Below, piece by piece: positions 1-64,000 of a stretch of DNA of 64,000 bases. The stretch comes from Sphagnum magellanicum (lineage: Eukaryota; Streptophyta; Sphagnopsida; Sphagnales; Sphagnaceae). Each line of letters starts with the position of its first letter. Position 1 is the first letter of the stretch. Under the pieces are notes generated by a model, which was not told the origin of the DNA, made no database searches, and saw nothing but the letters and a program-made list of their open reading frames with translations. A program made the translations under genes and the position numbers. The DNA is taken from contig CM038908.1 in NCBI GenBank assembly GCA_021904315.1, positions 29,254,001 through 29,318,000 of the forward strand, written 5' to 3'.

Positions 1-851
1 ACTCATATTGCATGAGCCACTTGTTAAGTAGACGTTTTCCATTCTTACTGTTACAGGTTTAAACTTGTCAAAAGGAGCAAAGCCCATAAGGTATGAGTCA
101 CTTGTTAAGCAAACCCAAATCTAATTCTCCTGCCCTTGACATCTAAAAGACAGTTGCTTCCTACATCAACCCTTCATATTTTAAGGTGGTCCTACCATTC
201 AATCCCACCCTTGGACTGAAAACTTGAAATGGATTCTTCTTCAAAGAATCTTCTAACTGATTTTTAAAGAAAGAGTTTATAACAAACAATGAGATTGTTT
301 GCTCCCCTTTATAGACTGGAAAAAATTCAGTATAACAGGCTTTAGGAAACAAAAGTGGGGCTATAGGAAAGAACAATAGAGGCAATTCTCTCATCCAATC
401 TTATTGCTGTATCCATCGAGCAGTGAAAAGCTGAAGGGCCTCTCTTAGTGTTTTTGAGTCACTGTGCATTGATTCAGAAAACTGCTCAAGTGCATTTCAT
501 ACAGGCAACCAAAGTTTCTGAGAGGTCCCATATGACCACCTGCACGAGAACAAGTTTCTGCCATTTTGCTGTCCATTTTGCTGCACTCCCAACTTAAATC
601 CATTGTTATCAACAATGGAGGGGGGTGAATTTACAACCATGCCATACCAATTCCCCAACTACAAAGGTTGCTTTGTATTTACATGACAATCTATGGCTGA
701 GGGGGGTCAATAATGCCACAAGAATACAAAATGACAAGCAGACCAACTATCAGTGTTCTGATTTCACTTTCAGATTTCCATTCGACAGCACGTCTGATGA
801 TTGTAGTAGACGTCTTGCCTCCTGCATCAGTACCAACCACACTTGATATCA
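1..851. other. region downstream of MED10, no gene seen
   Basis: This stretch lies 3' of the minus-strand MED10 coding region and probably contains its 3' untranslated region and flanking DNA. Only short open frames occur and none resembles a known protein. A short imperfect direct repeat is present at about 11-26 and 95-110 (core CACTTGTTAAG). Confidence 0.5.
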
Positions 852-2447
852 CTACATCAACATCATCCTTGGACATGATTGAAGTACACTGGCAGAACTT
901 TTTCTGACAGTGTAGAGCAGGGAAAAAGCATCCTCGTCACTTCTTAATCTCTGTGAAAATCAGTGATGAAGGTACTTACTGCAGATGACTGGTTCCGAAT
1001 CCCCCGGTAGGCCTCAATTTCATCTGGAAATGCATCCTCTGCTTCTTCCAACAAATGCTTCCTCAGACCCTGCAAAGACAAACTATCTCTTCTTTTTACA
1101 AACAATAACTCTCATGAGCATTGAGAAATCTCCATCCTCACAATTAAGAAAGCCAGAACAAAGGTTAAGGCTTCTCCTTAAATTAGTCAAAGAAAGAGTC
1201 AGACAAGAACTTGCAGAACTGGGAAGAAACACAACAGGGAGAAAACTACAACAAAAAAGACAAAACCCATGTGCAGTATGAAGAACAGTGACAGCCTCTC
1301 ACTTCTTCAGGGACCATCAACAGTAACATGTACAATTAGAAACCTATCTATTGCAACTTCCCCACTGAATTAATCAGCTCCCTAGCATGGGTATGGGCCC
1401 ATGTATAGAAGTCTAGAAGTGAACTGAAACATATAGCAAAGATATAACCTCTTGGAGATAGCACTCTTGTATATCATCAAGCTCTTCCATGCCCAGAAAA
1501 CAAGACAAGAAAACTCTGTTGAATAAGTCTCACCTTAAAAGCATCTACTTTTCCCCTGCTGACTTGGTTGCGCTGAACACAACTATTTAGTAGATTCCTT
1601 GTGTATTCATCAGGATTTCGGCCTTCATCTATGAAGCTGTTCCAATAGACAACATGAAGAATCAGCAGTTTATTCTCCAGGAACGACAAACTTATCAAAC
1701 ACTGATCATCATTGAAAGATGAAATGAGAGATCCAAAACAGACCTGACAAGATGTAGAAGCTTTTCATGAAAACGTCTCCACAGGAATAAACCTCTCTCT
1801 CTCTCTCTCAACATACTTCATGAAACTTCCAAAATCGTAGCAGCTTCAAGCAACTCTCTTGGAAAGAGAAAGAGTGCACCTTACAACTTCCAGAGGAATT
1901 TGGATATGACAATTCTCTGCAGCTTTGTGCATCACTTCTAGCTCACTGGCTAATCCATTTCTGTCCACGGCAACAAGTCAAGGCAAATCCTAATTTAGAA
2001 AGAGCTGCACACAATAACTAATATTTCACAACCAAGCAACAGATGTGCGATGCAAGGCATAACAATCTCTCTACAATTCGCACATGGATGGTGCGATCCT
2101 TCTGAAGACCATCGTACCCTATGCATGATTCGACAGGCAAATTACTAAAACAATCCACAAACGACGAGAATGGACCCGGCAAGCGGATTAGAAAAATGAG
2201 CACGAAATCCTCCTACAAAAGGATTTCAAAAAATCCATGACCTCCTCTAGCAAGCGGAGTAACTACCTCACCGGTCAATCCGCGCTCACGACTCGGAACC
2301 CTAATCAAGACGAGTGATGCGAAGAACTTACAAGCGTTCCAGAAGCAGGAGCTGCGAAGGCATCGTAAAAGACGAAACAGAGCAGTGCAGCTGATGGAGA
2401 AGAACCAGCGATCTCTGTACCGAGGCTAGGGTATCTTCCATGGCCAT
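852..2447 (-). CDS. MED10: Mediator of RNA polymerase II transcription subunit 10 (MED10)
   Basis: MED10 is a small nuclear subunit of the Mediator middle module, which bridges transcription factors and RNA polymerase II. Five exons can be read on the minus strand: 2447-2332, 1960-1880, 1636-1534, 1069-980 and 950-852. All have GT/AG borders and the phases join without a break to give 162 residues. Diagnostic segments are the N-terminal LVLLHQLHCSVSSF (exon 1), CHIQIPLEVV (exon 2), RNPDEYTRNLLNSCVQRNQV (exon 3) and LRKHLLEEAEDAFPDEIEAY (exon 4), which follow plant MED10 in order. Start: the ATG at 2447, with a second in-frame ATG two codons later. The C-terminal exon is least certain because this tail is poorly conserved in the family. 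The protein is slightly shorter than typical plant MED10 (about 180 aa). The gene stands alone, with no operon-like neighbour. Confidence 0.93.
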
Positions 2448-4809
2448 GGCAGGCGAGGGAACTGAGGCAGGAGCTCCTTGGGCTTGCTGCTCCGACTCCA
2501 TGCCTCGCTCTCGCTTCTCTCTCTTCCCCGCTCTCCCTCTGTCTCCCGCCCGCTTGTCTCCTGAGAGTGAAGGACGGAAAGATGAAAGCCTGTGGAAGGA
2601 TGCTAATGTGGATGAGAAAATGTTCTAAGCGAACGATCTTGTCTCTGAAAAGTACCAGCAACAGTCGAGGTTTTTGAGAAAGTTGGCTGATGTGGCATTC
2701 TTTTACCGGATATGTTTTTACTGGGTAAATGGCAAGGTCAGGGTATTATCAAAATAAGGGCATACAAGGCAAGAGCCGAGTGCAAGCTTGATTTCAGTAA
2801 TGCTATTGCCCACAGACTTTAAGCCACATCAAAATCGATGCAACCCTAATAAAAATTGATGCAATTGGGACAAGAAGGGGCTTCATGTGTTTTTCAAAAG
2901 CCGGCCATGAAAATAGAACACCACTATCAGCGTAGTGGGATAATTGTACACCATAGTGTGGCTTCCCAAAATTCTAAGAGGTTTTTCCGTTGGTAAAAAT
3001 GGGTGAACGGGTAGGAACAAGTGTTGGGCTGTTCTCTCTTTTTTTACGAACGAATCAGTGGGTTAAGGGTTCGTGGGTATATGAATGCTTAACTGGCAAG
3101 TTGGACTCTTACCCAGCAGTACTCAAAAAAATTTAGAACAGGGTTTGATCCTTAACTTTGAAGGTTCTAAAAATTCAAAGAATTGGGGCAAAGAAACCCT
3201 AACCCTAAATGGATAGGTTGCAACTAGTGCTGGGCAGTTCTCTCTTTCTGAAAGAACAAATCTGCAGGTAAGGGACAAGGATATATGAACACTTGACCAA
3301 GCAATGCTGACCCTTACCCAGCAGTTCTCAAAAACATTATATCAGTTTTTGACTTACTCTGAGGGTTCTAAAACATCAAAGAACTGGGTGAAAGAAACCT
3401 ACCGTACACCACGAGTTCTTTGCTGGTTCTTTCATGAAAATTGCCAGTTCTTTGAAAGTTCTCAAAAACTTGGAACTGGGTTCTTTCAAGTCTGAAATTT
3501 GAAGCGGAAGGTTCTGTCATTCTGAAAATCTGGAACTGGAGGTTCTCTCATCCTAAAAATCCAGAACCAGAGATTCTTTGATTTTGAAACTTAAAAAAAA
3601 ACTGAACCTGGAAGTTGTTACCATAATCAAAGAACCACACAACACACTAGTAAGCCCTACTATGTGTGCTATTTATCAGCTTTCACCTGATTATAGGCTG
3701 TAGCAGGCCATCAAGCAGGGTCTCTGCACTCAACTGCAACAAGGTAGATAGCCTGCTACAACCTGTAGCCAGGCTCAAGGTAACAAACACCTATCCCATA
3801 GAAACAGATGAAAGAACCACTGCAATGGTAACAATGCAAACTAGATCACAGATCAATAAGGTGCAGCATGCCTCACATCTGAAACCTGAAGGCTAAAATC
3901 AACATAAGCATCCATATTTGTAACCAGCAGAACAGTCATCTCTTCCACAAAAGGTGTGTATCTCAGGTACAAGATGCTTCTCTTTTTCCCACAACCTCTG
4001 GTTGTTCTAACATAAGAAAATCCAGTGTATGCAAGTAGTCCTACTCAAGCCCAGACTTTTTATCCCCCCCCAGAAAAAAATTACAACCCTCAAAATTCTT
4101 ACATACATAATGGCTGCAACAACAGGCATAGCAAACAGCCATATATTGCAACCACAAATGGTTGCAACAATGGAATGAATCTTGGTCCTACAGAATGTCT
4201 ATGTGTGCTACAGTGAGAGTGAATCATTTGAAACTGTGATGGTGAAGTCCACAATGAAGTCAACACAATCTTTTGGGTACAAACAAAAACTTGCCTTGGA
4301 ACAAATAAAAACCTGGAACCGTACTAATGCCTTGATGCACCACTGAATCCCACCATTATGTATATCACAGCATGCCCCATTGAATCAGTTCTGAAGCAGC
4401 ATCTTCCCCTTCCCCAACTAAAGTTGAGAGAGGTATTTTGGCTACTTTGTGAGATTCTTGAATCACTTCCCAGACAATAGCCTGATTACCATCCACTTTG
4501 TTCAATTAATGGAGAAAGGGGATTTTCCTTCACATCAGAGTAAATCCTCACACAGTAGACAGCTGTGATGGGTTGACACCACAAGAGCACCTGTGCTAAA
4601 TATTCTAGATTCTAGGCATATATGCATGTGCAATTGTCCCCCTGAGTTCACATTCCAGGCAGTAACACTCATTCATGCTTGTTGACAAGCACAGAATCAT
4701 TGCACTTAAACAAATGCCCTGGAAGAGTGACCACAAAAGAACATTTGGAATACTGAAACAATGTTCAACTTCTTATTGCAAGTACACAACTTCTTGCCAA
4801 TTTTCTGCT
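2448..4809. other. intergenic, no gene seen
   Basis: The part next to 2447-2640 should hold the MED10 promoter and leader. The rest has only short unrelated open frames. A local direct duplication at 3013-3402 is listed separately. Nothing else recognisable. Confidence 0.5.
3013..3402. repeat. two adjacent copies of a ~190-bp direct repeat
   Basis: Copy 1 (about 3013-3205) and copy 2 (about 3219-3402) share ordered blocks: GGGC(T/A)GTTCTCTCTTT, a GGATATATGAA-like block, CTTACCCAGCAGT, TCTCAAAAA, GAGGGTTCTAAAA and AAAGAAACC. They are diverged, and tracts rich in GGTTCT and its variants continue to about 3600. This looks like an old local duplication of a non-coding repeat. Confidence 0.6.
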
Positions 4810-5154
4810 TCAAGCCAGCAAGAGCCTGCGGGTGGCACGATGATTATAGTGCTCACTGATCTTGTTGCCAAGCTTATTGTTAAGTTGACAAAGAGCACGT
4901 TGACCACCCCCCAAGCCAGAGCATAAATCCTTTGTGCCGAGAGTGACAGCAAAGTACAGATACACAGTGCACAGGAAGGCCAAGATACCAAGCATGCTAA
5001 GAAGAAACTGGTGGCGCTGTGCCAAGGAACGCCACCCAAGGTCAGGCTCATCACCAATGCGGCTCTGGCTTCTCTTAAATGGAGCTGGGGACAATGGGTT
5101 TCCAGACCGCCTGTGTGCAGGTGAGAGTCCACCTGGTAGAACATCAACTCCCAT
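4810..5154 (-). CDS. small single-pass membrane protein, plant-type, unknown function
   Basis: A single open frame of 114 residues. The N-terminal half is hydrophilic and rich in Ser, Arg and Pro (residues 1-35), followed by a PDLGWRSLAQRH block (about 38-49). One strong hydrophobic segment comes next (about 50-72, LLSMLGILAFLCTVYLYFAV), then a short C-terminal tail with two Cys. This order, a basic Ser-rich head, a D-L-G-W-R motif and one membrane span, reminds me of a small conserved land-plant membrane protein family without assigned function. I cannot name it. The ATG at 5154 is the first in frame. The overlapping 124-aa frame at 4773-5147 lacks this pattern and is judged a shadow. A downstream exon replacing the last residues cannot be excluded. 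Confidence 0.65.
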   Translation of the reverse strand: MGVDVLPGGLSPAHRRSGNPLSPAPFKRSQSRIGDEPDLGWRSLAQRHQFLLSMLGILAFLCTVYLYFAVTLGTKDLCSGLGGGQRALCQLNNKLGNKISEHYNHRATRRLLLA

Positions 5155-7014
5155 TTCTACACTGTCTTCTTGTCAACTCTGCTGGACTTTCCAAGACCAC
5201 TGAGAGCAAATTTGGAGTCACAGTACCCTCTCAAAAAGTACCTGCTCAAATTGACAAACACACCTGTGTTCAGTTTTTGCAACCACCTCTGCATGCATAG
5301 CTTTCATAACCATCACACCATCCTGCAATCCATGTATGACACCTTTTGAGTATGCTTCTAGTATTTCTCTCAAAAGAAGCTACAAGGAAGGCATCTTGTT
5401 CTATGTTTTGTTGCCAAACTTTCTTGCACTCTTCAACAATTGGCATTGCTCACATAAGCCTTCTATTGCAAATGTAAGATACAACATTGTCATGCTACAA
5501 CTGCATTGCAGCTGCAAACCCTTCTTCTCTGTGTGAGACATGCCCTAAAATGCTTCTTGAGCTCCTAACTGCAGTAGAGGCAGCCAACTTGCGCTCTTAC
5601 CTGTTACTAACAGCAACCAATGATCATCACTTCATTCCTCTACATCTTTCTTCTGTTAAAACATCCTGCAACAAAGGAACAAGGTGATCACAGAACTCAA
5701 CATCAATTCCTGAAAAAGAAGCCAAAACCTAGTTGTGTTGCATCCACTGCTAAAGTTATGTTTTCAGAACCAAGGCTGTTCAATGACTAACCCTGAACCC
5801 CAATTACAGAAGGTTCAAATGGATTTGTGAGCGATTGTGCAAATGTCAAAGCAAAACGTCCTTGATCTGTAAAGATTACAACACATCAAGCAATATCAAG
5901 GTGCTCATGATCTGTAAAGATTACAACACATATGTACGTCTTTTGTTTGTTTCTATGACCAAGAGAACAGTCGAAAGCGAAACTAGACGAAGCGCAGATG
6001 CGCTTGTTGAATCTACGGAAAGGGGGAAAAAAAGATGACTCATGCTCTCACCAACTAGAATGCTGCACATCTTGTCAGTCACAGCAAGCAACAAAAGTAA
6101 GAAAAATACACGGTGCACAATGGAGTGCACATCGAATCCAAGCGTCTCCTTAAGACCAAGACATGAATAAGCTCTTGTACGCTGAGCACTGCATTCAAAC
6201 GGTTCTGGAAGCAATGTCATCTATTAGTATGCGATCTGCAGATGTTTGCAAATCCCAGTTCAAATCTGTCTCTCTATCTCTCTGCCTGACCGGTCTGAGA
6301 AACGTCTACATTAGAAACACGAGAGTAGAAACGGTCTGCCCCTCCTAAACCGAGGTTCTCACAACAAGCCTAAATGGAATCCCAAGATCGAAATAAAATG
6401 GAGACGTTTTACACAAAATGGGAGCAGCAGCAAACACGGCAATGTCGGCGAGGACACAAAAGGACGCGAGAGCAAAATGCAAGAGGAGAGAGAAGAAGAA
6501 GAGTAGTACAATGAATGAGCGGTCCCCGTCGCGCTCGCTGTCTTTCTTCACCTCAGACGCTGAAATTTTGATCCTCTGGGAGGTAGACAACAGGCCAAGC
6601 TTTCCGAGACGAGACGAGACGAGACGAAGCCTTCCGATGTCCGAGCTTACGAGATCCACTCTCGCAAGAACGGAAGAAACGCGTGCTTGACAACGACGGC
6701 ACTCCCGCTGCTGCAGCGCGTCTTCGCGTTGATGCAGAGCGCGGAGCTCCGTCGCGGGCGACAACTACGATGAGACGCGACTGGCGACCGTCATTAACAG
6801 CTTACGAGAAGGAAGGTAAAAAGTAAGAAAACTGAAATGATTTCAAATCTGCGGTTAAATTACTTTACAAAGAGTAAAATTCATCATCTCCTGTTACAGC
6901 ATGTAACTAGGTACCTTTTATTAGGTACTAAGTTATTATGGCAAGTCTCTTCTTCTTCTTTTTTTTTTCTTTTTTTTTTTCTCTTTTCTTAAAAGGAAAT
7001 CAACCAGTTTATGT
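5155..7014. other. probable leader/promoter region of the small membrane-protein gene
   Basis: No conserved coding sequence is recognised. At 6345-6800 base composition becomes GC- and CpG-rich, and three frames stay partly open (the longest is 139 aa on the minus strand). This is typical of a promoter or first non-coding exon rather than of a gene. A minus-strand transcript starting here and splicing to the ATG at 5154 would fit, but that is inference. Pyrimidine runs at 6952-6990 are low complexity. Confidence 0.35.
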
Positions 7015-7305
7015 GTAGGGTAAAGGCCTTAGGGTGGTGGGGTTCTCGAACTAGGGGGCCTAAGAGGAAGCAATAGCCGAGTCCAGCCCCACATTTTGAG
7101 AATGTCCCCCCACCCATGGGCTTTACCTACCGTTTATCATGAACCAAACCCTATGTAGATCGCAAGGCATATGAATCGTAGGGATCTATGTAGATCATGA
7201 TGCATATGAATGGGGAGGGTTCTTATGCCTAGTACACCACAACAGTGGGAGGGTTCTTGAACCTAGAAGAAGTAGGCATCAATTGGGAGGAGGCAAATTC
7301 ATGGA
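7015..7305 (+). repeat. dispersed foldback (MITE-like) repeat, copy 1
   Basis: About 290 bp shared with copies at 7985-8240 and 33340-33665. Within it, GGTAAAGGCC near the start faces GGGCTTTACC about 100 bp later, forming an inverted pair. The second half carries GATCTATGTAGATCATGA and two GGGAGGGTTCTT blocks. No coding potential. The structure suggests a non-autonomous foldback or MITE-type element, though no target duplication was found. Confidence 0.6.
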
Positions 7306-7540
7306 TTTATTAAGGTGGCCTCCACATATACTACAAATTTTCTTCAAGTGCTTTCGATCCTTTTAAAAAAAAATGGTTCCCAAGAGTAAGAGAGCTACCC
7401 AAAACTAAAGTTTGGGTAGTGCCTAAGGACAGGGTATGTTAGTCTTTAGGGCCATAGTTTGGCATAAATTGCAGAGTAAGGGTTTAGGGTTTCAGGCTCC
7501 TGAAATATTTAGGCCGATACATGACATGAAGCACAGACAG

Positions 7541-7570
7541 AAAATAATAATAATAATAATAATAATAATT
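7541..7570. repeat. (AAT)n microsatellite
   Basis: About ten consecutive AAT units, AT-rich flanks, no gene context. Confidence 0.9.
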
Positions 7571-7984
7571 CTTTTGTGATACCCAATAGGTAAATTTATT
7601 TTTGGTTGCTTCTGAACATCATATGTTAGTATCCAGTTGTAACTTGCAATCAGTGCCTCTGACTCCAAATTTAGCATTTCTCAGGTTAAATATAGCTGTG
7701 CTTAGTTAGAGGGCCTCACTCATGAAGGTTGAAGAAGGAACAGGTGGTGTAGGTACTGGCATGGTGGTTCACCCTGGCCCTCTACTCCCTCCACCATACA
7801 AGCTCCAACTAGTTTAAGCAGGTCATTCTGAATGATTTGAACTTATCTGAAGTATAGAATATCCATGTGCATAGGTCAGTAGTCAAAAAGAGATGCAGAG
7901 AAATTTCCTTGGTAGAACCTTATGAAGTAAAAGAACCTTGCTCAAAACCAAAGGCACCTTGTATCTATGGAATATCATTCTTTA

Positions 7985-8240
7985 AAAAATAGGAGGGATC
8001 TTACACCTACTCCTCAAGAGTAAAAAATATGCTTACTTTTGGGTGTAAGAGCCCTCCCTTTCTCAAGGATTATTAGGAGTAATAAGAATTCTCTCCTCCT
8101 CCACTTGTTTAAACTTTTGAATCCTAAACCTTAAATCTGGGTTCATATTATGGTTTCGGGCTTTACAATGGGTGAAGCGCCTGGGTGAAAGAAAATTCCC
8201 AAAACGCAAGACCCAACTCAACTATCACCTTGTTGTCCTA
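7985..8240 (-). repeat. dispersed foldback (MITE-like) repeat, copy 2 (diverged)
   Basis: Relative to the 7015 copy this one is inverted: a TTACACCTACTCCTCAAGAG block, then GGGTGTAAGAGCCCTCCC, and later GGGCTTTACAATGGGTGAA followed by AAAACGCAAGACCCAACTCA. It is more diverged and partly rearranged, so the ends are approximate. Confidence 0.45.
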
Positions 8241-8794
8241 GGCCACTTATATTTGTGAATGCCCTCACCACTCATTTAATTGTCCAATAGGTGATTTTCT
8301 TCTCTCTCCATTTGCATTACATGAATAGCCTACCCAAGTGTAAATAGGGTCCCTAAACCCTAAACCCTAATCACAAGCTCAATGAACTGAACCCGAGAAA
8401 GAATTTGGAACACTTTATGAGCAATATATGTTAGTGTGTTTGGGGTTAATTCTATTATTCCTGAACCTTTCTTTCTCTCACTTGTTCAAACTTGTTTAAT
8501 GACCTAAAATATTGATTGAGGCTAAGGGTGACTTCCCCTAGTGTTGTTGAGAGCTCCTGAACCATGAAATGCCAAAATCACTCAATCTGAGGACAAAGGC
8601 TGTGTCGGTGGTCTCAGTTCTTTACACACTAGGAGTTGCAAGCCCAAGGGCCCTTGAAAATCAAAATAGATGAAAAGTTTACATGGATTCGTACATTGCA
8701 GCAAAAAGATATTGTAATGTAAGAATCCATGTAAATTTCATGGGTTGGGTTTAGGTTTTAGGGTTTAAGGTTTAGGGTTCAGTCTAAAACCTGT

Positions 8795-8915
8795 GATCAG
8801 TTGGTTCATTTGTTGGCCCTGCCTTGTAAGGCAGGGATATTGTGTTGAGAATCATTATAGAGTATAGTAGCTTTAAGGGATTTTGCTCCCCTATCAACTA
8901 GGTGAGATGATTCAT
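8795..8915 (+). repeat. dispersed repeat paired with 29020-29110 (inverted)
   Basis: The segment containing ATTATAGAGTATAGTAGCTT and AAGGGATTTTG reappears as its reverse complement at about 29030-29075, with a TGCCTTG(T/G)(A/T)AGGCA mini-palindrome at the outer side of both copies. It is probably the conserved end of a small dispersed element. Confidence 0.55.
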
Positions 8916-11900
8916 CCTAATTTGGTTGTAAGAAGATTCACATTCATCTTTTGACATTTTGTTTTCTCTGCCACCTCCTCAAATGTGCACCCAGCCCAAC
9001 TGACTTTGTCACCAATCTATAATCACAAAACTAAATATGAAAATATTTTCTTCAAAAATGATTATGGCACCCCTCATACACAAAAATTCATGTAATTCTT
9101 TCAAAATGTGACTATGTGATTGAAAACATTCAAATACACATGTCACAATGAGACTTTTTTATGTTTTTTTGGTTTGAAATTTTGCATAAATGTGAAATAT
9201 AAATATGAAAAGAGAAGATATGGATAAAATTATTTTACAAAAAAAGCCATTAGACTTGCAAAAAATTAAAAATCATGTTACAACATTTCCCTATTGGTTT
9301 TGGTTTGGTAACAAAATTTTACATGTTTAAGTAGGTCCTAGAACATGTCATCATTTAATGTGATATCCCTTCTGGATTCTTCATAATTAATGTACTGTAA
9401 AAAAATGAAAAAAAATAAAATCATGAATGTTTTTCCATTTACAACAACATGATATACATTAAAATAAATTAAAATTTGTTTTCCCCTAGCTATGACCAAA
9501 TTTATCATAAATATCAATTGTTGATATTAAATTGATGGCAGGGCCATTGTGTATAACACACCTTGTTGGAAGAGCAAGTTTGGGGGAAATTCAAGTATGC
9601 AAAAGGTCTTTTAGCACAGTTCAATCCAATGTTGGGTGGGTATTTGCTTGGGCTTGTGAGAATCACTGGTTCTAGATATGGTTAGTTAGAATGGAACCAG
9701 AATTGAGTCTGATTTTTGGAATCTGAGCAGGAACTGAACCTGACTTTAATTTCTTAAAGAACTGGACCTAGAATCATCATGCACTATTTAGCTAAGGAAC
9801 TGGGTACCAGAACTCAGTTTTTTTTGGCAAAAAATGATTAGATAGGGGGATTAATCCCCACTTAACTACCAATTCCAGTCCAAGTTAGTAAGAACCAGAT
9901 CTGATTTTCAAAAGGGGAACTGGATTTATTTGTTTACTCAAGTGGACCCCAAACCAGATTCCAAGAAAGATGTAGATACTTGAGATTTCACCATTCTTTC
10001 ACTATTACTAACTGGTTTGGGTGTCCGCTTCAAGCACATTTTTAGGGCCTTTCCTAGGTGGGACAGGTAGTCATTTGTTGGTTCCACTTTTGGAGTGGTT
10101 AGATTCACTTGTAAAGGTCAATTCACACATAAGGTTTGGCCATCTTGATGAAGGCGCTAATGGCCAAAAAAGCCATCTACAAAGAGTGTGTTGACACGAA
10201 TTAAAGACATTAACAATTCATCATTAACATTCTTTATTTCACTATCCTTGTTTGCACTTAAGGTTAGGTTAGAGTTGTGTAAGTGTTGTTAATAGTTTTT
10301 TTGTTGCCTTTGTTCATGACTTTTTTTTAATTTTTTTGCTTTTAATGAGTGTTTTTGCTTTTGATAAGCATCTTCACTTTCTTTGTTTTTAATATTAAAA
10401 TGAAATATATATGTACCCTAGGCAAAATAAATGTATAAGTTAAATAGCCAAACTAGTATGGTTGATTTGAGTAAATATTAAATCATAATGGTCAATTTGG
10501 TTAATTGTAAATCACAATGGTTATTGAATATGATCAATTTGACTAAACTTTGGTCATTTTGATGGATCGATAGCGTTTTTGACCATATGTTTGGTTTGTC
10601 ACATAATCAAAAAGATCATTTTAGTCAAATGTTTCAATACAAAATAACTTGTGTTTTTCATGCCCCAAACCTTTAGTAAAGTTGAACCTTTTGAAAACTC
10701 ATGTTTTCTTGTTGGTATACATTCCTTTTACTATGACATCTCCCATTGTCATCAAAATTTATATGTTTCCCCTCCTAATGGCATGTTGAGTGGAGTTATT
10801 CCTCATGTAGATATTTATAGGTAAGATATTCTCATAAGTTTTGAACCAATTTTTATAATGCAACCAATGTGAAGATGTTGTAAAATATAAGTACCAAATG
10901 TGAAGATGTTATGTGAAGTTGTGAACTTTCAAGATCCAAACCATTTTGAGGAACTTAAGCAAGGTGAATGATAAGATACTAGGCAAATAAAAAAGGATTT
11001 GTCTTTGTTTTTGAAAAATTCTAAGAAACAAATGACGACATACAAATCAAAAAAGTGGTGAGAAATGAATATGTGAAGGTGATTTGACCTAAAACTAAAT
11101 TAATTTAAATATTGAGTTGTTTGGATAAAGATCAAACTAATAAACTTAATCTTAAACTCAATTTGCCCACTTTGCTATAGTTGTCCATGTTTAATGAACC
11201 ATGTGGTAGTTCTAAAACCATGTTTGAATTCTAAAGATGGTGGTTGCTACATTTTCGTTTGTTCATGTGGTACTAAGTTGGATCACTTGGCTTTTGACAT
11301 TAGGTATTTAGCAATCAATAGACCTACACACAAACGGATGTAGTTGTTGAAAAAAGGGATGTGATATTTGGTCATTATCTACTTACTTCAAGTATTGACT
11401 TTAGTTCTTTCCTAAAAAAATATTTGGTTGAAACATATACTTATAGTGGCTAACAAAGAAAAAAACAAAGGTTTTTTGTTATTTTGATGTGTAAATTTGT
11501 TTTTTTGTTGTTTTATTTGTTTGTTTGTTGCAATTTGTGATCTCTTGAGATCCATAAAATTTTATTTATAGTGTTTATTGTTGGGCGATTACTACGAATA
11601 TGCTTACAATTTGAAGGTTTTAATTTGAAGATGGGATGTTTTTATCCCAATGTTAAGTGATTTTTTCTTTTGTAATTGACAATGCCAATCCCTTAACTTG
11701 ACCATGTGCATTACAATTCACTAACATTAAAAAGAAGTGATAGAAAGCAGATGCAACAATTTTGCACACCATGATTATATTCTTCATAGTATTGTAAAAA
11801 ATAAGTTAAATTTGTTTGCATTATATTAAGATTGTTGTGCTTATGTGTAGTTAATTGGTTTCTTAAGACAAACATTGGGGATTAGTTTTGTCAAATGAGT

Positions 11901-14389
11901 CATGACAAATAGAAATAGAATTGTCATGTACTAGCACATGTGGTTTGTTGTTCTCCTCAATGAAACATTAATGATTGTCTTGATAAGGTTTGGCAATGTG
12001 AAGAGTAAATGATATTATAACAATAGTGCATAATCATGAATTGTTGTGCTTAGATGTGATGTGGTCCATTGCTTTTAGATTAAAACAATTGGTGATAAAT
12101 TTTGAAGTGTGGTGTAGTAGTATTATTATTTTAGTTTTTTGAAGTGTAGTGTAAGGACTTAGGTTGGGTGGCTCTTGGTGATGAAAGAAAATGTCTCCCA
12201 AAAAAAAGCCATTGTAATCAGAGTCTTGTTTTATAAATATTTTTAAAACAAAAACTTTTTCAATTTTAGGTTGTTTAGGTGAATGTAGGCTAGGTGAATT
12301 TGTTGGGACATGGAAAAAACCAAAAGCATTGAAAGTAAATAAATAAATAATACTACAAGAGGTATATGAAGTTTTAAACTTGCGAGAATTGAATTAAACA
12401 ACTTCTATTATGGACTATAAAATTCAAACATTCAAGATCACTAATTGGAACCAGAAATATCAACATGCAAGTATGGAATTTCAATTTGTAGAAACAGCAA
12501 ATTTAAAATGTAAATTGTAATTTCAATTTGTGACAAAAGTTGCCAATTAGCGCTTTTCTTCCTTATATCTATCCATATGAAATATTTAGCTCACCATGGT
12601 TTTGAACTTTCAAACAATTGTTCTTCTATGGAAAATTCAAGAACCCCAAACCCATGTACATGAGTGCATACGAAACACACATACAAATAAACAACAACTT
12701 TATGATGCATGACTCAAAGTTATGAACATTATATTTTATGTAAAATTGGCAACATTTTTGTTTATTGTAGGTGGAAGGTAGCTTAGAAAATAAAGTCTTT
12801 CAAATGAAATTGCTTTGTAGGAACTAGTATCCTAAGCCTTTTTCTGATGTAAGGTGTTGTTATAAATGATGGCATTGGTTTCAAGTTGTACAATGAAATC
12901 GTTAATTTGGTTAGGAGCTATGAAAAGAAATTAAAAAGACTTGTGTTATGTGTCCTCTAATATGAGTGAACTAAGTTTTGAAATTAAATAAATATTTTTA
13001 TGATATCCCAACACTTGAGTGTAAAGCCTCCCCATCCATGTGTGTTCTGTCTAAGTTTTTACTTCTTTTTTTCCATATTTGTCATGTGTTCCATGTTTGT
13101 GATCTTGTTCCTTTCAAAAGTCGTGCAAATTGAGATTTCATAGTTGTTTCTTTGTCCAAGGGTTTTAAACGTTGATGTGTAAATTTTTTCCTATGACCAA
13201 GTTTGCTCTTGTTGGAAATGCCTACAAACATCGACATAAATATTTACTTGTATTTGCCTTTTTTAACAAATGTAGAACGATGGTAGATAATGTTGCAAAC
13301 AAAGTGCACTATGCACAACTTTTGAAGTTGAAGACCAATATGCTTCAAAACTTAAACAAGGACTCGAAAGAACCAAAAGTCAAAAAATATATATTATTCG
13401 ATTGAAGCACAAACAAAACTACTAGATGTTTGTGAGCTCAAAGATTTTAAGACATCACTTGTGTTCAAAAATTTGGGCAAAGTCACAAGCTTTGCGTGAG
13501 AGCATGCCCAAAACAAAATCATGTTTTAGGAAAAACATGGAGCATTACCTTGCCCAAGTATTAGATTTATTAATTAGTTTAATTCATGGTAGACTCAAGA
13601 TGTAAATCTATTAACAATTGTTACATGAACATAAGTGTTTTATATTGCAAGACACGTCAAAATTATGATGGAGCCTTTTGGATTGGAATGAAAGGAAATT
13701 GAAGACAACCTAACCAACTAGAAAGGGGAAAAAATATTGAAGAAGATGGCCATGAAAGACATTCACACCTTTGCAAATGCACAAATACTATTCAAATTTT
13801 GTTCCAATGTTAGTATATGGTCAGATTTGTCATTTGTGTGGTTTTTGAAATATTGTAGTACTACAAAGGTGTCTTGTGAAAACATCTAATTGACAGTTGC
13901 AATATGTCAAAAACACTAAGATGATTGTGGTGTTCATGTAGAGACATAGGACATGTCTACAAAGGACAATCATCGGACCCCTATAGAAGGTACAAACAAC
14001 ATGACATTCACCTCCATATAGAATGAGGAATGATGCTATGAAGTATCAAACCATTTGATATGCATTTTGAGCTGGAAGTCAAGTACAGTACATCACAAAT
14101 GTATTTACTTGACTGAAAAGAAAAGGAACTAACAAATGCTTTGAAATCTAATTCAAAAGCTGGATATGATCTTTTGCAGGGGTACTGTCCTTCATCTGAC
14201 CCCATCTATGGATTAGAGAAAGGAAATCACAAAGGTGAGATGCTTCTTTTGAACTTACTTTTTTTTGGTTCATATCTCACTTTTCCAGTGTACATGTTTT
14301 ACTCAGAAAATAAGGGAATGCTGTTTTGACATTGACTGCCTTCTCAATTGTGGTTGGCATCCCTGGTGATGGTGTTTTTCACATGTGAA
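8916..14389. other. AT-rich gene-free stretch
   Basis: Over 5 kb of AT-rich DNA with almost no open frame above 60 codons. The only frame of note (13172-13405, +, 77 aa) is not recognised and has no supporting splice sites or homology visible to me. Runs of T and A tracts are common. Probably old, decayed transposon sequence. Confidence 0.5.
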
Positions 14390-14525
14390 AGAATCCATGT
14401 ATCCTGCCCCTGGGAAGCTGCGCTGAATCGCGCTTCCAACTACTCCAGTTCTTGCTCCAAGACACTGAGTTTCTCTTTCAAAACTGCCAGCTTGCTCCTT
14501 GTTGCGGATTCTACATATAGCGGCA
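14390..14525 (-). pseudogene. BRK1: BRICK1 (SCAR/WAVE subunit)-like terminal exon with an in-frame stop
   Basis: The minus-strand frame from 14510 reads ESATRSKLAVLKEKLSVLEQ, then ELE, a TAG at 14442-14440, then LEARFSAASQG. This follows the conserved C-terminal coiled coil of BRK1 (ES-x-x-SKLA-x-L-EKL-LE-LE-x-LE), the small SCAR/WAVE-complex subunit that activates Arp2/3 actin nucleation. The stop falls where the family continues for about 15 more residues. A plausible acceptor (TATATGTAG, 14520-14511) precedes the frame. I could not find the expected upstream exon with the W-E-N-R-E-F motif in the next 3 kb. It is therefore either a truncated retained exon or a pseudogene fragment. Confidence 0.45.
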
Positions 14526-17500
14526 GATTTCCAGCTCACCCAAAGTCACTCCATGTAAGCACTTCAGTTTCAAATCTACAGCACCTGCAGATTCATGTAA
14601 GTGCAGACCTCTCTAACATACAAAGATAACAAACATAACTGCATTGTCAATCAGCTCCACTTATGAGCAAAATTGAAGCCCTTTCACAGACAGAAGGGGC
14701 GTAGGAAAATCATGCAATGATCACATGGCACAATTTTTTCCCTTTGAAAGATATTACCTCCCTTTGATGACGATAGACAGATGGAGAAAGGCTTCTAGTT
14801 TCTTCTTGCAATGTATGAAACATAGCATCTCTGTGGATGCAAAACTTGGTCTCTGAAGGAGGAGAAGAAGAGGCAAATTGAATAGGTACCCAACTGTCAT
14901 TGTAAGAAACCACAGACATATCAGCATGCAGAAATTTAGGAAAGCAGAAAGGGAAAGTCTATGCAGCCTTACTGAGCTGCAACAGTAACTCTAAGAGACA
15001 CCACACATTGAGGGAAAGGAAGAAAGCAATTGAACTTAGTTTTTGGCAGTGTCACTGACTTCATCAACAGCAGCTGCATCCACTTTCATGTCACATTCTT
15101 ATCAAAATAAAAATGTGCTCAGTGAACAGTAGCTGAGGCTGAGATTTGACAACTTGGACTTCCTTGCAAAAGCACAGAACAGAAGATCATCAGAAATTTC
15201 CATTGCAAACACCACTCCACGTTCTGTACACTGTTCTCATGGAAGCTTGGAGATTAGAACATTCTTGTAGCTACAGCGATGGAGGGCATTGGTAATAACA
15301 GGACTCATTGAGCTTGTACTATTTCACTTTTGATACCAACTGGGCAGTTCTCATTACAAGTAGGAATCTTAATGCTTGAAGGATACTTGAATGATCATAG
15401 CACCAGTAGCCTTCACAACAGAGGTAAACAGTCTGCCCAGGGATGTACTTGAGTGTACAAAGGAAAAAAATAGATGACATTATATTTGAGCAAATGATCA
15501 TTGAGTGAGCATGTATAGAAATCCCATCCACAAGCATTTCATTGTTGAAAAAAAGACAACTAGAGAGTGTCTATTGAAACCCTACTTTCAGTCAGAAAGC
15601 AGGCTGAAGAATATGAATAGCAGTCAAGACTCAGCAGTTTCATCTCCATAACTTTGTGGAAACAAGGAAAAACCAGTCAACATGAAACCAAAATACACGA
15701 TTCTAAAAAAAACTATCATAAGAAGCTCCAACCTCCAGCCTCTATAACCATTCACCTATTGTGGTTTTCTCTTTACTAGCGTTCCATCCCACCCTGAAAA
15801 TCCCCTTCCACCCTTCCTTGGGGTTGCCTAATCCATCCCTCCTAACCCTGCACTTCTTTCCAATCCTGAAGCACAGAAGGGCCATCTGTATATAAAGAAT
15901 TACCAATGTGGTTGTTCAGAAACTTGCAAATGGTTCTGTGCTCAGTCTCTGGATCAGCAGTCGTCAAAGATGCTTTGTTTGTAATTGTGACCCACCAGCG
16001 ATCAAGATACTGAAGACATTGATAAACCTTGAGCATCAGTATGCACAATCCAAAAGCTACTGTGATAAGACAAAGAGGGCTCTCGCTTCTTTGCCTGCAT
16101 ATGTGTACATAGTATGCACATATTAGCTTGCTAGTCACTGGTTTTCAACAAAGACAGGTACATGCATTCTATGGAGATGGGGAAAAAAGGGAACCTTATC
16201 ATGCTGGAGAATGCTGGTTTCAGCTGTCACAAAGAAGGTTAGGACCTTGTTTTGTGGCCCCCTTTCCTCACTGAATCTCATCAGCTTCATCAATCTAAGA
16301 CCCAAATAGTCCCACATAAGGGCAAGAACTGCCTTAGCAGATTCTAGTCCCCTATAATTCCATTACAGATCTCCAATTATCTAAAAATCTGGTCCAGATG
16401 TTCCAAGAGAATAGCAATGACATAAAGTAGACTGGCATGAGCAACTGATGCCTGTATGACAAGCTGAGATATCTACAATTTCACTTACTACGTCACATGC
16501 AAGTAGCTTAGACTCTCCTCCGTCCCAGCAATGTGAAACAGGCCTGCTGTTCATTGTCCTAAGGATGCATATATGTGGAAATCAGAAATACAGATGTGAG
16601 TAGCGTACCATGGTCAGGAAAAGTCACTTTTGCTGCGATCATCTTGGTGAAACACATCTGGGCCATATAAAGAACAACGAGAGCACACATAGAATCTATC
16701 AAGCGGGGGTCATACACACACAAGTTCAAAATCATGTGCCATGGACATTCTTGTACCTCAGATCAAACACTATGAACCTGTCAAGCTGAGTGTCATACAC
16801 GTACAAACTTGAGACCAGGCAACCATTGGCAAGAGATCTGACAAGAAAGCTCAATTAGCTTCCATCGCAGTTGCATTGAAGTGATTCTATCCTTCCATTC
16901 AGCTCATTGTGAACGACAACTTGTGAAATGCACCAAAGTATCATTAATTTGAACCATGGCCTCTCTCCAAAACCATTTGCAAGAGATGACTCTTGGGTAT
17001 CCTTCTGAGACAAGAAACAGCTGCAAGCATCCCCAATTTCAACTAAATTCTTCTGAACATCATCTCAAGATATCATGAATAATCAGATCCATTGCTTTAC
17101 TATACTTCTGGCCTGAACGTGAACCATGAAGCTTGACATCTTGATCATCTAGTTTCCACATTCAAATGTGTCCATTTTCAGTCACCTGCAAACACAAGGT
17201 TGTCTCTTGGGTGACAAGTCCAACTTGAGAAGAAACACATCTGTGCTTTGGATACAACAAAATGAAAGCATTCACATTCAGTACTAGTTGATAAAACCCT
17301 AAAGTTAGATCTGATGATATTCTTGACAAAAATGCTGAGGTTCAGCTAAAATTAGGTCAGGGGACTGGAAAGCTCACAAGAGAAAAGTGCAAAGGATCGT
17401 TCAAACCCATGACAACATGAAAGAAGGAAAACCCTAGAAAGACCGTCACTTTCTTTTGGCTCAAACGTGGAAGGATATTGGACTCTATTGTTGTTTGCGA

Positions 17501-17540
17501 TTTGGAGAAAACTTGTCGAACGGCGTAAACAAAACCAGAA
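14526..17540. other. no recognisable gene
   Basis: Many short frames on both strands, none with a family signature. An exon-like piece at 14181-14233 (+), just left of this stretch, is discussed among the rejected items. The right end, close to the shikimate kinase leader, includes AAACCCTA-type motifs near 17290 and 17430 that are frequent in plant promoters. Confidence 0.4.
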
Positions 17541-17541
17541 A

Positions 17542-17544
<3 letters not shown>

Positions 17545-17577
<33 letters not shown>
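17545..17577. repeat. (GA)n microsatellite in the shikimate kinase leader
   Basis: About 16 GA units end roughly 85 bp upstream of the chosen ATG (17663) of the kinase gene, so they probably lie in its promoter or 5' UTR. GA/CT repeats at this position are common in plant core promoters. Confidence 0.8.
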
Positions 17578-17580
<3 letters not shown>

Positions 17581-17662
17581 TTGGTAGGAGCTTCACGAGT
17601 GACCAGTATATTTGGACAGCGCTCAAGGCCTTCTCTTGTCGAAGAGAAGGCAGGCGCAAAGA

Positions 17663-20600
17663 ATGTCTGTAGCAATGACAGGAAACCTGTCTCTTCTCAG
17701 CGCCTCGCCGGGGTATCTGAAAACGATGGTTTCGATACAAGTAGAGAGACCGAGTATTGCATATACATGGTCCTCTGCCCGAAATACAGCAATCCCTGCA
17801 CTATCAGTATGGTCGAGTTCCATGGAGCGATGGACCTTATGCAGGAGGCCGGATGCAAGCAGAAAGACATGTTGCAGATGCAGCTGTAGCAGTGACTTCT
17901 CAGCAATAGAGGTTTGTTCATCTCCGCGTGTGTGTGTGTGTGTGTGTGTCCCTCTCTCTCCATGACTCAAGACTCATTTAGTTTCATGGAGAAAGGGATT
18001 AATGTTTGTGGATTTGACTCTTGATTGTATGGCAGCTGCAGGCAGATGTCGTAGGAGCATCTTCTGCAGAACTTCAGGAGGCTGAAGCATGTAAGTGAGC
18101 ACCGCATTTCTACAATACAAGATGCTTGTAAAGTCTCTTGCATTTATCTGTACAGAGGAGAATGTTGAATCTGAAACATCGGCTTAAAGCTTTTCTTTTG
18201 AGAGTGCCAGTAGTTGAGCATAAATTCAAGCAACTTGAGCACAGATGAGCATCAAAGAAATCTACTTGAACCCATGTGAGTGTTTGTACTCTGACCCTAT
18301 TGGGAAGGGTCACTACTCTGTTTTGAGAGGAAATGTCAACAACATAGTACCAGGAGCAATTGTTTTTCACTCATATGCTTCTTACTGAAAGAACTTTGGG
18401 CGCACTTTGGTACATAACAAGCAGATATCTGGCTCTCAGCAACCCAAGTCAGAATATATACTGATCTTATTAATGCAAAATTATGACAGTTCAAAGAATC
18501 TGGTGACGAATTTGTAGGGTGAAAATCCTGATAGTGATCTTTAGATCATCATTACAAACTGCCTAGAGCACATGGGTTATGTAAAGAAACAATCTGTGCT
18601 CGTCGTTATTCAGTAAGAGCTTTTGAGGTCATCACCATGCTATGGAAACATAGAACATGTTTCTGACACAATCCATCACTGAGTTTAGACTAAGCATAGG
18701 TATATTTGTTTGGAGCTGTCTGCAAAAGTTAAGATACAAATGGCAAGCCATTGTCAGGTGCATTTGAGCACAAGTTGTAACATGTTGGCAATATTGAAAA
18801 TCAAGCGTAGTGACTGTTTTGTGTAGCATGATTGCATGAGTCATCATCAGGGGTTGATGTTTTCCATTTTGATCAATGTTTGCTATGGATCCTAAGAAAG
18901 TTGTTGATTCTGGATTACTTGGATTGCAGCTTTTGATGTGGGCAGGAATGGTATTCTGGTGGAGGATTATGAGGAGTTGTTACAGGTAGTCAATTCATAG
19001 ACAGATGAGGCATTAGCAGTAATCTGGGCCTTTGGATTAACAGCTCTCGGTCCTATGTCCTCTTGTGTTGTGCATGTCTTCCTTTTCTTTTTCATTGTTT
19101 CTTTGGAACTACTAGATATGAAATCTGTATCTAATGTCAGTTTGCTAGAGGGTGAGCAAGATTACTTTGACAAAGATTGTACTAATTTGATCTTTTCTGT
19201 GTGCAGAACAAGGCAGAAAAAATCAGAGAGCAGTTGAATGGGACCTGCATTTTCCTCATTGGTATGCTTCACTTATGGACATATATAGAGTATCTATGTC
19301 TATGAGGAAGCTCCAGTGTTTGCTGGACTTGTATGGCATTGTGTTCTGTGATCTGACTGTTTCTTTGGTGTGGGTCTCATAGGTATGATGGGATCAGGAA
19401 AAACCACTGTAGGAAGAGTGTTGTCAAAAAGTCTGGGGTATTACTTTTTTGACAGGTACTTTTTCTGCCTCTAAGGCTTTAGCCATGACTTCATATCTTT
19501 TGGGATTCTGTAACTCATGGAGAACAGTTCATCTTCAAGTTAGGTGCATGCAAGTTTTTAGGCATTTCAGCCTGCTTAGAAATGGAGAGGCCTGTACTGA
19601 GGGCCCTGTTATGACCCTTTTACACCCCTATTACAATCCTGTTACTTCTTGGATTAAGCAATTAAGCAAAGTCCTGAAGGTATTTCCTATGATACTCTAT
19701 CCATGCCATTATGGTGGAGGAGATCTATTGCTACAGTTTAGAAGTTTCTTAGTTCTGTCTCTGAGTGGGTGTCACTTTGTTGGCTCATGAAGAGCAGTGA
19801 TGAGCTTGTTGAACAGGCAGCTGGTGGCACTTCTGTTGCTCAGATTTTTGAGGAGTCAGATGAAGAAGGTTTCAGGAAAGCTGAGGTATGCCCAGATCTT
19901 GTCTGCAAACATGTAGTATTTAGCTGGATCAAGTCATCCTCTTGGTTTGAGATAACATCAATGTTTTCATGAATAGCAGACATAGCTGTTCCATTCCCCT
20001 TGGTTGGCCCCTACCACATGAAGGCCCATGTACCTGCAGGCTGCTGACAGCAATTGCTGTAGAGATGGATACTGAAGTCTGCTCTAAACTGCTTCCTAGA
20101 GAAGGAGACAACAGCAGAGCTAGTCCTTCTGGCAGTGCTTTTTTTTTCCCCAATAATAATCTTAAATGGCACTATTTTTTTTCTGACCGCAGTTCATGAT
20201 GGGGTATGGAGCAGACTGAGGTACTACGTCAATTATCAGCATTGGGTCGTTTAGTTGTTGCGACAGGTGGAGGTGCTGTAATAGAACCTCACAACTGGTG
20301 AGTGGCCTATCCCTGTTTGTCAGATGTGAATTAGAGATTCCATGTTGGTTACCTGTTGACTGGGTCCTTAGGATTGTTGGATGTAAGATTTATTTGGTGG
20401 AAGAAACCTTCTGTTTTAGTAGTAGCTCTGTGCTCATCTGCAGAATTTGTGACCTGGTTTGCAAGACTTTGACACTCATCCACTGTATCATATTGGAGAG
20501 CCTTGGTAGTCTCTTGCTGTCAAAGCCATATTTTATCATGTAAATGCCAGGTTAGCTTATTGCATAAGGGCATGTATTGGTGAAGGGGATACTTGAGACA

Positions 20601-21504
20601 TGGAATTGTGGTATGGCTTAATGTCCCATTGGATGCCTTGGCGAAGCGGGTGACAGCTGTGGGCACTGAATCCCGACCACTTTTACCTCCTGATGCTGCC
20701 CAACATCAGGTGTGTTTTTTGAGGCCCCTCATCTTGGGGATGTCAACTATTTGATTTTGGCAGTGTGCGCCTTGAAACATATTCAGTGCTCTGAGGAAAG
20801 TTTGCACAATGTACTGATCGCAAGAATTGATTGTGAGGCAGCCATTTGTTGAAAGCTGATAGGGGATCTGAATTTGTTATGCTGCAAGGCTTTTGCACGT
20901 CTGGCAAAACTCCTGGAACAACGGGGTGCTGCTTATGGCCATGCTGATGCAACAGTGTCAATTCAAGGTAGTTCAAACTGCAATTCAGTTGCTGAATTGA
21001 TTTCACATAGAGAATTATCTCTCAATCTGGGCTGTAATTGAAGACTTTGACCCTAGCAGTTATTCAAAAGAGAATCTGGATTATGCATGAGGCCAATGGT
21101 GACATGCTCACCTAGACATATTATCAAGGTTGAGTGTATCCAAGTAAAATACTGAAGGTCATTGGCATTGGTGGGAAGGGCAGTGTTAGCAGAGGAGTTG
21201 GGCATTGTGGACTATTCCGAAATCACACCAACCATGATTGCTCTGCAGGTACAGAGAATTTATTAGCTACATAAAAGTTAAGGCGAACAACTAGCAGTAA
21301 GAGTTGAGGGATCTGACAACTCTGCCATCATAGGAAGCTGATTAAAACAAACCACCCAGTAAGGCAGCTACCAGTATTGACCTGTGCAGTGCAGTGCAGA
21401 GTCTAATGAGTTGCATTTGGTTGTTGTGTGATGTGCAGGTACTGGAGGAAATTGATAAGCTTTTAATTGAGAAAGAATGCAAAATGCCAAAAGTGCGCTA
21501 CTAA
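17663..21504 (+). CDS. SK: plastid shikimate kinase (SK / SK-like family)
   Basis: Shikimate kinase phosphorylates shikimate with ATP in the plastid chorismate pathway. Eleven exons join in phase to 330 residues: 17663-17911, 18036-18090, 18930-18985, 19207-19261, 19383-19455, 19798-19885, 20215-20297, 20586-20709, 20889-20967, 21184-21248 and 21439-21504. Residues 1 to about 75 are Ser/Arg-rich with few acids, like a plastid transit peptide ending near CCRCSCSS. The core shows Walker [22 protein letters not shown] (substrate-binding Asp), GFRKAE (Arg), [29 protein letters not shown] (lid Arg) and LLEQRGAAY (substrate Arg). All key residues are present, so activity is expected. Some blocks ([18 protein letters not shown]) resemble the non-catalytic SKL1 paralogue. 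The ATG at 17663 is the first in the transit-peptide frame. Exon 2 could start 6 bp later. Confidence 0.92.
17928..17949. repeat. (GT)n microsatellite in shikimate kinase intron 1
   Basis: About 11 GT units followed by CCCTCTCTCTCC, between the donor at 17912 and the acceptor at 18035. Confidence 0.85.
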
Positions 21505-23522
21505 TTAGCAGACCACATGGGAATTTGCGTGTTTATAAGAGAATAAGATTGGACTCACAGCCTCTTTACATGCCACACTCATTACATACATTATAACCAT
21601 GGTCAGAAGACTAATTTCTGCATTCTTCTTTGGTGAATTTAGTTTGTTGGTTCAGATCTGATTGAAAATGAGGCAGTCTTGCATTAGGGGAGATCAGTTT
21701 ATCATTCTGACCATTATAGCTCTGTTTACAAATGATTGTTACTTTTGTCTGCAAATGAATACTCAGTGCCCTGGATGGAAATGCAACATTCCTTGTTGAA
21801 GCAAATAAGTCACTTAAAAATGTTATCTATGGTCTCCCTTGCTTTTGGGTCAAAAAGTACAGGAAACCTAGGAAGAGCATTTTACTACAGCTTGTCATAC
21901 CTGATGTCCTGTAGATGTGAATGTTGTTGATAACAAGTAGAATGGTGACAAGAAAAACTTGTGGTGGCTTGATGTCCTTGAGGTGCTTCCAAAAGCAAAA
22001 CAAGGGGGCATGTTTGATGGTGTGCAAAGAGAGCCCAAGATCAAACCTTGTACTATCAAACATGGTTAGTTAACTCTTATGGTGCAGGAAATGTTTTGAG
22101 CAAGAACTGTTTTGAATAAGATCCCTAGAGTAGAGGGCATGAATGTCATAATATGTCTGGACGGTGGCAGGACTGTGTCGCAGTTTTTCTGGCTTCTAGT
22201 TAAAGATTTGACTCTTTGGTTTCAGCATTGGATGCAGAATCTGAAGGCCTACAATTCTTCTTCCCAGTCACATGCAGGTACAATTGTTGGACCTTACAGT
22301 ATAGATAAATGAGCAATGTGTAAGAGCAGTTGTTGAAAACGAGTTTTCTGGGGTTTTGAAGGTTAAATTACCTTTAATTCTAACACTGAATTAAACACAA
22401 GTCGTCAGAGCAAGTCCACCACCAACAGTATTATGCCCTACAAAGAGTAATTTGGATGAAGTTCAGGCTTTAAAAGCAGCTAGCAACAGCAAAATAAACA
22501 GCCTATAAAGAGAATTTGGGTGAAGTCAATTTTTCACATACGCAGGAAAGGATATAATGCTCTTCAAAATGATAAGGAAAGAAATGATTGGCTTTAACTG
22601 GTCACACTTTTTTGGATGTGGTGAAGGATATGATGCTCTCAAAAAAGGCCTGAAAAGAAATATGATTGGCTCACAACTATTTTGGATTCGGTAGACTCTG
22701 ATAAAGGTTCACATCTTGGGTTTGGGTGGGTCAAGAACATGAAGTAAAGATTGTCATCATAATGTAAAAGAGATTGTTGAATGATTACAAGACATTGGAA
22801 AAATATACTAAGGTTCAAGGAAATAAATTTCAATTAAAAAGTGTTTTGAAGGTTGCTTTGAGATTCTGTGAAAAATCAAAGCTTAGTATTTTGACTTGGA
22901 ATTCAACAATTTTTTTGCTTTGGACCTTTTTGATATATTCCATGGGTATTACAACTATCCCCAAGAGAAAAGAGTTCTAAAAGGAAGTTGGTTGGTTGAA
23001 CACACATAGGAAAAGAAGAAAAGAGGTAGATCATATTTCAAGAAACTTTGGATTTCATATAATTGTGGTACTTGTCTAAATGTTACACAAATTGGCCTTG
23101 AAGTCCTTGTGCTTGAGAGACATCCAAATTTGGGGATATTAGATCAATGATCATTGCTGCTCAGTACTGTAATATAAACTGTAAAAACCTGTTAGAATTT
23201 TTTTAGTGTATTTGGAGTCATGTCAGAGAGTGCAATTTTACCTCTGCCAAGAGGTGGGCATTTCTGGGCATTTCTTGGTTTTTGGGTTTTTCTCATGATA
23301 CCTGGTGGGTATCACAGGTTATCATTGTTATTGTTTTTGGGTGGGCCGGTTTTCAGGCTGGGTGCCTCTGAACGGCCTCAGAGTGGGGGTGTTCCTGAAG
23401 AAAGCACCCACCCCAGGTGGAGTGTGCCCCTTGGGGGCTGATGTTAGGTGTTAAACAATTCTCAAGAGGGCAGAGTCGGAGAAAAGCCTCCTTCATATGA
23501 ATCTTACAGTTCAATGATAGTT

Positions 23523-23553
<31 letters not shown>

Positions 23554-25370
23554 GAGGCATTTGCAATTCCTGCAAAAGACTACTGCATGAAAGTACAGAT
23601 GGTCATGAAATTACATTTTGATGTGCAGGATGATATAAAGATGGTCTTGGTCATCTTTATACCTCATATGGTCCACGAGGTTGCTTCATGTCCTGTTCAC
23701 CAATGGATCAAACAATCTGCCTAATACATCATGAAGTTGTTAGTTGAAACTCTTTGAATCCTCAACCATCAAGAGAGGTCAGAAAGGGGAATCCAAACTG
23801 GCCAACAAGTGTTCCCCAACCATTCCCTGGAGTTATGTGCACACCTTACTAAACAGAAGAGAAATGGTGAAAACTTTGAAAGAGAGGCCAGTTCTCAAGT
23901 GCCCTTTCAAGACATCCAGGACACACTGTAGCTATTGCAGCGTTGTATCATAAGGGATGGAACAGAAGGGAATTTGAATGTCAGACACAGTACAATAGGG
24001 CTCATGTGTGTCTGGGGGGGAAAGAGGCAGAGTAGAAACCAGACCTGCCATGCTAGCAACTATTGCAGGTTTAGCTGTGTATGCTGCTAAAGTCTTCATC
24101 CTATACCCACAAACATCCAACGGCAATATTGGCAACAAGAAAACACATGAATGAGTTGATTGCAGAGACAATTCCACAGCAGCACGTTGAAGGTAACCAT
24201 TGTGACAGTTCCAGCAAACCCCAAAATTAACATGACAAGAATGAGTGCAGCATAACCTTAACATTGTTGCTCACAAAGTACCAGACCATCATCACCTTCT
24301 CATGAATTGCAGTGACTAGCTGCCATGACACCTCACTGACTTCATCAGCTTCTGACAGTGGGTGTAGATATGTACATAGTATTCGCTCAAAAAATTGGGC
24401 ACACAGTTATAGAATCTTCTGTTTCCAGAGTTTCTGTCATATTTCCAGAAGCAACAGCAAGACTCAGTAACAACAGACAAAAAATTAAGAACGTCATTTA
24501 AGCCCTCATGAATAGTGAATGGAGAAGACAGCATATTACCATCCAAAAACCTAAACCCCAGTACCTTGGGGGCTGATAAGAGTATAATCTCTCTCATGGA
24601 CAAGATGCAGCGCTAATGCAGAAAAGGAGCGTCGTAACCAGTTCCAATACTGCAACTATGCTGCAATTCTGCGTATATCGTGAAGGAAAGACAGCTTCTC
24701 TTGTCAGAGCAACTTCAGGATTGCGAAGAAAAAGGACTATGAATATCTTTTCTCACAACAGCAGAAGAAAGCTGATCCAGATAGCTATACAAAACAAAAA
24801 CCGTAGATCCTTGGAAGAAACATTCCCCGCGCCGCCGCTCATGCAACAAAATTACTGAACCGCGATGTCCACTGTTTGCTTGTTGTTTTTGGGGTTTGCT
24901 GTCTGTCTCCCCTTGACGAACTTACAAACAACTTCAAAGATTTCCAAAAAACCATCTCGTTTTTTTTTTGGTTTGGCTTTGTGTTAAAGTATCTTGCTCT
25001 CATGATGGAGGTTTGGTTACAGAAAGAGAATGCTTACAAAATGCAGAAGCGAGAGCATCATCTGTTTGTTGTCGGTGTCTATTGTGGCAGAAAGAAAGAA
25101 TTTCAACAAGATTCCAGTGTTTTTGAAAAACAAATTGGTGGTCTCTGACAGGAATTCCGCGATGCTCATCGCGTTTTGAAGTCTCCAGAAAGGAAACCCC
25201 TTTTCATCGCATAGATTGCTCCAAATCTTAGCTTCTCCGGCAGCATTGCGACGAAGAGCAGCAATTGTGGTAACCGCGATGCGAAAAAACTCCAAAGCTC
25301 TGCTGCGTTGTAAAGACGTTTCAATTCTGATCCCCGAGACGTTGGAAATCGTACTGTGCCAAGGACCCCA
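21505..25370. other. intergenic, no gene seen
   Basis: Downstream of the kinase gene there are only short frames with no family signature. A (GA)n run lies at 23527-23553. The section 24600-25380 is less AT-rich but contains no frame I recognise. It adjoins the U6 promoter. Confidence 0.5.
23527..23553. repeat. (GA)n microsatellite
   Basis: About 13 GA units, no gene nearby. Confidence 0.85.
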
Positions 25371-25374
25371 TTAT

Positions 25375-25416
25375 AACCCATATTGTTTGCATTGAAAGAA
25401 AATAGATTTATATAAA
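25375..25416 (+). promoter_or_regulatory. U6 snRNA promoter: USE-like element and TATA box
   Basis: TTTATATAAA (25407-25416) lies 24-32 bp before the first U6 base, the normal plant snRNA TATA position. AACCCATATTG (25375-25385) matches the plant upstream sequence element RTCCCACATCG at 8 of 11 positions. Its short distance to the TATA box is the arrangement of Pol III-type plant snRNA genes. The TATA box is secure. The USE is degenerate. Confidence 0.65.
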
Positions 25417-25438
25417 CAGTATTTGGTCTACTGCCATC

Positions 25439-25458
25439 GTCTCTTCGGAGACATCTGA

Positions 25459-25490
<32 letters not shown>

Positions 25491-25540
25491 GGCCCCTGCG
25501 CAAGGATGACACGCACAAATCGAGAAATGGTCCAAATTTT
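25439..25540 (+). ncRNA. U6: U6 spliceosomal snRNA
   Basis: U6 pairs with U4 and then with U2 and the 5' splice site, and forms the catalytic core of the spliceosome. The body is essentially canonical: GGAACGATACAGAGAAGATT, then AGCATGGCCCCTGCGCAAGG, then ATGACACGCACAAATCGAGA, ending AATGGTCCAAATTTTTT. This includes the invariant ACAGAGA box and AGC triad. Length is 102 bases. The 5' stem-loop reads GTCTCTTCGGAGAC, a paired C-to-T and G-to-A change from the usual GTCCCTTCGGGGAC, so the stem is kept. With the TATA box in place it is probably functional. Confidence 0.95.
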
Positions 25541-25542
25541 TT
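25537..25542 (+). terminator. Pol III T-run terminator of U6
   Basis: Six consecutive T residues directly at the end of the U6 coding sequence, the standard RNA polymerase III stop signal. Confidence 0.85.
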
Positions 25543-26501
25543 GAGTTTCTAGTTTCTAACCGGGACGTGGACCAAGTTTTCTTTATTTCTATTCCTTATA
25601 GTGCAAAAATGAGAGGAATAAATCTCTCTACATTGTCCAAAATGTTTTTGCTAACAAATTAAAAAATTGTCCAAAAATTTTGCTTTTTGTTTTTTGATGA
25701 TGCCAAATGGGCACAAATCTTTTGGAATGGTCCAAAATTATCTTGGTAAGAAATTAAGAAATGGTTTAAAGTAACTCACAGGAAACAATTTGGCATTGGA
25801 TTCCAGTTCATTAGCTAACCATGCTGGTCAACTTAGTTGGTATTTTACTACCTACCTACTAACAGCCTACCAGCCTGTAGCTAACTACTAACTATCTACA
25901 TCCATCTACTTACATGGTAGTCACCTGTTTCCCTTCCTACCTACCTACATACCTTCCTACACACCTACCTAAAGGACCTGTTCTCTACAGGATAGGTTAC
26001 CAAGGTGACATCAAATCAACTTACATTTTAGGGCTCTTGTTCTGCTTGTTGAATGTCACAAGGATTACAGTTTGTAGGTCCACTGATACCTGGCTTTCTT
26101 GGCTCTTCTGTGCCAGAGACAGCACCACAAGTCACTGCCATCAGTGCTCATTCCAATAGCCAAAGATAAACATCCTTGTGTTCGCTTACTCTGTTCACAA
26201 GACGAAGAAGATCTGTACTTAAGCTCAGCAAAATCTGCCAACTTGACAACTCTTGCAATGTGTAGACAAACAGATATATGTTCCTCAGATAAGAGAAGCC
26301 CCTGAACACTTTCTTGCTCAGAGAACCTAGTGCAAGTGGCAGATGTCTCACTTCTCCTTTCTTCTCAGAGAAAACCTGTTTTTCCCCTGACCCTAATCAA
26401 ATAGCATGTTAAACAGACAAAAAAATGTTCTTCTTGTTGCTTCCATGATTTCATCAGGTTGCAGAAATAGGGCACCATGCATAGAATCTCTTCATAAATA
26501 G
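25543..26501. other. intergenic, CTAC-rich low complexity
   Basis: 25620-25750 repeats variants of (A/T)TGGTCCAAAATT, echoing the U6 3' end. 25845-25970 is rich in CTAC/CCTAC units. No gene seen. Confidence 0.5.
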
Positions 26502-27047
26502 TTAGTTCTGAGCACTGTCTGTAGAGTTTTGGGGGAGATCATCGTCTGGAAAATGAAACCCAATTGCTCCCCTCTTCTCTCCTGTACCCAGGCAGCGGGT
26601 ACAGTAGCTTAATCCGCAGCCCCGACAATCCCAGCACCATTGTGGCCACTCTCCCTTGGGCAACATGATCTGCTCCTTGAAGTTCAGGCGACCTCGGCCA
26701 GAGCATCTGTTGCACCTCACCTTCCCTTGTCCCTTGCAAATCGTGCATGGAGGTTCTGGCAGTGATCTTGGTTCTCTTTTCACATTAGATTCAGTCTTCA
26801 CAATCCACCTTCGTTGATGTCTCAGCCAGGCACCTGCCATAAGATTTAAGCCCTCCAGATCTGCAAGGATTCTCCCAGGAAAGAACACAATCCTACACCA
26901 ACTGGGCACTTGTGACTCCATGATTGCTACTTTCTCCGATCCCAGGAACAATGAGGATGATGCACTCAGCCCCACTATTGGAACTGCTGGTGCTATGAGC
27001 ACTGCCATCACTGAGCAAATGCAGCGACAATGCTCTATTTGTAGCAT
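26502..27047 (-). CDS. DnaJ-type cysteine-rich zinc-finger protein (no J domain)
   Basis: An uninterrupted 181-residue frame. Residues 10-36 are hydrophobic (MAVLIAPAVPIVGL), suggesting a membrane segment or part of an organelle-targeting region. From about residue 100 there are four zinc-binding motifs of the DnaJ cysteine-rich type: CTICKGQG, CNRCSGRG, CWDCRGCG and CTRCLGTG, with LPKGEWPQWCWDC between pairs 2 and 3 and GAIGFHFP at the end. The GEWP-x-WC and CLGTGE signatures are shared by plant DnaJ-related zinc-finger proteins that lack a J domain. Several relatives act in plastids as thiol or assembly chaperones. An in-frame stop lies directly before the ATG at 27047. An internal acceptor (CTTGCAG at 26867-26861) would allow a shorter exon beginning at 26860 and a different N-terminus, so the start is less secure than the zinc-finger part. 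Confidence 0.75.
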   Translation of the reverse strand: MLQIEHCRCICSVMAVLIAPAVPIVGLSASSSLFLGSEKVAIMESQVPSWCRIVFFPGRILADLEGLNLMAGAWLRHQRRWIVKTESNVKREPRSLPEPPCTICKGQGKVRCNRCSGRGRLNFKEQIMLPKGEWPQWCWDCRGCGLSYCTRCLGTGEKRGAIGFHFPDDDLPQNSTDSAQN

Positions 27048-28080
27048 TCAAGTCACAACTTGCTGTTCTTTTGTGGTCATGAAGGTGAAAAGATGAGCTA
27101 CTCATTGGAATCTTATTTGAAAACTTGGTTTTTCCATGGCACTTTGCTCATCCCTGTAGAAAGCGAAGAAAAAGAGTTCAGTGTGGTGGTATGCTGATAT
27201 CGCGAAATCAATATCATCCTGCAAGCAAATGCAATACATAAAACTGAAGAAAAGCATCATCATTGCTATTTGCCCTAATCTTCATGCCACCAATTGCCAG
27301 AACCAGAACTCCAGATCCCATGAACATTCCTGATCCCCTTGTGCATACAGTTGAATTTTGAAGGCCTGTGCCCTATGAAGCAAATCTGCTGCACACCAGT
27401 TCAGACTGATGCTAACAGCAACATCATCTTCGCTATTCATTCCATTGACTTCAATCACATGAGGTCTGAACGTCCACATGATCATGTTACATCATGTCCA
27501 CATTATCTAGCTTACATCCAACATTCTCCCACTGCAGTAATATAGTACTGCATGTCTTGATCACTTGCGCCACAAGTTCATCCTCTACAACAGTTCCACG
27601 ATTCAAAATGCCATTTCCGGCAGAGATTAAAAAACTACCAGAACATCCTGGCATATCAGACCCGTTTGTGCTCGCAAATCCTGGCATACCACGACCCGTT
27701 TCTAGTACAAAACCATTGTCCCAGTAATCTTGACATACTCCTGAGTTCAGAGATCTTTATGAAGAATACGGACAGAGACACCCAGATGTTCATGGTAAAG
27801 TGGAAACTTACAATTTCCCTTCCAGTGCACACGAAAAAAGAGGCCGATACGCAAGATCTCAACCTCTGCTACCAGGAACTTCTTGTCTTCAGCAGACAGA
27901 GCACCCCGCCTTGAAAATCTTTTCTCCATCGCCACGTCCAAGCTCCACCTGGAAAAGCCATGGAGTCGTCTGCGCCACAACGTCCGTTGCCTTCACGCCC
28001 GCCTGCAGAAGCTTTAGGGTTTAGAGAACCCTAAAACGCAGGCAATCGCTTCTGATCGTGAGCCTTACCATAACCGCCGG
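27048..28080 (-). other. probable spliced leader/promoter of the DnaJ-like gene
   Basis: Several short minus-strand frames (for example 27687-27487 and 27980-27747) have plausible splice borders, such as ATTGTAAGTTT near 27810 and CTACAG before 27140. None encodes a recognised domain and they do not join into one frame with the zinc-finger exon. I read this as upstream non-coding exons or a degenerate neighbour. Function unknown. Confidence 0.3.
28013..28037. promoter_or_regulatory. divergent telo-box pair (TTTAGGGTTT ... ACCCTAAAA)
   Basis: TTTAGGGTTT (28013-28022) and ACCCTAAAA (28028-28036) form an inverted pair. AAACCCTAAA telo-boxes are typical of plant promoters and leaders of housekeeping genes. 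The position fits the 5' end of the minus-strand unit leading to the DnaJ-like gene. Confidence 0.5.
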
Positions 28081-30200
28081 TTCTCTTCAAGAACTTTGTG
28101 TGAAAAAAGCTCCTCTTCAAAACAGGTGAAGTGAAAAAAAAGGCCAAAATTTGAATATGTGGATTTAACTAATTAATTATTGCTAGAGCTCCTCATTTTG
28201 TTGGAAGGGTTTTTACTTTCATGTATTTTTTTTAAAAAAAATTGCAATTAATTACAATTGTTTTTTGACACCATCATTTTCATCAAACAAATTATGAACT
28301 CCCCACAATTCTCCTAAAACTATCCCAAAGTCATAACTCACGACCACTAAAATATGAAAAAAAATGAAGGGAATTTTTTTGCTTTGTCGCTACAATATGT
28401 GAACTTGTTGTCAACAAGTAATATACATCCAATTTCAAAGTTTGCATACCTCCTTGGAAAATGATTTTGGAGTCTATTTCTGTTGTTCGTTTTCTCCCAT
28501 GTTATATGGTGCCAAATTTATTTGTCTTCAAAGGGATACTTCAAAAGATTATTTTGATATGTCTATACATCACAATATATTCTTTGCACATTAAAAATAA
28601 AAGATAAAATGTAAAACATTACGGAAAAATCCAAGGGAATCAGGATGGATCATAAGGAAACACAATGCATTGCTAGATTTGACAAATTTGCAAATGAAAC
28701 ATGAACCCTTTGCAAAAATTATAAATTGTATCGTTCTGTCAGTTGCACTTGTGTAGTTGGCTTTGGTTGAAACTGTAGAAACTGTAGCAATCAAAACAAA
28801 GTGTGTGTCACATTGTAGCCTTGCCATTTACATTTAAAAGTGTCTTAAGGCAAAAGAAGAATTATGAAAACTCAAATATTTCACCATGCAAAAATATAAC
28901 CTTACGAAAATCCTCTAAAAGAAACTGAAATGCTTCAAGATATTATAACTCTATAACTAATCTCAAGTTTCAACACAAGCCAAAATATCATCTTTTAAAA
29001 ATCCTCGTATTAAAATAGACCTATTACCTAGGGGCCAAAATCCCTTAAGCTACTATACTCTATAATGAATCTACATACAGTAGTCGTGCCTTGGTAGGCA
29101 AGGTCAATAAAGTAAGTTAGTGTTACATTTGTGTGGAAAAACATAACAAATGTCATATTTATAAAAGATATTGATGGAGGGACTTAATAGGAAACAACAA
29201 GTGAGTGGTTACACACACATTCACAAGTTATAATGTATGCATGCTAACTTTATGAGCTATCATAAGGTTAGCGTGTGGGGGTAACCACTTGGATTAGATG
29301 GGTTTGGATATTTTGTTTTGTTGTTACTTGTTTATCACCATCACATGCATGCATGATAGTGGTGGGGGTAAGCTCCATAGATGAACCTTGAGCACGATAC
29401 ACACCAATGAATAGTGTTACTTGTTATTATCTTGATGCTTCTCAATATCATGGACGAAGAGATGTACAAATAAAACTCAAAAATTAATTAGTGCGAAGTG
29501 AATTTGATTTTGGAACACAAACGACCCATCTTCTAGAATCACTCAATATAATGATAACACAAAACATGAAAATCCTTCTTGATATTAGAAACACAACACA
29601 TGCATTCAAAGTATTGATACTATTGACATCTTGCAGAAAAATATACATCAACTAGTAGTAACTCCTATTGTTGTCCAAAGTTGTAAACAATTAAAACACA
29701 TTCCAATACTTTTCAAATCCAACGTGAGTAGGTACTTGTCAAACATCATAGTGACCCCAATTTTAGCTTAGTTCTTGACTATGACTAACAAACATGTAAT
29801 TAGAGTTGGTTCCAAACATGAACACTTGCAAGGCACAAGGTCACACACCATTTCAACACCTTAAAACTTCATAGATCATGGGTCCATCATGAGTTTGTCC
29901 CACTTTTAGCTTGGTTCTTGACTATGACAAATAAACATCTAATGACATTTGGATCCAAGCAATGTGCACATTTGCAAGGCACAAGGTGGCAACAACCCAT
30001 CTATAAGATGAGCCCCAATTGAAACTCTTATGCTTGAGCACTCAATTGGAATTTCCTCCTTTTCTTGCATCTCTTCTTCTCCAACATCTCATTAGTACAA
30101 CATTCGTGGACCTAAGCTTGTGAAGGTGATCATTTTCTCTAGTTTCCCACTTTTAGAACATCAAGGGGGAAAAAAAATTCTTTTGGGTTTCTCACAAGAC
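28081..30200. other. AT-rich intergenic region with small repeats
   Basis: No gene recognised. It contains the inverted partner of the 8795 repeat (29020-29110) and a local ~100-bp duplication near 29745-29985, in which TAGCTT(A/G)GTTCTTGACTATG and TTGCAAGGCACAAGGT recur in the same order. Confidence 0.5.
29020..29110 (-). repeat. inverted partner of the 8795-8915 repeat
   Basis: AAAATCCCTTAAGCTACTAT, then ACTCTATAATGAATCT and GCCTTGGTAGGCA, is the reverse complement of the corresponding blocks near 8800-8900. Confidence 0.55.
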
Positions 30201-30570
30201 AATGCAACTTTTCTCATTGTATGAAGTTTCATTGATGTGCATGTAGGAATGACATCCATGTCAGTATAAGGAGACATTGCAACTCTTCTAACATGAAGTT
30301 TGATTGATGGGCATGTGTGGTAATGACATTCAATTTAGCATTTGGAGAAATTGCAACTCTTCTCACATGAAGTTTTGTTCATGTGTGTGTAAGAATGACA
30401 TCCTCCAAGTTAGTATGTGGAGAAATTGCAACTCTTCTCACATGAAGTTTTGTTCATGTGTGTGTAAGAATGACATCCTCTAAAGTTAGTACGTGGAGAA
30501 ATTGCAACTCTTCTCACAATGAAGTTTTGATTTTGTGGTTATGTAGGAATGACATCCAATTGTGGAGTGG
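30201..30570 (+). repeat. five tandem ~75-bp repeats upstream of the S-protein gene
   Basis: Units start at about 30202, 30277, 30351, 30426 and 30502 (period 74-76 bp). Each carries TTGCAACT(C/T)TTCT, then ATGAAGTTT, then (A/G)AATGACAT, and usually ends GGAGAAA. The third and fourth units are nearly identical, so the array expanded recently. The last unit merges into the TATA box at 30572. Confidence 0.88.
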
Positions 30571-30571
30571 A

Positions 30572-30580
30572 ATATATAAA
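30572..30580 (+). promoter_or_regulatory. TATA box of the S-protein homologue gene
   Basis: ATATATAAA directly follows the 75-bp repeat array. Transcription about 30 bp downstream would begin near 30604, after the ATGs at 30588 and 30591. This favours the in-frame ATG at 30630 as the true start. Confidence 0.6.
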
Positions 30581-30587
30581 GCAGTGC

Positions 30588-31022
30588 ATGATGAAATCAT
30601 GGTTGGGCAGGAGGAGATTGGTGCTGCTGATGATGTTATTGATGATCACAGTAATAGGGGGTGTGCAACCAACAGCTGCTGATCATGTGTGGATCCAAAA
30701 CCAAATGGGGGAAACATTGGAGGTGCATTGCATGTCTGGGGATGATGATCTAGGTTGGCAAATACTAGCAAATGGGCAAATCTATGGTTTTGGATTCTCA
30801 CAAAACGTTTGGGGGACAACTCTGTTCTGGTGCATTTTTAGAGCTCAAGGATATTTAGATCACCACCAGGATGTGTTCAAGGGAGTAAACTATCTGCATC
30901 ACACATGCTGGTGTACTGTTTGCGATTGGGGGGTATCTCCATCAGGATTCAGATGCAATAACAAATTGATGGCAGGATGGGGCAAGCACACAGCCAAGAA
31001 TGCTGTCAAGCAGCTGGTATGA
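30588..31022 (+). CDS. S-protein homologue (self-incompatibility S1 family), secreted
   Basis: A 144-residue frame, or 130 if translation starts at 30630. It begins with a basic and then hydrophobic signal peptide (LVLLMMLLMITVIGG ... PTAA), cleaved near residue 30. The mature part has the plant self-incompatibility S1 (SPH) pattern: VWIQNQ at the start, LEVHCMSGDDDLGWQIL, FGFSQNVWGTTLFWCIF, a C-x-V-C-D-W segment and FRCNN near the end. Several of its Cys residues are expected to form disulphides. SPH proteins are small secreted ligands. One poppy member is the female self-incompatibility determinant, but most have unknown roles. An ATG at 30549 exists but lies inside the tandem repeat and is disfavoured. 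No second SPH copy is seen nearby. Confidence 0.88.
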   Translation: MMKSWLGRRRLVLLMMLLMITVIGGVQPTAADHVWIQNQMGETLEVHCMSGDDDLGWQILANGQIYGFGFSQNVWGTTLFWCIFRAQGYLDHHQDVFKGVNYLHHTCWCTVCDWGVSPSGFRCNNKLMAGWGKHTAKNAVKQLV

Positions 31023-32301
31023 ACATCATCAGCCACTTTGATCCAAGTTCTGATCACTACAGCTTAAATAAATTGCAATCAATGAACACACCCATGTGGT
31101 GGTTTACGGGTTAGGGTTTCGGGTCAGCTCTTGTTTACTCATTCAATTCGTGTGGAACTATTTCTTGTTCAATCCTGAATTTGCTGTTGGGAATGGAAAG
31201 CTGTTCCTTTGGCAATGGATGCTTTATCTTGACAATGTGAATGTACTGCAGACTCCGGCCAATGTTGTGAATGCTCAAATCATGCCCTGAAGAACTTGGT
31301 CCTGCACATGATTCATCCTCAAATCATTGCCATGAAGAACTGGAGGATCATATGAAATACTGTTAAATTCGAGTGGATGATTGACTACATTGATTATCCA
31401 AGTCCTGAAATAAGAATAATTTGGTACAATCTAAAATCTGACCATCATGTTTACATAAACATATTTACGAAATGGTTTGTAGTTTTCACTGCAATCTGAC
31501 GCCTTTTCTGGCTTGTTTCATTGTGCTTACGCTCATGTCACCATGCTATAAAGTTGCAATAAAGTTTGTGAACATCATTCAAGGATCCGTGCCTCTCCCC
31601 AATCCATATGCCCATATGCCAAGAAAGAAGTTGCAATATTTAGATTGTGAACATGCCATTCAAGGATCCATCTCTCCCCAAATTTTCTTGTTTCAAGCAA
31701 TTGGACCTCTTGCAAATACAAGCTTTGTCAAGATGCAGATACATTTCTGCTGATATTTGCTTGCACAATCTCCTGAAGAATTCCTCATCATCTGATCATG
31801 GTGTCCAGAAGTAGTAGTAGTTGTTGCTTGGATAATGCTTTCTTTGTGAAGCTTCTTCCATGTGACCAACTTATATCTCAAGTGAGTTTCAAAACTCCCA
31901 ATTAGATCTCGAAGAAAACCATGAACAACATGCACGAATTCCAATTTTCTGGTCAGAACTCAGATGCACTAGATGACTGTAGAGTTCTACAACAACATGA
32001 AAGCTATCAAACTGGTATGTCAATCTGCAGCTGATATTTTGCATCAATCCGAGACCAAGTCTTGCAAAGTTCATGTGAAGGAATTAGTTGTTGCAAAAGA
32101 AGAGACTTCTCTGGAGTAGCAAAAAAACACACACGACAATGGAGTTGCAGATCTTGTTCATGTCATCTTGATCTATTTTGTGTAGAAATGGTACAACAGC
32201 TTAGGACTCCCCAGCTGCTGGAGCTGCAGCAGCTCCGTGATGTGTAATGGGGGGCGAAATGATCAATGATTATTTGGTTTATTTTGATGAGTTTGATTTT
32301 T
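31023..32301. other. intergenic between S-protein homologue and DUR3, no gene seen
   Basis: Only short frames. The two genes converge here, so the section should hold both 3' UTRs. A short duplicated phrase (CATTCAAGGATCC) occurs near 31577 and 31659. Confidence 0.5.
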
Positions 32302-37100
<4,799 letters not shown>

Positions 37101-37659
37101 GATAATAAATTTTTGCAGGAGTAGTTCTGATCTCAGTCAAGTCGATCAAGATCACAAATTCACAGGAGCTGCATGAGCTTGCACTGCTACTCTAGATGGT
37201 GATAAATATCGATGAGGAGCAATTGATCTGCTGTTTGCTGCAATCATGTGGATTTGACGAGATCTACAAAGTGTTTACTGCCACATTTGACTCTGAATTT
37301 CTTGTGTGATTTATATTGCAAGGGGGTGGGGCAGGGTTTTTTGGTCAGTTTCCTTGAGTCTAGTACATGAGCTAATTCCTGTTTTGTCTTAACTCTAAAT
37401 GCGGGAAGTATGCGAGAAGTTTTGGTGTATTGCGAAGTACAGATATAATAATAGTATGGAACAAACTGCCAACCTTGCCATGTTTAGCAATTGCGTCAAG
37501 TGCATGACACAGATTTGCTAAACTAAAGAAAACAATTTGTGCGAGCATTGCCGACGGCCGGCAGCCGCCTCTCTCCTCTTCTGTTTCTGTGACTGCGTCT
37601 TTGGATGTGATTCAAGGGGTGCTTAGCTTGCTCACCAGCTGGGCTCCTCTGCACTGTTG
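37101..37659. other. DUR3 promoter/leader region
   Basis: On the minus strand ATATAAAT (about 37316-37309) could serve as the TATA box of DUR3, giving a leader of about 180 bp. No other element is identified. Confidence 0.4.
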
Positions 37660-38215
37660 TACCTACCTACCAGGCACTTTTATTTCATCCCTTCCATCTT
37701 CCACTAGTACCTACCACGTACTTTTCTGTCTTTCAAATTTCCCCTCCCTTTACAATACCTACCACGTACTTTTTCTTTCTTTCAAATTTCCCCTCCTTTT
37801 ACATTACCTAGGACATACTTTTTCTTTTATTTTCCTCCTCCTTTTACAGTACCTACCAGTTACTTTTCTTTCACTTTTCCCCTCCTTTTGCAGTACCTAC
37901 CAAGTACTTTTCTTTGATTTTTTCTCTCCTTTTACAGTACCTACCACGTACTTTTGCTTTCATTTTTCTCCTCCTTTTGCAGTACCTTACACATCTTTTT
38001 CTTTCATTTTCCCCCTTCTTTTACAGTACCTGCCATGTACTTTGTCTTTCATTTTGACTCTCCTTTTACACTACCTAGCAGCTTTTTGAAATTTCGGTTT
38101 CCACCCTTTTTACAGTACCTACCAGTCACTTATATTTCAAATTCTCTCCTTTTTTAGAGTACCTACCAAGGACTTTTGGTCCCATTTGATTTTCTCCCAT
38201 TTCTACAGTGTCTAC
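37660..38215. repeat. ~45-bp minisatellite, about 13 units
   Basis: Units of 43-49 bp begin at TACCTACC-like sites (about 37664, 37708, 37755, 37805, 37850, 37894, 37938, 37983, 38027, 38071, 38116, 38160 and 38208). Each unit is TACCTACCACGTAC followed by a T/C-rich run ending TTTTACAG or TTTTGCAG. Because the period is near 45 the array stays open in one frame for 166 codons, but the translation is only the repeat. Confidence 0.9.
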
Positions 38216-39295
38216 CAACATTGGTCGGTTCTTAGTTTTTTAAATACCCAGACAGGCAGGTTCTTTGATTTGGAGGAGTTTTTTATCATCACACAGGGTA
38301 TCAAAATATGTGGAATTAAAAAAACATTTGGACCTGTCTATTAACAATTTGAGTCTGTAAACAATACCATGGTTATTAATTTCTTTCAGTATTATTTTGA
38401 CAACACCCACCTATTATCCATAAGGGGTGGTTTTGAGAATAATCACATGCAAATCACCTAACCCACGCCCATTACGTGAAATGGTTCTAAGTACCCAACA
38501 TAGAAATCACTTAGTATGATGTCAAGATAGGTTTTGAGGTTTGAATATTTTTTTGCGAGCTCTAGTTTTTGGTGTCAAAAGGGGTTTAACAATAATCTAC
38601 AAGCTTGAACTACAAGTCTTCACACTTAGATATAGGTAAGGTATTAGTTTCTCCAAAGTGATACTTGACAAATATTTATTGCAAGATAGTTAGTTTATAT
38701 AGTTTATTATGTGTGGTTAAAACCTTGTGCAATGTGTATAGGATTTGAGTTTGATTTTTTTTAATGTTTGAAAGGTTTATGTACAAAGTGTGATTTTAAA
38801 GTCTTATTTTAAATGTTTTCAAAAAACTCACCTACATACAAACTAGAAGAATTCAATTTCACAGTAACAGTGTAAAACATCGTTGCATTTTTTCTTTTAT
38901 ATATTTTGGTCCTTCACTAGATTGAAAAAATCCTTGTCATTGATGGTGTAGAAACAATAATTTACACAATCTAGAAAATATTCTCCAACCTATTAAAGTA
39001 ATTTCCACAAATGGAAATTACCATCACCCTATCCCTCCTTGTTGTTCCTTTGTAATATCATTGTCATACCAACCATTTACTTTAGAAAAGGGTCTGTTGA
39101 TAGACCGTTCTACACAAACAAAACATGTTTACATCTGTGTGCATGTTTTGATATGTGTGGCTTTGTTAGTTTTATAATGTTGGGTGTTATTCTTATACCT
39201 CACAACTTACCAAATCAATATGATCTTGATGAGTATTTACAAAAATAATACAAAGTCAATTTTCAATATTTTGCCCCAAACCTAACTGATTATTT
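38216..39295. other. AT-rich spacer between minisatellite and the MULE
   Basis: No gene recognised. AT-rich with short frames only. Confidence 0.45.
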
Positions 39296-40930
39296 GGGTC
39301 AAAAATTGATGGCAAGCATTAAATGCAGTGCAATTTTTGATGTGCTTTCACCACTAGGATTTAGGATTTTGATGCTTCGACTGAAAGCCCTTATATTTAG
39401 TTAACCACTTCAACTTGGTTAACTAAACCCACTTGTTCACCTAGCTCGACAACTCCATAGCTCGGCCCCCAATGACGCACCCCCAAACTCCTTAAAAGAT
39501 TCAAATGCAAATCCCAAAGTGAAAACAATAGAAAAAAGAATTGAGGTATGTTTTTTCGCTCACAACATTTCGAAGGGTAAAAGGGGCATTTTGGAGCTCT
39601 GGGATGGGGACTAAGATGAATGATAAGCGGGTTAGTTATTCATATTAATCCACACAAACCAAACAATAAGTTGGTTAATGCATAATTAAAACATTTTTAA
39701 TGCAGGGATGAGTCACGAACATACACTAACTCACAAGATTTACCACAGCCCAGACTTGGGGAAGTCACCACCTTCCCCCTTATAGTATTCCCTATGATTC
39801 ATCATGAGGGCTACACCCAAATGACATTTTTCTTAAGATTCCCAAGTGAGGAATCCCACAATTTTCGAAATTGGGACTTTTATCATTTTGGATGCCCATA
39901 ACTTCTTGTGTAGACCTCTGATATGGCGAGGTTTAAAACAAAATTGTAGCCCTTATCGAAAGTTTTTCAAGGATATGTGGCACGCCTTCTACACGCACGT
40001 AAATCAAAACGATTCCCGAGTTTTAATGGTCAATAGTCAAATTTACATTTTGACTCTCGGCTTTTATTTTGACCATAACTTATGTTTTAAGTACTCAAAT
40101 GGATAATGCAAACCCATTTTATACAACTACGTCTTAAAAAAATTCCAATGGTATAATGAAGTTTTCAATCCAATGAATTTTGACCCTTCAAAATGCTCTT
40201 TGAAGATTCAGAAGTCCATTAGGACTCCAAATCCCAAAGTGGGAGTCCACTTGGGAATGTGTGAGTTCATTCCTTTACATTCTCCCAAACTTTTAAAAGC
40301 ATGAATGTGACTCCCGGTTGCACTCCCAGCCTACACCTTTTCATGGCCTGCCTTTGGTCACAAGCCTAAAATTAAGATTATGACACCTAGGCTAAAAGTC
40401 GTAACGTCATTTTTTTTTAAAACCTTGCCCCACACCTCTTGTTGTGAACTCCCACCTTTTCGTGATTGCTGTGTCCAGCCCGTAGAAACAAGCTATTCCT
40501 CAGGCCCCGTCCCCTGTCCCTTTCCTTTCACGAAAAAGGTAACCCTTATATTGCTTGGGGAACCCCCATTTTCCTTTCCCCACAATGTTGCATCCAATAC
40601 CTAGGGACATCATTGTCTTCGTCCACAATGTTTCTTCGGGGGAGACTTTCGTTCTAGGGGAAACCACATTGTCCCCACCGGGAGGTTCCGTTAACTCCTC
40701 GAAAGAGATTCCTTTCCTGAGGAACTAACCTTTTCCTTACCGAGAGGTTCCTTCTACTCCCTAAAGGAGACCAACCTTGCCGGGAAACCCCACCTTCTCC
40801 CCATTGGGAGGTTCCTTTCGCTCCTTGGACATTAACCATCCCTAAGGAACACACCTTTTCCCCATCAGGTAGTTAACTCAGCTCCCCGGAAGAGACACTC
40901 CTTGCCTAAATGTTGAAGAGCTTGCCCAAA
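39296..40930 (+). repeat. left terminal inverted repeat of the MULE (interrupted by LTR A)
   Basis: Excluding LTR A (39473-40385), about 720 bp match the right end in inverted orientation. Shared blocks include ACCCCCATTTTCCTTTCC-like, GCATCCAATACC, GGGGAAACCAC, GGGAGGTTCC and AGTTAACTCAGCT. The match ends near 40930. Confidence 0.7.
39473..40385 (+). repeat. LTR copy A (solo, old), inside the MULE left TIR
   Basis: Begins TGACGCACCCCCAAACTCC and ends GATTATGACA, the TG...CA form of this LTR family. The uninterrupted sister sequence in the right TIR shows the empty site near 55005. The flanks CCCAA and CCTAG are both compatible with an original CCTTG-like duplication that has decayed. Confidence 0.75.
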
Positions 40931-41589
40931 TTTTTTGCCACCTCCTCAGGGCCACCACTCTCAGGCCAAAACTTTAACATATTTCAAAGCAAAAGTTATT
41001 TCAATAGGCATTGTTTCCATGGATGAAGTGGAAGTATTCAAACTGTCTAAATCAGTCGAAATTTTTTTCATTCCAAATGTATGCATCTTATTCAATTTTT
41101 ACAATGGATGTATTTTCTACAAACCTCCCCTAGGACAAATCCATCCATAGGTTTCATAAGAATTGAAATTGTATTAGCAACATAATATTATCATTATTAT
41201 GAACGTTTTGAATTTTGATGGCACCATAAAATTGCCTTCTCCATGATCATGCTAGATCAGGAACTTTTAATCGGTCATAATTTGATCACGTTGCAGTTTT
41301 TGCACAGAATAAATCTTTTCATCATATCTTGCATTCTTATGATCCATGCATAGTTTTACCTTTCGTCCATTCTACATTCTATGTGTGGCTCAAACAATGG
41401 CATGTCTCCTCGAAACGTCCATTGGTTCAGTTGATGCACTAAAAGGAAATTTTTTTAATTTGTATTTTGAATTGTAGCAACCTTCAAAGGGAAGTTTCAA
41501 CAATTGCGATCTTTGAAGGATTAACAAAAAGACAAATGGTCATGGTTTCCATAGGGTTTGTGCATTTGTAGTCAGTATGTGGTCTAGAG

Positions 41590-43980
41590 CACCTAGTTTT
41601 TTTAATGGCGAATGTGAGTGATTCAATGAAGAAACACACTTTGTGTAGAAGAAATGTACGTCAATTCCATTTGGCTCGCTTGAAGCACCTCAAATCAATA
41701 GTTGTTTTACCATGTTAACATGTCATTGTGCGTTTGGACTTAAGGATGAAAGGTTGGAGGATCTTGTTGTAGACAAGGTGTAGGGTAGCAAAAAACTTGG
41801 GCAATTAGGCCCTAGGAGAACGAAGTGATCTCACAGTGATTCCATCAAGACGAGATGTCAATGTGGGTTTGGAGTTGGCCAAAGTTACGTTGCACCTAAT
41901 ATTGCATTAATCCACTATTATTGTATGGAACATGTGGACAACGTAAGAAATCCTTGTCATGGGCCACATTTAACCCAATTCAAAAGCACATGTTTACAAT
42001 TTGCACCACATTTGGGCAAAGTAATGAAAGACTAGATTATGAACAACATTAGGCTTGGGCACTTGGTTGTGCAAATCATGGTAAAGCACCAACAACATTA
42101 TTATGAACAAGATTCCTCTAAAGAATCATGGACATGTAATCATTTTGTCCTCCCTCATGACATATACAATGCCATGGATATGTATGTTAGTTTAAAGTAC
42201 AAACACCATCGAGATGTGGCAACTAGCGTTAGATTGTGGGCTGATGTAAATCCTAACAAAGTGTTCTTCTTCCAACAAAAAAAATAGCCTCAACAACAAC
42301 CAGGCTATCTATCAAAATTCAAATTGTTTCCCAAAGAAAGCTAATGGTAGATCTTGGCAATCAAAGGGTTGTTACATGTGATGTAACATTCAGGACAAAT
42401 GACAAGAAGGTATTGTGAGATCTTCATCATATTCTTCCACTTAGACATGCAATGTTTTTGAAGGACATCTAAATAACAAATGCATTGTTTTTTGCAGTTC
42501 CCATTGTATACACTAATGGTTTTCGATGAATGGCAAAATGAAATTCTGGTGGCTTACATTGTGTCAACTCAAAATAAGAGCACGGACTTCCAATCCTGGA
42601 TGACCACGTTGAAAGATGTGCTAAGGCAAGATTTGCTTGAATGGAATCTGAGTGCTTTCATAGTTGACAATGTCGATGTAAAAATTAACACCATCAGGTA
42701 AGTGGAGTTCATGGTTATTTCTATCTGAATGTTGCATGGGTTTAGTATGTTATTTCCCTAGGGATTTTCCATGAGAATGGCTTTCTTGGGGACAATAGAG
42801 GTTGATTATCTTCTCAAAGGAGATAGTGGATTCCCTCACATCCTAGAATAGGAACTCTCGGTCAAGCATAGTCTAAGGTCCCACCTTGGGAATACTAGGG
42901 GTGGAATTCCTAGGGGAGCATATTAGGGAGACAATTCCCCATGGAAATAGTTTCTCGGAATGACGCCTCTCTAAAAATCATATTTTGTTTTAGGTAGGGT
43001 TCCCTGGGAAGATGTTTCCTTGTGTCCTGAAAAGACGCTTCCCCATTTCCTAGGAATTCGCTTCCCTAGGAAGCAAATTCCTTCTGCCCTGGGAAGACTG
43101 CCCCAAGAAGCACATGAATGGATCACTAGAACAATTTTTGCCTACTTTTGGTGCATTACAATGTTCATAGTTGAATTTTTTTTGTTGTTATCATGTTCAA
43201 GGCTTGTTTTCCCAAGTCCATCATGTTTCTTTGTCTTTGGCACGTTTGCGAAACATGGCTCAAACACTCTTTCAAGAAAATTCCGAAACCTCTAGTTTTC
43301 TCCCATGTTTTCAAAACAATGGGAGATATCATGTATTTCCAAAGGGTTTCATCACGTCCATCATCACAAGTTGTAGTTGAGAAAGAGGCTTTGATTCAAC
43401 TTTCCAACCTTTGGACAATGTATCCATCAGCGAAGTCATTCTTTGATTATGTAAATGCATATTGGGTGCTGAAAACCTCCATATGGTGCATTGATGCATG
43501 GAACATACCACATGCAAACCAAGATACGAATGCTACTATAGAAGCATACCATAGGAATTTGAAGAAGCAGTTCAAAAGTATGAAATGTAGATCCGAAAGG
43601 AGGGGATTAATTTGGTTGACTCACTAATTAGTCAAAAAATTCACCACACATTATTTGTATATTGGCGTGTTAAAGTGCGAAGGTTTCCCATGGAACCATT
43701 AGATGGAATAATATTTCTCAAATGCATGGTGGTTGGCACAGGAAATCCCACATTTGCACATCCACCTCCCAAAGCCAAGATCCATAGATCTAGCAAAGGT
43801 CCAATCGTAGTCGCACAATGGTATACAATATACAATTCACAATCTTGAGTCAAAATGGGCATCTTACGATTGCCCATGGGCGCAAAAAGACAACCTATGC
43901 AAACACTAGATTGTTGTGCTCATGAAGTTAAGGTTGAACCTTCCCCTTGAGACTATCGTTTCATCTTATCAGGTGCATAT
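41590..43980 (+). pseudogene. MULE transposase with SWIM zinc finger, broken
   Basis: Pieces of one transposase lie in order: SVRLWADVNPNKVFFF (42210-42285), CDVTFRTNDKK with the first acidic residue (about 42380), FPLYTLMVFDEWQNEILVAY then FIVDNVDVKINTI (42490-42700, second acidic site), CLWHVCETWLKHSFKKIP (43230-43290), NIPHANQDTNATIEAYHRNL (43500-43565, Glu of the DDE triad) and a YDCPWAQKDNLCKH segment (43875-43915), which is the SWIM zinc-binding motif with its first Cys lost. A GTAAGT donor at 42700 and an acceptor near 43199 suggest one intron. The frame is broken by several stops and shifts, for example just after KKVL and at 43625, so it cannot make an active enzyme. Confidence 0.78.
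42730..43110. repeat. CCTAGGG-type degenerate short repeats (also 40600-40900, 45950-46350, 47640-48060, 49680-49900, 51850-52150, 54600-54790)
   Basis: These tracts are mosaics of short, palindromic-looking phrases such as CTCCCTAGGGGAGAC, TTCCCTAGGAA and CCCCAAGGAAA, spaced about 20-35 bp apart. They recur in both MULE ends, in the transposase intron and at several interior places, and nowhere outside 38-55 kb in this window. Confidence 0.65.
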
Positions 43981-44147
43981 TAGAATAGCGGCAAGTGGAC
44001 TTGGGGCATTGAAAGACTTGCGTTCCCCTCTTTCGAATGCAAAGACTACGACAACTTGTTTATCAACCCCTGGATCAAGTATGACACCATGATTGAATAG
44101 ATTATAATTGTCTAGTTAGTCAACACTATTTTCTACCCCATAGTCGC

Positions 44148-45061
44148 TTGTGTGATGCACCCCCAAGCTCCTTAATGGACTCAAATGTGAACCCAAACTG
44201 AAGGTAGCGGAAAAGCAAAAAATCAGGGCACGTTCCCTGGCTTGCAGCACTTTGAAGGGTAGAGGGGCATGCTAGAGTTCCGGAATGGGACTAAGAAGAG
44301 TGACAAGCATCAACTACTCACACGGACCTACCCAAAACCAACAGAAGGTGATTAGTGCATAATTGGAGCACTTTTGGTGTTAAGACGAGCCATAAGCAAA
44401 CTCAGACTCATAAGACTCACAACGGCCCATACTTGGGGGAAGGCACCACCTTCCCCCTTATAGTATACTCTATGCCTCTCCACGAGGCCCATATCTAAAC
44501 GACTTTTTGTCCTGGGACTCCCAAGTGGGATTCTCGAAATTGCCAAAGTTGGGACTCCTACAACTTTGGGGCCCCATAACTCTGTGTCCAGACCTTCAAT
44601 TAAGATGAGGTCTAAAACAAAATTGTATTCCTTGTTGAGAGCTTTTCAATGGTATGTCGCACGCCACCTGCACGCAAGGAAATTGGGGTGATTCTTGACT
44701 TTTTGTGATCGGGAATCAAACTGCCAATTTGACTCCCGGCCTTTCTTTTGGCCATAACTTATGTTTCAAATGTCCAAATGGGTCATGTGAACCCATTTTT
44801 AACATTTACGTTTCAATAACTTTCCAAGGGTATGAAGAACTCCTCGAGTCATTGGGTTTTGACCCTTGTAATCACTCTTTGAACATTCAAGAGTCCACTG
44901 AGACTCCAACTCCCAACATGGGAGTTCACTTGGGAATGTGAGGGTTCTTCCCTCACACTCCCGGGGGCTTGAGAATGCGACTCCAAGGCTTAGTCTTGGC
45001 CCGCACCCTTGCAAGCCCTTTGCTTTGGTCGCGAGCCCAAGGTTAGGGTTGCAACATTGTG
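44148..45061 (+). mobile_element. solo LTR copy B with 5-bp target duplication TTGTG
   Basis: The LTR spans 44153-45056 (904 bp), starts TGATGCACCCCCAAGCTCC and ends GGTTAGGGTTGCAACA. TTGTG is present directly on both sides (44148-44152 and 45057-45061). No internal retrotransposon region lies next to it, so it is a solo LTR left by recombination between the two LTRs of a complete insertion. Confidence 0.92.
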
Positions 45062-46415
45062 GGTGAGATCTTATAAGTGATTACTATTCATTTTGATATT
45101 GTGGAACAAAATGATTACTTGCAATCCCAAATTTGGCAAAGTTTAAGTCTATACAAGAGAAAATGGAATTTTTAAAGGTTCGTTTGGAGGTTGGGTTGTG
45201 TCACCCAATTAGCAACTTTCTTATTGTTGTAGCAAATGGCAATAACATTAGCTTGAAGAGAAAGCTTAACTTTATTGATTGTGTGAGAACCAAAACCAAG
45301 CCCAATTTTGCAAGTGAGAGCAAAAATTAGTCACTTGCAATGCGAAGATATGGATCAGTTTCAACTTAACGAACATGTTTCATAAACGATTACCTTATGA
45401 AGTCGAAAAATACAAGGTAAGGACCTATTCCCCTAGAATAAAAATTGTAGCATTTCGAAGGAGCTCAATAACATGTAAAATTACAACCATATTTCTCCCT
45501 ACCAGGTACCAACAAATAACAATCTTCTTATACTCATTTGTAACCTAGGATGTGACTCTTTCCTTATAAATAATATCTATTAGGTTCCCATGTAGGCATA
45601 TTGATTTCATCATGTTTTAATATTAGAACACCTAAAACATTAAGTTTCTACCTTAAACGTCTACAAACATGTGCACATTTCTATTAAACCAAAAACTTGT
45701 CTGCAAGTGGAAGTCTGAAAGGATCAAAAGCCAACTTATTTCAAAGTTATTTGATTCCAATCGTAACAAAGTTCTTATGTTTACAAAACCAATCTTGAGA
45801 ACATTGTGAGTCACCTTTAATTTGCCACAAAGTGAGATACGTAGCTAGGATAATATAAAGTTTAAACGTTATTTATCATCTTCACGGGTTACAACATCCA
45901 CTCCCTAGTGACATCCTTCCCGAGAGCATAATGCATCCTTGACAAGGTTTGTTTCGTGAGATTCCTCGAGGAAAAATATCCCCTAGGAAAATTCTCCCCA
46001 AGGAAAAGGCATCTTAGGGAAAACACTCCCCCAAGAAATCCGTCCATGGGGAAGACTTTTCCTAGGGATAAATCTCCCTAGGGAAGATTCCCTCATTGAA
46101 AAATTCCATCCCCTTTGATAGCACTTATCTTCCTCCCCCATGGAACACAAATTTTCCCTTGCCAAGGAGATCTTATTGCTTCTTGAAGCCACCTTCCTTG
46201 GGCCATACTTCAAAACCATGTGGGTTTTATGTATATTATGTTCTTAGGGAGCCCAATGCCAGGTTAGGGATAACCTCCCCAAGGAAAACACCTTTATACT
46301 CGATGTGAATTTCCAGGTGCTCCTTGGGGAACATATACTCTCCCCTGCTGAAGAGATCTACCTGCTTCTTCCCCAAGCAAAACCATTGGGTATTAAAGTA
46401 TGATGACATCACCAT

Positions 46416-47302
46416 TGTTACAACCCTAACCTTGGGTTCGTGACCAAAGCAAGGGCTTGCAAAGGTGTGGGCTAAGAATGAAGCTTGGGAGTCACATTTC
46501 ATGCTCCTGGGAGTGTAGGAAAATGTGAGGGAATGAACCCCCACACTCCCAAATGAGCTCCCATTTTGGAATGTAAAGTCCTGATGGACTTTCGAATCTT
46601 CAAAGGGCAATTGCAGGGGTCAAAACTCATTGGATTGAAAATTTCTTCAAATGTCTAAAATGGGTTCGCATGACCCATTTGGGCACTTAAAACATAAATT
46701 ATGGCCAAAAGAAGGGTTGGGAATCAAATTGTCAATTTGACTCCTAACCACTAAAATTCAGGAATCGCCATGGTTTCCTTGTGTGTAGGTGACATGCCAC
46801 ATATCGTTAAAGAGATCTCAAAAAGGGCTACAACTTTGCTTTGGACCTCACTTCAATTGGAGATCTTCACACAAAATTTTGGGCCTTTAAAGTTGCGAAA
46901 GACTCAATTTTGGGAATTTTAGGACTCCAACTTGCGAGTCTCGGGACAAAATGACATTTGGGTGCTAGCCTTGTGGCTAGGCATGGAGAATACTATAAGG
47001 GGGAAGGTGGTGGCTTCCCCCAAGTTCGGGCCATGGTGAGTTTTGTGAATTCGTGTTTGGCCGTGGTTCGTCCATGCACCAAAAGTGTTCCAACTATGCA
47101 CTAACCAACTTATTATTTGATTTGTGCAAATCCATGTGAATAATTGACTTGTTAATTGTCCTAATCCCCATCCTGGAACTCCAGCACGCCCTCTACCCCC
47201 AAAGTGTTGCAAGCCAAGGAACGTGCCCTAACTCCTTGTCCTTTCGCCATTTTCACCTTTAGACTCACAATTGAGTCTATCCAGGAATTTGAGGGTGCGT
47301 CA
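46416..47302 (-). repeat. LTR copy C, no matching target duplication
   Basis: The reverse complement of the family: on the plus strand it starts TGTTACAACCCTAACC and ends GAGGGTGCGTCA. The flanks (ACCAT left, GTGTT right) differ, unlike copies B, D and E. It may be one LTR of a rearranged element or the product of recombination between two insertions. Confidence 0.8.
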
Positions 47303-50300
47303 GTGTTCATCAGTCGCGTGGGTGCAATCCACAAATCTCCTAGGACCCCTTTCAAGATGCAACGGAACAAAATGTTCACGATATTATCTTTGGCATCATT
47401 GTTTTTCAACGCACATTTCATGTTGTTGAAATCGATTAGAATCTTGTCTCGGCCAAATGAAATCTTAACATTCGACCTCTAATCTTCACCCTTGCACTTT
47501 CTGGCAATGTCCTTCCACTTTGGAATGACCCTACATAAAATTCAAATACCCATAATCAGAAAAAGGAGCTACCATAAGTCTGTTGCGAGATCATTTCGTG
47601 CCAAAACAAGACATAACTTGAATAGTAAATCTAAAAAAACTAAGGTCCCTGGGAGCTAAGCAATGCATCTCCCTAGGGAAGTGTGAAGATTAGGTCTTTG
47701 AGAAGGTGTAGACTTACGCTCCTCGAGTGATCAACATCCGAGGAGCTAGTCATGTCCTCAGGGAAGAGAACTTATTAGTTGTTTGGGAAACTACGATGTA
47801 GAGCTTCCTAGGGCCATCAACTGTCAGCTCCCTGAGTTGCTTAACTCGACCCAGAGATGACAGGTACAGCTACCCAAGGACCTTAGCTCCAAGGGAATTC
47901 ACAAGTGATGTCCCCATGAAGTTATATAAGGTGTTTTTCTAGGTAACAATATCGTTAAATCCCCAGGGAGCATCCAAGTCTTTGCTCACGGGCTAATTGC
48001 AACATTTAATGTGCCTAGGAGTTGAGATCATAGGTCCCCAAGAAGGTTTGATGGGAAATAGAAACTCAACTGCGAAAAAAGTTTAGGTAGAAGGTCTCAA
48101 GCCACACATTCCATTCCACTACCAATTATTGCACTTTTAAAACTAGTGGCAGTTTTTCCCCCTTGAGGCTCTGCCTTTTGTCCCCAATAACGAAAGTAGG
48201 CGTCTTATTGTCTACTTTTAGGTACAATTCATATCACGTGCCTTTCTTACCCTTTAGGTCCTTAGAGGCATTTGATGGGCCTCAAATTGATCACCTTCCC
48301 TTCTTGGGTTTAGGTTCTACCGTCGAGGATGCAAGTTGCTTGGTTCTATCATTCAATTGCTTCTCCCTCATTGGCCCTTTCAGCATGATCTACAATCTAT
48401 CGGCGGGTGTTTCAATCACGCTGCAAATTAGGAGGTTCAAAGGGTGGCAACTTCTTGGATGGTGATGTTAACGTTCCATTCTCTTGCAAAACCTATTATT
48501 GGGATGTAGGAGTTCCAGACTTGGGATTAATAGCTTTTAAAATAGATGGGCCATCTTGATTTGGTTATCATCAAAGAGGAATTATAAACTTCAATACTCC
48601 AGTGGGTGTATGTTGACAACTAGGGGCAACAATTGGTTTAGGGCCAATGGAGGAGCTAACATTTTGCGGCATCTCACAGCAATCAAGTTATAGCGATGTC
48701 TTTAATTGGACCGCCCGAAACAAAGGTTTTGGAGTGGCTTGCGCAAAATCCCAAAGATCCCCTACTCCGTTAGTACTAAAAGAAATGTTGACACTAAACA
48801 CTTTCTCCATAGCCAAAACCTCCCTGACAACATCTGGCTCTTGGGCCCTTTCAACCTCCCCAGCATTCTCAGCCTCCTAGGCCTTCTCCCCAACTTGAAG
48901 CATGTTTAAGGCCCTTCCCATCTCCCCGGGCATGTTGCCCTCCTCGCAAACTAATTTGGTGTCAACACGCAGAGCTGACATATCCGCATGTATAATACTC
49001 TTGTCTTCAAATGAGCTTGAAGGTGGGCATCTATTAGTAGTCTCAACTGCTATGCTCCTCTCAACCTCAATAACAAAAGCAATGTCATCTTCAACGAAAA
49101 TTATTTTGACAACATCTTGATTATGGGGGTCATGAATTTCAACATTAGGGGCATCGGCTTTCGACTAGGCCTTGTGTGTCACTTCCATCATGTCTAATCA
49201 TTCATCCATGGCCTACTTTAACACCACCTCGATGGCCAATTCTTGCTCAACTTCTTCCATCATGGCATCGACTTTGTGTCCTTGCATGGCTAGGGCAGGT
49301 GAGGTTTGACGAAATCCACTACCCTTTTTAACTATATCAACCTGCATTTTATTTAGGTCATGTTGAAAGTCTACAACCCCTAGGCTTCCTTGCCGCTTGT
49401 GGATTCCCCAATAATCCAACTTGTTGAGGTCTATTTCTAATAATCGAAATAGCCATCGAGATTTTTTGGTTCAATCGTCATTGGTTGGTTCCCAAACCGT
49501 TCTACAGACATTGATGTTATGTTTAGTGAGGCAGTAAAAGTAATTTCAAGATGATGCTCAGAAAGTACCATCATGGCTGCCATAACAATATTCATGCACT
49601 CCCAGAGTATAGGGTCAAGGGTTTCATCAAAATCAATGCATTCCAAGCACCTAGTTTAATTCATGAACTTCCTTAACTCTATCTCCCAAGAAAGCTCTCC
49701 CCTTTCAAGCAATATAACTACCTTGAGGAGGACGTCTTTGTATCCTTGGACAAGAAGTCTATTTCAAGGGAGACGACAACTCCCTGAAGCCACATCATCC
49801 CTGTGGAGATGTTTCTTCGAGAAGCTACATCTCCAGGGGAGACGTCACTGCTAAGAAGGGAGCATTCTTCCCTGGGAGGACATTCCCTAGGGAGGACATT
49901 CCAAATAGTAAGAGACATGAACAAGATAAGGAAGAGACTTATGGGACATTGAAGACATGTGCAAATTAATGTTTTCCTTAACCATCATTACATGTTTCAA
50001 CATTTTTCTGTCTAAGACTCGATCCTCAAATGGGGTTCTTGACCATAATACGTGCCACATTTGTTCATTACTTCCAGCCCATTCCCAAAATGTTTGCAGT
50101 TGCATTGATTCAACAAAGCTGGTCATCATTTCAAGGTCCTTTTTGTGCAAATATGTGTTTGTTTTTATGTTCTCAGTGAACTGTTCAAATTTGTTGTGGA
50201 ACACTGCAAAATCCTTCTAGCCACCAAAATATTAAGGGAGTTTAACATGTAACAATTCAATCACGTTGCGCATCATGGCACTAAACCACTCAATGCTAAG

Positions 50301-50934
50301 ATCGGCTAACACATCCCAAGGATCGATCAACAATTTTGGCCCTAATTATTTCAAAATGCATGCCATTATAAAATGGTTATTTAGATGTGATAATACAACG
50401 AAGTGCTCTTGCATGCACTTGTATGCAAACTCAAGAGTTGTTATTTGTACACTTGTTTTTTTGCCCAAAACTTCCTTCCCATGTTGAAAAGTGGATCCAC
50501 CCAATCATCTTCCTCCCTTTGCATATTATGGAATGTCGTTCCATGCACTTTCGACTTGGGCAATGGAAGGCCAACAGGCAAAACAATGAATGTCTTATTC
50601 AAGCAACTACCAACCCAATTATTTTTTAGCTAAATGACACATTTTTCCATTTCCTCTTGGACACCCACAAAAGTACACCATGCATCCCACATTTGATAAA
50701 CCGCTATAACCTTTTCATTAGACCTAGTCATTACAAAACCACTTTGCAACAAAACAACACATTTTCATATCGAAATGGTAGAAAGAAGACAAAAATCCAT
50801 CAAATAATGTCCCCTAAAATTACTTAAAGAACAAGCAAGCCTTGCGGAAGGAACTCCATGAATATATCCCCCTATGAATAACGTGTATAACTTCATCTTC
50901 CCCCCAGGGACACAATCACATCTTTTCGGGGAGA
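47303..50934 (-). other. MULE interior or captured sequence, unidentified
   Basis: Between LTR copies C and D. The minus strand carries several moderate frames, the best being 50204-49887 (105 aa, charged, with KKDLEMMTSFVESMQLQTFW). No retroviral gag, reverse transcriptase or integrase signature is visible. It could be additional MULE-encoded or captured coding sequence. Function unknown. Confidence 0.3.
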
Positions 50935-51843
50935 CACCATATCATGACCTTAACCTTGGGCACATGACTGGACAAGGGCATGGAAAGGTGCGGGCCGAAA
51001 GTGTAACCCAAAAGTCATATTCACACTCCCAAAAGTGCAAGAAAGTGTGAGGGAATGAACCCCCACACTCCCAAGTGGACTCACACTTTGGGAATTAGAA
51101 TCTTTATGAAATCCCAAATGTTTAAAAAGTAATTTTAAGAGTCAAAACTCATTGAATGAAAAGTTCCTTATAACAGTGAAAAGTTCTTCAAACATAGATA
51201 TATAAATGAGCTTGCATGATTCATTTGAGTACTTTAAACACAAGTTATGGCCAAAGGAAAGGCTGGGAATCAAAGTGTCAATTTGACTCTCAACCACTAA
51301 AAGTTGGGAATCGCCTTGATTTACGTGCGTGCAAGTGGTGTGCAGGTGGTGTGCCACATATTGTTGAGAAGTTTTTGACAAGGGGTACAACTTTGTTTAA
51401 AACCTCACCTTAATCAAAGTGGCAAGAGTCCCAATTTTGGGAATTTCGGGACTCTCGTCTTGAAAGTCCCGAGAAAAATGTCATTTGGGTGTAATCCCCA
51501 TGGTTAGTAATAAAGAATAATATAAGGGGGAAGGTGGTGCCTTCACCACCTTCCCCCAAGTTCGGGCCGTGGTGAGTCTTTTGAATCCATGTATGTTCAT
51601 CGCTCGTTTGTGCATCAAAAGTGCTCCAACTATGCATTAACCAACTTGTTGTTTGGTTTGTGCAAGTTCATATGAATAATTGACCCACTTGTCACTTGTT
51701 CTAGTCCTTATCCTTGAGCTCTAGCATGCCTTTCTTACCCCTGGAGTGTTGCGAATTAAAAAATGTATCCCAACTCCTTTCGTTGTTTTCACTTTCAGAC
51801 TCACAGTTAAGTCTTTTAAGGAGTTTGGGGGTGCATCACACCA
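50935..51843 (-). mobile_element. solo LTR copy D with 5-bp target duplication CACCA
   Basis: LTR 50940-51838 (899 bp), reverse orientation. On the plus strand it begins TATCATGACCTTAACC (one C-to-T-type change from the usual TGTC end) and ends GGGGGTGCATCA. CACCA flanks both sides (50935-50939 and 51839-51843). Confidence 0.88.
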
Positions 51844-53153
51844 TCATTACCCTAGGAAGACGATCACATCTCGCCAAGGAAACCCCATCATTTCCCCAGG
51901 GAAATGAGCACATCTTCTTGGGGAAACACAAGCATTTCCCCAAGAAGACAAACACATATCCCCAAGGTGACACCATCATTTCCCATGAAGACCCCACTTT
52001 GAATGATTGTGCATTTGTTCGAGGAGATAGTCACATCTTCCTAAGTACTAAGAGCTCCTCGAGTCAAGATATGGGATTGTCTTTGGGGAATCGAAATATA
52101 GTAATGTCTCCCAAGGGTGGTTGCATGAGGGAAACGTTGCATCTCCCCGGTAGTTTAGTTCGTTAATGTTCTCATGGAAAGTATTTCAATAAAACTCTAA
52201 AAACATCTTTGAAAAACCCAACAACTAAACAAAGAAATTGGAAGACAAAACAAGGTTCCTAACATGAACTTACCATCCATGAGATACAATTGTTCTCAAA
52301 GTCCTCCCTATCATGTTTGGTAGTTGGGAGGTTAATGAATGTTTGTAGCCAGATTTCAAAGAAAACGTTATACACACTTGGATATGTTTGGAATTGTTTA
52401 CAGCCAAAACCTCAATACACCATGACAAAAAGTGTCCTTGGTTGCATCCCATTATTCCGTGCTAATTTGCCACAACCAATGACAAATCATATTGAAAAAC
52501 ATGTTGCAGAGGGATTGCTTTCAGCGATTAGTCTAAATGGTATTCAATTTGAAAGGGACATGAGGGTTGTGTATCATCACTATTGTCGTCAACGTTAAAA
52601 CCTTTTGCCACTACCTTGGTATGTAGGTCGAATCACCTTATAACTACTATGGCTATAATTGATTGCAATGAGCGTGTAGGTTCCAATGAAAGCCCAAACT
52701 ACACTCACACATGAGAAGGAACAAATGGAGTTCATTCCACAAAATAAGTTTACTATTGTCTATTCACGAATATAAAAAGGCCAAGCCTCCCCACTTGAGT
52801 TGGCAGCCTTAATTTTCAAACGTTCAATTCCAGTAGGACTCTATTGGCCAGGGCCAATGTTCGAATGTTCAACCCCATTGAGGCGATTGATCCTAGGTAT
52901 TGCACTAGTTGCGAGATTCAGTCAAGGTCTGCAACTTCTCGTTGGTGAGCATGCATCCTTGAAAGGACTGTCTACCTCCCCAGGGCTATTGCATTTTTTC
53001 TATTGCTTGGGTTTCCTGAAGCTACTGTGTTTTCCTTGTCATGTAGGTTTCCCAAGGTTGTTGACTTTCCCAAAATTGCTAAGTATTTCGAGTCCTTGTA
53101 CTTCCCCTAGTGGAGATTTTTCCTTGGGGATTTGGTGGGACTATAGGCAATAC

Positions 53154-53417
53154 TCAACTGCTCTGTGCGACCAAAGCATTGCCTATTACAATTGCACTTG
53201 ATGCACCTTGCACACTTGATTGTGAAATTTCCTTGACAATGGTCGCAACAACCGACCAAAGCTTATGATTTTCAATTGCTCTTGCACCATCACAAGGTGT
53301 GTACAACCAATGACAATTGAGTTTCACTTTGGATCCCCACAATTTATTGCAACAAGGGCATCTATACTTTGATTGCTTCTTACCCATGGGTGTTTTGGTT
53401 GTTTCTTTGAGATCCAT
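53154..53417 (-). CDS. degenerate zinc-finger-like frame in the right part of the MULE
   Basis: An 87-residue frame containing KYRCPCCNKLWGSKVKLNCH, a C-x2-C ... C-H spacing like a C2H2 or BED-type finger found in transposon-encoded DNA-binding proteins, followed by ENHKLWSVVATIVKEI. It lies on the strand opposite to the transposase. It is short, and I cannot assign a family with confidence. Confidence 0.3.
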   Translation of the reverse strand: MDLKETTKTPMGKKQSKYRCPCCNKLWGSKVKLNCHWLYTPCDGARAIENHKLWSVVATIVKEISQSSVQGASSAIVIGNALVAQSS

Positions 53418-54529
53418 GTTAATTTCAATAACCTTGTTTCACCACTACTCTAGAGTGTACTAGAAGAATATGTATGAGTTGGGAAGCACAATTTCCCTTT
53501 CTCTTTTCCCCACTCCATGTGCCAAAAACACAACATGTTTAGCTCTAGAGACTTTGATGTGGGTGGATGCACCATGTGCATCGACATCTTAATATATCAT
53601 CTGACATGCCTAAAAAACACGTTTTAAATGATGCCATCGAAGTTGAAAGAATTGCAACTACAAAAGCGAAATGTAAAAAGATAAAACAAAACAACAAGGA
53701 AAAACATTGCACATGAAAAAAAATGGGCCAAGAAGATGCTTCAACAAACACTCAAAACAATTTATGTTCGAAGGAACTCAATTGCTAAGCTAGAAGATTA
53801 ATGGACAATGTAAATTGAAATCAAAGGCACGAGCAACAATAATGAAAAAAAGAAAGCAAAGTGGAGACGCATGAGCAACAATGATGAAGGAGAATGATGA
53901 AAATATAAAGAAGTTATAGCAACGATGTAAAAGAGAGACACAAATGAGGCAAAATAAGACAACATCCCCAATGATAGCGTTACTTTGGGAAATGAATCGA
54001 TGTGCCCTGGGAATTATGACACATCCCCAAGAACCTCAATTTTATTATAATAGACTACTTTTTAGACTACTTTCCACTAAATGCATATTTTGGTTGTTGA
54101 TCTAAAACCCTAAACCTCACCACTATAACGAACGATTTTGGGCAGCCATGAAAAAATAATGATCATTAATAGATGAGCCAATTGTCAAGTTTGAATTAAT
54201 TATCGAATTATGTCAGGTAATGCGAAGGTTTCCATCAGACACTATATTTGATAGATCAACAACTAGGAAAAGGTGTCATCCTACCCCTTGGGGTATGGGC
54301 AAGAAATGACAGAATGACGACAATTAAATTGTTGTTTTTTATTCCTACCACAAATTCAATATCAACTTTATTTCCCAAGAATCGTAAATATAGGTGTATT
54401 AATCTCCCTAGGTCATCTCAAGAAGCACGAGTACCTTGAGGGGACGGGGGAGACATCAAAAATCTTGAGGAGCACTTGTGCATACTTCCTGCCTGGAGGG
54501 ATCTACAAGCCTAAGATGCACTCGCTCTC

Positions 54530-55197
54530 CTTCGACGAGCTCTTGGGCATTTGGGTGGGGAGTGTTTTCCTCAAAAAGCTGAGTTAACTTCTTAGTGAGA
54601 AAAAGGCACATTCCATGGGATGGTTCTCCCTAGGGAGTGAAAGGAACCTTTCAGCGAGGAGAAGGTGGGGTTTTTCGAGAAGGTTGGTCTCCCTCAAGGA
54701 ACTAACAAAACCTCCTAGCAGGGAGAAGGTGGTTTCCCCATGAAGGGTAGTCTCCCTTAGGGGAGACTATAGACAAGGACGATGATGTCCTCGGGGATTG
54801 GATGCAGCACTGCATGGAGAGGAGAATGGGGGTTTCCCAGGCAATGTAGGGGTTGTCTTTCCTGTGAGGGGAGGGGGACAAGGTTTGAGAAGTGATTTAT
54901 TTTCATGGGCTAAATGCTGCAATCATGAGGAGGTGGAAGTTCTTGGCAAGATAGATGAGGCAAGGCTGAAAAAAAAGAATGGGGTTAGAGCTTCTAGCCC
55001 AAGGGCTAGGTTGTGGGGTCGTTGGGCTGGGTGATCAATTGGGTTTGGTTAACCAAGTTGAGGTGGTTAATCGAAGATAGGGGCTCCAAGTCAAAACATT
55101 AGAATCTTAAAACATGGGGTTGAAAGCACATCAAAAATCATGATGCATGTAATTTGTTACACCTGTTTAATGTTTGCCAAAATTGATATCCTGCCAA
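54530..55197 (-). repeat. right terminal inverted repeat of the MULE
   Basis: About 665 bp, the inverted partner of 39296-40930. It is uninterrupted, so it also documents the empty insertion site of LTR copy A. A 78-codon frame at 54798-55034 is not conserved and is only repeat translation. Confidence 0.7.
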
Positions 55198-55204
55198 CAC
55201 TAAT

Positions 55205-55345
55205 ATCTATAGCTACTAAGGACTTCAATTTGATTTTCTCCCCTTTCATAGTACCTAGCAAGGAGTTTTATTTCATTTTTCACCTTTTTTACAATGCTTA
55301 GCAAGAAATTTTATTTCAATTTTGCCCCTTTTTATAGTACTTGAA
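55205..55345. repeat. relic of the 45-bp minisatellite on the right flank
   Basis: CTACTAAGGACTTCAATTTG, then ATTTTCTCCCC, TAGTACCTAGCAAGGAGTTT and two further degraded units. The orientation is the same as the 37660-38215 array, and the first unit is closest to the last units there (CTACCAAGGACTT ... GATTTTCTCCC). Confidence 0.7.
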
Positions 55346-57480
55346 ATAAAATAAAATAAACTAATCTAAATACCCATGTATGAGGGTTTAATTATTATAC
55401 ATGCCCAACAATAAAACCCTCACAATTAGATTGGTATTGGTTATGGTATTGAAAAACTGACCACCAAAATACACCCTCTTTTAATGGCAAATTCAGTCAT
55501 AATTAATTGTTTTGGCAAGTGACAAATAATTCGGTTTCGATAAGAAAAACTACCTAATCTCTTGAACATTTACAAATGAAAGTGCCTAACTTATATACTA
55601 ATCATTTCAATTAAAAATAATAATTCTTTGATTTTGTGATACTTTAAAAATCAAAACCAATGACTATAACAAAACACTACTACCAAAGTGGGGTGTAATT
55701 TACTAGTTTAAATCATTATGGGACCTTAAAATTGAAATAATTTCATTGCATTTTACTAATTTCACCTATTGAAAGTTATTTCACCATGTAGATACTATGT
55801 TAATATCAGTATGTAAACATCATGATTCATTACTAGTTAACATAATTCATTATTTCAATTTACTATAGCAAATAGGTTTATTTATATGTTTTTTAAAATA
55901 TTCTATCTATGTTAGTTTATGATATACCCTATATTATTTTAAGTTACTTTAGTTATTTTAACTTATATTTTATGTTATTATATGTTATTATAAATTATTT
56001 TATCCTAAGCATAATAACTTAAAATAATCTAAAACAAAATATAATGACCTAAGGTAAAAATAATTTAGAATAGAAAATAATAACCTATGAAAAATAATTT
56101 TAAATACCCTAAAATATAATAACTACCAATAGCCTATGATATGATAACATAGAATATCAAACAATAATTTATAATACAATAATCATCAATAGTTGTAATA
56201 TAACATATAATAATCAATAATAACTTATAAAAAAATAACCACTAATAACCATTCATAAAATAGCCACCAACAACCATTAATAGAATAACCACCAATAGCC
56301 ATTAATAGAATAACCACCAATAAGCCATTAATAAAATAGCCACTAATAGCCATTAATAGATTAATCCCGAATAGCCATTAATAAATTAATCACAAATAGC
56401 CATTAATATATTAGTCACGAATAGTCATTAATAGAATAGCCACCAATAGCCATTAATAGATTAATCACGAATAACCATTAATAGAATAGCCACCAATAGC
56501 CATTAATAGAATAGCCACTAGTAACCAATAATAGAATAGCCACTAGTAGCCATTAATATAGTAGCCATTAATAACCATTAATAGAATAGCCACCAATAGC
56601 CACCAATAGCCACCAATATAATAACTATTAATGGCCATTAATAAAATAACCACCAATAACTATTAATAAAATTACCACTAAAAAACATTGATAGCCACAA
56701 ATAAAATATGTACCAATAGCCATTAATAAACACCAATAACACTAATAAAAGAATAACTAATAACCATATATTATAATTGCTTAGGATTACCAAAAATAAT
56801 TTAAGGTGAAATAACTTTCAATAGTTAAAAGTAATTTATAATAGCTACAAGTAGTCTAAATTGAAATAATTTACAATAGCCAAAAATAACATAAAATAGA
56901 AAAAAAACTTACAATAGCTGAAAATAGCTTAAGGTGAAATAAGTTAAAATAACCAAAAGTAATTTATAATAACTACAAATAGTTTAAATTGAAATAATCT
57001 ACAATAGCCAAAAATAACATAAAATAACTAAAAAAACTTACAATAGCTGAAAATAACCTAAATTGAAATAAGTTAAAATAGTAAAAAATAACTTAGAATA
57101 ACCAAAAGTAACTTAGGATGAAATAGCCAAAAATAACCAAAAGTAATTGAAAATAACCATAAATAGCCGTAAATAATGTAGGGTAAAAAATATTCATATA
57201 ATAATTGAAAGTAGTTTAACATAGGTAGTATTATTATATTAACTAAAAAAAAAATTTTCCAAAAGAATGGTCATTGAAATGTTATTAAATAATGATATTC
57301 AATTATTTTTTTGTTCAAATGATTTTAAACTTTCAAAAGGAAATAAATGTAATTATGTACATTATTGAATTTTTTAAAAAAATAAACTCGAATCATTTCA
57401 TTTGAACAAAATCTCAATAACATATGAATTTTCAAAGTTTATGTTTTTGTAATGTTTAAAATGAAGTATTTCATAAATAA
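55346..57480. repeat. AT-rich satellite tract
   Basis: 56210-56740 is an array of about 20-30-bp units built on AATAGCCATTAATAGAATAG and CCACC(A)ATAGCC. 56820-57090 contains two units of about 128 bp (AAAAGTAATTTATAATA ... CTTACAATAGCTGAAAATA). The rest is AT-rich low complexity. No gene. Confidence 0.8.
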
Positions 57481-57504
57481 AATGTAATGTAACATACTAT
57501 CACA

Positions 57505-57615
57505 ACAAGTGTGGTGGCTTGATTGTAAGGGTGTTTGCCCCCATTCCAAAGGTCAAGGGATCAAACCTCATGGGTGGTGTTATGTGTGGTCAACAATGGT
57601 ATGTTGACCGAATAT
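57505..57615 (+). repeat. tRNA-derived SINE-like sequence (candidate)
   Basis: GTGGCTTGATTG (from 57514) resembles an A box, and GGGATCAAACCTC (about 57558-57570) a B box, at the spacing of a Pol III internal promoter. GTAAGGGTGTTTGCCCCC and a TCAAGGGATCAAACC segment are similar to the tRNA-related heads of plant SINEs. The tail is not defined. Confidence 0.4.
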
Positions 57616-58275
57616 TCTCTTATTGAATTCCTAGGCTAGGTACTTAGGTTGATTACATGGCCTACCTACCTACCTAGGCTAGGTTTTTAACCTAGAGTAA
57701 GTAGTGACTCGTGTGAATAAATTTTAGGCTTTAGAAATCATGAAATTATCAATAATATTTTATATTAAATAATTAAAATTTAATTAATTTCCATATTGGT
57801 TAGTTAATTAACTAGCAAGTGAATGGATTGGTAAATTTGTATTTCATTTGAGAATAATCTTGTTTCACTAGGTACTAATGAAACAAGTCATTGTCTGTAG
57901 CAATTGGTCTCCATTCACTAGGGGGTTAAACAATTTCACTAGGTGAAAATGTCCAAATTCATTCAAAAATCTAGTGAAACCCAGAGTAAACTAAGACGCA
58001 TTTCCTAGTAGTGAAATTAAATAATGGCTCAACATAAGTTGCAAGAACAAAAAGGTTTGTATGGGTATTCTTATTACTTCTTTAATGAAAATTATCTTTT
58101 TTTTTAGGCTTTTAAAAATATCCAAAACAAGTAATTAATTTTTTTTTGTGGAAAAACCGAAGTCAACAATTCTCTAATTTTGAAATTAAAAAAAAATTGA
58201 AATCAATGATTTTTAACATTGGAACATACCCCTAATAAACAACAACAAAAACAAGTTTCTATGCACTCCTTAAAT

Positions 58276-58755
58276 ATTATTGTGCGTTCTTATGTTGACG
58301 CTTATAACTATCGTTGTGACCACATTCACAACACAACATAAAAATACCTTAAATGGTACACCACATCCAAACCAAAAGACTAATTCACTTGCAATAACGC
58401 AAGAATCCAAGCCCAAAACATAAAAAACCAAAACACTTATATAAGAAAATAACAAAGCAAAAACCATGTTCTAGAATATGAAATCACTAAAAGTGATTTG
58501 AGATCACACAAAATAGGATTATATTTCATGACAAATATCCCAAACCTCATTCACACATGAACTGGTTCAAGATTAACTAATTAGCTTAACTAACTTAGTT
58601 TATTTTTAATTAACTAAGACATAATTAAGCAATTAAACTAACACACCTAACAATTGTCGTGTGTTCCTATGTTGGTGCTTATAACCGTTGATCTCACCAC
58701 ATTCACAACACATAACATAAAAATACTTTAAATGGTACATCACATCCAAACTACC
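58276..58755. repeat. two direct ~105-bp repeats 370 bp apart
   Basis: Copies at about 58276-58380 and 58648-58755 share TATGTTG(A/G)(C/T)GCTTATAAC, CCACATTCACAACACA and AACATAAAAATAC(C/T)TTAAAT then GGTAC. No coding potential. They could be the ends of a very small element or a simple duplication. Confidence 0.6.
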
Positions 58756-58982
58756 CCCCTATTTGGGGTTTAGGTCCCCCTAAGCCAGATAACATCATAA
58801 AACTACTTATTAAAATCCACCATGAATGAACACTTTGGTTCCAAGGCAAAAAGATCATTAAGCCGAATGCAAATGTGAGCCCCATCGTTAGTCACCTAGA
58901 TTTAATCCTTCAAATCCCCAACCAAATGCGAATTACCATGGAAGAAAACCTTAGATTGACCCTAGGAACCTAGGTCTATCAA

Positions 58983-59110
58983 GAGCAAAACCATTTGCCA
59001 ACTGGCACTTCTTCCATTGGTGGCATGAAATATCCCATATGTCAACTTCAAGAACACTTGTTACAAATCAACATAGCAACAACTTTTGAAGCTTGCCCAC
59101 ACTACATTGT
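58983..59110 (-). pseudogene. PHD-finger remnant after the integrase
   Basis: The frame reads CGQASKVVAMLICNKCS, then two stops in quick succession, then HMGYFMPPMEEVPVGKWFC. This is the PHD pattern: a Cys cluster, A-M-L-x-C-x-x-C, W-H-M, PP-x-x-x-VP-x-G-x-W-x-C. PHD fingers read histone H3 tails. In Ty3/gypsy elements a chromodomain often occupies this C-terminal place, so a PHD here would be a different chromatin-reading module. The first Cys pair and the Trp of W-H are damaged. Confidence 0.62.
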
Positions 59111-59243
59111 AGTCCAGTTAGAACCACAGTTAAGGATGGTCCATTTGGCCATCCACATTGGGAAGATGTCATGGTGCATAATTGCACACATGGTTTTTCC
59201 ATGTCTGACCATCTCAGCCCTCCAACAACAACACTCCAAAAGG

Positions 59244-60167
59244 TAAAATGTCGCAACCTTAACCTTGGGCTTGCAACCAAAGCAAAGGCTTGCGAAGGTG
59301 CGAGCCAAAAGTGAGCCCGGGAATCACATTTCATGTTCCTGAGAGTGCAAGAGAGTGTGAGGGAATGAACCCCCACACTCCCAAATGAGCTCCCACTTTG
59401 GGAATTAGAGTCCCAATGAACTCTTGACTTTTTAGAAGGTGATTACAAGGGTCAAAAATCATTGGATTAAAGGTTCCTTATATCATTAAAAAGATCTTGG
59501 GACGTAGAGTCTAAAATGGGCTTACATGACCTATTTGGGTAATTAAAACACAAGTTATGGCCAAAAGAAGGGCCGATAATCAAATGGTCAATTTAATTCC
59601 CGACCATTAAAAGTTAGGAATCGCCCTAACTTCCTCGTGTGGAGGTGGTGTGCCACATACTGTTAAAAAATTCTGAACAAGGGCTACAACTTTGCTTAAA
59701 CCTCACTTCAATTAAAGGTCTTCACACAAAGTTATGGGCTTCCAAAATTGCGGGAGTCCCAATTTTGGGAATTTCAGGACTCCCATTTGGGAGTCCCGAA
59801 ACAAAATGACGTTTGGATGTTGGTCCTGTGGCCAGGCACAAAGTATACTATAAGGGGGAAGGTGGTGGCTTCCCCCAAATCTGAGTTGTGGTGAGTTTTG
59901 TGAGTCCATGTTTGCCCATGGCTCGTCCGTGCACCAAAAGTGTTCCAACTATGCACTAACCAACTTGTTGTTTGGTTTGTGCAGGTCCATGTTAATAATT
60001 GAATTACTTGTCACTTTTCCTAGTCCCCATCTCGGAACTCCAGCACGCCCCTTTACCCCCAAAGTGTTGCAAGTCAGGGAATGTGCCCCATCTCCTTATC
60101 CTTCCACTGTTTTCACAGTTAAACTCAAAGTTGAGTCTACCAAGGAGTTTGGGGGTGCATCATAAAA
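59244..60167 (-). mobile_element. solo LTR copy E with 5-bp target duplication TAAAA, inserted in the gypsy pol region
   Basis: LTR 59249-60162 (914 bp), reverse orientation. On the plus strand it begins TGTCGCAACCTTAACC and ends GGGGGTGCATCA. TAAAA flanks both sides (59244-59248 and 60163-60167). The pol-like frame reads up to one side and resumes on the other with one duplication removed, showing the LTR family is younger than this gypsy copy. Confidence 0.92.
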
Positions 60168-61080
60168 CCTTTTGCACACGTAGAATAACATGTCTTATAA
60201 TCATATCCAAAGTGGTTGGTGTTGTTAGTTGCAAGTAAACATAATCTCCTTGTTCAAACCTTCAAATCTGAAGCTAATAACTACCTCCACGTATAGTGGC
60301 ATAATGCAATGTATTTCGATGTTAGGCAATTGCTAGATTTCCCATAACCATGGGCATAACACATCGAAATAAGGTGGCTTATTGCTCACATGCCTACATC
60401 CACATATTAGGATCATCCATGTTGATTACTACCATTGCATCTCATGGAATAGAGGCTAATAACTTAGGCTCATGGCTAAACAATAAGAAGTATGATGAAA
60501 AAGATGAAAAAGAAGCTTGCCAACTAAACTTATACCCCATAACTAGCCATGGTAACTATAAATCCCAATCTCGAGTATGGCCCTTATGAAGACCATATTT
60601 TTGCAAACCTTACTTCACTATTTACATCATCCGCTCAACTAACCTATTTGCTTCAGGATGGTTTCGTGAAGTTATGCAATGATTAATCAATGTTTTTTCA
60701 CACAACTCTTGGAATTCCCCACGAAATTTTGTACCTTGGTTAGTGAGAACTTTGGCTGGAGCCCCAAACCTATTAAGTACCTTGTCCAAAAATGCATATG
60801 ATGATCTTTCAGTGCTACAATTCAACAATGGAACCAACTCCAACCACTTGGAGAAATGCTCAATCATAACCAAAACATATCAATTATGTCGAGGTGTTAA
60901 AGTCAATGGGTTGAAAAAATCCAAACTCCATCGATACCCAAGCCCCATAATTGGTAAGGGTTGTAGGTGAGGTGCAGGTGCATTGAAAGATGCCCAAATA
61001 AATTGTTGAAATTTATAATTGCATCCCTTGCCACCAGTACTATGTTTGGAACAAATTGTATGTCCAACGGATCCCAAAAT
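60168..61080 (-). pseudogene. integrase region of the gypsy polyprotein
   Basis: The core contains YRWSLDFF (first catalytic Asp, about 60915-60932), IEHFSKWLELVPL, FLDKVLNRFGAPAKVLTNQG (the family has TDQG, so the second Asp is changed to Asn) and NHPEANRLVERM (Glu). Downstream, a degenerate tail with GDYVYLQLTTPTTL matches the usual integrase C-terminal basic domain. Several stops (for example after PRHN) make it inactive. Confidence 0.8.
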
Positions 61081-61539
61081 GGCCCCCTAACTCCTAATGA
61101 GCATGCCTCACAAGGCTTTCACATTATTTTGGGTGAAGTACAACCTTCACTTGTCCATCTTCCCACATCCGTAGGAGGGAATTACCTTCCCACTTGAATC
61201 ACTTGGCCCTTTACACAACACGATCCCTTTCTTTGGGTGTTAATCCAAATGGAATTTCACCTACTTGCAAATATGCAAAAATAGGTGCATCATCATAAAT
61301 ATCCAGGGCACCATTGCCTTCCGACTCCATGTTCACATCATGGGGATCCCCATCATCTACATTAGTAAGAGGTACATCCCCAAAACACCCCAATAAAGTA
61401 CAAAGCTATGTAGAGGCATGCCATCCTAGTACCACCTCCAAATCCACATCACCATGGCAACGGGCCCCAATGGTATCCTCCTCGTTGGAACTTGGGTTCT
61501 AACTCAACCCATTAGCATTTTGATTAACCCTACCAAGTG

Positions 61540-62740
61540 TGTGAATTATATCAAAGTCATACTCTTGTAGGATAAATGCCCACTTAGCCAACTTTGCTAT
61601 GAATCAATTTGATTCCATGAGGAATTTCAAAGGCTAGTGATTAGTAATCAAAGTGAATGGGCTACCATAAAGATAACATTGAAATGATGAAACAACCCAA
61701 ACAATTGCAAGGCACTCCCTCTCATATGAGCTATACTTGATTTCCATTTTGTTGTTGGACCGACTAGCATATGCCATCACAAACTTTTGACCATCATCAT
61801 CAAGTTGGGTAAGCATAGCTCCTAGCCCTAAAATACTCCAATCAATGTGTAATTGGAATGGTCATCCTTGGATGGGTCACCTCAAAATGGGCGTTGACAA
61901 AAGCCTAGTTTTCACCTCCTGAAAGGCCTATTTTTGTGGCTCATTCCAAATGAATTCCTGGTCAATCTGCTTGAGTCAAATTAAAGGTTTGGCTATGTTA
62001 TTGAAGCCTTTCACAAACCTCCAATAGTAATTACACAAGCTTAGAAAAATTCATAACCGACTAACATCTGTTTGTTGGGGAACTTGTGAAAATGGCTTCA
62101 ACCTGGGCATTCTAAACCCCTAATCCACCTAAATAAATCATGTGACCAAGGTATTCTACCTGAGTATGAAAGAACTAACACTTGCTTGGATGAAACTTAA
62201 GGTTATGTTCTTTAAGTTTTTTAAACACCTTTCACAAATGGTGCATATGATCTCCTAAGGTCAGGCTGAAAATAATGATGTCATCAATGTAGCATTTAGC
62301 AAAACCAAGACCCACCAACACTCGATCCATGACCTTTTGAAATTTTGCAAGGGCATTTTTCAAACCAAATGGCAAAAACTTCCATTGGTACAAATAATCC
62401 TTCCCATGGGGGTCAATTCCCCAAAAAATTATTTTGACTCTATCACCTTCCCTCAATGGCAACTGATGGTAGCCAAACCTTAAGTCCAAGGTACTAAAAA
62501 CCTTGGCATGTCCAAGGGCATCAAAGATCTCCTCCGATAGGGGCATGGCATATTTGACTAAACGGGTTCGTTTATTCATCCGACGATAATCCCCACACAT
62601 GCAACGTTCAATCCAATTGCCAAAAATGTCCCTCTTAGCTGGCATCATTGTTGTTAAAGCATATTCACCCCTAGATAATTCCACCAAACTAACATCCAAC
62701 AATTTTGTTGTTCGAACTTGAACCAAGGCTCTTTCCACCT
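61540..62740 (-). pseudogene. reverse transcriptase and RNase H of the gypsy polyprotein
   Basis: A 168-residue open block (62738-62232) covers the RT palm and fingers: CMCGDYRRMNKRT, STLDLRFGYHQLPL, LPFGLKNALAKFQKVMDRVL and the catalytic YIDDI. After several stops the RNase H part reads LTQLDDDGQKFVMAYASRSN, KYSSYERECLAIVW and FQCYLYGSPFTLITNH (61816-61634). These are standard Ty3/gypsy signatures. Confidence 0.88.
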
Positions 62741-63329
62741 CACTAAGCTTGTAAGGTTGCTTAAAATTAGATTATCATCTTCCAATATGATTCAAACCTT
62801 TTCTCCCCTTAATTGACCCAATTCCTTCAAACTAAAGGCAAAACATCCAATGAAATCTTATATTATTTGTCGTGCTTCATGCACCTCATCTCTTATAACT
62901 GTTGGGCCGATTCTTGGGTCCCATGTTTCTGCAATCATCTATACCTTGGGTTGGGATGATGGAACATCCCCAACAGCCAAGGTTGAAGGCATGGCCTTTG
63001 ATTGTTACGCAAAATGTGGAAAGGTGCCATCATGTCTTGGCACCCCCACATCACCAATTTCATGTTCCACATTCATAAATGTCCCTTGGCATCCCTGATC
63101 CCATAGTTGCCAAGGATGTATTTGTCATATTATAACATCACCCCCCCCCCTTGCATTGCCATGCTAACCCAATAAAAGGTGCAACAAGTGAAATATGGGG
63201 TGGAGTGGGTGGGTGTGATTGGCTAAACGTAATTGTTCTACCAAGCCCAAGCTGAAAATCCATGTGAGGTAGTTGAAATTCGTAACTTGCCCCAAAATCC
63301 ACCTACAGGTGCCTTCGAAAATGCCTTAC
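62741..63329 (-). other. linker between methyltransferase and reverse transcriptase, poorly conserved
   Basis: The frame continues with many stops. No D-T/S-G protease triad could be recognised. A C9 run at 63142-63150 probably adds a frameshift. Confidence 0.35.
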
Positions 63330-64000
63330 ATAGTTGTGGTGCCAATGCAGAACCCCATGGCCCATTCCCTCTCATCTGCATTGGGTTCTTCCATATTGGA
63401 TGAATGGGAATCCCAAATCATCCCTGGGCCCCCATTCCTAAATGCACGAGAATGTGGAAAATTAAAAAATGTTGGTAGGGCTATTCATGGAAGGCCAACC
63501 CTATTGACCATAGCCAAAGGTGGTCGATCATCATGACGAACCACGCATGAATGGCATCTTGGATTTAATATGTCATCCACCAAGCATGTGGGTGACCGAG
63601 GAATGAATTCATATGCTTGTTGGATCACCTCTGGTGGTGTTAGGTTAGTCCACATCCATCGGAACTAATGAGTTCATGAACCAATTGAAGCAACATCCAC
63701 CTACACTAGCTCGCGAATCCAACCCCTAATATGTTGCCATCCAACCAAAATGGTTGGCCTAGAATCCCCCAGTGGTGGGACATTCTCCAACAAATATGCA
63801 CATGGGTGCATATGTGACTTTTGCAAATGTTGCACAACATGAATCAATTCCCAAAATAAACTTGACCTAGGATCGAAAAGTCCACAACCCATATTTGCTT
63901 GTGAAAGACCTTAGCATGGCCATCCAAAAATGACCAAATCAATTGGCCCAATACTTGCCAAATCTAATGCCTTTAGCAAGGTGATGTTGTTTTGTAAAGA
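63330..64000 (-). pseudogene. DNMT3-like cytosine-5 DNA methyltransferase domain of the gypsy element (partial)
   Basis: From the window edge the frame reads ASIGPIDLVIFGWPC, a TAA at 63913-63911 exactly where motif IV (PCQ) has its Gln, then GLSQAN, GLFDPRSSLFWELIHVVQHL and YLLENVPPLGDSRPTILVGW (motif VI ENV at 63787-63779). It continues as FRWMWTNLTPPEVIQQAYEF (compare R-Y-F-W-G-N-L-P of DNMT3), ALPTFFNFPHSRAFRNGGPG and NADEREWAMGF near 63350. Motif order IV-VI-C-terminal is the canonical one, not the rearranged DRM order. Motif I (cofactor binding) would be beyond 64000. Stops at the Gln and after WIRELV, among others, show this copy is dead. Confidence 0.82.

What the first reader, a model, noticed from the sequence alone, without database searches (positions are those of the whole stretch)
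63330..64000. A plant Ty3/gypsy retroelement carries a DNMT3-like cytosine-5 DNA methyltransferase upstream of its reverse transcriptase
In one minus-strand reading direction the window edge gives GWPC(stop)GLSQ (motif IV), YLLENV (motif VI), a RWMWTNL block and an NADEREWAMGF block, followed without a gene boundary by gypsy RT, RNase H and integrase. Capture of cytosine methyltransferases by retroelements is known to me from dinoflagellates and a charophyte alga. A land-plant gypsy version would suggest an element that writes its own or its host's DNA methylation.
Basis: partly seen in the sequence, partly recalled or inferred. Interest (0 to 1): 0.92.

Follow-up and report, generated by a model that had tools for sequence, protein, structure and literature searches.

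The report
Moss retroelement carrying a DNA methyltransferase
A jumping gene of peat moss carries, inside its copying machinery, an enzyme domain like those that place methyl marks on DNA; related enzymes turn up in liverworts and, within similar elements, in green algae, which points to an old partnership, although nobody has yet tested what the moss enzyme does.

Summary
The window's right edge holds a decayed Ty3/Gypsy element whose pol carries a DNMT3-type cytosine methyltransferase (MT) upstream of RT. The host is Sphagnum magellanicum. This copy is a fossil (10 stops in the MT), but other copies have open frames up to 2379 codons: protease-MT-RT-RNaseH-integrase-PHD finger. MT and RT are linked in most copies checked, both are under purifying selection in the main family, and the MT's predicted fold is that of DNMT3A/B. 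The known relative is KnitGypsy-Dnmt3 of the charophyte Klebsormidium, reported as a capture in that lineage. Here related MTs appear in liverworts and other Sphagnum species, and in chlorophyte elements with a second pol order; MT and RT trees agree, so one old association fits better. The termini are odd: A-ORF-B-A-B split repeats (as in DIRS elements), yet TG..CA ends with 4-bp target duplications. A Tf1-like self-primer and a G-run place the expected cDNA ends elsewhere, so the integrated element looks circularly permuted. Self-methylation of the DNA intermediate is the best guess, untested. New variant of a known kind.

The parts
63197..64000 (-). DNMT3-type cytosine-5 methyltransferase domain, decayed (continues to 64246 in window numbering, beyond the window)
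   Evidence: PF00145 2.8e-9; 49% identity to the L021 MT over residues 11-357, 10 stops; motifs placed
62088..62765 (-). Gypsy reverse transcriptase, decayed (3 stops)
   Evidence: RVT_1 9.6e-27; 63% identity to L021 RT
61559..61948 (-). RNase H
   Evidence: PF17919 7.5e-30, PF17917 3e-29; place
61019..61129 (-). integrase zinc-binding domain
   Evidence: PF17921 4.4e-7; place
60655..60936 (-). integrase core (DDE, rve)
   Evidence: PF00665 1.5e-10; place
58985..59101 (-). remnant of the C-terminal PHD finger (CGQASKVVAMLICNKC..)
   Evidence: read by eye from the frame; intact PHD in L009, L010, L021. No profile match was run on the remnant
58653..58751 (-). split repeat B1, with a run of six G just upstream
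   Evidence: 83.8% identical to B2; G-run
58373..58652 (-). split repeat A2
   Evidence: by position between B1 and B2; its partner A1 was not found in L027
58276..58372 (-). split repeat B2, right end of the element

Best explanation
An old green-lineage clade of Ty3/Gypsy retroelements carries a DNMT3-type cytosine methyltransferase inside pol and a PHD finger at the end of the integrase; the window holds a fossil of one of at least three families in Sphagnum magellanicum. Shown: the architecture, the linkage, purifying selection in the F1 family, the DNMT3 class by sequence and predicted fold, the split-repeat termini and the target duplications. Inferred: the MT is delivered with RT and integrase and methylates the element's own DNA copy, in CG by analogy with SymbioDIRS-Dnmt3, before or during integration, so that the host reads the DNA as its own or packs the insertion quietly; the PHD finger steers integration by reading histone H3. 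Inferred on replication (F1 family): the RNA starts at A:181 and primes itself on the 12 nt after A1 as Tf1 does, plus-strand DNA starts at the G-run before B1, giving B-A-ORF-B-A cDNA; the integrase then uses the palindrome at the B|A boundary, so insertions begin with A and end with B, which needs a circular or end-joined intermediate.
For: Architecture: PR-MT-RT-RH-IN-PHD in one 2379-codon frame. Linkage. DNMT3 class: profile search DNMT3A 1.8e-25, DRM 5.3e-14, HhaI 2.8e-8; AlphaFold2 model pLDDT 92.0, all 50 listed Foldseek rows are DNMT3 entries. Selection: MT median dN/dS 0.218 (9 open F1 copies, 36 pairs), RT 0.331 (13 copies, 78 pairs). Motif IV Cys, motif VI Glu and the motif VIII Arg pair present in 12 of 12 open MT copies and in 8 of 8 aligned sequences (2 moss, 2 named algal, 4 unnamed). 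Age and spread: 57 long homologues, named chlorophytes there and named bryophytes; type I pol order is one branch in the MT and RT trees; bryophyte MTs group together. Termini: TG..CA ends with matching 4-bp duplications in 6 of 6 A-ORF-B-A-B copies with both ends seen and in 2 of 3 A-ORF-B copies with both ends seen. Self-primer: match of 10 nt or more in 7 of 8 F1 copies against 0 of 1143 control points in L024; TATAAA 31-32 nt upstream of the predicted start in 8 of 8.
Against: No activity, expression or methylome data were available. F1 and the algal MTs have W-E-C in place of W-P-C in motif IV. My motif pattern for motif I failed in L010 and that for ERERAMGF in L028. In F2, the three pairs of MT copies gave dN/dS 0.245, 0.614 and 1.244 on few changes. 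F2 shows no self-primer and no TATA box in A. An intermediate opened at random should also give A-B-A-ORF-B insertions: 0 of 35 seen, against 21 of 35 in the expected form. One A-ORF-B copy, L017, lacks a matching target duplication. Pol linkage of the MT was not seen in liverworts, only the MT. The published yeast test of KnitGypsy-Dnmt3 gave no methylation, called inconclusive by its authors.
Confidence: 0.65

Rival explanations
1. The MT is a chance neighbour: a host DNMT pseudogene or a nested unrelated repeat beside a gypsy element.
For: In the window copy alone the frames are broken and the MT lies at the window edge. 10 of 38 F2/F3-type MT hits had no listed RT downstream.
Against: One uninterrupted frame in other copies; RT hits with MT listed upstream 68 of 98, plus 8 of 8 sampled of the other 30; the same order in P0005 and P0007 from other sources.
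Confidence: 0.01
2. The MT was captured recently and independently in each host lineage (moss, Klebsormidium, chlorophytes) from that host's own DNMT3, as proposed for Klebsormidium.
For: Two pol positions of the MT exist, which two captures would explain. Host DNMT3 genes were not put in my trees.
Against: Type II MTs are still 36-39% identical to the F2 MT and share its motif details. Type I is one branch in both the MT tree (98/96) and the RT tree (93/81). Moving one domain once is simpler.
Confidence: 0.2
3. The spread across green plants and algae comes from horizontal transfer between hosts and not from descent.
Against: Sphagnum F2/F3 and liverwort MTs group together (SH-aLRT 100, quick tree), and the three Haematococcus rows in the trees (of four such proteins) group together, as descent would give.
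Confidence: 0.25
4. The MT is kept for another job: RNA methylation, DNA binding, or slowing transposition to the host's benefit.
For: Selection shows use, not which use. De Mendoza 2018 raise RNA methylation (for the LINE type) and a host-benefit role (Discussion).
Against: The best relatives are DNA enzymes of the DNMT3 class and not Dnmt2 (1.8e-25 against 3.3e-6).
Confidence: 0.25
5. The A-ORF-B-A-B layout is an ordinary LTR element reshaped after insertion by recombination, not a product of replication.
For: A-ORF-B forms (7 of 15 F1 copies with the right end seen) could arise by B x B recombination, and L059 has B-A-B-A-B.
Against: Target duplications flank A start and B end exactly in 6 of 6 A-ORF-B-A-B copies; the B-A-B right end recurs in 8 of 10 further fetched loci, with a longer form in one and a shorter in the other, and in F2 and F3; the authors report a DIRS-like layout in Klebsormidium.
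Confidence: 0.05

Closest known systems
KnitGypsy-Dnmt3 of Klebsormidium nitens (de Mendoza et al. 2018, PMC5890265; passages and Discussion seen)
   Same: DNMT3-type MT inside the Pol ORF of a Gypsy element, purifying selection on it, repeat structure said to be that of a DIRS element.
   Different: Reported as an independent capture in the K. nitens lineage; the main text has 0 hits for moss, PHD and Sphagnum.
SymbioDIRS-Dnmt3 of Symbiodinium (same paper)
   Same: DNMT3 in Pol with RT, split direct repeats, two different domain orders.
   Different: Tyrosine recombinase instead of a DDE integrase; its MT methylated CG in yeast.
DIRS/PAT retrotransposons
   Same: A-ORF-B-A-B split repeats; circular DNA intermediate in the accepted model (recalled).
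   Different: Tyrosine recombinase and no target duplication (recalled); here a DDE integrase with 4-bp duplications.
Tf1 of fission yeast (self-priming) and chromoviruses (recalled)
   Same: First nucleotides of the predicted RNA are complementary to the site just after the 5' repeat; chromatin-reader domain at the integrase C-terminus.
   Different: No chromodomain among the Pfam hits; a PHD finger in its place. I recall no MT in them.
CrREM1 of Chlamydomonas (recalled; its paper was not in the listing)
   Same: Green-algal Gypsy element with a PHD finger.
   Different: Not compared here.

Membership tests
Ty3/Gypsy LTR retrotransposon | pol order PR-RT-RNaseH-IN with DDE integrase | tested here: met
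   (with the MT inserted between PR and RT)
Ty3/Gypsy LTR retrotransposon | two direct LTRs bounding the element | tested here: not met
   split repeats A-ORF-B-A-B or A-ORF-B. So: a Gypsy by coding content, not by termini
Ty3/Gypsy LTR retrotransposon | TG..CA ends and short target duplication | tested here: met
   6 of 6 A-ORF-B-A-B copies, 2 of 3 A-ORF-B copies
DIRS-like retrotransposon | tyrosine recombinase | tested here: not met
   rve integrase found, no tyrosine recombinase among the Pfam hits of L009, L010, L020, L021
DIRS-like retrotransposon | split direct repeats | tested here: met
DNMT3 class of C5-methyltransferases | canonical motif order I-IV-VI-VIII-IX/X, catalytic Cys, Glu, Arg | tested here: met
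   (motif names recalled)
DNMT3 class of C5-methyltransferases | closest fold DNMT3 | tested here: met
   predicted model
DNMT3 class of C5-methyltransferases | falls inside the DNMT3 clade in a tree with host DNMT3, DRM, CMT, MET1 | not tested
   host DNMT3 not retrieved; only search scores
DRM (plant rearranged DNMT3) | rearranged motif order | tested here: not met
   host DRMs L002, L005, L030 are rearranged; the element MT is not
KnitGypsy-Dnmt3 | sequence homology of MT and RT | not tested
Self-priming elements (Tf1-like) | site after 5' repeat complementary to RNA 5' end, F1 family | tested here: met
   7 of 8 copies with 10 nt or more; the RNA 5' end itself was not observed, only predicted
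Self-priming elements (Tf1-like) | the same in F2 | tested here: not met
   one copy, L021
Functional DNA methyltransferase | methylates DNA | not testable with these tools
   no assay data

The most novel reading that the evidence does not exclude
DNA methyltransferases go with the circle, not with a particular integrase. Elements with split direct repeats have taken up methyltransferases repeatedly: DIRS with Dam-like adenine enzymes, SymbioDIRS and the green Gypsy clade with DNMT3. The moss element would be a Gypsy that passes through a closed DNA circle, which its DDE integrase opens at an abutted-ends palindrome (GACA-GC-TGTC), as IS911-like transposon circles are opened (recalled). The enzyme would methylate that circle, including the CpGs at the end of B, to protect it or to gate its integration. 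The partnership would date to early green plants.
Probability: 0.22. Interest if true: 0.92.

Novelty: new variant of a known kind. Interest (0 to 1): 0.74.

Why it matters
Plants silence transposons with cytosine methylation, so an element that brings its own de novo type methyltransferase runs against the usual arms race. One example in one alga could be an oddity. An association found in moss and chlorophyte elements, with related enzymes in liverworts, kept by purifying selection in the main moss family and present in copies with little repeat divergence, is a stable strategy that asks for a reason. Sphagnum and Marchantia would make that question testable in culture. The permuted termini, with self-primer and target duplications, also give a DDE-integrase element whose integration seems to require a circular or end-joined intermediate.

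Tried and rejected
Chance neighbour: rejected. Host genes: the PF00145 hits at L002, L005 and L030 are host DRM genes with rearranged motifs, and L029 looks by eye like a MET/CMT-type host gene (the Pfam scan of L029 failed); none belongs to the element. Plain LTRs: looked for and not found. A tRNA primer site after A1 in F1: no TGG within 60 nt in 8 of 8 copies. Random opening of a two-LTR circle: against it, 0 of 35 mirror forms; left unexplained. Viral contigs: 12 weak matches, best 45% over 65 residues, not studied further. Literature: searches listed no title or abstract start reporting a bryophyte or chlorophyte Gypsy-DNMT. Their reach is limited: listings were capped (10 of 14 papers, 10 of 39, 10 of 55, 15 of 2549, where my main phrase occurred in none of the 15), only open-licence papers are held, and supplements were not read. 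The 2025 Mol Biol Evol paper (PMC12344493; [quoted passage not shown] the passages name no moss element. The P. patens DNMT3 paper (PMC6453930; passages) has no hit for Sphagnum or gypsy. Not done: a tree with host DNMT3; RT outgroups without MT; a full copy count (111 of 1124 MT candidates scored); repeat layout and pol linkage in liverworts.

Full report
Observation. This copy is decayed: the domains are spread over three frames with stops, its MT reaches 246 bases beyond the window and has 10 stops, and CpG is at 0.29 of expectation against 0.38 for the rest of the window.

Host. The window lies in a 439 Mb assembly of 31 contigs. A search with a host DRM piece returned Sphagnum magellanicum CY35_17G070500 on a contig of 19,854,503 bases, exactly the length of contig C17 here. 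The peat-moss genome paper (PMC9946827; passages) has no hit for methyltransferase, methylation, gypsy or retrotransposon in its main text, and says that S. divinum was recently reclassified within the S. magellanicum complex.

Copies. PF00145 has 124 matches in the genome, some of them host genes. I fetched 20 loci, chosen mostly for long open frames. L009 has one frame of 2379 codons with protease 728-824, MT 1025-1112 (profile core), RT 1487-1641, RNase H, integrase and a PHD finger 2330-2374. There are at least three families: F1 (L009 type), F2 (L020, L021, L028) and F3, the window copy, with 49% MT and 63% RT identity to F2.

Linkage. Of 98 RT hits (the first 98 of 150 listed), 68 have a listed MT hit upstream on the same strand within 3 kb. 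I fetched the upstream 2 kb of 8 of the other 30: all 8 hold MT sequence, 7 most of the domain and 1 only its last 45 residues.

The enzyme. A profile of 40 MTs finds DNMT3A at 1.8e-25, DRM at 5.3e-14, HhaI at 2.8e-8 and Dnmt2 at 3.3e-6, with the motif order of DNMT3, not the rearranged order of DRM. An AlphaFold2 model of the L021 domain (pLDDT 92.0, pTM 0.90) matches DNMT3 entries in all 50 listed rows, best E 4.2e-20. The catalytic Cys, Glu and Arg pair are kept in 12 of 12 open copies, while my motif I pattern failed in L010 and the ERERAMGF pattern in L028. F1 and the algal sequences have W-E-C where F2 has W-P-C. Median dN/dS is 0.218 for MT (9 copies, 36 pairs) and 0.331 for RT (13 copies, 78 pairs) in F1; the three F2 pairs give 0.245, 0.614 and 1.244 on few changes. 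All copies in these sets were chosen for stop-free domains.

Spread. Fifty-seven long proteins carry a related MT, among them four of Haematococcus lacustris and one of Monoraphidium neglectum. A second search, for short proteins, gives 245 hits, 120 listed, with Sphagnum troendelagicum, S. tenellum, Calypogeia fissa, Marchantia polymorpha and Riccia sorocarpa among the names; for these bryophytes I saw the MT only, not its pol context. Two orders occur: PR-MT-RT-RH-IN(-PHD), type I, and RT-RH-MT-IN-PHD, type II, which includes the named chlorophytes. In trees of 44 rows type I (6 rows) is one branch for MT (98/96) and for RT (93/81, or 100/91 without the long branch P0057). Of nine named bryophyte MTs seven were long enough to add and two were dropped; the seven group with F2 and F3 (SH-aLRT 100), inside type I (95), in a quick tree. 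One old association with one domain move fits; two captures of related enzymes or horizontal transfer are not excluded, since most rows are unnamed and host DNMT3s are absent from the trees.

Termini. In F1 the element is A-ORF-B-A-B or ends in a single B: 8 and 7 of 15 copies whose right end I saw; in one of the seven, L023, an inverted A piece follows directly. They begin TGTC and end GACA, with a point change in some (L014). Target duplications of 4 bp match in 6 of 6 A-ORF-B-A-B copies with both ends seen (CAGC, CAAT, CGGG, GCAC, ATAT, TTTC; five F1, one F2) and in 2 of 3 A-ORF-B copies (L009 CTCT, L019 GGTT; L017 does not match). Of 10 further B|A junction loci, 8 (mostly 71-89% identical to the query pieces) also show internal-B-A-B, L059 has B-A-B-A-B and L060 lacks the last B. 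The A1/A2 and B1/B2 repeats differ by K 0.010-0.038 in seven copies, with 53 of 65 changes transitions.

Replication, inferred. Directly after A1 stands a 12-nt word whose exact reverse complement lies in A at 181: 12 nt or more in 6 of 8 F1 copies, 10 in one; in L015 that site has a mismatch and the best match is 9 nt elsewhere. The maximum in 1143 control positions of L024 is 9. TATAAA lies 31-32 nt upstream of the site in 8 of 8. This is the layout of Tf1 self-priming (recalled). A G-run abuts B1, as a polypurine tract would. These put the cDNA ends at B start and A end, whereas the integrase-made ends are A start and B end, at the palindrome GACA-GC-TGTC. A circular or end-joined intermediate opened there would give the observed forms. 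The mirror form expected from random opening was not seen: 0 of 35, against 21 of 35 in the usual form. I cannot explain that. F2 (L021) shows no such primer.

Comparison. De Mendoza et al. 2018 (PMC5890265; passages, Discussion) described KnitGypsy-Dnmt3 in Klebsormidium, with a DIRS-like repeat structure, as an independent acquisition in that lineage, and showed CG methylation in yeast for SymbioDIRS-Dnmt3 but not for KnitGypsy-Dnmt3 (inconclusive). They suggest self-methylation of cDNA. So the kind is known. What is new here, as far as my ten capped searches reach, is the land-plant and chlorophyte spread, the two pol orders with agreeing trees, the PHD finger (solved PHDs matched include KMT2C/D, KDM5 and ATXR5), and the reading of the termini.

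Noticed in passing
window 30549-31019 (+): Open frame with a plant self-incompatibility protein S1 domain (PF05938, 7.4e-19), in a moss.
   Followed up: no
window 32305-33267 (-): Frame with the end of a sodium:solute symporter domain (PF00474, 2.4e-8), overlapped by open frames on both strands.
   Followed up: no
window 56234-57157: AT-rich tandem arrays built on AATAGCCACC/AATAACC-like units.
   Followed up: no
P0045, P0076: MT-bearing proteins filed under bacterial MAGs (Minisyncoccia, with a full Gypsy pol; Obscuribacterales, MT only seen), probably eukaryotic contamination of the bins.
   Followed up: no
P0052 (Monoraphidium), residues 2352-2407: A PTM/DIR17-like Tudor match (3.8e-5, below Pfam's cut-off) behind the PHD finger: perhaps a second histone reader.
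   Followed up: no
L059 (C4:3307500-3310500): Tandem B-A-B-A-B at the right end of one element.
   Followed up: partly
L023, 8652-8927: The right flank of this copy is an inverted piece of repeat A, 95% identical over 277 positions, so the copy sits beside or in another copy.
   Followed up: partly
genome-wide, F1 family: Mirror-form insertions A-B-A-ORF-B were not seen (0 of 35), unexplained.
   Followed up: partly
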